The notes beneath the pieces are model-generated. The model saw only the letters and a list, made by a program, of their open reading frames with translations. It ran no database searches and was not told where the DNA came from. This document shows, one piece after another, positions 1-64,000 of a stretch of 64,000 nucleotides of DNA. The translations under genes and the position numbers were made by a program. Each line of letters opens with the position of its first letter. Position 1 is the first letter of the stretch. The stretch is from contig CATQJL010000223.1 of the NCBI GenBank assembly GCA_958299035.1, forward strand, positions 83,024,255 through 83,088,254, read 5' to 3'. This DNA comes from Cylicocyclus nassatus (taxonomy: Eukaryota > Nematoda > Chromadorea > Rhabditida > Strongylidae).

Positions 1-205
1 TTCTGAAAATAAATATTCGAATATTCGAATATTTTCGAAATCAGAATTATCGAATAATTGAATAATCGAATAAATTCGAAATTGACAGATTTCGAATAAC
101 CGAATATCGAATATATTCGAGATTTTGAAACTTTCGAATAATCGAATTTCGAATAAAATTTATTCGAATACTTTATTCGAATACTCGAATATTTATTCGA
201 TTTGG
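1..205. repeat. TTCGAATA-rich AT repeat
   Basis: Irregular short repeats built on TTCGAATA and its variants (TCGAATAA, ATTCGAAT), largely self-complementary. The array runs off the left edge, so its full length is unknown. No coding signal was seen. It is not a TTAGGC telomere array. Confidence 0.8.
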
Positions 206-718
206 TCCAAAGTGGGTACGCTCTTCATTCCCATAAGTTTTTATGTCTTTCGTTGTTCTTATTCATCAGGCGCATATAAAGTCGTTTGGGGACATGTCGT
301 TTTGGTGCGTGCAGTCATTTTTCCCAGCAGTGAGAAACTTTCAGAGACAACCTTATCGCTCTCTTTAACATACAATTTCAACCACAGCTGCTGCTACCCT
401 TGGCCTTCGTCTCAGACCTGCCACGTGTGGTTAACATATTGGCAACGTCGGCAACAACATGTTTGTAACATGCAACAACAGGTTGGTAGAACATTTTGGC
501 TATTAGCCTTAACGCCGACGTTGCCGATCTGACCAGGGAAGACACTTTGGTCGAAGTGACCATATGGAAAGTGTTGCATTTGGATAGACAGCCCTTCAAA
601 CGCTGACCTCAAAACTGCTTTCGCTATCTGGGGAGCGTCTCTCTAAAAGGAGTTATGGCCTTGGTTCTCCTCAAAAGCGGCCTTCTCTTTATCAAGCCGC
701 GACAAGGCATTTACTCTG

Positions 719-790
719 CGGCGGCGTGGTGTAGTAGTAAATAGCTGCGGTTTACAGGTGAAAGAACAGGGTCCGAGTCCTGTTTTTGCC
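719..790 (+). other. tRNA-like sequence in left palindrome arm
   Basis: An A-box-like segment (GTGGTGTAGTAGTAAAT) is followed at normal spacing by a B-box-like GGGTCCGAGTCC. The acceptor stem pairs poorly and the D arm is short, so this is not a functional tRNA. It looks like a tRNA-derived internal pol III promoter of the sort found in SINEs. Its better preserved counterpart is at 2699-2762 on the other strand. Confidence 0.45.
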
Positions 791-1322
791 AAGCTGTCTT
801 GCATTTTTCTAAAGTTATTGCTTGCCTTTGAAAATGCCACATGTGGACAGTTTTATCTATGACTAGCTGGCTTTCCCGGCTCCGCCAAGCCTTTCAAAAC
901 ACTATGACAAAGATTCCACCACTATTCATGTACAACCTTTCTCTGCGCTCACATCTACATGCCAATTGCCTATTCCCGCTGTGTTAGTAATCAGCATGCT
1001 CGATTATCCCCTGTGCCAAATCCCAGTCCCGTAGCTCAAACTTTGCAAAAAAATCGTAAAATCGATAAAAGCAGCGAATAATTCAACCTAATTTGTATTC
1101 GTAAACAGCATGCTCGACTACCCTCTCCCAACCCCGTGCCAACTCCCAGCCCTATAGCTCAAACTTTGCAAAAAATCGATAAAAATCAATAAAATCGATA
1201 TCGATCAACGACGAAAAGTAGCCTATGACACCTGCCCGGCCCCGAAGTGTATGTGTGCGAAATTTGCTCCGGATCGATTCAGAAATGGAATTTTCTATTC
1301 GAAACATACGTACAGACAGACA

Positions 1323-2398
1323 CTCAGACAATTGCATCGGAAAGTTCGCGGCCTCAAACTTACATGGCGCCCCGTGGCCCTTGACTTTTCAGAACCGCAC
1401 GCCGCGGCCCATGTATATTTTACCTGGAACGCCGCGGCTAAAGTTGCAATTGAGAAAAGATTTTCGGGAGGTTCGCGGCCCAACCGCCTCATTCGGGGAC
1501 CGTGGGCCTTATCAAAGCCCGCACTTCTTACATGCTGTAGGTCAAGGCGCAACCTGCGATAGGGCTACCCTAAGCATTTATGACGCTGGATATCGCTACT
1601 TGGATCTGGTCCTATCTGACAGATTTGAGTTCTTATGCTTACGAAATAAACTTCAGCAGTCGGATGACTGCTATCGGCGACACTAGGTGATGTCGACAGA
1701 TGAGCTAACAAGTTGCTCAATTTGCACTTAAAGGCAGTGTCCGGGCAAAAAGTCGATTTTGAGATTTTGTGCTTACTTGGGCCTATTCGCTACGCTGAAT
1801 CCAAAAATGCACATTGTAGAGCGCGAAAATGGCAAAAAACGGCTCTAACACAGGAGGGATTTGAGCAGGTGGGCGGGGTCCTCCTCACTGCGAATTCACG
1901 TTCCCGGCTTCCGGAGCGACCTTCTCGCTTCCGCTTTCAAGTCAATCATTCGCACTTGACCGATAGCGATGACAGGACGGCTAGCGGAATCGAGAAAATC
2001 GTTCCGGGAGCTGGGAGCCTGAAATCGCAGTGGGGAAAGCCCCGCCCACCTGCTGATTTCCCTCCTATGTTAGAGCCCTTTTTCGCCGTTTTCGCGCTTT
2101 CCAATGTGGGTTTTCGGATTCAGCATGGCGAACAGGCCCGTATAAGCACAAAATCTCAAAATGGAGTTTTTCCCCGGACACTGCCTTTAAGTCGTCATCT
2201 TGAAAGACAGACTAATAATTCTTCATTTTCCCAAGCCTTGCAAGCATGCTGATCGGGTCAACTATAGGCGCTTAACGGGCACTTACAGGATGCGCCGCGT
2301 CACTTATCAGGTCTAACATGGGTCTACCGGGCAGCTCGCGGCATGGATGATTGGTGGTCGAGCAAGCTTCCGCGAACTTCCCGATGCGATTGTCTGAG
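1323..2398. mobile_element. CTCAGAYA-family foldback element (copy 1)
   Basis: Terminal inverted repeats of about 30 bp begin CTCAGACAATTGCATCGGAA on the left and CTCAGACAATCGCATCGGGA on the right. The flanking dinucleotide CA is duplicated (1321-1322 and 2399-2400), and removing the element rejoins a continuous Helitron 5' region. The interior has CCGCGGCCC-type repeats and the nested element at 1732-2186. ORFs of 153 and 179 codons here show no protein-like features and are treated as chance. Confidence 0.8.
1732..2186. mobile_element. Nested palindromic element with TTAA target duplication
   Basis: Ends are AGGCAGTGTCCGGGCA and the reverse complement of CCCCGGACACTGCCT, flanked on both sides by TTAA (1728-1731, 2187-2190). 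The interior is palindromic around GGTGGGCGGGG / CCCCGCCCACC. A TTAA duplication fits piggyBac-like or Kolobok-like elements, but the TIR alone does not decide which. A longer relative with the same TIR may be 36279-38917. Confidence 0.7.
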
Positions 2399-2698
2399 CA
2401 TACAGACAGACATACATCCAGACAAACAGACATTTAGCTTTATAAATAAGATATTCATAATTCTTGCGCGCTGGTAATCCAAAATGCACCTATTCTTAAC
2501 ATTTATGAAATCGGCAAAAGATAGGCTTTCAAATTTTATGCCTTTTTTGAACATTTCTAGGACAGCTTCTTATTTGTAGCTAAAGAAGCGTTCCACAGTT
2601 GGCCAAATTCAAAAACTAATCACTTGTAGCGAGATTCACGATAATTTGTCCGCAATTCAGAGGTAAGCAACAATTTTAGAAAAATGCAAAACTGTTGA

Positions 2699-2762
2699 GC
2701 GACAACAGGACTCGAACCCTGCTCACTCATCTGTAAACCGCAGGCACTCACCACACCGCCGC
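2699..2762 (-). other. tRNA-like sequence in right palindrome arm
   Basis: Read on the minus strand it begins GCGGCGGTGTGGTGAGTGCC and has a near-perfect B box and T arm (GCAGG, GTTCGAGT, CCTGT). It is only about 64 nt long with a weak acceptor stem, so I call it tRNA-like (pseudo-tRNA or SINE head). It pairs in inverted orientation with 719-790. Confidence 0.5.
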
Positions 2763-2977
2763 AACGGAAATGCCTTGCCGCGCCTTGATAAAGAGAAGGC
2801 CGCTTTTGGGAGAGCAAAGGCTCGTAACTCCTTTTAGAAACGCTCCGCAGATAGCGAAAGCAGTTTTGAGATCAGCGTTCGAAGACCTGTCTATCCATAT
2901 GCATCACTTTCCATGGCCACTTTGACCAAAATGTCTTCCGTGGTGAGACGCATACCAAGGGTAGCAGCAACTGTGGA

Positions 2978-3689
2978 GACAATATGTAACTGGATCATCT
3001 CTTCTCTATTCGGTAGAAAGAAACTCGTTTTTCCAGGCGTCTGCGCGATCGTGTTTCAGCATGTCAGTTGTGAACAGTTGGTCATCACGAGACCGGACAT
3101 GTTTGAGGAGTACGTAGTGCATATGAACATATTTATACAATGTCCTCTTTGCATTTTCATGAAAAACCTTTTCCAGCGTTATATTAGCCACCCTCGTCCC
3201 GGGCCTGAGGCGACTGCCGAGGTGGTCGGCGAGCTACGCTTGCATTGCATATGAATCACAGCGCCAACATCTCCGTATGCCGGACCCCCGGGTGTTCCAT
3301 CCAGGTCTTGGTATAGATGGCTTACGGGGCAAGGGGGATGTCGTTTACGAAAAGCTCAGCCCCCTCCCCTCCTCCCCCACAATCACTTTCCCATCCTCAT
3401 GACGACCTTCGTCTTCTACTAGCTCATTTTCCCGGTCTACGGGGTACTTCAGCTGATGCTTGCTCCAGCCCCCCCCCCCTCCCATCCACCGCGCCTCCCC
3501 TTCCCACCTAGCCATTACGATGCGCTGCAAGGGTCTTCTGTATCAAAGTAACTCACCCGCAGTAGGCTCGCCTTGAATCAACGCATTCTTCCTACCGCGA
3601 AAATCGAATGAACTCTACTGCTATTGTTTACACGAAAATCACGGAAATGACTTGTTGGCAGATGACGAAAACTCATTCTTACGCTAAAA
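2978..3689. other. Unassigned stretch with pyrimidine-rich tract
   Basis: Contains a C/T-rich low-complexity tract at about 3356-3500. An open frame at 2913-3254 (113 codons) crosses the palindrome edge and has no recognisable domain; I do not call it a gene. Nothing else is assignable. Confidence 0.4.
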
Positions 3690-3845
3690 ATCAATAAATC
3701 AATAGAATGGTGCAGCTAATCGCCGCAAAAAGTAGCGCTGAACCACCTCCGGGGCCGAGTACATTTGTGTGCAAAGTTCTAGCTCAATCGAGTCATTAGC
3801 GGGCGTTTCTATAACGAACGAACAAATAAACGAACACACTTACAA
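3690..3845 (-). mobile_element. Helitron 5' fragment, family 2
   Basis: In reverse complement this matches the start of the complete Helitron at 3982: a GTTCGTTCGTTATAGAAACG-like segment, then the AATCGCCGCAAAAAGTAGCG and AATCAATAAATC blocks. It lacks both termini. Confidence 0.6.
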
Positions 3846-3981
3846 ATTTTGAATTATATATCAAGATGCTTCATAATTAATGCACGTTTTCTCAACTTCC
3901 ACTTCTAATGAAGATAATTCTTTTCCGAAACAATTTTTTTGCTTGCATCAAAAACTGTTGTAAACACCAAACCTCAAGCTA

Positions 3982-4543
3982 TCTATATATATATAAAACT
4001 CAATGTCTGTGAGGATGTTCGTTTAGTTGTTCGTTCGTTATAGAAACGCGCGCCACTGAACCGATCCGGCTGAAACTTCGCACACGTATGTTTTCGGCGG
4101 TGGTTTAAAGCTACTTTTCGCGGCGATTCGCCGAGCCATTCTATCGATTTATTGATTTGTTTACTCAAACCTAAGAAAATGAAGGGCCATCATGACAACC
4201 GATCATTTTTACATATAAGCATGTAAACAGGGGCGGTAAAGTTCATTCTAATCTCAAGGCTGACAGGATGCAGCGGGTTCGTCTCAAAGCGCTTTTCGCG
4301 CAATGTAAAAGTTAGAAAGTGTAAGTATGTTGGCTTCTAGATTCGTGTGGAGGCGGGCTGCGGAATTCATTGACTTCAAGGATAAGCTCGACGAGAAAGT
4401 ACGAAGTTCAATGCTTTAACGTGGAGGTTTAACAAGTTTATCCTAAAGATCAGGGAAGTTTGCAACCCGCCTCTATACGAATGGGAGCCGATGACATATT
4501 GGTTAAACTAAGAGTCCCGGGTGAGACCGGGACTATCAGCTAG
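3982..4543 (+). mobile_element. Complete small Helitron, family 2
   Basis: Starts TCTATATATATATAAAACTC right after an A (3981). Ends with a hairpin (AGTCCCGG at 4513-4520, CCGGGACT at 4527-4534) followed by ATCAGCTAG right before a T (4544). This matches the Helitron 3' signature of a short GC hairpin about 10 nt before CTRR. It is 562 bp with no ORF, so non-autonomous. Fragments of the family occur at 3690-3845, 45477-45595 and 46095-46218. Confidence 0.85.
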
Positions 4544-4553
4544 TACAATATAA

Positions 4554-5510
4554 ATTAGGTTGGCACATAAGTAATGCAACTTTTTATATAACTTTTGTCT
4601 ATTTGAACGTAGCGCATTCATTTTTTGGCAATATAAGGAATATAATGTAAGCTTCTAATGCACACATTTTTGCCGAATTTTACCATCTTATGTGAGGATT
4701 ACGGTAGGCTTACGGTACTATGGGAAAAATTTTAGAATGCATCAGATTTTGCTGAAACTTAGCCTATAGGGCTTATTTAACATGCTGATCACAAAAATGA
4801 GATCCGCTTCGCATGAAAAGGCCTCGTTCGTGAAATCAAAAGATGAATTTCATTTTAGCGACAAATAAATGTGATATTCGTGTTTACCGCACAGGATTAC
4901 CCTATAGCGCAAAGTTATAGCGAATTCTGACTTTTCGCAGCTCATTTAGGTCAAAAAATTGCATTTTTCAGATTCTTCCAATTTTTTCTCGTTTGAAAAA
5001 CGAGGAGATTTTGCCGTTTTCCTACCATTAGTAGTCCTTGGTCTACTCTATCAGAACCAGATGAAAGTTCTGCAATCGCTTCTCACATAAGCATTTTATA
5101 AAACTCCGTGATCCCAGCATTCAGCTAAGTTCGAGTCAAAGCTTCTCGGCTCAGGAATTTTAAAAAATTCAGCGTTGGGGAGCATTTTGTAGCACAAATC
5201 TTCGCGATTATAACACATATTTTTTGAAACAAATTTGCATTTTTCATGGAATTAGGGCAAGTCGAATGAAAGGAAGAAATTTCAAGTTTGAGATCCTCAC
5301 ATTTAAAGGTACGAAACTTCGCACTGAACAAAAATTTTCGAAACTAGAAGTGCACATCAGAAAATAGAAGAAACGAGCTTTCCAATAATGTAGATGGTTT
5401 TAGAGAAAAACGATTTTTGACTGAAAACTAGCGTTTGAAAGAAGAGGTAGGAAAAACGTGCATTAATTATGAACCAACCTAATATAATTAATTATGAACC
5501 AACCTAATAT
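4554..5510. mobile_element. Mariner-type MITE, family C, with duplicated right end
   Basis: Begins TTAGGTTGGCACATAAGTAA; the right end GCATTAATTATGAACCAACC is its near complement. The right end is present twice in tandem (about 5465-5484 and 5487-5510, the ATTATGAACCAACCTAATA block). The end style and TA flanks resemble Tc1/mariner elements. There is no transposase ORF. Confidence 0.8.
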
Positions 5511-6527
5511 ATTAGGTCGTTTCAAAAGTAATTTCGCTTTTTTCAAACGGGCACCATATGTGGCGGAACAAAGGTTTCTAAGAGGTCTTAGAAGATTTCG
5601 ATGCAGCATTTCGTTCTCTTTCTAATGGTTATGAAAATGTTGCAAAACAGCCAATGAGCTTTTAGAGAGTAACCAAAATCTGCGACCTATGCTTTTCGAG
5701 ATGGTCAAGTTTCACAATTGTTTAAAACTTTCATATCAACCCTCCGAAAAAGTGCAAGTAAAGCCTTTATAAAGCAAACCCTACAGAATGCAAAACTACT
5801 TTTTTCTCCTTTCCATAGCTTGTCATACATTTTTGATAGAATTTTAACTGAAGCTACCGATTTCCATACTTGGACAGCTAAATCCTCGTAGAACATCAAA
5901 CGGTGAGTAGCTCGGGTGTCATTCGATGCAGCTTTTTCTCCTCTTTCTAATGGGTGTTTATTTTTTTTCGTTTAGCTTCCGGGGAGAAAATCATCATAAC
6001 TCATTTTTTTAGCGAGCCCCAGGCTGCACCCAAAAAACTCGAAATTTGATATTTTGAACCCGTAAACCCTCACTTGCTTTGTAAAATTAATGCTAACTCA
6101 TTGTACCATCTTGGTACTCTCAAATTCCCAAAAATTATGATGTTTAATGCGATTGTGGCTGAGGTGGGCCTGCCAAAACCCGATGGTTCTGTTAAAAAAT
6201 CTTTGAAAAAATTACGGCGAGCTAGGAGAAATAGAAAAAGTAGTACTGTATTCTATGCGGTTTACTCTATCGAATCGTTACTCGAACTCCTTCTGGGGAT
6301 TGATATGAAAGTTTAAAAAAATCGTGAAACTTGACCATCTCAAAAAGCATGGGTCGCAAATTTTGGTTACTTTCTGAAAGCTCATCGATTGTTCTGCAGT
6401 ATTTTCATAACCGTTAGAAAGAGGATGAAATGCTGCATCGAATGCTTACAAGATCTCCTAGAAATCTTTGTTCCATCAAATGTGGCGCCATTTTGAAAAA
6501 AGCGAAATTACTTTTGAAACGACCTAA
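5511..6527. mobile_element. Mariner-type MITE, family A, copy 1
   Basis: About 1.02 kb with long terminal inverted repeats starting TTAGGTCGTTTCAAAAGTAA and ending in the complement. TA is present at both flanks. The other two copies, at 11929-12946 and 24312-25333, have the same length and internal layout, including subterminal GAGCAAACCCTACAG blocks in inverted orientation. No intact ORF. Confidence 0.85.
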
Positions 6528-6529
6528 TA

Positions 6530-7209
6530 CAGAATGTCCCAAAAAAATGTTTAGAACGTTTGATCGTTAATATCTCTCTTCCCAAGAAGTCTTTTGCCTT
6601 GCTTCAAGTACCGTTTTGTAGAGCTGGCTTCAACTTAGATTTCCATTATAGAACGAATCACCCATCTCTCTTCATTACTGTAGGATTACGGTAGAAACTT
6701 GAAACATGTAGTGTCAATGTGGAAAAAGCTGCCGTTTCAAAATTTTTCAAAAAATTGTGAAAACTTGTGTAATAGGGTTTTTATAGACGCTGAGTTCAAT
6801 ACTCAACTATTCACAAGATTACGAAGCTTTCTAAACGGTGTAATCGCACTTTTTAGGAACATTGAAAAAATGGCCGCTACCTCTTACCCGGTATAACTCT
6901 TCAATGAAGCATCATAATAAATTGGGAACTTTACAGTTATAATCAGCAACTCTAATTAGCCTGGTGTAAAAGTTTTCAGGCTGTTTTGTTGCCTTTCTGG
7001 GGCAAAATATGGCCTTTCATTGCTTAAAACCCTCTTTGAAGTTTCTACCGTAATCCTACAGTAATGAAGAGAGATGGGTGATTCGTTCTATAATGCAAAT
7101 CTAAGTTGAAGCCAGCTCTACAAAACGGTACCTAAAGCAAGGCAAAAGACTTCTTGGGAAGAGAGATATTAACGATCAAACAGTGCATACATACTTTTGG
7201 GACACCCTG
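6530..7209. mobile_element. Mariner-type MITE, family K (CAGGGTGTCCC ends), copy 1
   Basis: Ends CAGAATGTCCCAAAA and TTTTGGGACACCCTG with TA on both sides. The interior contains inverted copies of GTAGGATTACGGTAGAAAC and GATCGTTAATATCTC. Other copies: 34882-35474 and 46221-46862. Confidence 0.85.
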
Positions 7210-7211
7210 TA

Positions 7212-8105
7212 TATTAGGTTGTCCTAAAAGTTCTTGCGCCAGATTTTCAAAAAATCATAAAAAAAGCAGAAAGAAAAGGCAGGCCCGAAAATCCGAATAA
7301 ATCACGAAAATCAAAATCGCTCCCGATTGGCACATTTTTGCTCAGCTAGAAAGGGAAGGTCACAAACCAATGTTTATGACTTTTTCGCTTATTCTGTGAC
7401 GTTTTCAAGCTTTTTTAATCATGCTCAAAAATTGCAAGACTGAAGAAATTTTCTTCATTTGCTTCTAACTCTCGGTTTTTTTTCGTTTTAATTCATGAAA
7501 AAGATGCCACTGTAATGTGCAAATTTTCTCTATCAAATAAAAATACTTCCAGAACTTTTCATGATTTAGCTTGAAAAATGTCGATCTTGACTAATTTCCT
7601 TCAATTGCTTTTAACTCTCGAACTTACCAAGGCTAATTCATGGCAAAAGCATCGCTATAAAGAAAAAGGCTTCCTCTTTCATAAAAAATTAATTTTGAGA
7701 CAAATTATTGAGAAGAAAGGAAGTTATGAAAATTCATAAATTTTGTAGATGAACAACTTGCACAAGAAAATAGTCACGGCCGGAACCATCTCGCCTCCGC
7801 CTTCATAGATTATATGACATGTCTGAGTTCCGTCCAAGTGTTTGAGTGAAGGGTGTGCCTAGTGATTTCTGGAGATTTTCGACTTTTCAACATAAAAAAT
7901 TCATAATTTTTGTTGATGAACCTTGTACCAATAAATGGTCACCATTGGGACCGTCTCGTCCTCTTCTTTCAGAAAATATATAGCGTGCTTGGGGTCCGTC
8001 GAAAGAAGTGCCTTGTGAAGAGTGGGTAAGACTTTTATAACGGGAGTTCTCAAGTAGACGTTCTTCTAAATTGGTAAAAAAACCTCCGCCTGAGAACTCC
8101 CACTA
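7212..8105. repeat. Unpaired mariner-type end followed by 170-bp repeat units
   Basis: Starts TTAGGTTGTCCTAAAAGTTC but no matching right end was found. From about 7690 to 8030 it carries about two units of a 170-bp repeat (key blocks CCTAGTGATTTCTGGAGATT and TTTTATAACGGGAGTTCTCA) that is tandemly repeated again at 16061-16570. Confidence 0.6.
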
Positions 8106-8589
8106 TATTAGGTTGTACCGAAAGTTCGTTACTTCTGCTTTTTTGACCGATTTGCGTGTTTTCATTTTTTGAAAAAGCAAGTTATTTTCTTCATAGCGCT
8201 GTCTTAGCGGCATTCCACTGCGTAGATGTAAGCGGTAAGATAAAATCTCTCAAATTTTGAATTTTCTGTGTAGGGTCATAAAAAATCAGAATCTGCAGTA
8301 CAAACCGGAGCAGTCAGTATTATAGGTTCTTTCACGAGCTCTTCCTTAAGGGCCGGTCATACCGGTCAGCGATCCATCGCGTCGCTGACTTTCCCAAAGG
8401 ACAAGTGTTACAAGGCCGGAGATAACTGCGTATCTGTGCTGGCTGTCCGGCGCGATGCATCGCGGGCCGTTTTCTACCCGGCCATACCCATTTGAGCGAA
8501 ATCGCCGCGATCGTCGCTCATCCTAGCGAATTCGCGTCGCTCATTTCAAATGCGCGACGCGATGGATCGCTAGGATTGGAATCTCCAGG

Positions 8590-9445
8590 AAAGTTTTATG
8601 ATTGTTCGTTACTTTCTTAAGCTGGTCTCGTGTCTGGGGATTGGAAACCATTCTTCAAAAACCAATTCTTCGAAAGTTCCATCTATTCTCAAGGAATACT
8701 TCTTCAATGACTTGTCGGTAAGCACCTCTGGTCTCTTCTCTTAGTTTTCCGCTTTGACTCAACTAATCCTTGCTAGAATTACGATTGAACAGGTTATGCA
8801 GTCGATTGTCGAGTTTCAAGTGGAGAGGCAAAGCGGAAAACTAGAAGAAGTGAAGAAGTAGAAGTGGAGGATGCTGCTTGCATGATTGCATCACGATTCA
8901 CCTTCTCTTCTCTCGAAATTATGCGACAGGTAAATCTGTTGTTGGAATTACGCCATTGATATATGTGTTTTCAATTAAGTTTTCCTTTGATAGATGATTT
9001 TTCCATTTAATCATTCATTCAATTCCAGCTTCTACTGCGTTTTCTTCTAGGCATATTATGCCTTTGATGTGAAGTTCATGGTCCTGATGCGCTTCGTCTG
9101 ATACGAGAAAATTGAATTACCACAACGGATTTGTTCCACATCATCGTTACCAAGGTGGGCTCTATAAAATTTAATTTGTGAAAGCGTTGTTCTATCTTTA
9201 TTTTAGGCACTTCCTCATTTGGAGCGCGAGAAAGATACCGCCTTTCAACACAGGTAGGCTCGATTATTTCTCATACATCATTATCTAGCGTCATTTCCTT
9301 CAGGTTTTATCAACTAGTACAATACGGGGCCAAGTGCTATTCTTATCTTGTCGCAAGATCTGCCGCGAGTTTGATATGGAACTCAAACTTGTTTGAATAC
9401 ATTTGTTGTTTGAACCATTTGTTTGAACCATTGTTTCATAACTAG
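8590..9445 (+). pseudogene. Multi-exon gene remnant inside the 3.2 kb transposon
   Basis: Splice sites and frames line up over several exons. Exon candidates: about 8590-8717 (donor GTAAGC), 8793-8939 (acceptor AACAG, donor GTAAAT), about 9058-9154 (donor GTGGGC), 9207-9253 (acceptor TTTTAG, donor GTAGGC) and from 9304 (acceptor TTCAG) to a stop at 9443-9445. The last three join in frame to give VHGPDALRLIREN, a stop, ITTTDLFHIIVTK, then ALPHLEREKDTAFQHR and FYQLVQYGAKCYSYLVARS. Introns of 52 and 50 nt fit nematode norms. One internal stop and a frame clash between the first two exons show decay. I do not recognise the family; it could be the transposon's own protein or a captured host gene. 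Confidence 0.5.
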
Positions 9446-10280
9446 TGCATGCGGTCGACTAGGAAATCAGGTATGTTGCTTGGGCTCACTCGAGTTTCGT
9501 TTAGCTAAACCACCAACTCACTATTTACCCGTTCTAGCGTTACTTCGTCATGTTTTTGTTCTGGGCTTGTGTTGGTTTATTACTTGGAGCACGATACACC
9601 GCTGTACCTGTATGAGACTTCTTCGCCTGGGTGAGCGTTACAGTCATTTTGGTGTTGAATGTAGCAAAATCGATGCATTCTATCTTTACCCGTTCCTAGC
9701 TTTCCTCTTTTTGTACTGTGTTGGCCCGATAGCTCTTGTTCGACCAATTCGACCAATTCCATAGCGACTAATCTATTTCATGTGAGGAGCAAACAACTTT
9801 AGCTATCTGTATACACAGTTACTCCATCAAATTTCTGTCATAAGTTTCCGATCTCAAATCATGACTTTGATATGCGTGTCACTGTAACGCTTTCGTTTGT
9901 ACGGGATGTCCTAGTGCAATAATGGATGTACTTTCTCGTTTAAATTTGCTGAACGTTGTTTCCTACAGTACTTTATGTCTCGACCAATTGAGTGGCTTCA
10001 TGCAGCCGGTGCATAAAATATTTTCAACGGTGTTTTTGAAGATACCATCGTGCAGAGTATGTATTTCACTGTGCTCCAGAGGGCCAACACAAGTAGATCG
10101 TGCAAAAAATCTGCAAGTTCATAAAATGCGACATTTTTTTTCAGATTTTACAGTAGCTCAAACATCATTCGGTGATGAACATGGCCTGGCCTTCCTGTAG
10201 TCTAGCTGAAACTTTAGCACCCTTCCTCCCCCAGAGTGAGTAAGGGAAGTTTCTTGTAACCTAGATATTGATGAGCCTTA

Positions 10281-10513
10281 GGCCTCGAGCAGAGTTCACG
10301 CGATTTGATCGTCGCGATTGATGGCACAAGACAACTGTAACAATATCATGCATGCCGATCTTCTTGTATTTCGATTGTGGTAATTTTCTAACACAACTAA
10401 TCGTGACTAACTATCACAACCGAAATGCAACAAGATCGGCATGCATGGAACTCGTAACACTTGTCTGTAGCGATTGAGTCGCGACGATCAAATCGCGTGA
10501 ACTCTGCCGAGGC
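10281..10513. mobile_element. Small palindromic element with TTA duplication
   Basis: Near-complete palindrome of 233 bp: outer TIR GCAGAGTTCACGCGATTTGA, inner pair GCATGCCGATCTT / AAGATCGGCATGC. TTA flanks both ends (10278-10280, 10514-10516). It is nested in the 3.2 kb transposon, which has the same duplication length. Confidence 0.75.
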
Positions 10514-11928
10514 ATTAGCCCCCCCCCCAAGAAAAAGTAGAGACATTTTCGAAGCTCCCACCCTCGGGCCGCCATGTCTTATTTTTGCAAAACGCTCCCT
10601 GGAAAGTGTTTCTATCTAAGCTACGACAAGGTGTATTTCGATCAAAGACAACAACACTTTGGGAGCGAGGAGTTGGGTCGATACAGATCTGCTGATTTAT
10701 ATTTGCGAATCTAAGTGTACAGAGTCTCTTTCACAAGACACTGGGAAACAAAGGAAGCTTGACGCTTATCCTTCTGAGATAAAAGAGAGCTTTACTTTGA
10801 GATGTTTGACGCTGATGATAAAGAGATGTTCCAAACAAGGCTTCCAAGAACAAGGTTACTTCTCGTACGGTGCAGTCATTTTCTCGTACTGTGCAGTCAT
10901 TTTGCAACCACTATGAAGTCGAAGAAAGCTGACACTGTCTTTGCGCGCGGAATTTATATATTCAGACGAAAAGAACTGCAACAGGAATCTGACAGCACGA
11001 CTTAGCATAGTATTGTTTGCATATGATTGGATGTAAACCCATAGTATTTTTTCTAACTATGAAATTTGTAAGAGTACCCACAAAGCAAATTGCTATATTT
11101 CGCAGAACATGCCCTTTTCGAAAAACATATGTACAAACTAAGCACAAGCTCTAGAACAACCAGCAACACAAAAAGTCCCAGTTCTTCTTTCTGTGGGTCA
11201 CTGAATCTCGCAGTTCTTCTGCACAGAAGCCATCTAGCGATTTATGGAGAGAGCAAGCGTCGGAGCCATAATCGCTGACGACGACATCCTACCGCTTCGA
11301 CAAAGACTAAGCTAGACATCTGTGCATTTTTTGCTATGAGCAAGTTCAGGATTGTGAAGTGAACGTGTACCATGTGATGTAGTGTGAGAATGCACAAATC
11401 GTTCTGGAGGTATGCCCCCTTATTCGAGCGATCAGCGATCCGTCGCGCGTTTTCGTCGCTAGTTTCCACCCAGTCGCGACGATCATCCATCAGGGCGATG
11501 GATCGCTGACAGGTATGACCGGCCCTTTACTGTTAAAGTTTGCGCTGATTGAGCGTCTCATGAAAAGTTATGATTCCGAGCAAGCAATACAAAATGGCGA
11601 ATTTGGCATCGGGAAAATCGTAAATTTTCATAGAGATGTTCAATTGGCGCAAACTTTGCACTGTTAGAAAGAGCTGGTAAAAGTCCGAATTTTGTTGCAA
11701 GTTTCCGATTTTTTATGACCCTACACGAAAAATTCAAATTTATAGTGATTTTGGTTTTCAGCTTCTATCTCCTTCATTTGTACATACTAACGAACAGTTC
11801 AAGCACAGATGTAAAGAGCATGAGCTCCTCTCCTAAGCAAAATTTTGTTCGCACAAATTTGTCGGGAATTTAAAGAGTTATGAATTTTTGAAGATGGTGC
11901 GAACGAACTTTCGGTTCAACCTAATCTA

Positions 11929-12946
11929 TTGGGTCGTCCCGAAAGTAATGTCGCTTTTTTCAAACGAACGCCACATCTCGTGGAATAAAGATATGTAAGA
12001 GGTTCTGGTAGCATTTGATGCAGCACATCATTTTCTTTCTAATGGTTATAAAACCATTGCACAAAATCCAATACTTTTCGAAAAATTATCAAAATCTGCG
12101 ACCCATGCTTTTTGAGAAGGCCAAGTTTCACAATTTTTCTAAATTTTTATAACAACCCTCGGAAGGAGTCCAAGTAATGGATGGATAGAGCAAACCCTAC
12201 AGGAAACAGCACAACTTTTTTTACTTTCCAGAGCTCGTCAAAATTTTTGTATAGATTTTTTGATGGAACCACCGAATTTTAGCATTCTCGCCCTTGACAT
12301 AAATGCATCAAACACCAATAAATTCTCTGATTTTGAAACTTACAAAGATGGATTATGGTCTGACACTAAGTTTACAAACCAATTGAGCATTCACCGCTTC
12401 AGACTAGCAACTTTCGAAAATTTCGGATACAGCCTGGGGCGCCCTGGAAAACCTGAGTTAAGATGATTTTATCCCGGAAAACTCGATGAATCGAAACAAA
12501 AAACAACTCGTGGAAAGAGCATAAAAAGCTGAGTCGAATGACACCCGAGTTGCTTGCCGATTGTCGTTCTGTGAGGTTTGAGTTATCAAATATGGAATTT
12601 GATGGCACTGAAAAATTTGTTCCAGAAACTCTAAGAAGCAAGCTGAGGAAAAGAAAAAATTACTCTGTATCCTGTAGGGTTTGCTCTATCTATTAGTCAC
12701 TTGTATTTCTTCGGAAAATAGTTACAAAAATTTAGAAAAATAGCCAAACTTGACTATGGCAAAAAGCATGAGTCGCAAATTTTGGTAATTTTTCGAAAGC
12801 TCATTGGATATTATGCAATGCAATTGCAATCATTAGAAAGAGGATGAAATGCTGCATCGAACGCTTCTAAGGCTTCTCGAAAATCTTGATTCCATGAAAT
12901 GTGGCGTTCATTGGAAAAAAGCGACATTACTTTCGGAACGACCCAA
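11929..12946. mobile_element. Mariner-type MITE, family A, copy 2
   Basis: Ends TTGGGTCGTCCCGAAAGTAA and its complement, TA flanks at 11927-11928 and 12947-12948. Same length and internal layout as copies 1 and 3, including GATAGAGCAAACCCTACAGG near 12191 and its complement near 12668. It lies exactly between two family-B ends. Confidence 0.85.
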
Positions 12947-12948
12947 TA

Positions 12949-13070
12949 GATTAGGTTGTCCCGAAAGTTCGTTCGCACCATTTTCAAAAATTCATAACTC
13001 TTTAAATTCTCGACAAATTTGTACGAACAAAATTTTGCTTAGGAGAGGAACTCATGCTCTTTACAAAAGT
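12949..13070. mobile_element. Family-B element end, partial
   Basis: Starts TTAGGTTGTCCCGAAAGTTC; the following 110 bases are the reverse complement of the right end of the family-B element at about 11810-11925. No second end was found, so it is truncated or was never complete. Confidence 0.7.
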
Positions 13071-13689
13071 ATCTGAACAGTGAGACGTATCTAAACACAT
13101 AAGATCGTTTAAACCGCTTTCCTGTTACAAATATGTCAGCTTGAGTCGGAGGACACAAAATAACAATTGATTTTATCTCAACAATAGTTCCATTGGCAAT
13201 AAGAAACTTCATGCACCGCTAAGACTACATAGCGTGCTGTAAATAAACATCAGTACATATAAGGCTAGCAAAAGTGAAATTTACCTCAAATTCATTGGTG
13301 AATACGAATCGCTCAAGGTACATTTTACCTTGAGGAGTACATTTCACCTTGAGGATTTGCCTCAGGTTAGAATCAACCTCAGTGATAAATGCGGCCTCTG
13401 GCGTGCGAGCTTTCCATTATTCTATGGCTTCTGGCTGAGATGAGTTCAGGACAGCCTTGAAATTTCCCAAGGTTGCCGAAAAGAGGTTCTTATGGCTTTT
13501 TTCCCGTGTTGGAGATTGAAAGTGTTGGACCGAAGATTTCCGCAAACTGAGGGCGATCAAAAGGATAAAGGCTCAAGGATTTGGCGTCTTCAATACCCTA
13601 TGAGGGCATGCGCCAAACGCACACACTAACTTCATAGTCGAAGAGGCTACTAAAGCGTGCGAGCCTTTTAAAGTGACTTTCGGGGGCCA
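13071..13689. other. Unassigned stretch
   Basis: No convincing exon, repeat pair or terminal motif was seen, apart from a local duplication of TTTACCTTGAGG / TTTCACCTTGAGG near 13324-13352. Confidence 0.4.
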
Positions 13690-13842
13690 GCCGTTTATCA
13701 AGTCAGTGCTTCAATCCTCCCAGATTACTCTGGTACCATTTCCGGCCCCGGAGGGTAGAGGACTTGGCTGGCCCAGGGGTGGGATCGAATCTGTGTCCAT
13801 GTAGTCATAGCGGTGCCTCATAACTAAGCCACTCAACCCCCG
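13690..13842 (-). repeat. tRNA-derived SINE candidate
   Basis: On the minus strand it begins GGGGGTTGAGTGGCTTAGTT (A-box-like) and continues to a B-box-like ACAGATTCGATCCCACC, then a tRNA-unrelated tail rich in CTGGCC/CCGGGG. This is the layout of a pol III-driven SINE. No A-rich or simple-repeat tail could be fixed, and I see no second copy in the window. Confidence 0.5.
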
Positions 13843-14129
13843 CAATTGGCTGCCTGAAATCACCCAATAGCCGCCGAAATGGGTGGAGTGGCTGCACCTT
13901 ACTGTCTCCACCAAATCATTCACTAACGAGAATCTCAGGTCCACCTTCTCCAGCGATCTCCAAGAAATACCTTAGAAATACTTTTCAACACCTTTGAGAG
14001 ATTTCACAACCTTAGACTTAGCATCCGAAAGGCCGAGGAGCGATGAAAAGCTTGCTACTTAATTTGCTTAGCCACTGCCTTAAAGAAGGGGAACGCTCGA
14101 AAACAAATCGGAATTACTAATTTTGCTGG

Positions 14130-14655
14130 CGTATAGTTATGCTTTGGGATGTGAAATTCTCGACGATGCCGGCGACGTGGGCGACTTCACGTTTTTTGCC
14201 AACTTCGAATTGTCGAGCATTTTCCAGTCTGTTGTCATACCGTATGGCATTGTCATAACTGTAGAAAAGCTTGTAGACTACTTCAACGTGAAGATTTGGA
14301 AGAAAAAATTTACACAGGGTTTGGTCATCTGCTAGCAGCAGGGAAAATAATTGCTTTATTAATTACCAATTAGTATGGCCGGAGCAAGCGGCTTACTTCA
14401 AACTACTGCGAGGGAGATGTCTAGCGTGATTTTTGGAGAAATTAAAGGGCAACTTTGCAGGAGCCGATTTCAAGCCTGAGCATGCATGTTGGAGGATTAA
14501 TAATTCTGTGAATATTACAGATATGGGTCTAAGGTCTGTTTTATTCGACAGATCTCTGAAAATATGATTTTTAGGAAAAAGGTCGTGGAAGAACAGCCAA
14601 ACTTGGGAATTCTATCACCAGGGGCGAGTTTGCGCCCTTTTATCTCCGCGAGTTG
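14130..14655. repeat. Interspersed 0.5 kb repeat, copy 1
   Basis: Closely matches 17640-18235 in the same orientation, for example TTTACACAGGGTTTGGTCAT, GCTAGCAGCAG and TTCTATCACCAGGGGCGAGT versus TTCTGTCATTAAGGGCGAGT. The open frames in each copy are not conserved between them, so it is read as a non-coding repeat or old duplication. Confidence 0.7.
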
Positions 14656-15044
14656 CAGGGTTGGAATAATGACAGGTGAATATCTATGTCAATTTCAGAA
14701 GCTCTATTTTACTGGATGTAGTTCGTGCCTATAGCTCCTGCGTAGGAGGCGCTATATATAGTGGACGTGCACATTTTGACTTCTATCTCCGTGAAAAGCA
14801 AGGGAGACGGGCTGGGATAGCCATGTTTTAATTTGTATACGAGAGAAGCAACACATACAATTCGGAAAAAATATAGGGGCTTCCTCTATGGGAGCCCATC
14901 TATGAAACCTTCTAGACAGTTTTTCTTTTAGATGGGACCACGCGATATTTTCTCTTTTTCCACCCTTCATTTCCCCCTTCCCATTTTATTACCAAAACGC
15001 ATGTAACAGTTTCCAGCAGCTATCTGAACCGTGCATAGGGTCAA

Positions 15045-15475
15045 TGTTGGGTATAAGTAAGGGAATGAAGCTAGAAAATCACTTTTCGCTTATTTCTCCT
15101 CATTTTCGCTCTAATTTTCGTTCATTTTTTGATTTTGAGAGTTAAAAAATTTGCGATGCTCGTTTAAAGGAGTTGTGGCTGTATAACACCAAAAGTGAGC
15201 TGGGAAGAATGGGTGGAGCTTGTGGTTGAGTGGGCGGAATCTTAGGAAGTGGGCGGAGCCTCAGAAGGTAGGTGAAGCCTTGGGGTTCAAAATTGGGGGT
15301 ATGACTCTCAAAAATTGGCAAAATCGGAATTTTTTTAGGTTGTGGAATCTCCAAATTCTCCAAATCTTCGATTTTATCGATTATAAAGGTTTCGCAACCT
15401 CCAGAACATCGATTTTATCGAGTTAGCTGTGATTTGTAAGCCCCGCCCACTACCATTGTAACTGATACCCAATAT
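15045..15475. repeat. Possible small inverted-repeat element
   Basis: Flanked by TTGGGTATAAGTAAGG-like and CTGATACCCAA-like inverted ends. The interior has several GTGGGCGGA / GGTGAAGCC motifs and two ATCGATTTTATCGA-type blocks. End pairing is weak, so boundaries are approximate. Confidence 0.35.
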
Positions 15476-16060
15476 ATGGGTGAGAAGACCTAGTCTAGTC
15501 TAATCTTATCTGAGGTGTTTAATTATGTTCTGCGAACGGTTTTTTGTTAGGGCGCAACCCAATACTTAATGTGGATAGAGAGCTAAGATAAACATCATTC
15601 GATACAGCAGCTTCGCGAGTTCCTTAGCAGTTAAAATTGGTGCAAAGTATCATTTGGAGTGAATTTGAAAATGGCTAGCAAAATTTGTTAGAATCAACAT
15701 TTATTCGAAATCTAGCTACCGTCAACCCTACAAAAAGAAGCTAGGTAGCAGACGTGTCTTTTATAATCAAAGTCGGATAACCTTTATGCTCAAATTTTCT
15801 AAGAAAAAGGCGCCATATGTTCTTCTCGATTTTCGATCTTGACCACTGGTTTTGGCTGAAATATTGATGATCTTGAATTGACCAGTACTCCAATCACAGC
15901 ACAGGTGCGATAGTGTGAGAATTTTCTCACCCTCCCTTCACCAAAAGCCGAGAAAAATAATCAACAGTGAGGTAAGGTTAAGCAAAGAAGATATTTGTAC
16001 GTGAATTGTTTATGAAATAGGAAAGGAGGAGTTTGTTGAAAAAAGGGCTTGGTGACGGGT

Positions 16061-16570
16061 GTGAATAATGATCTGGATATTTTCGAGTTTTTAACATAGA
16101 AAAATTCATAACTTCTGTAGTTAAACATCTTGTACGCCTTGATGGTCACCATTAGAACCGTTCCGTCCTCCGCTTTCAGAAAATATTTAGAACGATCAAT
16201 ATCCATTCAAGAAATTGCAGTGAACGGTTTGCCTAGTGATTTTTGAGGATTTTCGGTTTTTTGACATAAAAAAAATTAATAACTTCTGCTGATGAACATA
16301 GTACGCCGCTATAGTCGCCGTTAAAACCGTCTCATCCTTCGCCTTCAGAAAACATATAATATGTTTGGGGTCCGTTGAAAAAAGTGCCTGGGTGAAGGGT
16401 GTCCTATTGATTTTTGGAGATTTTCGAGTTTTTAACCTAAAAAAATTCATAACTTCTGTAGATGAACATCTTATACGCCGAGATGAACACCGTTAGAGGC
16501 GCCTCGTCCTCCGCCTTCAGAAAATATATACTTTGCCAGGAATCGATTAGAAAAAGTGCCGGGTGAAGGG
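16061..16570. repeat. Tandem 170-bp repeat, three units
   Basis: The offset of exactly 170 bases between matching blocks (16061, 16231, 16401) defines three diverged units. Each holds GATTTTTGGAGATTTTCGAG, then CATAACTTCTG and TCCTCCGCCTTCAGAAAA. Two related units occur at about 7690-8030, ending in the same TTTATAA-GGGAG-GCTCAAGTA sequence. It looks like a dispersed minisatellite or the core of a repeat-rich element. Confidence 0.75.
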
Positions 16571-17639
16571 TGGGTGAGACCTTTATAATGGGAGTGCTCA
16601 AGTACAGGCTTTACCAAAGTTTTACCAAAGTGCTCAAGTAGACGTAAAAAGACGTCTACTTGAGCACTCTATACACTCTATACACTCTTGAGCACTATAT
16701 ACTCGTAAATATCCAGAAATTACTACCCACGCTCTCCACCAGACACTTTTTGAATAGACTCCAGGCAAGCTATATATTCTCTGAAAGCGGAAGACAAGAG
16801 TTGTAAAAACCTTTTCATTGCTGACGTTGCTGTTCATCTACAGAAGTTACGAATTTATTCTTTTAAAAAAATTCGTAAATGCTTAAAAATTGTCTAACTC
16901 TTCCGAAACAGATGTTCTCGCATACACATCTTCTAGGGTATTTTTAAAAACATATAGGGTTGTTCCAATTCTATCAGTTTTCACATTTTGGTAAAAAGAC
17001 AACCAATGATGGCAGAGAATTTAATATGATAAACTTTTATTTGGAAAATAAGAAAACACCATCTCCTTCTCCCCTCCTCCCCCCCCCCCGGTCGGCATTT
17101 TATGATTTCTCGATCAACTGAAACACCCTTCACCCTGGAGGGACTGCGAACACTGTGACCCCCTTCACCCTGGAAGAGTCATTCTCACCTTATCGCACCT
17201 GTGATTCACAGTAATTTTCAAACCGACTGTCAACGAAAATCCTGGTCATTTCGCGAAAGAGTTTTACAGTGAAATTTCAAATAGAAAAAAAATTTGGGCA
17301 AACCCGCAAGGCTGAAGTTTGTTTGCACTTCTCGTCTTCTCTACCAAAAAACTTGCTTGCGTATTTTTGTAAATTAGAATCTCTGTAAAGAACGCCATCA
17401 GGTCGTGATTAGCACAGGCCCCTATGTGCACTGTTCATCAAATTATGAGGTTACAAACGCACGTGCTCATGAATTTTCTCCCACGTTTGAGAGTCGCGTA
17501 TTTTAGGGATTCTCATCTCTATAATTTGCCACCAGCAGCAAAACAATGTAAGAAATGTTGTCAGCACATTGAGTGTCTATTTGAGCGGAAATTTGAGAAA
17601 ATTGCATCATGCAGTCAAACAGTTACGACTTCAGAATGT
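16571..17639. other. Unassigned stretch
   Basis: Includes a short inverted repeat around AGACGTAAAAAGACGTCT near 16631-16652, repeated TATACACTC units at 16668-16690, and a C-rich run near 17080. No reliable gene or element boundaries. Confidence 0.4.
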
Positions 17640-18235
17640 AAAAATCTCGGAAATGTCGACTAAGTCGGCGACTTCACCTTTTTCGCCTACTTTGCCGAAT
17701 TCGATGAGAATTTTCGCATTCTACTGCCATAACTTATGGCACTGTCATAACTGTAAGAAGCTTGTAGATCACTTCAACATGAAGATTTGGATGAAAAAAT
17801 TTACACAGGGTTTGGTCATCTGCTAGCAGCAGAGAGTAAATCATTGTTTTATCAGTTATCAATTAGTCTAGCCGGAGCGATGCTTACTTCAAACAGCATA
17901 TGGGAGGCTACAAAAAATACGGTGTATATAGGTGCAACGGATGTGTCTAACGTGATTTTTGGAGGACTTAGGGGCGACTTTGGAGGAGCAGATTTCATGG
18001 CCTGAGCATGCATTTTGGAGCGTTAATAACTCTGCGAATATTACAGATATGGGGCTGAGTTTTGTTTTATTCGACAGATCTCTGAAGATATGATAAGATA
18101 TTTTAGGAAAAAGGTCGTGGAAGAACAAGTCTTTAATAAAAGTCGTAATTGACAGCCGAACTTGGGAATTCTGTCATTAAGGGCGAGTTTGCGCCCTTAT
18201 ATCTCTGCGCGTTGCAGGATTGGGCTACAACACTG
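17640..18235. repeat. Interspersed 0.5 kb repeat, copy 2
   Basis: Second copy of the repeat at 14130-14655, same strand, with several indels of tens of bases (for example an extra AAAAAATACGGTGTATATAG). A TTTA simple repeat follows at about 18308-18330. Confidence 0.7.
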
Positions 18236-18865
18236 CAAGTCGCCAACATAGCCGAATTTGCCGAAAATTTTCACATTCTCCCGTCATAACTGTAATCAAA
18301 GGGAAATTGTGAATTATTTATTTATTTATTTATTACATACGCTCTAGGCGTTCCTTAAAAAGACAAAAATACACAGTTACTCATACTCTAATACCACGAT
18401 AATTCATCATGTAATTAGGGTTTAAGCATTCGGACTAGATTATTGGAAGTGTGATGATAGCTTGTTTGTGACTGCTCTAAGACTGTAGTCAACAGAACTG
18501 AATTAGTGTGTTTCATGGAGATGGTACTCATGCCCCCTTTTGAATTATGAAATTAAAAAAGGCGAGTAGTTCCTCAGGTCCCCATTTGCCATCTCCCTGC
18601 CAAGCTCTGTTTTCTGCCATCGTTTTCAAATTATTACACATGGTAGTGCCAAGAATTTCAAGCTTCACGGAACCGATCGTTGGCTGGCATGGTCTAAGCC
18701 TTGGGGATGAATCTCAAGACTCATACTAGAGATGCAAATGGATCTGACAGACGTGGACAACACTTACGTATCGGCGGACAGTATACCTTCTTGAGATTGT
18801 TTTCTATACAAAGGACGATTCTGAAACAACTTTCGTGCAGAAGCTTACGAATAGGCCAAATTTCA

Positions 18866-19300
18866 TTATTCATTTAGAAACATTGTGCATTCATACTTTT
18901 TATGTAGTGCAGAAGTATCGTTCATGTTTCTAAAATCCTCTAGTGTAACCTACAACAAAATCAAATGAATCATTTATAATAAAAGTAATGCCAATTACCT
19001 GAATCCAGTTTTTCTCATCTAAAAAATCCTTTCTTCTGCGGCACCTTAGTTCATAGTTTTTAGCTCCAAAAACAGGCACAACTCGACAAAAGTCGCTCTG
19101 CAAGAGGGAAAAAACTGATGCTTTATCATTCAAATCACTCGGAAAAGGCTTACGTCGTCACTGGGTGGCTTCTCTATGTACTTGAGCTCACACTTCACCG
19201 TAGTATTAAAGTCAAAATCACATTCGAAATTTGATTCGTCTTCCGGCAACGGCAGTTTAATCACATAAACTGCTTGATAATTCGTTCCGTCCTCTGCGCC
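18866..19300 (-). CDS. C-terminal exons of a cysteine-containing protein gene
   Basis: Three exons join in frame on the minus strand: 19300-19154 (49 codons, donor GTAAGC), 19097-18999 (33 codons, acceptor CTTGCAG, donor GTAATT) and 18949-18866 (27 codons and TAA, acceptor TTGTTGTAG). The introns are 56 and 49 nt. Pieces of the product: DGTNYQAVYVIKLPLPEDES, FECDFDFNTTVKCELKYIEK, SDFCRVVPVFGAKNYELRC and VTLEDFRNMNDTSALHKKYE. Five cysteines spaced over 109 residues suggest a secreted or extracellular domain, but I do not recognise the family. The 5' part is missing; exons at 19990-20177 on the same strand may belong to it, with repeat DNA at 19320-19700 in the intervening intron. In-frame joining at every junction argues against chance. 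Confidence 0.7.
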
Positions 19301-19319
19301 CTGAGTCTGAGTTTATTAT

Positions 19320-19700
19320 GAATACCAGGAACAATCAAGGCAGTTCCAGGCACCTGTCTTCGGTCCGTACTAGCGGACTACTTGCATCGGCTTGAGGGGT
19401 TTCGCGCAAAGACCCATCGGGCGGTGGGTTCACACGCAGCAGTGTGCAACCGGGGTCGGGGCTATATCTCAGACATTCGCGGTTGAGTCGCGCAGGACAA
19501 AACGAGCTATCGTCACGGAATGCGCGACACCCGAAATCGGAGTCGGGACAAAATCAGGACACCTGATTTTGTTCCGGGACAAAACTGCAAGACAAAATCA
19601 GGTGTACCGACGGACACATTCCAGACAAAATCGGGACACCTGCGGGAGACACCATGATGTCCCGATCGCTTTCAGAGCACGCGGCTTACGCCTTTATTAA
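19320..19700. repeat. GC-rich repeat fragment with a CTCAGACA end
   Basis: At 19468 a CTCAGACATTCGCGGTTGAG end, preceded by AT, begins a stretch with repeated GGGACAAAATC motifs. Its reverse complement is the right end of a fragment at 35866. No partner end was found here, so the element is incomplete. An open frame of 102 codons here is not protein-like. Confidence 0.5.
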
Positions 19701-19989
19701 CAGGTTTTTGCGTCCTCTGTGCCTCTCTCACGCTTCCCTTTTCACTTACCTTGAGCCCTTGGTTTCTTTGGGTCCCATTTCTCATGCTTGTAACTTTTCT
19801 TCTAGTAAAAACCAGTCTTACATTGTAATTTATTAACAAATACCACACGATCTTGTCGAGCAAGCTTTACAACGAAAGCGAAATGAAATGCGCAGAAAGC
19901 GGCAAATACAAATATAGGTAAGGTTGCGACACAAATGCAGCAAAAAACAAAATGTAGACAATATTATCGAGCTTCTTTTCTCAGCTTCG

Positions 19990-20177
19990 TCTTCAACGCA
20001 TTCAGTCTTCTCAATCACTAGGTCTTCTTTGATGATACTGCTGCCTTCGATACTCTCAACGACACGTTTTTTTTGAAAATCACAAACTATAGTACCAGTG
20101 ACCATAAAACAAATAAATCACCTTGACGGAAGAAGTGAGGCTCTTTTGGGACAAAATGGTAAGTGCGGATGTCGGCG
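19990..20177 (-). CDS. Two exons of a minus-strand gene, possibly same as 18866-19300
   Basis: Exon 20177-20122 (acceptor TTTTGCAG, donor GTGATT) joins across a 35-nt intron (acceptor ACTATAG) to an exon starting at 20086. The spliced reading is ADIRTYHFVPKEPHFFRQ then VCDFQKKRVVESIEGSSI and EKTECVEDEAEKRSS. The downstream limit of the second exon is unclear: the open frame goes on into a hydrophobic stretch (ILSTFCFLLHLC) with no obvious donor. The charged, two-cysteine character resembles the exons at 18866-19300, and strand and order fit one transcription unit, but the junction between them was not found. Confidence 0.5.
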
Positions 20178-20199
20178 CTGCAAAATTACAGTTCAAAAG

Positions 20200-20953
20200 T
20201 TTTTTTTATTATATTTACCTTTTCAATTATAAAATATATCATTGTAACCGGGGGTGTCTAGTGGTATAACGGTTTTAACCGGATTGATAGACTACACGGA
20301 TTGAACGACTAATAGTTTATCTTAGGAAAAGGCAACTAACAACAACAAACAAGAACGTGTATCTTGAACAAGGCGTAACAACGAAACGAGGGCTTTACCC
20401 TCTTTGACCACTTCGGCAGGTTTACTGTATACTCTCTATCTAAGGGGGAGATCCGCCTCTCTTCGATGGCTTTAGCTCCCGCTAGCGCTTCCTCAGCGCA
20501 GTCTGAGGCCTCCCCCTGACTCCCGGTATTTATACCCTGCCGAAGGGGTCAGCGCGGGCTTTTCTTTCCGCCACTGAAGATCGGTAGGTCGGTGATCCGC
20601 GCCCTCTGACATCATTAGCTGTTACAAATTAACTCAACCATTAATTTACAATATTAATAACATTAAACATAAACTAATGATATCAATATTATTGAATAAT
20701 TTTATAATTATATTCATACAAAAAATGCTATATCTAAATTAAAGTTATTTTGTCTGAATATCATAATCAAAATTTATTTATCAAATATATTTATTTATTG
20801 ACAACTTATTTACAAATAATCGAAATCAAAACAGGTAAGCTTATTTTTTTATATTGTAAGATTTTGTTTTATTGCAGATACCTTACAAATTCTTTGATGA
20901 GAGGGCCATATCTCTTGTTCTATAAAAATAGGAGGACATGATGGGTGAAACCA
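20200..20953. other. AT-rich flank of the Penelope-like element
   Basis: Begins with a moderately GC-rich stretch to about 20610 that includes a TATTTATACCC sequence, then becomes strongly AT-rich to 20940. The AT-rich part matches the composition of the retroelement downstream and may be its 5' region. No ORF. The foldback at 20954-21531 separates it from the coding remnants. Confidence 0.4.
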
Positions 20954-21531
20954 CTCAGATAATCGCCGGGGGCAGGCGGTCCGCAAACTTGCGCTTTTCT
21001 GCAGGCGGTCAGCAGGATTTCGGGGCGTGGCCAAATCTTCAGCGGGCGGTATTTGCGTTTTCTGCAAGCGGGCATCAATACAAAATTTTCTGCAAGCGCT
21101 CGTCAAACAATCTCTTTCAGCGAGCGCTGGCCAAACTTTCAGCAGGCGCTCAGACTCTTTTTACGCAGTTTTGGGCGTACGCCGAGAAAAGATGGGACTC
21201 TATGTGGCAGAGGTGCCATCGATGGTTTTATTACCCAAGTTTGGGGTACTTTCTTTCAGCGGAAAGTACCTGAGGGCTGTGCGGTCCTTCAAAAAGGACC
21301 GTGCGGCTCCCAATAATTTTGCATGTTCTCGCGGGAAATCCGCGAGAATGCGGCCACTGTGCCGCAACTTATGTATAGAAAAACCGCGATAGATCTTCGA
21401 GCGTTCGTCTAAAAATTGGCCAAAATTATTCCAAATTTCTGCAAGCGGACCACGAAAAATCAGCGAACTATTTTTCCGGTGCCCGCTTGCTCAAAATTCG
21501 TATGGCCGCTTGCCCCCGGCGATTATCTGAG
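20954..21531. mobile_element. CTCAGAYA-family foldback element (copy 2)
   Basis: 578 bp with ends CTCAGATAATCGCCGGGGGC and the complement, and CA duplicated at 20952-20953 and 21532-21533. It shares sequence throughout with 50853-51430 (same length, opposite orientation) and 51533-52241. Interior motifs such as GCGGTCCGC and AGCGGGC recur. Overlapping open frames (up to 121 codons) in all readings are by-products of the GC-rich repeat. Confidence 0.85.
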
Positions 21532-21844
21532 CAGTGGGGATGTGGGGACATGGGGGGATACACCCCCTCCCCCCTGCGACTCCATGGGTCCCGTTTATTC
21601 ATTTGTAAACCAAAGTTTCAAAAACTCACTAAACCCGAACAGGGTCGGTCATGAACCCCCTGGCAGCAGCCATGCCAAATCATTATCTCCCGCACTTCCT
21701 AAGGTAAAGACCTGCCGACTAGGAAGTTATTCAAGTGGTCTCGAAAAACTACGTCTTGCAATGCTGATGATTATTATAAACAATCACAATTTCGTAAAAG
21801 GTTAACAAAATGTACACATTAAACAATTTTGGTAACGATGACAT

Positions 21845-22556
21845 CAAAACTGCATGTCGTTCAAAATGCGTCATTTGTAGACAAATGAATCACAATCCAT
21901 ATATATCGTAGGTAATTCAACAAAATTAAAAATATACACATTTTGCACAAATAACAGCAATTGCAAAAATAACAATGTCATCTATTTCATCACATGTAAT
22001 GCAATAAACAATATGTAGGTTTAACGACTAGAAATCTGAAAAGCAGGATAAGAGAACGCTTTTATCATTCTAAAAAGAATGATATAAGTAACTTTCTATA
22101 TGATCTCTTCAAAACATGCACAAATAGAAGTATGACGGTTCAAATACTAGATAGTTTGGAAAAGAATAAAGACAAGAATGTCTTGGTAAGTAAAGAACTA
22201 TTCTGGATCAAATTACTCAACACAGCATATCCTTTTGGATTGAATGACAATATTAAAGGATATGGAAATATATTCAATATTGTTAACCCTCTTTTACAAA
22301 AAGAAACACATCCTTACTATAATTTAAAAATAACAAAAGACAGGATACGTGGCCAATACAGAGATGAAAAAAAATAAAGAAACACTAGATTAATTCTTAA
22401 AAACTATTAATAGTAAGAGCTCACTACAGGATTTATTTCAATATATCCATTCATTGAAAAAAAGTTTTATAAAACAAGTAATTGCAGATGTTTTGATCCT
22501 AAATTTCTAATGAAAATTGAACAAAATATAAAAATAACTACTCTTAGGGCCGCATG
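21845..22556 (+). pseudogene. Penelope-like element: GIY-YIG endonuclease remnant
   Basis: In shifting frames this gives the parts of a PLE-type GIY-YIG nuclease in order: zinc-binding CRSKCVICRQM (21855-21890), then NCKNNNVIYFITC (the GIY-like strand, about 21960-22000), YVGLTTRNLKSRIRERF (the YIG strand and catalytic arginine region, about 22014-22065) and, from 22132, SKELFWIKLLNTAYPFGLND with the conserved Glu and the (Y)PFGLN signature of these nucleases. At least two frameshifts and a stop separate the pieces. The domain lies upstream of the reverse transcriptase on the same strand, the permuted order described for Naiad/Chlamys-type PLEs. The tail (NCRCFDPKFLMKIEQNIKI) runs into the insertion at 22557. 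Confidence 0.75.
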
Positions 22557-23254
22557 CACTAACATCCCCGCGGGGAGGGGATCGCAGCTCAAAAGAATGC
22601 TTTATGTTTCGAAACTCCAGATACCTGGATTTCACCTTGTGTACTTATCCGTAAGTGTTCCTACTACCCTTCACTATGAACATGCTGAAGAGGAGCGGAA
22701 GCTGTACGAACCGCATTTTCCAGCTTTTGTATGATCCCTGATGATCCCCGGCGCTTTTCTTCGAAGTCATTTTTTTTTCTCCGAAGTTAACGAAAAACCT
22801 CCAAAGTGGTGCAGATTATCCAACTCGGCAGTGCTAAGCATGTTCGTGATAAGAACAAATGATGTTTTGAAGTCGTGAGATTTCCGATGATCCACAGGTC
22901 GAAATTTGAGCTTTACCGAAAAATTCGACTTTTCAAAAACTCATTTGTTCTCATCAGCAACATGCTTGGCACTGTTGTGTTAGATGTTCAGTACAGCTTT
23001 GGAAAATTTTCGAAAGTTTGGAGAAAGAAAAATGACTTTAAAGAAAAGCGCCGGGGATCATCAGGGATCATACAAAAGCTGGAAAATGCGGTTCGTACAG
23101 CTTCTCGCTTCTTCAACATGTTCAAAGTGAAGTGTAGTAGGAATACTTACGGATAGGTACACAACGTGAAATCCAGGTATCTTGAGTTTCGAAATATAAA
23201 ACTTTCTTTTAAGCTGCGACCCCTTCCCAGCGGGGAGGTTAGTGCATGCAGCCC
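22557..23254. mobile_element. Palindromic MITE with TTA duplication
   Basis: 698 bp; ends GGGCCGCATGCACTAAC and the complement of GTTAGTGCATGCAGCCC, flanked by TTA at 22554-22556 and 23255-23257. Long arms pair throughout (GATCCCCGGCGCTTTTCTT with its complement). PIF/Harbinger-like by duplication length. It interrupts the Penelope-like element. Confidence 0.85.
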
Positions 23255-23367
23255 TTAGTATACTTTGCAAATTTATGTTCAATGGTAACAAAAAAGAAAA
23301 GGAAAATATTAGTTATAACAATATCAAAGTTGAATATATCCATAATATACTAGACGAAATCAATCTA
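23255..23367 (+). pseudogene. Penelope-like element: linker fragment
   Basis: Between two inserted elements this AT-rich piece reads KKEKENISYNNIKVEYIHNI then LDEIN, with lysine/asparagine-rich composition like the rest of the element. Together with 24264-24311 and 25334-25620 it would form the region between endonuclease and reverse transcriptase. Confidence 0.6.
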
Positions 23368-24263
23368 TTAGGTCGTTCCGAAAATTTTGTCGGTTTTTTC
23401 AAACCACTATGAAACCACGTACAATGAAGGCTTGAATGAGCTGCAACATGCATTCGATGCAGCTTTTCCTTTTCTTTCTTGTGGATACATTTTCGAACCA
23501 AAATCCTTTATGCGGCCCTTAGTATACTTTTTGTGATAATTGCTAAAAATCTTCACTCGTCATTTTTATCTGCTCAAAGTTCGGCTAATTTTTTATAATT
23601 CCGTTTTAGGGCTCCGGAGAAGTTTAAGTATGGTTAAAATAGAGTAATTCTCGGACTATATGGCAGTATTTTTAGGTTCTCCTAATCTGCTGTTTTTAGC
23701 TCTAAAAAATTATTTCTTCGAAAGTCTCGATTTTTGGCAAAGTCATGAAATGCGCAACTGCAGCAAAAACATGGAAGCTTTCAAAATTTTCGCGAATTGA
23801 AACTTGTTTGTTATTAAACATTATTTATGAAGCATAACCAAGTTTGATTTGCTTTAAAAATCTGCTTTTTGGAATTTCCGGTACTTTTGCGTGGTAGGCG
23901 TAATCAAAAAGCCGCGGTTTTTATCAAATGAATAATTATAAAGGGGTTAGTAAACGTGGCCCATGTAATCTAAAGAGGATACAATGTAGCCAAAAGTTTG
24001 CTCTACATAATGGTTATCAGTGCTCTTTGGAAACATCAGGATAAAAATTTTTAAAATTCAGGAAAGTTTTGACGCTACTGCTGAGGTGCTCAAAATGCCG
24101 TGGCGATAACATCGTAAAGACGGGGTAGATCAGGGAACACATATATCTGTAAGAAAGAGGATACAAAAATGAATAGAATGACACCTAGGCCGTCCATGGA
24201 ATGTTGTTGTATGAGTTTTAGTGAGCGATGAAAAAAACGGACAAAACTTTTGGGACAACCTAA
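23368..24263. mobile_element. Mariner-type MITE, family F
   Basis: Ends TTAGGTCGTTCCGAAAATTT and AAAACTTTTGGGACAACCTAA with TA flanks at 23366-23367 and 24264-24265; inner GTCGGTTTTTTCAAACC pairs imperfectly with the other side. No transposase ORF. Confidence 0.75.
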
Positions 24264-24311
24264 TAAATAAGATTATCAATAATAGTTACGTAAAAAACAT
24301 TTTCAAAAATA
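24264..24311 (+). pseudogene. Penelope-like element: 48-bp fragment between two MITEs
   Basis: Reads INKIINNSYVKNIFKN in one frame and appears to continue into KINYNPCRLVHKYKNPISMQ beyond the next MITE at 25334. A small island of the retroelement left between two insertions. Confidence 0.5.
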
Positions 24312-25333
24312 TTAGGTCGTTCCGAAAGTAATGTCGCTTTTTTCAAACGTACACCACACCTCGTGGAACAAAGATATCTAAGAGATTCTGGTAGCATGTG
24401 ATGCAGCATTTCATTCTCTTTCTGATGGTTACATAATCACTGCACAGAATCCAATAACCTCTCGAAAAATTATCAAAATTTGCGACCCATGCCTTTTGAG
24501 AAGGCCAAGTTTCAATATTTTTCTAAGTTTTTATAACAACCCTCGGAAGGAGTCCAAGTAATGGACGGATAGAGCAAACCCTACAGGAAACAACACAACT
24601 TTTTTCTACTTTCCAGAGCTTGTCATAATTTTTGTAGGGATTTTTTGATAAAACCACCGAATTTTAGCAGACTCGTCTCAGACACAAATGCATCAAACAC
24701 CAGTAAATCTTCGGATTTTGAAACTTACAAAGATGGTTTATGGTTTAACACTAATTTTACAAAGCAAATAAGCGTTTACCGCTTCATATTAGCAACTTTC
24801 GAAAATTCCGGGTACAGCCTGGGGCGCCCTGGAAAACCTGAATTATGATGGTTTTATCCCGGAAAACTTGATGAATCGGAAACAAAAAACAGCTGGTAGA
24901 AAGAGGAGAAAAAGCTGCGTTAAATGACATCCGAGCTGCTTGCCGATTGTTGTTCCGTGAGATTTGAGTTGACCAAATATGGAATTTGATGACATTGAAA
25001 AATTGGTTCCAGAAAGTAAAAGAAGCAAGCTAAGAAAAAGAAAAGAATTAATTGTGTTCTACAGGGTTTGCTCTATCTATCTGCCACTTGCACTTCTTCG
25101 GAGAATAAGTACAAAAATGTAGAAAAATAGCCGAACTTGACCATGGCAAAAAGCATGAGTAGCAGGTTTTGGTAATTTCTCGAGGGCTCATTGAAGATTA
25201 TGCAATAAAATTACGACCATTAGAAAGAGAATGAAATGCTGTATCGAATGCTCCTAAGATCTCTCGAAAATCTTAATCCCGTGAATTGTGGCGTTCATTT
25301 GAAAAAAGCGACATTACTTTCGGAACGACCTAA
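24312..25333. mobile_element. Mariner-type MITE, family A, copy 3
   Basis: Ends TTAGGTCGTTCCGAAAGTAA and complement, TA flanks at 24310-24311 and 25334-25335. Subterminal ATAGAGCAAACCCTACAGG near 24570 and its complement near 25062 match copy 2 almost base for base. Confidence 0.85.
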
Positions 25334-25876
25334 TAGTAAGATCAATTACAATCCATGCAGACTTGTACATAAATACAAAAATCCAATTTCTATGCAAATT
25401 TTCAATTACAATTCCATTCTTGCTAAACTTGATACGAACGAAAATCAAATTCTTGCTCAAAAATGTAAGCTTAGAGAATCAGAAATGACACATATATTGA
25501 TAACCAGAAATAATTAAAGGCAAACACTTAGAATCCGTAATGAACGAAGGTACTAAATACAGAATACCTAACAACACCAGTAAAAAGAAATAATAGATTG
25601 GATCCATTCAACAGTTCAACTCATTATGAATACTTACATCAAAAAATACAAACTTAAACTTGGAGAACCTAAAAACATAAAAACTTTTCTTCTGAAAAAA
25701 ATTAAACTTAGATTCAAACCACTTCTCTATAAAGCCAGACTAAAAAACAAACAATACCCAAACGAACAAAATTACAATTTTGAATGTAATTACATTAAAA
25801 ACCTCAAAAATCAATTTGTAATTTGCCCATCTAATAAAGCAAGTTATAACTTCGGTATTATCTGTAAAAAATTCTA
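25334..25876 (+). pseudogene. Penelope-like element: N-terminal reverse transcriptase region
   Basis: Reads INYNPCRLVHKYKNPISMQ and FNYNSILAKLDTNENQILAQ, then after a stop the open frame from 25626 gives KIKLRFKPLLYKARLKNKQ and NQFVICPSNKASYNFGIICK ending KKFYH. The last part matches the PLE signature in which a hydrophobic IxPADK-like motif is followed by an NxxxVCKxYY-like motif. The reading is cut by the insertion at 25877 and resumes at 26796. Confidence 0.75.
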
Positions 25877-26795
25877 TCATGTTGTCAAGAAAATAATGTC
25901 GTTTTTTATTTGCTTGCTTTAACAAAGCAACCAGACCCAACCCAATAAAGGGTAATGAATATTGTTCGATAGAGCAAAGCAAGCTCTACAAGATGGCGTT
26001 CATGATTTTGCGCCAAGCTCGATCCGCGGATAGTTCGAACTCAAAATCTGAAGATTACCAAATGCCCAAAAAATCGAAAATAATCAAATCTTTGCCCAAA
26101 TAATTTCTACGGCCCACTCGCACACGTCAATACTTCCGATATGTGATACCCATATGTGCAGCTGCTTACTTTTTCCTTGACTAGAAACTGAGAAAACGAA
26201 AATTTTCGTGTTTTTCTAAAAGCAATGATGAGCCGTTCTTGCATATGTGATTGTTTATAAGCTTAGATAAGTATATCTATCGATTTTCAGCCCATTCCGG
26301 GCAGTAGTTTTCGAGAAATGTACGAGATCAGCTTTCTTTTTTCAGTTTCAGTGCTAAAAGCGACATTTCTCGAAAACTATCGCTCGGAATAGGCTGAAAA
26401 TATATAGTTATACTTATCTAGGCTAGTAGTATAGAATCACATATGCAAGAACGGCTCAGCATTGCTTTTAGAAAAACACGAATCTAGTCAAGGAAAAAGT
26501 ACAGCAGCTGCACATATCGATATCAGATACCGAAAGTATTGACGTGTGCGAGTGGGAGATCCGTAGAAATTATTTGGGCGAAGATCTGATTTTTTTCGAT
26601 TTTTTGGGCATTTGGAAATCTTCAGATCTTGAGTTCGAACTATCCGTAGATCGAGCTTGGCGCAAAACCATGAACGCCATCTTGTAGAGCTTGCTTTGCT
26701 CTATCGAACAATACCCATCACCCTTTGTTGGATTGAGTCTAGTTGCTTTGTTAAAACAAGCAAATAAAAAACGACATTATTTTCTTGACAACCTA
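25877..26795. mobile_element. Mariner-type palindromic MITE
   Basis: Long inverted arms: GTTGTCAAGAAAATAATGTC at 25881 and the complement ending near 26790. CGATAGAGCAAAGCAAGCTC lies near 25965 with its complement near 26690. The two arms are nearly identical over about 400 bp. The left terminal bases are mutated relative to the usual TTAGG. Confidence 0.8.
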
Positions 26796-28026
26796 AAACA
26801 TACAAACAATAATGAAAGAATTAGGGATCACATTTGATAAGAAAAACCAAGTTTTAAATGAAAATGAAACATATAATTTATATGAAGAAGAAAGTGCTAA
26901 TGATATAACAAAAAGACATATTGACTTTTGCAAAAATAACAAGTTACCACTGCAAAATATTAACAACATACCATTTATATACTGTGTACCAAAACTCCAT
27001 AAAAACCCTATTAAACTCAGATTTATTACGGAGCTACACACAGCAACATTAAATTCCTTGCCCTGGAATTACGATGTATATTTCAGCACATAAAAATACA
27101 TCTTAAAAACTGTACAAAATTATACTCTTACAAACGATTAAATATAAGAAACAAACTTCATATAATTATTGATAGAGACAATATTAATATCAGTGATAGA
27201 CTATCCAATATCAACATAAACGACATGCAATTATACTCAGCTGATTTTACAAATATGTTCACTAGCCTACCACATAACATAATAAAACCAACCTCAAGGA
27301 ACTTCTCAAATTATGCTTCAAAAATGCAAACAAAAAATATCTGACATATAATGGCTTCAATAAAATATACTACACCGTTAATATAAACACAAAATCTAGC
27401 ACAGAAACTACACCATTTCAGATTTATTGTATTATATTGATTATATTCTTGATAACAGTTTTTGCAGATTTAGCACGTACATTTTTAAACAAAGAGTAGG
27501 GGTGCCATAAGGCGGTAATTTTAGTCCATTGTTAGCAGACCTGGCACTATCTTGATATGAAAATACAAGTATATAGTTGATGAAGTCAATAACAATAAAC
27601 AACTTTTTGCTTTTCGTTATATGGATAATCTATTAATCATACACAACCGCACTGAACCTACAATTCATAATATAATCAAAAACGTATATGATAACAAACT
27701 AAATTTGGAAACTACTCATATAGATAATTTACATTGCAATTATTTGGACTTACATACTACAATTATTAATAACAGAATCATAACTAAAACGTATAACAAA
27801 ACTGATAGTTCCCTTTTCAAGTAAAAAGATTTATACACATCACTTCTGGTGTATCTAATCACATCAAAAACGCAATTGTTTACACAGAAACTTTAAGAGT
27901 TGCCCGTACTTACACTTATCTTGACGATTTTGTCAAAAAATACTACAGTTACGAAACTTACTTATTTCCAATGGATACAATGAAATATGATTTATTCAAA
28001 TATTTTCAAATGCTTACATAAAAATA
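26796..28026 (+). pseudogene. Penelope-like element: reverse transcriptase core and thumb, decayed
   Basis: From 26812 one frame gives NNIPFIYCVPKLHKNPIKLR and FITE (the PLE PKxHKxP..RFI motif). Further pieces need frame changes: LYSADFTNMFTSLPHNII (motif A with its Asp), QRVGVP then GGNFSPLLADLALS (motif B) and FRYMDNLLIIHN at 27611-27650 (motif C). Motif C has Asp-Asn where PLE enzymes carry Asp-Asp. Then NYLDLHTTIINNRIITKTYN and the thumb-like ETLRVARTYTYLDDFVKKYY. Several stops and frameshifts show it is dead. The C-terminal end is followed by the MITE at 28027, and no second nuclease domain appears downstream. Confidence 0.8.
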
Positions 28027-29032
28027 TTAGGTCGGTGCAAAAGTTTTGTCAGTTTTTTCAATCCATCGGCAAACACGCTAGAATGAAGATAAACAATCAC
28101 TTTTAAATGTATCCGATGCAGAATTTCCTCTTCTTTCCAGTGGCTAAACTCTCATTGTGTTTTCTTAAAAGACTGATGAGATATTCGCTGATAATTGCAA
28201 CCATTCGTTTTTACCATGTCCATATTTCACTAATTTTCAAAATTTTTGTATGAGATTTTCGGAGGAGCCCTGATAACCATCAGATAGGGCAAACCTTTTG
28301 CCAACTTACGCAATTTTTTCTTCTTTTCAGCTGCTTTTTTGAGATTTTTGCTAAATAACTTTCTAAAGGTCTTGTGTTTTGAAAAATCGCATAACCTGTT
28401 ATTGAACCAAACACTGCAAAACCTGCAGAATGCTGAGGTTTCCACTCTCGATTATTACTACGCTACCACTGCAAAGTAAATGAGCGATAAATTATGAAAA
28501 TTTTGAAATATAGGTAACGTCACTGCGCACTCCTGAAATTGAGAAATACTGCGGTTTTCCGCACAAATTTCGCCTGTCTTAGCAAAAAAGACAAATGTTA
28601 GAAGGAGGAGAAAAAGTTGCATCGGTGACTGAAGTGTTTCACATTCAACGTTCTACGAGGTTAAAATAGGCAGAATGTAAAATTTGGTTACTTCAAAAAA
28701 TGAATCTTAGAAATTCTGAAAGACAAGCCATAGAGCTACAAAAAATTGCTTCTGTTGGCAAAAGATTTGCCCTATCTGCTGGTTATTAGGGCTCCTCCGA
28801 AAGTCTCACATAAAAATTTTGAAAATTAGCGGAACTTGGACATGTTAAAAACGAGTGGTTGCAATTTCCAGCGAATATCTCATCACTCTCTCAAGGAAAC
28901 ACAATGGCATTTTAGCTACTGGAAAGAGGAAAAAATTCTGCATCGGATACATTTTAAAGTGATTGTTTTTCTTCATTCCAGCGTGTTTGCCGATGGATTG
29001 GAAAAACTGACAAAACTTTGGCACCGACCTAA
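28027..29032. mobile_element. Mariner-type MITE, family G
   Basis: About 1.0 kb; ends TTAGGTCGGTGCAAAAGTTT and its complement with TA flanks, and perfect inner pairing of GCCGATGGATTGGAAAAACT. A GATAGGGCAAACCTTTTGCC block near 28285 is paired near 28765. Confidence 0.85.
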
Positions 29033-29047
29033 TAATTTTATACTATA

Positions 29048-29747
29048 CCAATGCGTCACCTCTGCTTCGCAGAGGTTCGCACTGGCTCTACTATCTATGT
29101 GCCTTACTCATTCTCGTAAAATCGTGGCACTGGAACTCACCGCGCTATGCCGACTACCACGAATAAAATGTAAACAACTACTCATTTAGAAAGTCTTTTC
29201 ACGTGAAATCGGTGATTTCGCGTGGATGAAACTTTTCACAGGAAGACAGACGCAAATTTGAATAGGTTTTGGATTTGTCATGACTTGGTAGTCGCCATAA
29301 AGGTAATGATAACCGTGAGCTACATCTCTGTGCGAAAATCTTCTCAAACGCTTAGCTAGAACCTTGGAAAATTGACCATTTACACAACCAATTCGTTTTG
29401 GCGCCGTTTTCGTTACGTAGAAAACTTTCGACCACTTTTCTGGCTAAGCTCCATCGCTTGCACATTTCCTTACCAAACTCATCCATGACTCTGCAAAAAG
29501 TGGTGATACGGACCGAATTTTGCGGTACAGAGGACAGGTGGACCCGTTCGGCGCGCAATTTCTGAGGGATCCACTCAACGAATCTACTCATGCTTTTGCA
29601 TGTTGGACTTTCACGAAGGTAGCATGCGCTATACAAAATTTGGGCTTAGAACGCTGGCTGGAACACTCTCCACGAATTTCGTAACAGACACACAAACACA
29701 CACACAAAGTCACGTAAACATTCTTAGCCCGTTATTATAAGTCATGA
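29048..29747 (-). mobile_element. Helitron-like element, family 3, copy 1
   Basis: On the minus strand it starts TCATGACTTATAATAACGGG after an A and ends with the hairpin CCTCTGCGAAGCAGAGG, then TGACGCATTGG before a T. The interior has a GTGTGTGT tract and the block GTTACGAAATTCGTGGAGAG. Same family as 30941, 32155 and 40574. No ORF. Confidence 0.75.
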
Positions 29748-29787
29748 TAAATACAAATTTTACAATTACGATAAAATTAAAAAATTA

Positions 29788-30653
29788 TTAGGTTGGCACG
29801 GAAGTTCTTGCGTAATTCAAACAAAATTCAATAACTTTTCGAAGACTAAACCTAAATTCATAACCGTGTATGCTGAAAATACTAGAAGTCTCACGCTCCA
29901 GGAAGGAAGTTCAAGCACAACATGTCATGAACTAGCCATCTAGAACGAAGCTCTCAAATATGGGGCTTCAAATTTTCGGATTTTGAGTTTGGTGGCAGAA
30001 AATCGCAGAAGGCAGCTGGCTAGCCGAAAAAAATCTGTAGAATTCACTTACATAGCAAAAGCCCATACGTAATTTTAGCAGGCTTTGATCTCACATGGAA
30101 ACGCGAAAACAAAAAATTTGTGAAAATTCTCATTTCACAGGACAAATCCCCTTATCGCTCTAATATTTCCACAGAAACACAGTTTGCAACCAGAAATTAG
30201 ACATAGTGCCTACTTAAAACCTTGGGACGTTTTTTCGATTGTAAAAAAGTGTTTTCGCTGGAAAACTGCGGACATGGGGGGATTTTTTTCGCAAAATAAC
30301 ATATTTCACGAATTTTTTGTTTTTGTTTCACCGTGCAAGAACAAAGCCTTTCAAAGTAACATATGGACTTGTGTTGTGTAAGTAAATTCTACAGATTTTT
30401 TTCGAGATTTTTTTCGGCTAGCTAGCGGCACTCTGCGATTTTCTGGCCCCAAACTCAAAATCGCAAAATTTGAAGCCCCATATTCGAGAGCTTCGTTCTT
30501 GATGTCCAGTTCACGGAATCTTATGCTTAAACATCCATCATGAAGCGTAAGGCTTCTAATATTTTTAGCATGCAAGATTGTGAATTTAGGTTTAGGCTTT
30601 GAAAAGTTATTGAATTTCGTTTGAATTACGCAAGAACTTTCGTGCCAACTCAA
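29788..30653. mobile_element. Mariner-type MITE, family D, copy 1
   Basis: Ends TTAGGTTGGCACGGAAGTTC and its complement (GAACTTTCGTGCCAACTCAA), with TA on both sides; inner CTTGCGTAATTCAAAC pairs across. A second copy is at 62519-63146. Confidence 0.85.
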
Positions 30654-30940
30654 TATTACACATTCTACATAAAAACACAAGTTATAGTTAATTGATGTGA
30701 TATATGTCGTATACTAGTCTTCAATTAAACTATTTCATACGATCCTAATCAATAGCACATATCATTAATCAGTATAGTTATTTCGATACACATCTACTAC
30801 AAACAACCAATTTAGTAAAGTAGTCTATCAAAATGACCAATATCATAATAAATAAAATCAACTACAAAAACACTAACATGTTTCATTTTCTTTAGTCTAC
30901 CAATATGGTCACTACTATAGTTTATAGTATATGATCAATA

Positions 30941-32132
<1,192 letters not shown>

Positions 32133-32154
32133 TATAATATATCATATATTCTTA

Positions 32155-32828
32155 TCATGACTTATAATAAAGCGCTAAGCGTCTGTCTTTTTGTGCGTGT
32201 GTGTGTCTGTATGTCTGTCTGTCACGAAATTCATGGAGGAAGCTGCAGCCAAGCTATCGAGCTCCAATTTTGCATAACATACCGCACTAGCATGTAAGTC
32301 CACTATGCACAAGGACAGTCGGTTCGATGAACGGGCCCATAAAAATTGGCGCGTCAAACGGGTCCAAGCGGCTTTTGGCAGGCGAAACTAAGTCGCTAAT
32401 TCGACTTTTTGCAAAGTCATGATTTGCCTGACACGTAAATCTGCGTGCCATGAATTCCAGCCCAAAAGATGTTCAAAAAGTCTGTTCATCTGCGAAAACA
32501 GCGCCAAAAAATGGTAATCGCGTACATAGTCGATTTGGCAAGGTTTTACCTCGAAATTTTGAAAGGATTTTTGCACGGAAATGAACTCAAAGTGACTATT
32601 ATCCTTATAACGACTACCAAGCCAAAACAAATTCAGTAATCCATTCAAATTCGCATTTTTCCCTCGGCAAAAAAGTTTTTTCTTAAAATTACCCTTACAT
32701 GGAGATGCTTCAAAAATGAACAGTTGTTTAGGATTCATTTGTGATGTTCAGCATCACGTGGTGAGTTTCAAAGTCATCATTATGCGAACATGAGGAAGGC
32801 ATACGGAAGGAGCCAGTGCGTCACCTCT
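32155..32828 (+). mobile_element. Helitron-like element, family 3, copy 3, 3'-truncated
   Basis: Starts TCATGACTTATAATAAAGCG after an A, 22 bases downstream of copy 2. It follows the family through GTCACGAAATTCATGGAGG and GCCAGTGCGTCACCTCT, then stops inside the terminal hairpin. Past this point the sequence is unrelated. Confidence 0.7.
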
Positions 32829-32888
32829 CAACTATTTCAACAACATTCAAATTTTATCTAAAACTATTTTGAAATATACAGGACTCAT

Positions 32889-32969
32889 GAACTCTCCTTC
32901 CTTACTGATGAGTTCCGGGGAGAGTTCTGAGCTCTTTTACTCCGTCTAAGGACAGGAACGAAACGGAGT
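32889..32969 (+). ncRNA. Hammerhead ribozyme core in a non-standard strand order
   Basis: All conserved hammerhead parts are present. Strand a: stem I TCCTTA (32899-32904), core CTGATGA (32905-32911), stem II GTTCC (32912-32916). Strand c: stem III ACTCCGT (32939-32945), cleavage-site C (32946), stem I TAAGGA (32947-32952). Strand b: stem II GGAAC (32955-32959), core GAA (32960-32962), stem III ACGGAGT (32963-32969). Stems I, II and III are perfect (6, 5 and 7 bp). The order a-c-b is not type I, II or III. A further 9-bp stem (32889-32897 with 32919-32927) closes strand a into a hairpin, so stems I and II would form between two hairpin loops. It lies downstream of the Penelope-like element once insertions are removed; PLEs are known to carry hammerheads. 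Catalysis is inferred, not shown. Confidence 0.7.
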
Positions 32970-33037
32970 TAGATTAGTTCACTGCAAAATTGATTCCCAT
33001 GTTAAACAACTTATGGCACCACATCTTGTAAATAACT

Positions 33038-33066
33038 ATCTCTATTTCTATTTCTATTTCTATTAA
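33038..33066. repeat. (CTATTT)n short tandem repeat
   Basis: Four to five CTATTT units, about 70 bases after the hammerhead-like sequence. It could be a retroelement tail repeat, but this is a guess. Confidence 0.7.
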
Positions 33067-33302
33067 TGTCACTTAGAACACAAAACATGTAGGCCAACCA
33101 GCCAACCAATCGAGCTCTTTTTCTCCTTTTCATCTCTGAGGAATGATCAAGAACTCAAATGGATTCCTGCTTAGTGTTGTTATGCTTTGAAAAAAGTTGG
33201 AGATACCACCATGCTGGTTAATTTCATCAAATCAAAAGAACGTTATGCCTTTTCGAAAAGAAAACCATTTGGTTCCAAGAACTAATCCAATCTTCTTTCT
33301 CT

Positions 33303-33497
33303 TTATCGTATTGTCACCAAACATTTGCCGCTTTCAACATTATATTGGGTGTTGAATTTGAATGGCATCAGATCACTTTGACCGTTACTAAATTTTGAAT
33401 ATACTGGAGTACTAGTGAAACAAGGGGTCGCTGCAGCAGCACTTATAGATGTGATATTTTTTACACCAAAGATGTCGTTCTTCATACTCAGTTTCAT
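33303..33497 (-). CDS. Possible terminal exon of a minus-strand gene
   Basis: The frame ends TTSI-like residues, ATPCFTSTPVYSKFSNGQSD, LMPFKFNTQYNVESGKCLVT, I, R and a TAA stop. Residue use looks protein-like and differs from the surrounding repeat DNA. A possible acceptor (GCTGCTGCAG) would start the exon near 33415; otherwise the start is unclear. No matching upstream exon was found and the family is not recognised, so this may be chance. Confidence 0.3.
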   Translation of the reverse strand: MKLSMKNDIFGVKNITSISAAAATPCFTSTPVYSKFSNGQSDLMPFKFNTQYNVESGKCLVTIR

Positions 33498-33499
33498 AT

Positions 33500-34881
33500 A
33501 TGAGGTCGTAACCGTTCATCTCAGTCATATTTCAATATTTCATATTGCCAGCGCAGAAGTAGTGGGATTTTGGGCCACTTCGGATCCGAAAAGTGTAGGA
33601 CAGATAGAAGAGCTTTCAGAAAAGGAAAAGAGAAGATCTTGGAAAGCTTTTTCGAAGAAAATTTTGTGAGCGAGAAATAAACTGTAAACAGTTTTAAATG
33701 AGGATTTAAGGAGATAAAAAGTGCCTGGATTTTGGCGATTCGAACCTTGGCAATAAAAAACCAAAGTATGTGCTCTAAAAACGTGGAACGGGATATTGAG
33801 AGCAGTTTGCCCCATTTAAGATAGTGGAGGTGAGGGGTATACCGTGGCTGGGCAGTCACGTAAGTACAGCTGACTCTCGGAAGTGTGGAAAAACCTGCAC
33901 TTTGGTCAGGAATTCCTGAGCGTGGAGCTCTGGAAAGCGCTGAAAATTCTTGCAAAAAGTAAAGGTCATTTCAGGTAGGTGAGAGATTTCGAGATAATGC
34001 ATTGAGATGAAGATAACTATAGAGTAATAAGACCGAAAGCAGGGCTCAAACGAAAAGTGCAAAATATTTGAAAAACTTCATAGAGAAAAAAAGAGAAATT
34101 ATTGAAAATTTTCTCAGTCATTCTAACCTTTATTACTCCTCTAATCTTTACTAGAAGGAAACGAAAAGGAGGGGTGCGAGGGGGGGGGGGGAGAGGGAGA
34201 TGCTTGAACTAGGGAATAGAGGAAAAACGGCACACACATGAACATAATGAGCATTATACGTTAATGCTCCTGGATGGTACAGAATGGGTAAGGGGTACTA
34301 CGGCAAGGATGGAAAAGGCCTGTAGAGAGTAGGCAAGCTACTGACATGTTTGCTCAAACTTCGGCACAGAAAGATTGTGGAGCTAGGAGAAATAATAAGG
34401 CATGGGGCAGTTTTAGCCCATATTAGCTAATGAGCTTTTGATTTTTTTTGAAAAAGTTTGCATGGTGGAAGCTAACTTCTAGCCAGTGCTTTCCACATAA
34501 GGAATGCGAGCTTGGAAGATGCCATACTGTCGGCGAGGAATATCTATGCAACAAATTTCAAAAGTTTTTATCATATTTTGCCTTTTAAGTTGGTAAAACC
34601 TTTTGCTTACATTTGGTATTATTTATTTCTTAGAGTTAACTATAAATAATAAGTCAAGCTCTAGTTTGAAAAACTGCATTCCGCAAATCTGCTGAGTCAA
34701 AAAAGTCCTATGATATCTTGATAGAGGTCAAGAAAAAGAGCGCTCACCTTTGATCTTCAACAAAAACGCAGAGATCTTCACTGGAGTTGCTATTTGGACG
34801 GACGGCCTCATCTAAAACAAAATGGCGTAAACTACTGTTGTAAGATAGGCAGTGGATTAAAGCTTGTCAAAATATGCTATA
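33500..34881. other. Unassigned stretch
   Basis: An open frame on the minus strand (33521-33955, 144 codons) has no domain and lacks splice context. A G run lies at about 34180. No inverted-repeat boundaries were recognised. Confidence 0.4.
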
Positions 34882-35474
34882 CAGGGTGTCTTAAAAAGAT
34901 ATGCATACTGATTGATTGTCAATGACTTTCTTGCTTGAACGTCTTTCGCATAGCTCAAGGTACCATTCCGTGAGGTGAGCTTAAACTTGGATTTACACTT
35001 TGGAATCGATCACACTCGCTTTTCATTATTGTAGGATTATGGTAGGAACTCTTCTAAGGATAAGTTCAAGCCATGAAAAGCGGTATTTTGGCTCAGAAAG
35101 AAAGCCAAACAAGCCAGAAACTTTTACGCTCAGCTAATTCATGTTGGTGATTCTCAGAAATTTCAATATGGCATTAAAAATGCTCGAAAAATGGTGAAAA
35201 TTTATGTAGTAGAACAGCACTCTGAACGCCTTGCTACACACATTTTCAGATTCTTTTGAAACTATTTCATTAAAGCGCCTATTCCACAGTGACGCTGTAT
35301 GCTGAAAGTTCATACCGTAATCCTACAGTAATAAAGTGATTATGATTCGTTCCAAGCTGCAAATCTAAGCTAAAACTTGTCCTACAGAATGGTACCTTGA
35401 GCTCGACAAAAGACATGAAAGCAAGAGAGTTATTAACGATCAAACAGTGCGCACATCTTTTTTGGAACACCCTG
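34882..35474. mobile_element. Mariner-type MITE, family K, copy 2
   Basis: Ends CAGGGTGTCTTAAAAAGA and GGAACACCCTG with TA on both sides; inverted GTAGGATTATGGTAGGAAC and TACCGTAATCCTACAGTAA inside. Matches copies at 6530 and 46221. Confidence 0.8.
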
Positions 35475-35689
35475 TATATCAATGAAATAATGTGAAAGAG
35501 AAAGAATAGGCATAGTCAAAGAACATAATTCATGAAAAAATGACAATCGCCTTTAGATAATACCAGCCTATGCTGTAGGAAGTCCTAAATGGTGTCAATA
35601 AGCGATTAAAACAGTGTAAAGGAAGAAGCGAAAGCAAAAACGTTGAAGAAAAGAGCACTAATCAGCGGAAATCAATCAGCTCAAAAATG

Positions 35690-35866
35690 GCAATTATTTC
35701 GCAACTTTCAAAGCCTCTACTATATTTACGCGCGTAGTGCACTTCGGGACAAAATCGCACCAAAGTCGGGACGAAACTAGATGACTCCCGCCCGTGCACC
35801 AGATTTTGGTGCGAACATCCATTTTGTGGGCGAATCTCCTGCGCGACTCAACCGCGAATGTCTGAG
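35690..35866. repeat. GC-rich repeat fragment ending TGTCTGAG
   Basis: The right end AACCGCGAATGTCTGAG is followed by AT and is the reverse complement of the left end at 19468; GGGACAAAATC-type motifs are also shared. No left end is visible. A truncated member of the CTCAGAYA group. Confidence 0.5.
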
Positions 35867-36278
35867 ATGTCACCAACTCTATCACGCACGAACAGCCGGT
35901 TCGAAATTGCGATGTCTGTGTGTCTGTCGCAGATATCCGCATGGGACTACTTTCTTCGGTGCCATATATATTCACCTATCTTGCAGCACGATGCGACTCT
36001 TCGCCAAAGGCAGTAACGGGATCTAGTATGGGAAAATATCTTACAAGGGAAGGATACTTGGTGATCGTGACATTTTGCAATGAGATGCATGCTGGTAGAT
36101 ACGCCTTGAAACCTTGAAACGTTGATTCCAAAACTATCTTCGTTATCTGTTGCTCGACTCTCTGAACGAAATTATAAACTTTTTTCTTTATTAATTTTAC
36201 AAGATTTAAGAAGTTAGAATCGTCAGTATCCTAACTTTCTAGACTCTAATATATCGGGAACAACTTTCCTGAACTCAA

Positions 36279-38917
36279 AGGCAGCGTCCGGGCAAGGCCT
36301 CTCATGTTTTTGTCGTTATAGGGCCTTTTCGTGGCTCTGGTTACAGTCACAAAGTTCAAATTGTTCAGAACCCTCAAAACCCAATTCCCTGGGATTCTGT
36401 TTTGAAGGCGCGGACGAGTTTTACATTGTCTATCCCTTCCGGCTCGCCAGCGAGGAGGAGCTGCAACTGCATACAGTGACCGCCAAAAAGTTGCGGACAA
36501 GCCTCCCTCCCTTTTTCATCGCTCTTCTTCAGAGGGAAAAAAGGATGAAAAAATGCAATAATTGCAGGAGGTGATAGAGCTCTTCAAGATCTACAATCTA
36601 CACTTTGAGCTTTTTGAGAAACATATGTTCTTAATATTTTAAGAATCCTTTTTTAAGAAAAGTCCGAAAATGGCCGCGTCACAATGTTGCGGACAATAAT
36701 TCTTCGAACGCAAAAAATTTCTTTTGAATCCTATTTTGAAGCGGAAACACAAATTATCCGGACGGTTAGCATACTACTATACAGAGCTCGTCAAGAACTA
36801 CACACTGGTTATGGGTGCTTCCCCAAAAAACGCAAGCTTGAGTTTTATTTTGCTTTTTTCACAAAATAACTTCTGATATCCTTTATGAAGCCAAATTTCT
36901 TCACACGGAAACCTGTTCAAGACATCCCAACAAAGCCGTCTGGATAAAATGGATGCTCTCTGCCATCCTCTATGCATCAGATATGTGCTGATGAGTTTCT
37001 TTGCTGAAAATGGCCCTAGGCAGTGCTTGCACATGACCTCACCTGCATCTCACCATTGACTTGTACTGCTTTGCAGGCTTGTAACTCGGCCGCCAGACAC
37101 TATAAGAGTCTGCAACTAGGCTCATTCGAAAGAACGAGACTTCTTGTATACGAGCGAGGATATGCAAACGAGTTGAGTTTGAGAAAATTCAAAGATTTGG
37201 CGGCTGGGGTGAAAAAGTGTAGCTTCAGAGGTGATTGGAGTGAAAGCTCTTATGAACACCAGAAGAGTCTTACAAGGGAACGATCCCAACTTAAGGTGGC
37301 GAATTGGAATGAACCGCATATCATTAGATGCGTCTTGATGAGCTGATTCCAAATCTACCTTCCATATCTGCGACAACGTTATCTGGAAGAAGTTATGAAA
37401 GGTTAAAAACGTGAAGTAATGGGGCTTTTAGTGCATAATTCGCTTAAAAATCCAACTTGGGAGTGTATGACTAGCATGATATTGAGTGTACTGATTTCAA
37501 GGAATGCTCACACTCTAAAGAAACACAAATAAGTGTTTTTGAACAACTAATTTTCGAGGTATTGCTATGTATATTTGCCAAATTTGGACTTTTCATTGCT
37601 CATAGCTTTTACCAAAGAACTTTAGTTTTTTTAGCTGTTCAAAAACATTTATTTGCGTTTCTTTTGAATGTGAGCATTCCGTGAAATCAGTACACTCAAT
37701 ATGATGCTAGTCGTGCACTTCCAAGTTGGATTTTGAAGCAAATTATGCATCAAAACCCCCGTTACTTCACATTTTTAACCTTTCATAACTTCTTCCAGAT
37801 AACGTTGTCGCAGATATGGAAGGTAGTTTTGAAATCAGCTCATCAAGACGCATCTAATAGTATGCGGTTTATTCCAATTCGCCACCTTAAGTTGGGATCG
37901 TTCCCTTGTTAGACCCTCGAAATGGATCTATTACAAAAAAATTGACAGTTTTGAACTTCCAGGATGAAATTGGCAGCGAAAGGAGCTCTCTTCAACTTTA
38001 GCTGAAAAGTGCTTAGACTACAACTGAAGCTGCCCTCTACCACCCCATCCGCCAAATCTCTGAATTTTCTCAAACTCAACTCATTAACATATCGTCGTAT
38101 AGAGGAAGTCTCGTTCTTTCGAATGAGCCTAATTGCAGGCTCAAATATTGACTGCAGGCCGAGTTACAAGCCTGCAAAGCGGTACAAGTCGGTGATGAGG
38201 TGCAGGTAGGGTCATGTGCAAGCGCTGCCAAGGGCCATTTTCAGCAAAGAAACTCATCAGCACATATCCGATGCATAGAGGATGGCAAAGAGTATCTATT
38301 CTATCCAGACGGCTTTGTTAGGATGCCTTGAACAAGTTTCCTTGTGAAGAAATTTGGCTTAACAAAGGAAATTAGAAGTTGTTTTCTAAAAAAGCTAAAA
38401 GAAAACTCAAGCTTGCGTTTTCTGAGGAAGCACCCATAACCAGTGTGTAGTCTTGACGAGCTCTGTGTAGTAGTATGCTTACCCGTCCGGATAACCTGTG
38501 TTTCCGCTTCAAGATAGGACTCAAAAGAAAATTTTTGCGTTCGATAAAACACGTGTTTCTCAAAATGCTTAAAGTGTAGGTTGAAGATCTTGAAGAGCTC
38601 TATCACCTCATGCAATTATCACATTTTTTCATCCTTGTTTTCCCTCTGAAGAAGAGCGATGAAAAAGGGACAGGGGTTTGTCCGCAACTTTTTGGCGTCA
38701 CTGTATGTGCAGATGCAATCCATGATCGATCGATGCGTGAGCACACGTCCTCAGGGGGAGGTTTGTGATACGAGGGGCGGTTTGTGATACGTATCACAGG
38801 CCCGTATCTTCTTTTAGAGGCAACGTCAAAGGATTGGACCAACGCAGATCGGATACTCATAGGGCCCGCTTTACAATTTTGTGGTAACGGTGGGTGGATC
38901 TTGCCCGGATGCTGCCT
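36279..38917. mobile_element. Possible nested element with AGGCAG termini
   Basis: AGGCAGCGTCCGGGCAAG at 36279 and its near complement CTTGCCCGGATGCTGCCT at 38900-38917 match the TIR of the TTAA-flanked element at 1732. The flanks here are TCAA and TTGA, so no clean duplication is visible. It may instead be part of the palindrome arms. Confidence 0.45.
37273..37908. mobile_element. 636-bp palindromic element, CAAGGGA family, nested
   Basis: Ends CAAGGGAACGATCCCAACTT and complement, flanked by TTA at 37270-37272 and 37909-37911. Arms of about 150 bp pair closely (GCAGATATGGAAGGTAG block). It sits near the centre of the related 3.1 kb palindrome. Confidence 0.85.
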
Positions 38918-39321
38918 TTGACGTGAAGCTTTATTTTATTTAGACGCTTTTTTATAGTGCGTAAGCGAACATTCGGACGATATTGGTGAACGTTGCATCA
39001 AAAGCAGTGCAAATTTTTGTGATAAAAAATGTCCATAACTTCTTTCGAAGAGCGCACAGCAGATACCGAAAGCAGATTTGGAATTAGCGCTTCAAGATGC
39101 ATTTAGTAGTATACGTTTCATTCTAAAAAGCCACGGTCGTCAAGTATCCTTCCCTTGTTAGCCGCAAGGACAACATCTGCACGTTACTTATGCAACTCAG
39201 AGTTAGTTGTCACGGGTGATGTTCATGTGTCCAGATTTGCCTAGGCTTTGCATTTGATCTGTAACATTATATCTGATACTTGTAATTTATTGCAACATTA
39301 TAATTTGATATTATTTATTTA

Positions 39322-39687
39322 TTAGGCTGGAAACTAAGTTTTGCAACTGGTTTCATAACTTCACTCTCTTTGAATATGGCGCACTCAAACTTTGGCATCA
39401 TGTAGAAGGCAATGTGAGCTACAAGTGAGCACAAATTGTTTAAATTTTGAATACGATATAGAAAAGTTTCAGGTGTTTTTCGAAAAGCAGTGAAATTTGA
39501 GAATTTTTAGGGTTTCAAGCTAAAATGAAGCCTTTGGCAGAACCCTGACTGCGACGTCAGAATCTGGCAGGTTAGCAGCTGCACTTGTAGTTTACGTAAT
39601 AGTCAACGCAGTGGCAAAATTTGAGTGCGCCATGTTGAGTGAGAGGGAAGTTATGAGACCAGTTGCAAAACTTAGTTTCCAACCTAA
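39322..39687. mobile_element. Mariner-type MITE, family E
   Basis: 366 bp; ends TTAGGCTGGAAACTAAGTTT and complement with TA flanks. The next 25 bases (GCAACTGGTTTCATAACTTC) also pair. No ORF. Confidence 0.85.
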
Positions 39688-39980
39688 TATTTATTTATTT
39701 ATTGCACCAAAAGTGCGCCATCGACTAGTCAAAAATCTGGACAATAGTCATGGCAAATAAAAACGAACTCAGATAAAAGTATCATTCAAAGAAAAAAAAG
39801 TTCTTAGTCTTGATACTACCAAACTAACATGAAAGGAAATGAAATTATACCATCCAAACTTGACCACTATATTACCTGTTCAAAAAGCTCATTTGGATAG
39901 TGAGCAGTATTGGAGTTGGATTAACAGCGCCAGAGGTAGCTTTCACATTTTCCTGTACTTAAGCGACCAGATTTGAAACA

Positions 39981-40186
39981 GGGTGAGACCAGGGCGAATG
40001 GGCTAAACCATGCGTGCCTAAGTTAATTCACTGAGCTCACCCTAGCTATCTCGTGTTATAAAACATTGCTTTCGGATATAGTGCATGACTTCCTATTGCT
40101 CTGAACCGAACTTAATATAAGAGGGTGAGAGTAAGGCGAATGGGCGAAACCATGCGTGCCTAGACTAATTCGCTGAACTCACCCTA
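39981..40186. repeat. Two direct repeats bounded by GGGTGAG and CTCACCC
   Basis: Copies at 39981-40044 and 40123-40186 share AAACCATGCGTGCCTA and are 142 bases apart. Each unit starts GGGTGAG and ends CTCACCCTA, so each can fold as a hairpin. Function unknown. Confidence 0.7.
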
Positions 40187-40573
40187 AGTACTTCTCGGGC
40201 AGTCGAATGTAGAATGATGTGACATTGTGTAAGTGATCAAAGTAGTCAAATTTCTGCCATAATTACGGTAAAAGTAGAAAAAAAAACGTCTGGTAGAATC
40301 AATTTGACATGTAAATGGAAGTAAGTAAGTTCGTATAGTGCATCCTGTGTCATTTGTCGTAATAAAGGTGGCATCAGTGTAGCCAAGGTAGCAGAACTCC
40401 ATAACACAATACAAGAAGGACCGATGAGAGAGTTGACCAAATAAGATGAAATTCAACTGAAATAATACGCTTTAAAAGGGTAGATGTGATTTTTCACCTT
40501 CGGTCAATATGATCAACTTAGCCTTCAAAGAACGTGCACAGCGTGAAGCAATTAAATCCTTGGGTAAGAGCTA

Positions 40574-41244
40574 GATATTAAAGAACTTAGGCCGTCTGTC
40601 TGTTTGTCTGTCTGTGTCTATATCTGTCTGTCACGAAATTTAGAGAGTTGCATCAATTTTCTCTAGCCACAATTTTGCATAACACACATCACCAGTACGG
40701 AGGTCCATAACGCAGAAGCATGAAAGTATTCGCTGAGCGGAAGATACGAAAACTGCGAAACAGACAGGTCTACGCGTTGGCCTGCAATATTGGAGCGGAT
40801 AGACTTTTTGGAAAGTCACATATATATATTTGACAGATTCATCTGCAAACAATCGACTTTAGCTTAGAAAGAATGCAAAAGGTCTATTTTCGCAAAATTG
40901 ACGCCAAAAAGGAATGATTGCGTAGATTATCAACTTGTCGAGATTTTACTCAAAAAACAAAATAATCTTGCTCAGAGGTTTATTTACGGTGGCTATCGGT
41001 TAGGGTGAGAATCAAGCCAAGATATATAAATTCAATAGCTGATTCAAACTTGCATCTGTTCTGCAGACGTTTTTTCTTCCAAAGTCACAAATCTTAGAAG
41101 AAGTTCTGGTAACTGTTTACAATTGATTCGTAATGGTCATCACTGCGCCGTGAGTTTCGAAAAAGTCATTATACCAGCACGAGGAAGGCCTGCGGATTTT
41201 AGGGCCAGTGTGCGAACCTCTGCGAAGCAGAGGTGAAGCTCTGG
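40574..41244 (+). mobile_element. Helitron-like element, family 3, copy 4
   Basis: Family body with GTCTGTCTG repeats and CTGTCTGTCACGAAATTTAG. The 3' end has the hairpin CCTCTGCGAAGCAGAGG and then TGAAGCTCTGG before a T (41245). The 5' terminal bases are diverged, so the start is approximate. Confidence 0.7.
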
Positions 41245-41430
41245 TAAACGTAAGAATGCAGAGGAGAACTGAATTTATGACTACCTCCCCAAACATGCCG
41301 ACTTTGCCTTCTCTATCATGACCAGTTTCATAGCGCAACCCATAAGCATAATGATTCGAACAGTATAAGTATCTTACAAAAATTCTAACTCGCTCTCATA
41401 AACACTATTCATAGAAGGCATCCATCATTT

Positions 41431-42296
41431 CTAAGTAGACTGCAAAGTACCATTCGATAGAGCAAAGCAAGCTCTACAAGATTGTGATCTCGCTTTACAG
41501 CTCTAATACAGCTCGAGTTTTGAGCCAAAAACTAAAAAGACCCAACTGCCTCAAAAATCGAGAACAATCGTAAGTCAGTTCATAAGTATCTTACAAAAAT
41601 CCTAACTCTCTCATGAACACTATCCACAAAAGGCATCCATATACCCCGTTGCCGTATTTTTTCCTATGTTAGAAATCAAGAAAATGGAAATTTTCGTCAA
41701 AGTGATGCTTTGCATTACCCACATAAGTAGTGTATACTACAGACCTATAGAAGAACAAACGTAAATTTTCAGTTCTCTATAAGCTTTGGTTTTCGAGAAA
41801 TATCGAATATGGTTTTCCCTAGTCAGGTAATCCAAGCCAAAGTCCGAAGTTTTCGAGAACTAAAGCTTGTAGAGAGCTAAAATTTACGTTTGTACTTCTA
41901 CAGGTCTGTAGTATACAACTACTTATGTGATGTGAGGATGGCACAGCATCACTTTAGCAAATGCACGAAATTTTCCGTTTTCTTGATTTCTAACAGAGGA
42001 AAAAATACGGTAACGGCGTATATGGATGCCTTTTGTGGATAGTGTTTATGAGAGTTGGAATTTTTGTAAGATACTTAAGAACTGACTTACGATTTTTCTC
42101 GATTTTTGAGAGTTGGGTCTTTTTAGTTTTTGGCTTAAAAGTCGAGCTGTATTAGAGCTGTTGCTAAAGCGAAATCACCATCTTGTAGAGCTTGCTTTGC
42201 TCTATCGAATGGTACTTTGCAATCTACTTAGAAATGAGAACTTTATGACTTAATGCGGTTGAAAATCAAAACGGACATTAATTTCCGTTTTGATTT
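41431..42296. mobile_element. Mariner-type MITE related to family H, left end missing
   Basis: A long palindrome centred near 41835: CGATAGAGCAAAGCAAGCTC near 41457 and its complement near 42185. The right end keeps a family-H-like ACGGACATTAATTTCCG stretch but the left terminal region is gone. Confidence 0.7.
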
Positions 42297-42537
42297 TCAA
42301 TCTAATACATTATTTCATTATCAAAATGCAGAGTGATTTACAATACTTTGCAACATGTGAGCAGAGGCGCGATAGTCGAAGCCGAGTCTCCGCCTGTCTT
42401 CACTTTTGAGCTGGTACAGGGTGACCACCTTCACTTTTGAGTTTGAAAAATTTTTTTTTGCTGATTGAAAGAAGGAAAATAAGCAAAAGGAACGCAAAAG
42501 AAAGTATTTAGAGCATATATCTATGTATTAGGTTGTC

Positions 42538-43889
42538 CGGAAATTAATGCCCGTTCTGAGTTTCAAACGCAATAAGTCATACACTTCTCACTTCTAAGTA
42601 GGTTGCAAAATACCGTTCGATAGAGCAAAGCAAGCTCTACAAGATCACCATCATGCTTTTGCAACAGCTCTCATCCATTTCGAGTTTCGAGCCAATAACT
42701 AAAAAGACTCAGCAGCCCGAAAAACCGAAAAAAAAATCGTAACTCAGTTCATAAAAACCCTACAAAAATTCTAACTTGCTCACGTAAACACTATCCATCT
42801 AAGACATACTGTTAGAAATCAAAAAAACGGATATTTTCGTGCATTTGCCAAATTGTTGCTGTGCCGTCCCCACGTAGGTAGTTGTACAGTACAAACTTGT
42901 AGAAGTATAAAAGTAAATTCTCAGCTCTCTACAAGCTTTAGTTCTCGAGAAATTTGAATTTTAGCTTGGACCGCCTAACTAGGGAAAGCTGTACTCGGTA
43001 TTTCTCGAAAACTAAAGCTGTAGAGAGCTAAAAATTTAGGTCTGTACTTCTACAGGTTTGTACTGTACAACTACCTATGTGGGAACAGCACAGCATCACT
43101 TTGGCAAATGCAAAAAAAAATCTGTTTTCTTGATTTCTAACAGAGGAAAAAATACAGCAAAGGCGTATACAGACCTTATGTGAATTGTGTTTACGTGAGC
43201 AAGTTAGAATTTTTGTAGGATTTTTATGAACTGTTACGATTTTTTTTCGATTTTTCGGGCTGCTGACAAGGGAATGGTCAGAAATCGAAGTGGCCAAACC
43301 AAACAAGCTGTACACCATTCGATGCATTATAAAACGGTGACTTCGAATCTGTTTTTCTTATCTGCTTCCCGCATCTGTGGATGAAGCTACAAGCGGTTTT
43401 ATTGTGAAAAAATCACACATAAAGACAGCACTGTTGCATTTTTAGCTCAGCTTCTTCCTTTAAAAACTTGAAGTAGGCTAGCTGCATGTTTTGGCTCAGC
43501 ATTAAGGCGAACGTGGCTCTGCACGGCTAAATTTTCAATTTCAAGGGTAATTTCATAGCAAAATAATGGTCTTTACTGGCGTGTAGCTTCATACACAGAA
43601 GCGGGAAGCAGATAAGAAAGACAGATTCGAAGTCAGCGTTTTATACTGCATCGAATGGTATACAGCCTATTTGGTTTGGCCACTTCGACTTCTGACCATT
43701 CCCTTGTGAGTCTTTTTAGTTTTTGACTCAAAACTCGAGGTGGATGAGAGCTGTTGCAAAAGCAAGATGGCCGTCTTGTACAGCTTGCTTTGCTCTATCG
43801 AGTGGTACTTTTAACCCATTTAGAAGTGAGAAGTGAGTGACTTATTACGTTTGAAATTTAAAACGGGCATTAATTTCCGGACAGCCTAA
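42538..43889. mobile_element. Mariner-type MITE, family H
   Basis: Ends TTAGGTTGTCCGGAAATTAA and complement with TA flanks; inner TCAAACGCAATAAGTC pairs across. Without the nested element at 43267-43706 it is about 910 bp. Carries the subterminal CGATAGAGCAAAGCAAGCTC motif at about 42620 and its complement near 43785. Confidence 0.85.
43267..43706. mobile_element. 440-bp palindromic element, CAAGGGA family, TGA duplication
   Basis: Ends CAAGGGAATGGTCAGAAATC and near complement, flanked by TGA (43264-43266, 43707-43709). Inserted in family H. Same CAAGGGA start and 3-bp duplication as 36044 and 37273. Confidence 0.8.
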
Positions 43890-43892
43890 TAG

Positions 43893-45023
43893 TAGGTCGA
43901 TCTAGGCAGTACCCACCGAGAACCAGAATTTCGAATAACAAAATAACGTAAAATCATGCGAAATTTCCACTGTTACAAATCTGGTGGTTGAAGATTTCAG
44001 CCCTTGCGACTTCATAGGTTCTTAAGAGTAAGTGGTGAGAGAGAGTCGCTGAAAAAAGAATTCCAAAAAATAACGTCATTTCAGCGTTCAGTGACAGCTG
44101 TTGATTAAACCCATATAAATCTTGGATGTGGAAATGTGTCATGTTGCGACTTCATAGGTTTCGTAGAGTAAGGTTTGCCTTATCAGGATGTATTTTAGCC
44201 ATACCGATCCATTCAAACAGCGACGAGATCCAGGGTCTTGAAAAAGCAGGTAAAAAAGCGCTTTTTGAACTTCAATAGCTCATAACTTCTTAAGAATCGC
44301 ATGAATCATGTTGGGACTTCATAAGTTGGATTTTCCTCTTCAAAAGCTTTCAGAACGTTTATAACATGTGGGGGGTTCAATGATTTTCGCGGCTCTAACC
44401 CGGGGTAGAGACTTTTCATACCAAAATCTTCACGTTAATGTATTGACTGGAGGCCGCCAGCGGAGACTTTGTGATGAGAAGTCTCCACCTTCAGGCATAT
44501 GACTTGAGAGACGCGAAATATTGTATACCATCTGAAAGCTCTTGAAGAGGGGAATCCAAACTATGAAACCCAAAATGATTCATGCAAATCTGAAGAAGTT
44601 ATGGGTTGTTAAACTCAAAAAAACGCTTTTTACCTGCTTCATCAAGACCCTGGATCTCAGCGCTGTTTCAACGGATCGGTACGACTAAGATATATTCTGA
44701 TAAGGCAGACCTTAAGCTATCAAGCCTATGAAGTCGCAACATCAAACACTTTTACATTCAAGATTTATATGAGTTTAAATGTCAGCTGTCATTAAACACG
44801 GTAAAATGACGTATTTTTTTGAATTCTGGTTTTGGGCGACTATCTCTCAAATCACTCGATTTTTTCACTATCTGATAGAGCGCCACTCACTCTTGAGAAC
44901 CTATGAAGCCAAGCGCTGATATCTTCAAACACCAAATTTATAACAATGGAAATTTTGCATGTTTTTTTGTTACTTTCTTATTCAAAATTCTGGTTCTCGG
45001 TGCTTATTCCCTAGATCGACCTA
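43893..45023. mobile_element. 1.1 kb palindromic element with TAGGTCGATCTAGG ends
   Basis: Starts TAGGTCGATCTAGGCAGTAC and ends in CCCTAGATCGACCTA; next to the ends, CCGAGAACCAGAATTTCGAA pairs with AAAATTCTGGTTCTCGG. Inner arms repeat TGACAGCTG and GACCCTGGATCTC in inverted orientation. It directly follows the TA of family H. No ORF. Confidence 0.75.
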
Positions 45024-45476
45024 CTTTCTTCGCAGACGTTATAACAAAATTTACTTAAAAAATACGATTATAAAAAAGTTAATAGAACTTTTAAGAAAGA
45101 AATTTTTGCGAAAAGAGATGTCGACCTGTGCTTCCTCCCCCCTCCCCCCCCCCCCCACTCCCCCGGTTGATGTTTCTGGGGGAGGTGAGTGTCCGGCACC
45201 ACCACCTTCACTTTTGGCCGGCCAGGGGTAGCTGGAACCACCTTCGCTTTTGGGCGCGGCTCCACCTATCGCACCTCTGCATGTGAGGTTCTGATTGCGA
45301 AGTGTGGTTCATTTTCAACAAGGACTCTGCTCATACAACCGGGAAATGATTGAGAGGCATGCCCTCAGAACGTAAATTTATCACCGTTCCGTGATGGGCA
45401 GTGCGAGGCTCTGCGAAGCAGATGAAATCATGAAATTGACTTGTTAGTTTGATGTTGAGAGCTCACTCTTAGGCCA
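45024..45476. other. Low-complexity C-rich stretch and Helitron 3' scrap
   Basis: C-rich and G-rich tracts at about 45130-45250 generate spurious Pro-rich frames. At 45398-45422, GGCTCTGCGAAGCAGATG resembles the family-3 Helitron terminal hairpin. Confidence 0.5.
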
Positions 45477-45595
45477 AATATCAATAAATCAAAAGAATGG
45501 ACCAGCGAATCGCCGCAAAAAGAGCGCTAAACCACCTAAGTTGAATACATATGTGTGCAAAGTTCCAGCTCAATCGGTTCAATGGCCAAACTTCT
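45477..45595 (-). mobile_element. Helitron 5' fragment, family 2
   Basis: In reverse complement it carries the family-2 blocks (CAATCGGTTCAATGG, GAATCGCCGCAAAAAG, AATATCAATAAATC) seen at 3690-3845 and 3982-4180. Both termini are missing. Confidence 0.6.
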
Positions 45596-45689
45596 TCTTC
45601 CGTGGGCGGAAAGTGTTTTGACAGACTGTCACATACTGTCGACCTTGAGATTAAAAAAGCTTCATCGTCTCTACTCAAATGTTTATTGG

Positions 45690-46091
45690 AAAATGACTGG
45701 TTGGAGCATGTTCGGGGCTGTCTTAGGCTACTTTTCGCATCGATCGATATCGGTTTTATCGAGTTTTATCGATTTTTTCTAAAGCTTGATCTACGGGGCA
45801 ATGAGTTGGCAAAGGCGGGTAATCGAGCATGCTGATTACGAATACAATATTGGTTTTTAAAGATATCCATTATTTTTATCGATTTTATCGATTTTTTGCA
45901 AAGTTTGAGCTACGGGGCTGAGAGTTGGCACAGGGGGGAGGGGTAATCGAGCATGCTGATCGCTAAAACAGTGGAAATAGTGAATTGGCATGTAGACTTG
46001 GGCACAGGGAAAAGTTGTACAGGGAGGATAGGGATGAAAGCTTTATCATAATGTTTTGACAGGGCCGAGCGGAGCCGGGCAAGGCAGCTAG
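45690..46091 (+). mobile_element. Helitron 3' half, family 1
   Basis: Ends GGAGCCGGGCAAGGCAGCTAG before a T (46092), matching the 3' end of the Helitron at 863. Twice repeated internally: TTATCGATTTTTTxxAAA then GAGCTACGGGGC and AATCGAGCATGCTGAT. The 5' part is missing. Confidence 0.75.
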
Positions 46092-46094
46092 TAG

Positions 46095-46218
46095 CGTATA
46101 ATCTGCACAAAGGTCGAGTTCATAATGTGCAAATTTTCAGCTCAATCGGTCTAACGGCGGGCATTTCCAAAAAGACAAACGAATAAACCGGAACCTTACA
46201 GACATTGAGTTTTATTTA
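46095..46218 (-). mobile_element. Helitron 5' fragment, family 2
   Basis: In reverse complement it starts TATAAATAAAACTCAATGTC, the family-2 5' end, and stops at the family-1 Helitron 3' end. The MITE at 46221 abuts its 5' end. Confidence 0.65.
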
Positions 46219-46220
46219 TA

Positions 46221-46862
46221 CAGGGTGTCCCAAAATTATGTATACACTTTTTGATAACTTATCTCTTCCGAGAATTTTTTTGCCTACGTTCAAACAACAT
46301 TTTGTAGAGCTGGCTTGAACTCAAGTTTACAGTACGGAGCGAATCTCCAATCTTCCTTCATTACTGGGATTACGGTAGGAACATTTGGCTTACATTGCCA
46401 TTGTGGATTTGTCATGTTTCGTAATAAAAATTTCATTTATTCTGAAAAGTGGTGCATTAGGGATAATGCGCGGTTTGATCTTATTATTCAACTTTTTAGG
46501 GGTTTGTAAAGCTTTTCAAGTGGTGTAATGCAAGTTAGGAAGCATTGTAAGGGCAGCTAATGCGGTTCCGGAAGCATTGCTGTAAAATGCAAAGGGATTT
46601 TAGCGTCTTTAACTAGCCTATTGCAAGAGTTCCCGGGTTGTTGGTTTGCTTTCTGAGGCGAAACAAGGTCCTCAATGGCTCAAAACCCTCTTTGAAGTTT
46701 CTGCCGTGATCCTACATTAATAAGGAAAGACCGGCGATTCGCTTCACACTGTAAATCTGAGTTGAAGCCATCTCTACAAAAGGTACCTGAAGGTAGGCAA
46801 AAGACTTTCAAAAAGGAGAGATATTAGCGATCAAACAGCGTTCATACTTATGGGACACTCTG
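46221..46862. mobile_element. Mariner-type MITE, family K, copy 3
   Basis: Ends CAGGGTGTCCCAAAATTATG and CATACTTATGGGACACTCTG with TA flanks. Inverted inner copies of TACTGGGATTACGGTAGGAA and its complement. The LINE tail begins immediately after. Confidence 0.85.
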
Positions 46863-49800
46863 TATATAGATATTTACTTACTTACTTAGATACTTAGATA
46901 GCCCATCCTCACGTGATGTGCGGACACCAGTACAGAAGTTGCCATTGATCCCTGTCTCTCGCTTCGGACATCCACGATCTTCTTGGTTGTCGTCGGTGGC
47001 TGCGTCCACGAGTTCCAGGTGCAAAAATCGTATCCAACTGATTTCAGCTGGTCCATCCGTTCCACGAACACGCCTGCCCATCTTGTTGGAGGTCTTCCTT
47101 GGGGACGTTTCTCTTCGCGAGGAATCAACTCAGATGTTCTTAGTGTTCATCTCATCTGTTCTTCTCATGATGTGACCGGCTCATCGATGTTTCGCTTTCA
47201 CAACATATTCCGCTGAGTCACGAAGACGGAACATTCTTCTCAAATCCGTACTGTGATGAAGTCCGACAAGATGCCGTTTGTGTCGGTCATTTTTAAACAA
47301 CTGCGCTCTAGCGCTCTGTGAGTGGTCCGTAGAGCTTTCGGCGTGGCTACAGTCTCTGCCCAAGTCTCAGCTGCGTAACAGAGCATTGAGAGGACGATGA
47401 GTCGAACAGGTGGGCACGAAGCTTTGGATCGTCAGTTGGTCGGTGTCCTTCAGAGCCCGAAGGCGGCCCAGACTGCTATTCTTCTCCTGTTAAGTTCTTT
47501 CCTCAGGTCCTTCTCCAAATTCATCGAACGTCCGAGATACACGTAAGAAGACGTCTCCGTGATAGGGGTGCCTCCCAATTCTATTTCTGCATCTTCGCAA
47601 ACGGCGTTCTTCATGAGAATCTTCCTCCGATTTATTCGCAGTCCGATCTTCTTCCCTACTTTGTTTAGTTCCTTCATCATCTTCTCTGTTTCAAGGATAC
47701 TGCTCGAGAAGAGAACGATGTCGTTCGCAAAACAAAGGTTCGACAGGAATCTCCCATCAACTCGTATGTCTCTCTCGTCCCAGTTTAGTGACTTCATTAC
47801 CCACTGCAAGGCCGCGGTGAACAGCTTCGGCAAAATAGTGTCGCCTTGTCGAACCCCCTTCCCAATTGGAATGGTTAGGGGGCGATGGAATAGCTGCATC
47901 GTTGTTGTACAGTCCTTGTAGCAGTCGGCTAGTGTCCTCACGTAAGCTGATTCCACTCCTTGATCGACTAGCGCTGACAGAATGACGTTGGTTTGGACGC
48001 TGTCAAAGGCTTTCTCGTAGTCGACAAAGGTTAGGACGAGAGGCAGTCGGTAATCCTGGCAGACTTCTATAACCCTCGAAACCGTCTGGATGTGTTCCAT
48101 GCAGTTGAATCCTTTGCGAAATTCAGCTTGTTCTTGGGATTGGGCTTCATCCAGTGTCCTAGATATGCGAGCGAGGATAATCTTCGTGAAAAGTTTATAA
48201 ATAAATAAATAGATAAAGTAAATAAATAAAAGTTTATACAGCACACTAGGCAGGCATATTGGACGGTAGTTTCGAAGATCTTCCCGTTCACCCTTCTTGA
48301 AAAGAAGGACGGTCTTGATGTTCTCCACTGGTCGGGAATCCTTTCCTTCTGAAGGTAAGATGTTAGGTGCGACGCGAGAATCTCGTGTAGACGTTGTCCT
48401 CCAGCTCGCAGAAATTTGACGCAAGGATGGTCTGGTCCTGGAGCCGTGGACGTCTTCATGGCTTGATTCGCCGTGCGCACTTCAGCAGGTAGAATTCGTG
48501 GTGGTACCTCTCCAGTGGGAACAACGGTCATCGGCACGGGTCTTGATGAGCGGAAGAGGTTGGTATAGAAGTTCTTCGCGATAGATTCCATCTTGTATCG
48601 GGAAGAAGTCGGAGTCCCGTCTTCGTTCAATAGTGCAGCCAGCGGTACGTGATATTCGCAGAGGTCCCTTCGGCACTTCTTGAAACTTCGTTTTTCTTCG
48701 GCTGCTTCCAGTATATTGGCTTGTCTATACCTCCTAAGATCCTCGCGCAAAGGTGTTCTGCAACTGGCAATAGCTATCCAGTCGCTCGAGACAGGTATTC
48801 GAATCTATCCTCAGAAATCTTCTTCTTTCCAGCAATTTTTGGTGATCTTCAAAATTCGTTCCAAGTCCTTCTCAGAAGCCACAAAGGCGCACTTTCCGCG
48901 GCTTGCAATCCTTTAAGCCGGTCGTAGTTGTACGTTGGGTCCCTTCGATAAGCCAGTCACAACTTGATATAATCTTCTTCAGCCCCTTCTTGCGGCACCA
49001 TGGCAAGCCTTCTTTTGCAGCTTTCTAAATCGTATCTTCGCTCGAAGAGTGGTGATTAGAGCCACGCAGAAGGATGCAATTATGAGACATCGAGCAAGCT
49101 CCATCTTCGGTTTGTGAGAATATGGTCGACCTCGCTTGAGTCTTTCCGTTGCGCGGTTCCCTGTCCATTTGCGATTCTTTCTTCATGAAGATGGAACTCC
49201 CATGGAAGGGTCGTGCGACGAAGAGAAGCTCAATGAGACGGTTGCCGTTTTCACTCCGGAGCCCATATGCGAACTTCCCAATCCTTTTCTTTTCTAAGGG
49301 CATCCCGATTTTTGCGTTAAAGTCGCCCACAACAAATGTGAAAAGGAATTCTCGTTGCGGATGACCTCCTCCACGTCATTGTAGAAGACATCTAGTTTTG
49401 AGTCGTCAGCTGCTGATGTTAATGAGGAGCAGTTCATGATGCTGATGGTCTTCTGACGTAGAGGTCGTAATTGTGGGATGGCTAGTCGACTTGATAGAAT
49501 CTTATGCGAATCAACAAGATGAACGATAGATGGGTGGACGACAAAACCAACACCTCCTACGTTTTGTGAACCTTCTCACCACAAATGGTGAGTGTCCCAT
49601 CAGTCATATGTCGCACGTCCTTTTTTCTGGACTTCGTTTCCTGCACAGCGATGATGTGGTACTTGATGTGCTCTGCAGCGTCGAAAAGAGCGTGGAGGTC
49701 GGCGTTTGTGGATACTGTCCCGGCGTTGTAGGTGTTATCGTCCTAGCAGAACGTGTCGTTTTTGTTCAGTCAAAAAGACGCTCTGAGGACCTGACATCGT

Positions 49801-49960
49801 TCTTGCTACCACCCGGCGCCGTAAGCGAGATCTGGGCCTGTACTAATCCACCCTACCTGCCTCCATTTCTTGCCGTCAGCCAGCCCTGATGTCGACTTGA
49901 GGTCCCTGAAATCTCAAATTGCCTCCGAGGACCCTCAAGCCAGGCTGAGCATCTTTTATC
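46863..49960 (-). pseudogene. RTE-clade non-LTR retrotransposon (LINE), decayed
   Basis: An APE endonuclease region (about 49900-49020) includes VVGDFNAKIG, with GLRSENGNRLIELL after it. The reverse transcriptase open frame at 48424-47450 (324 codons) has LVLTFVDYEKAFDSV (motif A), GKGVRQGDTILPKLF (motif B), CFANDIVLFSSS (motif C, with Asn where Asp is expected) and YVYLGRSMNLEKDLRKELNR. The C-terminal KRPQGRPPTRWAGVFVERMD lies in another frame at 47128-46886. An upstream frame (48750-48067) covers the RT N-terminus. The 3' tail is a short AAGT-type repeat at 46863-46895, as in RTE elements. At least three frameshifts make it inactive. A 39-bp in-frame AT-rich insertion lies at 48189-48238. 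The 5' end near 49960 is approximate. Confidence 0.9.
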
Positions 49961-50852
49961 TGTGTTACTGCCTAGTTTTGCTGTCGAAATAGTGTGGGAA
50001 TTGGAAGAAAAAACAAAAAAATGTCCTCGTTTGCCATTTATTTGGTGCGAAGTGTGAACCTGCCGGAAGGTTTACAATCTACTTTTGTCAAAATTTGAGA
50101 TGCCATCTTGCCAGCCTACCGGCAGGTCAGAGAGTGCACGAAATAGTGTGTAGTCTGCGGAGTGCAACCTGCCGGCATCTCGACGTGCCCCTACCACGTC
50201 CAGATGCCGGCACCTTTGCCGACGGCGTCTGTGAAGCGTCGCGCGGCAATATCACACAATTAACGTCTAGCAGAAGGATCAGAAAATTTATTTTCTTTCA
50301 AAAAACCATAATTTTTATCAATATATGGATTTTTCCTTGTTCAAATTCTTGATATATCTATGGAAAAAATAAATGGTTATATCCTATAACCAAAAAAAAC
50401 GCCATCTTCTTCTTCTTGCAAATCCTTTAAATCTTGTTTGCAACATCGCCTGCTTCTTGCTCTCATCAATCAGCTGTTCTTTCAGGTCAATGTCTATCAA
50501 GGCGCTTTCACAGATGCGACGTTTCTGTGCGTTTTGTCATTGCCGCCGCACACAGCAAAAACTGACGCGTGGTTCAATGGTTAGTGCTGCGGAGCTCAAA
50601 GTTGACGCATGCAGGTTCGAGCGCGCTTGATGTATCTAAGTGCTTTGCGGCTGCCTGCGTTATCAAAATTTCATGTGCATATGACTGCGGAGTACGAGTA
50701 TTTAAAACTATCAGAACCTACGAGCGATCGAAGCGAATAAGATGTCACAAAGCTAATCAAAAAGCGAGAATCTAAAGCAAGATTTAGCTTGCGCCCGAAA
50801 CACGAGCATGCCGCGAGGTTCGCGAACTTGCCGGCATTTTTGATGCCACCAG
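49961..50852. other. Unassigned stretch with CCTGCCGG repeats
   Basis: CCTGCCGG or CCGGCAGG occurs several times at 50060-50170, and GCCGGCATCTCGACGTG at 50173 pairs with CACGTCCAGATGCCGGC ending at 50213. No gene was recognised apart from the tRNA-like sequence at 50562. Confidence 0.4.
50562..50633 (+). other. tRNA-like sequence
   Basis: GTGGTTCAATGGTTAGTGC (A-box/D-arm like) is followed by GCAGGTTCGAGCGC (B-box like) at near-normal spacing. Acceptor and anticodon stems do not pair well, so it is probably a pseudo-tRNA or SINE head. Confidence 0.45.
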
Positions 50853-51430
50853 CTCAGATAATATCCGGAGGCAGGCGGCCATGCGATTTATGGGCGGGCG
50901 GGCACCGGAAAAATAGTTCGCTGAGTTCTTGCGGTCCGCTTGCAGATATTTGGGAGAATTTCAGCGAAATTTTAGACAAACCGCGACAAACAGTCGCGGT
51001 TTCCTTAAGGATTAGCTGCGGCGCAGTGGCCGCAATCTCACCGACTTTCCGCGAGAATATGCGAAATTTCCGAGGACCGCACGGTCCTTTGTGGAGGACG
51101 CAGCCCCCAGGTACCTTCGGCTGAGAGAAAGTACCTCAAACTTGAGTAATTAAACCAACGGTGTCACCTCCGCCACACTTACCTGTGCTCGACGTAAGCC
51201 CGAAACTCCGTAAAAAGAGTCCGAGGCCTGCTGAAAGTTCGGCCAGCGTTTGCTGAAAGAGATTATTTGACGAGCGCCTGCAGAAAATTCTGCGTTGTTG
51301 CCCCTTGGCAGAACATTAGACAGTAAAGGAAGTACCGCTCGCTGAAGGTTTGGCCATGCCCCAAAAATCTGCAGACCGCTTGCAGAAAAACGCGAGTTTG
51401 CGGACCGCCTACCCCCGGCGGTTATCTGAG
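50853..51430. mobile_element. CTCAGAYA-family foldback element (copy 3)
   Basis: 578 bp, ends CTCAGATAATATCCGGAGGC and CTCAGATAACCGCCGGGGGT (complement strand). In opposite orientation to copies at 20954 and 51533, with matching interior. The flanking dinucleotides AG and CG differ by one base, so the duplication has mutated or is absent. Confidence 0.8.
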
Positions 51431-51532
51431 CGGTAGGGTAGATTACTACCACCCCTGATGTACAGGGTTTCTTTCTATTCTTCTAACTGGCGGAGTAATG
51501 ACATATTTTCCCCTACAAGAGCAGATCTACTA

Positions 51533-52241
51533 CTCAGATAATCGCCGGGGCAAGCGGTCCACAAACTCTTGCTTTTCTGCAGCCGGTCAGCAGAATTTTG
51601 GGGCGTTGCCAAACTTTCAGCGGGCGGCACTTCCGTTACGGTCGCATATTCTGCCAGCGGGCAGCAATACAGCATTTTCTGCAAGCTCTCGGCAAATAAT
51701 TTCTCTCAGCAAGCTCGGACTCTTTTTAAGCAGTTTCGGCCGTACGCCGAGCAAAGGTGAGACTCTACAGTTACCCAAGTTTGGTGTACCTTCTTTCAAC
51801 GGAAGCTAACCTTTGATTCAACTGGCTTGGCACCATTAGGGCGGGGTTCCGTGATCCAACTGAGGCCGTTCGCGCCCGCGACGCGGCCTCAGTTCTCTCT
51901 CGCGCGAGTGCTCTCTGATCATTACCTAGTCCTAATTAGGTCACGAAGCCCCGCCTTTGCCGAAGCCAATCGTTGAATTAAACGGTGCTCTGGGCAGTGT
52001 GGTCCTTCACAAAGGACCGTGCGGCCCCGAGCAATTTTGCATATTCTCGCGGAAAATCCACGAGAACGCGGTCACTGAGCCGCAAATCCATAGAAAAACC
52101 GCGATAATTTTTTAAGCGTTCGTCTAAACATTGGCCAAAATTATTCCAAATTTCTGCAAGCGGACCGCAAGAAATCAGCGAACTATTTTTTCGGTGCCCG
52201 CTTGCTCAAAATTCGCCTGGCCGCCTTGGCGATTGTCTGAG
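51533..52241. mobile_element. CTCAGAYA-family foldback element (copy 4)
   Basis: Ends CTCAGATAATCGCCGGGGCA and CTCAGACAATCGCC (complement), TA duplicated at 51531-51532 and 52242-52243. About 130 bp longer than copies 2 and 3 because of an insertion near 51812-51983. Confidence 0.85.
51812..51983. mobile_element. Small element nested in foldback copy 4
   Basis: Absent at the same point in copies 2 and 3. Inverted ends TTTGATTCAACTGGCTTGG and TTTAATTCAACGATTGGCTT; GGGCGGGG and CCCCGCC pair inside, as do ACTGAGGCCG and CGGCCTCAGT. The exact boundaries and target duplication could not be fixed. Confidence 0.55.
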
Positions 52242-52514
52242 TAAGCCCACTCCTGATTTCCACGGAGCAATCGCTGACCCGGGTGTGGAGCGGGCAGGAC
52301 CGCTTAGCGACCGGGAAAACGAGACGGCGGTGGATGTGGCCTGGCCGGCTCTCAGCTAGGCATCCGGCCGAAACCGGAAACGTCGAACTCCTTTACAGCT
52401 TGGGAGGGCCTACCAGAGTATACATACACTTGGCTGTGCAGTTCGACACCAGTGTCATCCCCACGCACGTTGAGGAGCTGACCATTGTGAGGGAAACTGT
52501 ATATTATATTATAT

Positions 52515-53230
52515 TAGGATGTCCCATAATTATTTACCATTTCTACTCTAAACATCAGCTTTTCTCGAGAACTAGGGCAACTACAAAGGATACAAATACA
52601 TGATTGTACTTCAGTATGTATGAGCCAAACAATCACGTGCGTGCGAGGAGCTCAGGACGTCTGGACAGATTTGCCATTTTACTTCCATTCATTTTTTCTT
52701 AGTTTCTAGCCATGGAAAAAATACAAAAATTGTCTAGTTGAATGTTCGATGTGTCAAACATATGCTAGGTCAAATAAGAAATTTTTTGAATTTTTTGGGG
52801 CGGAGATACGATTTTTGACAGTGAAACTCGTTTTTGACTGCTATCATATTTCAGCTCAAAACTTTACGTGAAATGCGATTTGTGCACACTCTTGATACTC
52901 ATCTTGGAGAGCTTACTTTGCCCTATCGAATTGTTACTCAAGCCGCATCTGTATGCGATTTGCAGAATCGTCTCCTTTGCTAAAGTAATAGATGGAGAAA
53001 GCACAGCCCTAAAAGCGGATAATAGGACAAACGATATTTGGCGCTTCAATTCCATAGCGTGTGGTTCTTTGATGCGAAATTTCTGGAGTCGGCGAAAGAG
53101 TAGTGCTTTGTCTTGAGTGCAAAAAGAGGCAGCTAATTCAATTTTGAAGAAACTTTATCATGTCGAAAATGATCATTTCACTCAGGTGGCCCAATATCTG
53201 GACTTCAAATTCGTTTATTGGGCCAGAGGT
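52515..53230. mobile_element. Mariner-type MITE remnant
   Basis: Begins TTAGGATGTCCCATAATTAT after TA and contains GAGAGCTTACTTTGCCCTAT near 52906, a variant of the subterminal motif of the other MITE families. The opposite terminus was not found. Confidence 0.45.
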
Positions 53231-53989
53231 TATTCACATGCTAAATATGGATATGATAAATGATAATGGGTGTGATATATGACAAATATGACCCGTTATG
53301 CTCGGTAGGCCCTTTTTATCACGGTGTGATAGGATGACAAGCCAACACATCTCATGAGTCCCAACTCTGTATACCTGTACCTTGCCTCCAGCGGCGTACC
53401 CAAGGTTTTCGTTCGGGGGGGGGGGGGGAGACAAAAAATTTTTCCGATAAAGTACGTGGCCTGGGCCACGCACTCCGAAGAATTTTTTGGTATGCTTTTC
53501 AAAATTTTTGCGTACTCCTAACTCCGAGTTACAGAAAAGGGGGCATGGCGCTAGCCACGGCTCTGAAAAATTCTATTTATAAGGCTAAACTGAATTTTTA
53601 AAAAGTTTAAAAAAGACTTTAATTATTTACAAGTATAAACAAGCCACTTGCACATTTTTATAACTCAAGCAACTTTCAAAATTTTCGCGACCCATTAATC
53701 AGCATAGTCATCCCATCTGTATAGGGGCCTGCATGGTCACATCGCGAGAGTCGGACGTGCGTACGGCCATTGCGCCGAGAAGGTCCCTTGTCCGTCCCAT
53801 GAATTAGGTGTGTGCCAGACTTACCTTTTCGACGGGTTCATTCACCCCCTCTGCTATTGGTCAGTGCATTGATTTGACCAACAGCGAATGAGTGAACCGG
53901 ACGAACAGGTTAAACAGGATAAATTTGGCAGCGGTGCAGTGAGATCGGACGTGGTCGGCGCAATGGCCAATCCACTCTCGCGATTATGC
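53231..53989. other. Unassigned stretch with G run
   Basis: A run of about 14 G at 53416-53429 and AT-rich DNA around it. A GTTCATTCACCCCCT / GAGTGAACCGGACG pairing near 53837-53902 is weak. No gene seen. Confidence 0.35.
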
Positions 53990-54310
53990 AGGCTCCCATA
54001 TTAACTCCCAGTCCCAAAGCTCAAACTTTGCAAAAATTTCTTAAGACTTATTGCATTCGTAATTAGAATGCTTAGTTAATCCCCTGTGCCAGCTCCGTAG
54101 CTCGAACGTAGAAAATCGATAAAAATTGTTGAAGAAGTTGCAGGTCGATGACGAAAAGTAGACTGCTACTGCAATGCCGTTGTATGTGTGCCAGGTTTGG
54201 ACCTGATTGGATCAGAAAAGGAATTTCTTTTCGGAGCAGACAGACAGACAGACGAAAAATAGACAGACAGACAGACAGGTAGATAGACGAATAGATAGAC
54301 AGCCATCAGC
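53990..54310 (-). mobile_element. Degraded Helitron fragment, family 1, with GACA repeats
   Basis: In the same order as the Helitron at 863: AAAGCTCAAACTTTGCAAAA, AGAAAATCGATAAAAATTG, GACGAAAAGTAG, then CAGACAGACAGACA at 54238-54301 where the 5' GTCTG tract would be. Termini are not preserved. Confidence 0.65.
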
Positions 54311-54814
54311 ATCCGTTTCCATCGTCAGCCGTTTTTCTATCTTGAGAGCGCAAAATCACCATATCACACTGCAAGTTATGCTTCTTATCTTCCGTTTTTT
54401 TAAAATTTTCCAATGTGTAGTTACTTCCGATTCGCTCCTCCAAGTTTGAGTGCACTTGAAGTCATCTTCCATGCTTCTTCATGACTCTCATGTGCAGTTT
54501 GACTACTCTCATACATTACCTTTGTATTCGTAGTCGTCTTTTTGGTGTGCTTTGTTTCGTTTACCTTTGTCATATGGAATATCTTTTTCTGGAGCACATC
54601 TTTTTACATTGGCATAGCTTTCAATTTGTGACTGAGAAATAGATCATTGTAGCAGCAAGGCACATTCGAAAAGAATGAGCGCATCCAAATCCGAAGAGAT
54701 TCATTCCGCGAATAAACTTTAGCTTGCGCAAGTGAAGTACTTGAATTTGCGTAATAGTTTTGGACAAACAGATCACATACAGAAGTACAGAATAGTACAT
54801 AAACAAGAAGATGC

Positions 54815-55143
54815 CCAGGGGCGGTAGCAATCGCCCACTCGCTATGCGGGCCATTGTTAACGAGAGCCCGCACAGGCGAAAGCGCCCTTTCCGCGATTTA
54901 CGAAAGTCTGAGAAACGCGGCCCAAACGGGCAGCGCCGTCCGACTCGTCGAGATGGGGAACTGCTGCCCAGCTGCCGTGCCCTACATAACCAAACTTGCC
55001 AGGTCGGACCATATTCCTCAATAGATAGGAGCCCGGTCACAGCTTGGCTTCATATATCGCGGGCGCCAGTGCTCGCGCCTATACGGGCTGTTACCTGTAG
55101 GGGAACCCCTTCCCATACAGGAGATTGATAAATACCGCCCCAG
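54815..55143. mobile_element. Small TIR element with CAGGGGCGG-like ends
   Basis: Ends CCAGGGGCGGTAGCAATC and the complement of GATTGATAAATACCGCCCCAGG minus a few bases. CAGGGGCGG starts are common in hAT-like elements, but no 8-bp duplication is visible. GC-rich interior; overlapping open frames up to 139 codons are not protein-like. Confidence 0.45.
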
Positions 55144-55981
55144 GTTCAAAGACAAGAGGACCTATGGTATATGATGAAAGCGCCTACTTTGACGGACGGC
55201 TGATGGCTGCAGGCGATAAGGGCAGTGGCCCAGCAGATTGATACTTTGGAGCATTTATCGTTTTTGACTTATCTGAAGGAGCTGAGTCTAAAATTGTGCT
55301 TTGCGGCTTTGGAGATATTGATAACTCATTTTACTGGACGCGGAAATTACTACTTCGACGGGAAGCGGAAGCCCTACTCTTTATAGTACGATTGGTGCTG
55401 GAGCCAATAACACAACTGAGAACGAGAGGAGTGGCTGTCTCAACCTACCTGGACACCACGAGTCAATCGTTTGCTAGAGGGCGGCCTTTTACTCCCCGCC
55501 CACGAAGCACTTTCTATGTCCGAGTTACTGAAATCCAGAAGCTGTTGGACTCAGTTTCTCTAGGGGAATCGAACGAAATACTTCAAACTCGCCGCTGCCT
55601 AGTCACTTCAATGGCTGCTGGCGGCGGCTGCCGGCGCAGGATGAAGGCTCCCTCACTGCTTGGTTTTGGCGTCTTGGTTGGTATAATTCAATAATAATGA
55701 CTCACAGGTACTAGGCCATCTAGCAGTGCCCAGAAAACATGTACCAGATGAACATGAATGAACAGCAGCTGGATAGAGATAAGTATTGCCCAGAAACGCA
55801 TAAGCATAACCGACTGATTCGTCCACTTGTAATTGACTGAGAACTGCCCAACAAAAGATACATATAATAAATGAATGAGGCTTGATATGTAAACAATCAA
55901 TCACTCATATAGGAAGGACGCTAGAAGATCTAACGACCGACGAAGCGATGTGTTACACTGCATAATCTTCCCTCACTTGTA
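55144..55981. other. Unassigned stretch
   Basis: An open frame of 132 codons on the plus strand (55296-55694) has no domain, bias or splice context that supports a gene. No repeat boundaries seen. Confidence 0.35.
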
Positions 55982-56730
55982 CTCAGACACTGAGACCGGC
56001 CGAGCCGCGGCCCATTTCCGGCTGGAATTTCGCAGCGTCCGCGGACCAGCCGGTGAAGGTCCGCGGACCAGCCGGTGAAGGTCCGCGGCTCAGCCGGAAA
56101 ACGGCCTCGGCTCAGCCGGAGCTGGTTGTCGGGCCATATAGTTCATTCTAGCTCGGATACAAAACGACTGTTTTTTTATTCACTGGCGCGTATATACACG
56201 CTGTGAAAAACAAAAATTGAAGTCGCAGACATGGCCGCTTCGGAAACCATGTCCGGCTTCAAAATTGGACAACACAAAGTGCTATCCAGGTGTTGTACAA
56301 CACATTGGTCTTGTTCCTGCCTTGGAGACTGGAAAGACATGGAAGGCTATGGACACTGAGGGCAGCCTGACCATGCGTCGTACATCACGCAAGTGTTCTT
56401 TACGCTCAGATACTAGGACCGGCCGAGCCGAAAATGGGCCGCGGCTCAGCCGGTGTTTCGTTATAGAGATTTTGGTCCGCGGCTCAGCCGGTGCAATCAT
56501 ATCGACATGAATTGAGGTCCGCGGCTGGGCCGGTCTTCGGCCACGCCCCCAAATTAAGGCCGCGGCTGGGCCGGTAAGCCATATTCAGTCCGCGGCTCAG
56601 CCGGTGCAATCATATCGACATGAATTAAGGTCCGCGGCTGGGCCGGTCTTCGGCCACGCCCCCAAATTAAGGCCGCGGACGGGCCGGAAAGGCCTTTTGA
56701 GGCCGCGGCTCAGCCGTCCCAGTGTCTGAG
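55982..56730. mobile_element. CTCAGAYA-family foldback element (copy 5, CGGCTCAGCCGG type)
   Basis: Ends CTCAGACACTGAGACCGGCC and CTCAGACACTGGGACGGCTG (complement), TA duplicated at 55980-55981 and 56731-56732. The interior is packed with GGTCCGCGGCTCAGCCGG, GGCCGCGGCTGGGCCGG and similar short palindromic units, including a 60-bp block repeated at about 56480-56550 and 56605-56670. A second internal end CTCAGATACTAGGACCGGCC lies at 56405. Confidence 0.8.
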
Positions 56731-57203
56731 TAAGACGACCCACGGGAACTTCCGCGGAGTTCGACGCCGCCATGAATGAAAACGGAAATTTCCAAAGTTT
56801 TCATTATAGGCTGCGCAAGGTTGGTCACTGATGTTCAGCCGAAAGTCAATTGTTCAAGCTTGAGGCCTTAATCCCAAGTGGAGAGGTATTACGAACGTTA
56901 AGTTGATGCAATAGCGTCACCTTTCGAAAACCTTTGTATCCTGCTCGCGCAGGCTCTCGCCACTCCTCGCTTACCTCACAACCACTTATGAAAGAAATCT
57001 GGGTCATTCAAAGTGGCCGTTTTGAGGTGAAAATTATAAGCCTTGCGTCTTTATCCACGGAACGACTGTGAGCGGGAAGTTATGAGCCCTTTGGAGCGGA
57101 ATGACGAGGAAAGTGCAATTTTTCCAGCGCTAATCTGATACAGTGATAAGTACGATTATAATAAACATTAATATCCACTGTTAGAGCGCCTCGATACTTA
57201 CAG
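56731..57203. other. Unassigned stretch upstream of exons
   Basis: May contain further exons of the gene at 57204 but no donor and frame combination was convincing. Confidence 0.3.
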
Positions 57204-57492
57204 TCATCCGCACGCCGTTAAAAAGACCCTTCCCAGTTTCCTACACGCTTACCTAAACGTTCTTTCTTCTTTTCACCTTTTGGGGTATAAAATATGCTAT
57301 TCTGGATATCTGGCTTCCATTGAGAAGTTTTTGGTTTTTTTGGAACTATGAGCAAAAGTAGGCACATTTTTCAGTGACTGCGTTCGAGTACATGTTAGAA
57401 CGGCATTTTTGACGGTGATTTTTACTTGAGTAGGAGTTTCTCAGGAGCTGCAATCTTGGGAAAGGAAGGTTTGGAGTCAGATTCTTACTGAG
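57204..57492 (+). CDS. Three joined exons of an unrecognised protein gene
   Basis: Exon 57204-57284 (acceptor ACTTACAG, donor GTATAA), exon 57375-57414 (acceptor ATTTTTCAG, donor GTGATT) and exon 57445-57492 (acceptor GTTTCTCAG, donor GTAAGT) join in frame as HPHAVKKTLPSFLHAYLNVL, SSFHLLGDCVRVHVRTAFLT and ELQSWERKVWSQILTE. Every other frame is closed. The amphipathic, helix-forming sequence looks like an internal part of a soluble protein; I do not recognise the family. The second intron is only 30 nt. A further exon (57526-57563 or 57568, LKASYISGQEHL) is possible after a 33-nt intron, and an open frame at 57826-58032 may be downstream. The start is not found. Confidence 0.6.
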
Positions 57493-57569
57493 GTAAGTAC
57501 ATAACATATTACAACAACGGAGCAGTTGAAGGCAAGTTACATAAGTGGTCAAGAACATTTAGGTCAGGT

Positions 57570-58303
57570 GACCTGGTTTTGAAGGGATGTTTGACCCAAT
57601 CAACTCTATCAACTTCAACGAAAACTGTTTATTAGGGGGTCTAATTTGTTTAACATAAGCCTTTTAGAACTTACGCTAGATGTTTGGGACTGCTTTGCAT
57701 TGTTTTCGCTTTGTAATAATCCCAAAAATTAAAACACTTATGGAGAACGCGATGGTCGGAATTTTGGCAGCTTCAAAACCACTATTTGATGGCGACGTGA
57801 AGGCAAATCTCTATTTAATTTAAAAATGAGTATTATTTTGCTTAAAAACAGTCTTTTCCATTCGCATTTACAACAAAGTTCATGTGTAAAAATGACTTTG
57901 TCCACAATGAGAAAAAGGATGGAAAATAGTAGGCAACTATGGAAGACGGCCAGGAGGTGCGCTTTTTCCGAAGATCACCAACACAGCAGCCTCATTCAAG
58001 CTAAGCTTCTTTCAAGGATGCAGACAACTTAGTGTACTAGCGTATGAAATTACCTCTAAGTTTGACGGTTTGGCGATAACTAAATGTTCACGATTTTGAT
58101 TAAAAAAATTAATGGATTTTCTCGTATTTTCACCCCCCAACAACTGTGTTTTGAATCTGCGGCCCATGCAACGCCCTTCTGGACGGCGGCCAGGATCCTC
58201 CAAAGGCCCCGGAATGATTAAATCATGGAAGTCGAAAATCTGGGTAGACGGTGTGCCTTTAATCTTCCCGTAATCCCAGCAGATGGCACTACCGCGCGAG
58301 ATA
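57570..58303. other. Possible downstream part of the gene at 57204
   Basis: Contains MENAMVGILAASKPLFDGDV (from 57740) and MRKRMENSRQLWKTARRCAF (from 57907) in open frames, on the same strand, with no convincing splice junctions. Could be exon remnants or chance. Confidence 0.25.
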
Positions 58304-58793
58304 TTAGGTTGGAAAGAAAGTTCTCGGACTTTTTTTGATCAAATTTGTTATATCTCGAAATCTCATGTATGTACATGCGCAAAAACTTGCAGCTGTATTT
58401 TCACTTGCCTGTATCTGAAATTGCAAGTGGGAGGAGCCTGGAATCAATGGAGGCGGAGTTTGTCACTTTTTAGTTACCTCATTTTTCTTGTTATTCAAGC
58501 TCAAATTTGATCTGAACTGTGCGACTAAGTATGTAAGTATGTGTATACTATGAATTGGAGCATGTGCGGGTTTCATAACATTTATAGAAGTTGGAGATCT
58601 GGGTTAGGGCAAAGCTTATGGTTTAGGGTTTTTGCTTGAATTTACACTGAAAACATTGATAAGGCTTGCGCTTACCATGGTTTGTAGAGATTGCTTTTCT
58701 CTATCCAATAGTGCAGCATGCCCCGATTAGTGTTTACATCGAAACGAAAACCTTGTCTATATGCGATGTCTGAGAACTTTCTTTCCAACTTAA
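58304..58793. mobile_element. Mariner-type MITE, family I
   Basis: 490 bp; ends TTAGGTTGGAAAGAAAGTTC and complement (GAACTTTCTTTCCAACTTAA) with TA flanks. GTAGAGATTGCTTTTCTCTA near 58685 is a variant of the shared subterminal motif. Confidence 0.8.
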
Positions 58794-59124
58794 TATGATC
58801 TCCTTAGTGTAAAAGATAACTTAGACGAAGTTTGCGATTTTTCTACTTTTTGGGTCACTTAATGCCGCTAGTTTTAGTGAATTCCAAGCTTTTCATTCTT
58901 TAGGTCACCTAACGTGGAATAGCAATTTTGCCAATGTTTTGTGATATAGACAAATACCAACGGGATCCACTTACAACACTAAATACACCGTGTATTGTGT
59001 TGTTGTATCATTAACAGAAGCAAGCAATTATTTTTCAATCGAACGCACAGTATCATTTAAATCACAACTAGTAATACTTTCTGGACTTTCGTCTTTTAAA
59101 GTAGTCGATCCGGATCCGTGTGTT

Positions 59125-59526
59125 TCAGCGCCTTGTCGGCGCTCTTCTTCCACTTGAGGATGCCCCGCCACTGGACGAGCTGCTTGCGCTTGCGCTTGCG
59201 TTCTCTCTTTCTTGCCCTTTCTCTACTTGTTTTTCTTGCCTTTCTTGTCTTTGTTTTCTCCTTCTATAAACGGCTACGAACATCGTAATCACTATCACAA
59301 CGCCGAGGACCGCTACTATTATGATACCTGCTATGAGTAGCTGAAATTGATTTTGTATAGAAAGCACGAATGTAGCCGAAGCAAAAGACAGAACCCACAG
59401 GTGACAGCCCCTTCTGCTTCTTTTCTTTTTCTTGCTTTTCACCACTTTTTTCTTCTTTTCGCTCTTCTTGTGTCGTAGAAATCGAGGTCGTAAGAGTTGT
59501 GGTGGTTGTGGTCGTGGTCGTGGTTG
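59125..59526 (-). CDS. C-terminal exons of a single-pass membrane protein
   Basis: Exon 59526-59399 (acceptor AATAATTTAG) and exon 59340-59125 (acceptor CAATTTCAG, stop TGA) join across a 58-nt intron with a weak GTGGGT donor. The product has a Thr run with LTTSISTTQEE (mucin-like, probably extracellular), a Lys/Glu-rich stretch (EERKEEKSGEKQEKEKKQKG), a transmembrane helix beginning LLIAGIIIVAVLGVVIVITM, a basic stop-transfer YRRRKQRQERQEK and a Ser-rich tail SASASSSSSGGASSSGRRAP. This fits a type I membrane protein with a short cytoplasmic tail. Upstream exons are unclear; an inserted MITE starts at 59681, within or close to the 5' part. Family not recognised. Confidence 0.6.
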   Translation of the reverse strand, partial: QPRPRPQPPQLLRPRFLRHKKSEKKKKVVKSKKKKRSRRGCHLWVLSFASATFVLSIQNQFQLLIAGIIIVAVLGVVIVITMFVAVYRRRKQRQERQEKQVEKGQERENASASASSSSSGGASSSGRRAPTRR

Positions 59527-59680
59527 CTAAATTATTAACAAAATCAAATGAAAAAGGGTAATCTGCAAATTTGCTGCAGTATGGGAGCAGTGACTGAAAA
59601 GAGCCTTGCTCCAGCACAGATGCCGCGTTGCAACCATCCTAGGAGTTGTTTTCCATTAAAAAACGTATTCCATCTTCTAT

Positions 59681-60426
59681 CAGGTTGTCCCAAAAGTAAA
59701 CTAAACTCCTTTTCTAGATAAACCAAGCTGTTTTTGTTTTCCAAGCAAATCTAAAGTGTCTTCTAATAGAGTGAAGCATTTACAAAATGTCGGTCAAAAT
59801 TTGAAGCCAAAATCGTAAAACAATTTATCACCGGAAAATTGAGTTTTTCCGCGAAGAAATTTCAAGGACCTCGAACTTAGTCATTATGCAGTAGTACACA
59901 CATAGCAGTACTCAAAAATGCCTTCGCTGGATTTAAACAGCGCTTAAAAAGCGAGAAAAAAAGATAATCAAAAATGGCAAATTCTGTCCTTAGTCCGTCC
60001 CACATATGTCATTGTATACAAGCCTTAATAAATATATTCCCAGAATTTTGTTTGTGCTTTGGTGATTGAGAAATACCAAGTTAAACAGTCTGAAAAACCG
60101 AAAAGAGTAACATTTTTGCATTTTCGGGTCATTTTAATTTCTCAATTTTGAGCCCCGCAAAAATCCATCAAATCCATTTTTGGGCACTACTATGTTTCTA
60201 CTGTATAAAGTTGGAGATTTGTAAGAATTCTGGAGGGAGATCCGATTTTCATGGTATCTGAGAAATTTTTTGGCTCTAAATTTTATCTGGATTACAACTT
60301 AGGCGAATCTCTGATGGCCATTTTGTAGAGCTTGCCTCGCTCTATTGAATGGTACCCTAGGTCTACTAGGAGAACAAAAACAGTCTGATTTCTTTGAAGA
60401 AGAAAATTACTTTTGGGATAACCTAA
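59681..60426. mobile_element. Mariner-type MITE, family J
   Basis: Ends CAGGTTGTCCCAAAAGTAAA and TTACTTTTGGGATAACCTAA with TA flanks. GTAGAGCTTGCCTCGCTCTA near 60325 matches the shared subterminal motif. No ORF. Confidence 0.75.
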
Positions 60427-60835
60427 TACATGCTTGTTTATAAGCATGGACGCGTAAGCGTGTCTCCATTAACAAAGTTTCTTGAAGTGATTGGCCAGCT
60501 ACACCAGTTCTATCGAGTGTAAAAAGTAGAAAAGGCAGCTTGAACTCGCGCAAAAGGCTGGGTATAGGAGGCGTTACGTGAAAGATAATGAAGTTAGATA
60601 TGTAGACTCAATCTCATGAAGATTGGCGATGGCAAATCAGCTATGTTCTAGTTGATGTTAAGAGTCGACACAATATTGGATTATCTCATTCAGTGTGTTC
60701 TGCTCTTGTCGCACTGCTGCTCATCTTTCCCTGCTCCTCGACACTGAGAAGGTCATGAGAAAATAAAAAGAAGCATTAGCGCCCTTGTACAGCCTGTAGA
60801 GCAGATCTGAAGGTGAATATTGTGCAAGTGTAGCG
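60427..60835. other. Unassigned stretch
   Basis: No exon, repeat or terminal motif recognised. Confidence 0.4.
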
Positions 60836-61188
60836 TACAAGGCTCCTAAATTGCAGAGTCGTTTGCACCAGCGGTCGCGCGACCGCGTCAATGGCGCCGC
60901 CTCGGGTGGAGGACTATATGTCGCCGAATTTTGAGGAGTCCCGCGAGGATTTCCTGCAGGAACGCATGTCCGCGCATGTACAAGGGCGCGTATTTGTCGC
61001 AAATGACCGTGGGGACCGCCCTTTTTCGGCGACATATAGTCCCCTACCCCGCCGCCTCGATCGATGGCGCCGGCGCCGACAAAATGCCCGGGTGCGACGC
61101 TCTTGCCGGCGTCGGCGCCATCGATGGAGGCGGCACCATGGATGCCCGGGCGCGATGCGGTCGCCTCTGCAATTTGGGAGCCCTGTAG
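60836..61188. mobile_element. GC-rich palindromic element with TACA-GGCTCC ends
   Basis: Left TACAAGGCTCCTAAATTGCA and right (complement) TACAGGGCTCCCAAATTGCA are inverted ends. The interior pairs GGACTATATGTCGCCG with CGGCGACATATAGTCC and repeats GGCGCCGGCG, GATGGAGGCGGC motifs. Open frames on both strands (up to 182 codons) come from the repeat. No target duplication identified. Confidence 0.65.
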
Positions 61189-62031
61189 ATTGCCGGCAAA
61201 ATCTGCGCATGAAGACATTGTTACGCCCGTAATATCGACAAACTGCGCGCGCAAAATTGCCCGTAGCACACATTCTCATTTTCTCCCAGCATTTTCTTTG
61301 AAATGGCGAATGGCAACGATATGACAACGCAGGAAAACTCGTCGCACAAGTTACCATTTCCTCCACATTGACTGTATAGTTCATTTATAAAATCGTGAGA
61401 TGGATTTTAATGCGGACTTCACTCCCATAGAAGCATAAAACGCTCTTACAAGAAAGCATCACCTCAAGGTTCCGCTCAGTCACTTCCAGTGTTTGAATAT
61501 CGTTATACGCAAGCAGAAAAAAACCACTTAGCTAAAAATGAGAATCAAGAAAATGCGATTTCCGGAACTGGCGTGCGTGTCGCGCGCGGTCGCGCCATCG
61601 TCACGATTTTTCAAATGCCCTATACATGAAGTACGAAATTGCCACGCGCACGAGCTCTGGTGCGGGATTGAGAGGTTCATAGCAGATGTCTGCACATGGT
61701 AATTTTCGATAAAATATTGTGTAATGCAGGTGCCAAACAAGCAAGCAAGGAGAGAGGTGCGAGTTGGTTGTAAAAAAGATTTAGATTCGAAGAGAAAAAA
61801 ACGTGGTAGAAGGAAGGTTACAGTCAAAAGAGATGGTCCTACATGAAACTCGGATCACAAAGTGGAAAGTACTCATTCTTATTGGTCGTCCACGCAAGGC
61901 ACGGAGTTGCGCGTCACTTCTCTTTTCTCATGCACTTTCCTCGCTTTTTCGTCGTTGTCTCTCCCATCCATGAACTAAAGTGGACACGATAGCGTTGCCC
62001 TTCGAGCACAGCGCGGATGGCCCACGAAGAA
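61189..62031. other. Unassigned stretch
   Basis: A minus-strand open frame at 61528-61827 has hydrophobic stretches but no domain or splice support. GTCGCGCGCGGTCGCGCC near 61569 recalls the GC-rich element upstream. Confidence 0.35.
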
Positions 62032-62393
62032 CTCAGACAGTCGAGGGAATACCTCTGGCGAGCAAATGGCGCGAGTCTCCCACTTCGCGCTCTGGAGCGC
62101 TCCGGAGCCCTGCCATTTAACCCATTTTGGTGCTCCGGGGCACTCCCAAAACTGGCGCACCTCCGGAGCAGAGATTTGCACGTCCCGGAGAGGGGTCCCA
62201 TTCGCCTGCTTGTGACGTCACGGTGAACGAATGGGACTCCTCTCCGGGACGCGCAAATCTCTGCTCCGGAGGTGCGCCAGTCTTGGGAGAGCCCCGGAGC
62301 ACCAAAATGGGTGAAATGGCAGGGCTCCGGAGCGCTCCAGAGCGCGAAGTAGCAGACTCGCGCCATTTGCCCGGTACCCTTCGACTGTCTGAG
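62032..62393. mobile_element. CTCAGAYA-family foldback element (copy 6, near-perfect palindrome)
   Basis: 362 bp; ends CTCAGACAGTCGAGGG and CTCAGACAGTCGAAGG (complement). AA duplicated at 62030-62031 and 62394-62395. The two arms of about 175 bp pair almost completely (GCGCTCCGGAGCCCTGCCAT, GGTGCGCCAG, CTCCGGAGCAGAGATTTGC), with the centre near TGTGACGTCACG. Transcribed RNA would form one long hairpin. No coding potential. Confidence 0.85.
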
Positions 62394-62518
62394 AATCTAT
62401 GAGGAGCAGAGTCAAGCCCGTTTATGAGATCCGCGGCCCTCTTTTACGACCCCCCCCCCTCCCTCCTCCCGAATGCCAGATCACTTTAAAGAATGCCAAG
62501 AGACCTTACTTAATTATA

Positions 62519-63146
62519 TTAGGTTGGCTCGAAAGTTCTTGCGTAATTCAGCTAGTAAGCTCTAGGCGGCATACATGAGTTAGTGTAGGCACTATTTAGT
62601 TAACCTCCGTAAGGCTGCTTTCCCTCCCCTGCCCACCGGGATGGTGGTGGCCGGATGGTGGGGGTGATGCGGAGGTTTGGTGAGCGGGTATGCTGATGGC
62701 CCCCTACCAGTGTACCCGTCTGGGTATGTCGGCGGGGGCTGCCGGCGTATCCGTTTGCCGAGCTTCTGCTCCCGCTCCCACTGTTGGGCCACTTTCATGT
62801 CTGTTGGCTGGCGAGGGTAAGCGGATATACGAATTCTTTGGTCTAGAAATTACACTACTCGGTAGTATGTCCTTTCAGCTTATTTCTGGACCCACCCATA
62901 TGTTGTAGCTTTATGTGCTGGTCAGAAAAAGATATTCGGTGGTTTTTTTTGTTTCGTTTTGTGTTTACTACTTCATTTTCATTGCGGCTCTCCTTAGTAT
63001 CCTCATGTTAGCTGTTTTGTTGCATTGTTAGCACGCCGAAGTGCGTATGAATAAATAAAATAGAACAAGATTGTGAATTTAGGTTTAGTCATTGAAAAGT
63101 TATTGAATTTTGTTTGAATTACGCAAGAACTTTCGAGCCAACCTAA
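62519..63146. mobile_element. Mariner-type MITE, family D, copy 2, with insertion
   Basis: Ends TTAGGTTGGCTCGAAAGTTC and complement, TA flanks. The left arm stops near 62553 and the family-D right arm resumes near 63066; the 510 bases between are unrelated to copy 1 and end GAATAAATAAAATAGA, a tail like that of a polyadenylated retrosequence. The inserted piece may be a LINE or SINE 3' fragment; it has PPP/GG-rich open frames but no recognised domain. Confidence 0.7.
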
Positions 63147-63200
63147 TATGTCAGAGGAAGAGGAATTGTACTTACAAATTGGGAGATAGTGTAAGTAAAA

Positions 63201-63248
63201 TGCTCAAAAACCTCCCTACACAATTTTGTGTAGGGAGGTTTTTGAGCA
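63201..63248. repeat. Perfect 23-bp hairpin
   Basis: TGCTCAAAAACCTCCCTACA extends to a 23-base arm that is repeated exactly in reverse complement after two T bases. It is isolated in unique-looking DNA 55 bases after the family-D MITE. Confidence 0.9.
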
Positions 63249-63890
63249 CACATGTTGCCACAGTTTAAGTCATAAGGTTCCGTAGCGACTCTGCATCTCA
63301 GCCTTGAACGGGCATCTCAGTCTTGGCGGGAACTGTTCAACCCATCCAAATGCAAGCATGAGACTTTGGGAAACACTTGTTATCGCCGAATTCAGTTTTT
63401 GCTGCTGCTTTGGCACGCGCTGGTACCAAAGGTTGAGCAAAAAAAGTTACAGAATTGAGTTTCTGATTTGCATGTCATAGCCGCAACAAAATACAATCAG
63501 CGTGTCTGTGGCTATCTTATCACATCATCAAAGCAATTCTATTTTGCAATTTTCCTCTAATGAAATACCTTCTGATATAGGAAGGGATTCACAGAAAAGC
63601 TGCAGCACCTTTACGATCGTAATTTCATTGTAAGTAATACAGTTGCAATCATGGACCATCTCCCATTCCGCGATTACTGCAGACCATCAACAAAGGATAC
63701 CATTCATCGTATATCTCTCTTCTGTCAACCAATTAGTTTTGATTAAATAGTTGATTAGTTTTCATATTTCAAAATTTCAAAATTTCCTAAGCCCTCTCGG
63801 GCACCTCCTCCCGAGAATGGATCGCGAGATTTTTGAAAGCTACTCGTATAATTTATAAAATTGTGCAAGCGACTTGTTTATACTTGTAAA
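63249..63890. other. Unassigned stretch
   Basis: No gene or element recognised. AATTTCAAAATTTC repeats occur near 63765-63785. Confidence 0.4.
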
Positions 63891-64000
63891 TCTTATATCT
63901 AAAGCTGAATGTCTGTTTGTCTGTCTGTCTGTATGTATGTATGTCTGTGTGTACGTATGTTCCGAATAGAAAATTCCATTTCTGAACCGATCCGAACCAA
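63891..64000 (+). mobile_element. Helitron 5' end, family 1, running off the window
   Basis: Starts TCTTATATCTAAAGCTGAAT after an A (63890), then GTCTG repeats and TCCGAATAGAAAATTCCATT, matching the Helitron at 863-2451 base for base in many places. The 3' part is beyond the right edge. Confidence 0.85.

Follow-up and report, generated by a model that had tools for sequence, protein, structure and literature searches.

A type-CSG hammerhead motif in Penelope-like retroelements with an N-terminal GIY-YIG endonuclease

A 64,000-nt stretch of the genome of the strongylid nematode Cylicocyclus nassatus (hereafter the window) carries, at positions 32889-32969, all the parts of a hammerhead ribozyme in an order that classical hammerheads do not have. 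This locus raises the question of whether the motif is a genuine hammerhead and, if so, to what kind of element it belongs.

Anatomy and strand order of the motif

The window was searched with a descriptor that combined stems I-III with CUGAnGA, GAAA and the cleavage site and allowed any block order. A single site in the whole window scored at least 28, namely the 32889-32969 motif, with a score of 46. Its blocks stand in the order C-S-G, that is, the CUGAnGA block, the cleavage-site block and the GAAA block. The parts are as follows.

32889..32969, + strand: type-CSG (non-circularly permuted) hammerhead ribozyme, entire motif (descriptor, alignment, model search)
32889..32898, + strand: 5' arm of the P4 helix, GAACTCTCCT, adjoining stem I with no spacer (structure alignment)
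32899..32904, + strand: 5' strand of stem I, TCCTTA, block C (sequence, structure alignment)
32905..32911, + strand: catalytic core CUGAUGA (CTGATGA), block C (sequence; CUGAnGA retained in 34/39 BLAST-found copies)
32912..32916, + strand: 5' strand of stem II, GTTCC, block C (sequence, structure alignment)
32918..32927, + strand: 3' arm of P4, GGGAGAGTTC, separated from stem II by a single G at 32917 (structure alignment)
32939..32945, + strand: 5' strand of stem III, ACTCCGT, block S (sequence, structure alignment)
32946, + strand: predicted cleavage-site nucleotide, the C of GUC, with the cut after the C (analogy with hammerheads and the validated type-CSG; CGTC retained in 37/39 BLAST-found copies)
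32947..32952, + strand: 3' strand of stem I, TAAGGA, block S (sequence, structure alignment)
32953..32954, + strand: 2-nt CA linker joining stems I and II; the linker has 2-3 nt in the remaining listed CSG motifs (structure alignment)
32955..32959, + strand: 3' strand of stem II, GGAAC, block G (sequence, structure alignment)
32960..32962, + strand: core GAA, block G (sequence; CGAAAC retained in 39/39 BLAST-found copies)
32963..32969, + strand: 3' strand of stem III, ACGGAGT, block G (sequence, structure alignment)

Stems I (6 bp), II (5 bp) and III (7 bp) consist entirely of Watson-Crick pairs. P4 encloses block C and links the outer ends of stems I and II, which is a feature of type CSG; it has 10 bp, made up of nine Watson-Crick pairs and one U.G. 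The first-pass annotation had listed CTGATGA, GAA, the cleavage-site C and stems I, II and III, and every one of these parts was present in the sequence at its assigned position. The extra 9-bp stem it had drawn around the CUGAnGA strand was also found, as P4. The nested minimum-energy fold of a single strand yielded two hairpins, one formed by P4 and one by stem III. Two adjacent hairpins with pairing loops, and the strand order a-c-b, had likewise been proposed, and compensatory changes in other copies (see below) strongly support both.

Chance was assessed against order-1 Markov sequence modelled on six other loci, which gave no CSG-order match of at least 34 in 153 Mb strand-bases. When P4 was added to the score, no control match reached at least 52 in 209 Mb, compared with 69 for the window motif. 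With no match near the window score in these controls, a chance origin was ruled out; the earlier judgement that chance formation is very unlikely was thus borne out, as neither Markov nor shuffled controls gave a comparable score.

An Rfam search of the window returned no match to the motif at gathering score. The best weak match was to Hammerhead_3 (15.7 bits, cut-off 48.5), and it covered blocks C and G while skipping the remainder. The motif has neither the circular order of classical hammerhead types I, II and III nor a score at the Rfam gathering level. Across the whole genome, Rfam Hammerhead_1 gave no matches (73 scored of 67,697 candidates), and positives were found in 0/14 control genomes too, which makes this negative uninformative. 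Such ribozymes are probably under-counted in eukaryotic genomes, because the Rfam cut-offs did not flag this motif. In IMG/VR, scans found no relatives and the exact core pattern had no matches; a tblastn search of plasmid sequences also gave none.

The first-pass annotation had described the strand order as unprecedented, but this order is already known as type CSG. In its accessible text, the paper by Eckert, Friedrich, Weinberg and Weinberg (2023, NAR; PMC10085705) defines blocks C, G and S and describes all six of their orders. Type CSG is represented there by two similar sequences, known from metagenomic DNA only. Both are reported to cleave slowly in vitro (0.004 and 0.026 per min) where expected, and to cut during transcription, and the set is described as having 'modest covariation'. 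The same text already describes the helix that holds stems I and II together and states that the hammerhead fold sets these stems side by side. It further gives 583 predicted sequences of type SGC, which was first found in metatranscriptome contigs with hairpin ribozymes. Our literature search, largely of openly accessible papers, showed no further report on type CSG and nothing about Penelope-like elements with permuted hammerheads; the terms 'non-circular permutation' and 'hammerhead' occur together in two papers on structure alignment. Of the earlier interpretation, the hammerhead itself, the a-c-b order and the loop-paired hairpins held, 'unprecedented' did not, and the Penelope-like host described below had been missed.

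The retroelement that carries the motif

We searched the 515-Mb assembly that contains the window (contigs up to 108 Mb) with a 106-nt query. This gave 40 scored matches, from 629 candidates, at 94-100% identity, some of them partial. The motif is therefore a repeat, and the possibility that it is unique to the 32889-32969 locus was ruled out.

Twenty loci, each taken with ~7-8 kb of upstream flank, were then compared. The copies share a common 3' end, a (CTATTT)n tail at ~33065 in the window, and are truncated to variable extents at the 5' end. Longer copies encode a single ORF. In locus L014, this ORF spans 963 aa, with a GIY-YIG domain (PF01541) at residues 92-176 followed by a reverse transcriptase domain (RVT_1, PF00078) at 656-816. 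A CxC motif lies between the endonuclease and the reverse transcriptase, and its cysteines C381 and C383 were invariant in all 15 aligned proteins.

Tandem arrangement was directly visible at locus L016, which reads ribozyme, ORF, ribozyme, with the two ribozymes 5186 bp apart and the flanking copies 99.8% identical. A tail-to-head junction at the same position was found in 5 of the 37 loci listed (L011, L015, L016, L021 and L022), many of the remainder being too short to reveal one. Pseudo-LTRs, tandem or partial tandem copies and 5' truncation were all present in the element. Target-site duplications were sought in the flanks of 15 copies and none was clear; at L040, 10 nt are in common, at an uncertain 3' end. 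By its domain order, CxC motif and tandem structure, as read from the sequences, the element is a Naiad-like Penelope-like element with an N-terminal GIY-YIG endonuclease. The endonuclease-first arrangement is what we take to be the Naiad/Chlamys type. Penelope-like elements of the N-terminal-endonuclease group have a CxC motif before the reverse transcriptase and an insertion bias for microsatellites. Naiad and Chlamys, which belong to this group, are reportedly without canonical hammerhead motifs.

In the window itself, the element copy is split by insertions into pieces between 20623 and 33065.

20623..20953, + strand: 5' piece of the broken element copy (locus comparison)
21532..22547, + strand: piece of the broken copy, GIY-YIG endonuclease region (ORFs, locus comparison)
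23254..23367, + strand: piece of the broken copy (locus comparison)
25332..25876, + strand: piece of the broken copy (locus comparison)
26798..28026, + strand: piece of the broken copy, matching the reverse transcriptase part of L014 (locus comparison)
29747..29790, + strand: piece of the broken copy (locus comparison)
30654..30955, + strand: piece of the broken copy (locus comparison)
32828..33065, + strand: 3'-terminal piece of the Penelope-like element copy, containing the ribozyme (locus comparison)
33036..33064, + strand: (CTATTT)n tail, the shared 3' end of family copies (repeat scan, locus comparison)

At 20202-20243 there is one more match to L016, 42 nt long. A separate small element was ruled out, since the motif is colinear with the Penelope-like element, whose remaining pieces are found on the motif's 5' side within the window. 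As an element, this copy is almost surely dead, and it is probably a broken fossil that does nothing for the host.

Several other features were recorded. The region around the window ribozyme is duplicated (L001/L002), with 98-98.6% identity over 3 kb, ~110 kb away on the same contig. An uninterrupted (GT)252 array of 504 bp occupies 30975-31478, between two pieces of the broken copy. Elsewhere in the window, there are GC-rich tandem units containing the word GTCCGCGGCTCAGCCGGTG at 56037-56716, a ~172-bp tandem repeat in three diverged copies at 16039-16572, and, on the minus strand at 47450-48804, broken open frames that by eye resemble the reverse transcriptase of a non-LTR retrotransposon. 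In L002, L034, L035 and L040, other GC-rich hairpin-like words flank element copies on the 5' side.

Distribution and covariation across element families

Searching the genome at the protein level, with 47 of 4293 candidates scored, gave a list of 53 matches. From these, we took 20 3' flanks, selected for a spread of 47-90% protein identity without regard to their RNA. A CSG hammerhead was found on the sense strand in all 20, with strict scores of 37-50, and one flank (L068) has two. Other block orders gave weaker readings among the top hits listed for these flanks, mostly around the same core. Strict scores were 31 for SCG (L050, L055) and 23.5 for SGC (L069); relaxed scores were 33 (L063) and 30 (L066) for CGS, 32 for SCG (L050, L055), 31 for GCS (L059, L062) and 25 for GSC (L069). 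As no classical order exceeded 33 among these top hits, compared with 37-50 for CSG, a classical hammerhead was ruled out. Nine loci with close copies had no strict descriptor match, as expected of old copies. Loci L003-L008, which duplicate later, longer loci, were omitted from the listings.

A tree of 20 relatives, rooted at the midpoint, placed CSG ribozymes on both sides of the root, with weak support for the deep fork (57/84). Furthermore, a protein family with 33% identity, encountered by chance within locus L027, is followed ~1 kb after its ORF by a CSG ribozyme whose stems are entirely different, and a motif related to it is present in L032. One subfamily (L029-L032, L051 and L069) shares the same ribozyme, with CUGAGGA and an AA linker, and has a different 3' end, a TTTTCTTTTA-type tail directly behind stem III. 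At L022, positions 1142-1220 (+), an inverted second ribozyme-like stretch lies beside the main one (R1 model, 40.3 bits), so element copies may occur inverted as well as in tandem.

Six further relatives, with 29-34% protein identity, came from prokaryote assemblies and are probably eukaryotic contamination. Two of the six have a CSG hammerhead with the same architecture and different stems. In L044, the motif lies 5' of the ORF (covariance-model E 7.5e-9; descriptor plus P4, 59.5). In L045, it lies 3' of the ORF (E 3.1e-7; descriptor plus P4, 69); the first descriptor missed it because of one extra base between CUGAnGA and stem II. A third, L047, from an assembly labelled Halanaerobiales, has an SGC-order form at 3342-3400 (+), behind an ORF at 286-2955. 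Its score was 46.5, and 0.0003 matches of at least 44 are expected by chance in the six loci; its stem II has 3 bp, and G.U pairs are frequent in its P4. From its sequence, this form is probably an SGC-order hammerhead, which suggests that the two hairpins can exchange order. The remaining relatives, L046 (whose sequence ends 369 nt behind the ORF match), L048 (which matches part of the protein only) and L049 (more than 1 kb on each side), gave no credible CSG or SGC match; L048 had a 6-bit partial match (E 4.1).

Covariation was assessed in 24 of 34 unique sequences over 26 pairs, leaving out seven close rows and three sequences misaligned by MAFFT (L044, L027b and L032b). Pairing was intact in 98.4% of cells. 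Two-sided change occurred at 10 pairs and in 42 cells, compared with shuffle means of 4.6 and 10.5, and none of 500 shuffles reached the observed values. When the structure was slid along the alignment, 36-56% of cells were paired and 1-3 pairs showed two-sided change. The number of further pair types was not exceptional (21 against a shuffle mean of 19.0, reached by 66 of 500 shuffles). By helix, two-sided changes were seen at 4 of 8 pairs in P4, 2 of 6 in stem I, 2 of 5 in stem II and 2 of 7 in stem III. The stem variants illustrate this: TCCTTA/TAAGGA, TCACTA/TAGTGA and GAACTA/TAGTTC in stem I; GTTCC/GGAAC, GTCCC/GGGAC and GATCC/GGATC in stem II; ACTCCGT/ACGGAGT, TATCCGT/ACGGATA and TTTCCGT/ACGGAAA in stem III. 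Other genomic copies that keep the stems through compensatory changes, for which the first-pass annotation had proposed a search, were thus found for all four helices.

Any copy found with the descriptor has the core and paired stems I-III because the search required them, and invariance of the core within the aligned set is by construction, so it was not counted as evidence. A second survey was therefore given a less biased basis: a 19-nt block-C pattern, blind to blocks S and G, had 497 exact matches in the genome and none for the reversed control. We took 20 of these sites, approximately every fourth of ~100 listed on one contig, two being already known loci. A strict CSG hammerhead was present at 14, and the other six had, by eye, decayed S or G blocks. 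Downstream, CGAAA was found at 18 of the 20 sites, and an S-block word also at 18. P4 pairing held in 142 of 160 cells, compared with 57-107 for slid structures; the pattern fixes one of the eight 3' bases. Stems I and II were 6 and 5 bp long in 44 of 55 hits, many of which are close copies.

Proposed action and relation to known systems

By its anatomy and covariation, the motif is a type-CSG hammerhead, and its RNA is very likely self-cutting, judging from the sequence. By analogy, the cut is predicted after C32946 and most likely in cis. We assign a probability of about 0.88 to the reading that the motif is the type-CSG hammerhead ribozyme of N-terminal GIY-YIG Penelope-like elements and would most likely cut their tandem transcripts to unit length. 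Anatomy, association with the element and compensatory change were observed; cleavage, action in cis and a role in the element cycle are what they lead us to expect.

In the proposed fold, the first hairpin would consist of the 10-bp P4 and a loop bearing the 5' strand of stem I, CUGAUGA and the 5' strand of stem II. The second would consist of stem III and a loop bearing the cleavage site, the 3' strand of stem I, the 2-nt link and the 3' strand of stem II. Pairing of the two loops would create stems I and II and close the core, with P4 and the 2-nt link keeping the two stems side by side, and the RNA would be cut after C32946. Given the fixed P4 spacing and the 2-3-nt link, stems I and II would span two three-way junctions, one at the catalytic core and the other at the P4 end. 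Since the hammerhead fold sets these stems side by side, P4 and the short link would take the place of the loop-loop contacts of classical forms.

The ribozyme follows the ORF and precedes the 3' tail, so that in tandem copies one also stands upstream of the ORF. Cuts at the upstream and downstream ribozymes of a tandem transcript would release a unit of ~5.2 kb, in which the tail would be 119 nt from the 5' end. Reverse transcription of the whole unit from this internal tail would need an uncut tandem or a circle, and an RNA circle would also account for the 5'-truncated tandem copies with an exact tail-to-head junction. In a canonical Penelope element, according to the accessible text of PMC11167929, the tail within the RNA is where reverse transcription begins; retrozymes provide known examples of circular RNAs made by ribozymes, as stated in the available part of PMC7229834. 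A role in the element cycle is not assured, because in the purified canonical Penelope system the classical hammerhead needs protein and is dispensable for insertion in vitro (PMC11167929, same text).

The two hairpins might instead belong to two RNA copies, the P4 loop of one being paired to the other's stem III loop; a dimer or neighbouring units of a tandem transcript would then be required for cleavage. Both hairpins form independently in the minimum-energy fold, and small hammerhead variants of Penelope-like elements cleave as dimers, according to the title of Lunse et al. 2017. However, P4 adjoins stem I without a spacer and stem II after 1 nt in 24 of 26 distinct motifs, and stems I and II are joined by 2-3 nt; a closed cis fold would be expected to have such constant spacing. 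Moreover, cleavage of the published type-CSG ribozymes takes place during transcription according to the accessible text of PMC10085705. We regard the two-copy arrangement as unlikely and prefer action in cis.

A second alternative is a conserved structure for protein binding or for the start of reverse transcription, in which catalysis was lost or never present and the resemblance to a hammerhead is a relic. The motif lies ~100 nt from the tail, the point at which Penelope-like reverse transcription starts inside the RNA (PMC11167929, accessible text). A mere binding site need not keep a catalytic core, yet the whole core is kept in all 20 diverged flanks and in L044, L045 and L027 while the stems co-change. 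Among 39 BLAST-found sites, CUGAnGA is retained in 34, CGAAAC in 39 and CGTC in 37; the loss of CUGAnGA in the other five is as expected of old copies. In 33 gapless BLAST-found copies, which are the best-scoring and thus favour similarity, differences from the majority averaged 0.33 copies per core position, 0.40 per stem position and 1.1 elsewhere. Since the aligned set was built in a way that fixes its core, we gave this alternative slightly more weight than at first, and it remains quite improbable. That a lucky arrangement was simply copied by the retroelement, its fold free of selection, fits the scarce variation of the stems within the closest copies, but this has a negligible chance of being right given the between-family compensatory changes in all four helices, by which it is mostly refuted, the recurrence of this architecture in L027, L044 and L045 with stems of unrelated sequence, and the lack of a comparable match in shuffles.

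With the type-CSG hammerhead retained as the preferred reading, what is new here is the host: a CSG hammerhead is a regular part of a Penelope-like element family in a eukaryotic genome, while the strand order was known already. It is probably the 'missing' ribozyme of N-terminal-endonuclease Penelope elements, which are said to be without canonical hammerheads, and offers a likely answer to why one Penelope clade, by such accounts, seemed to be without them. Permutation affects both the protein and the hammerhead of this retroelement clade, the latter in 20 of 20 flanks in this genome and in some relatives elsewhere, and non-circular RNA permutation thereby gains a biological home. Type CSG, formerly two sequences, can now be assigned to a host and to a position within an element, and it covaries across families. 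The folding of a scrambled-order ribozyme and the interconversion of SGC and CSG forms can be tested on many natural sequences.

More tentatively, and with the odds somewhat against it, CSG, or SGC by hairpin swap, could be the general self-cleaving ribozyme of the entire N-terminal-endonuclease Penelope clade, replacing the classical type I of other Penelope elements. The published metagenomic type-CSG sequences would then be pieces of such elements. The cut unit RNA would be circularised, and reverse transcription from the internal tail, possibly for more than one round, would produce the 5'-truncated tandem copies.

Among known systems, Naiad and Chlamys resemble the elements described here in their N-terminal GIY-YIG domain, CxC before the reverse transcriptase and pseudo-LTR tandem structure; they are said to have no canonical hammerhead, whereas the elements here carry a non-canonical one. 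The minimal type I hammerheads of Penelope-like elements (Cervera and de la Pena 2014, as cited in the accessible parts of PMC7229834 and PMC11167929) are similar in that a hammerhead lies in a pseudo-LTR of tandem copies, but they have the classical strand order, and the element in PMC11167929 has a C-terminal endonuclease. Type SGC, as described in the accessible text of PMC10085705, consists of the same two hairpins in reversed order; L047, a relative of the element, has a probable SGC form, whereas the window motif is in CSG order. Type CSG, as described there, agrees with the window motif in the C-S-G order, the core nucleotides, the double pseudoknot, the helix between stems I and II and the predicted cut position, a comparison made by description and not by sequence. 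The published type is represented by two similar metagenomic sequences, for which that text gives no host or element; the window motif, in contrast, comes from a eukaryotic assembly with hundreds of copies, a retroelement host and many covarying families.
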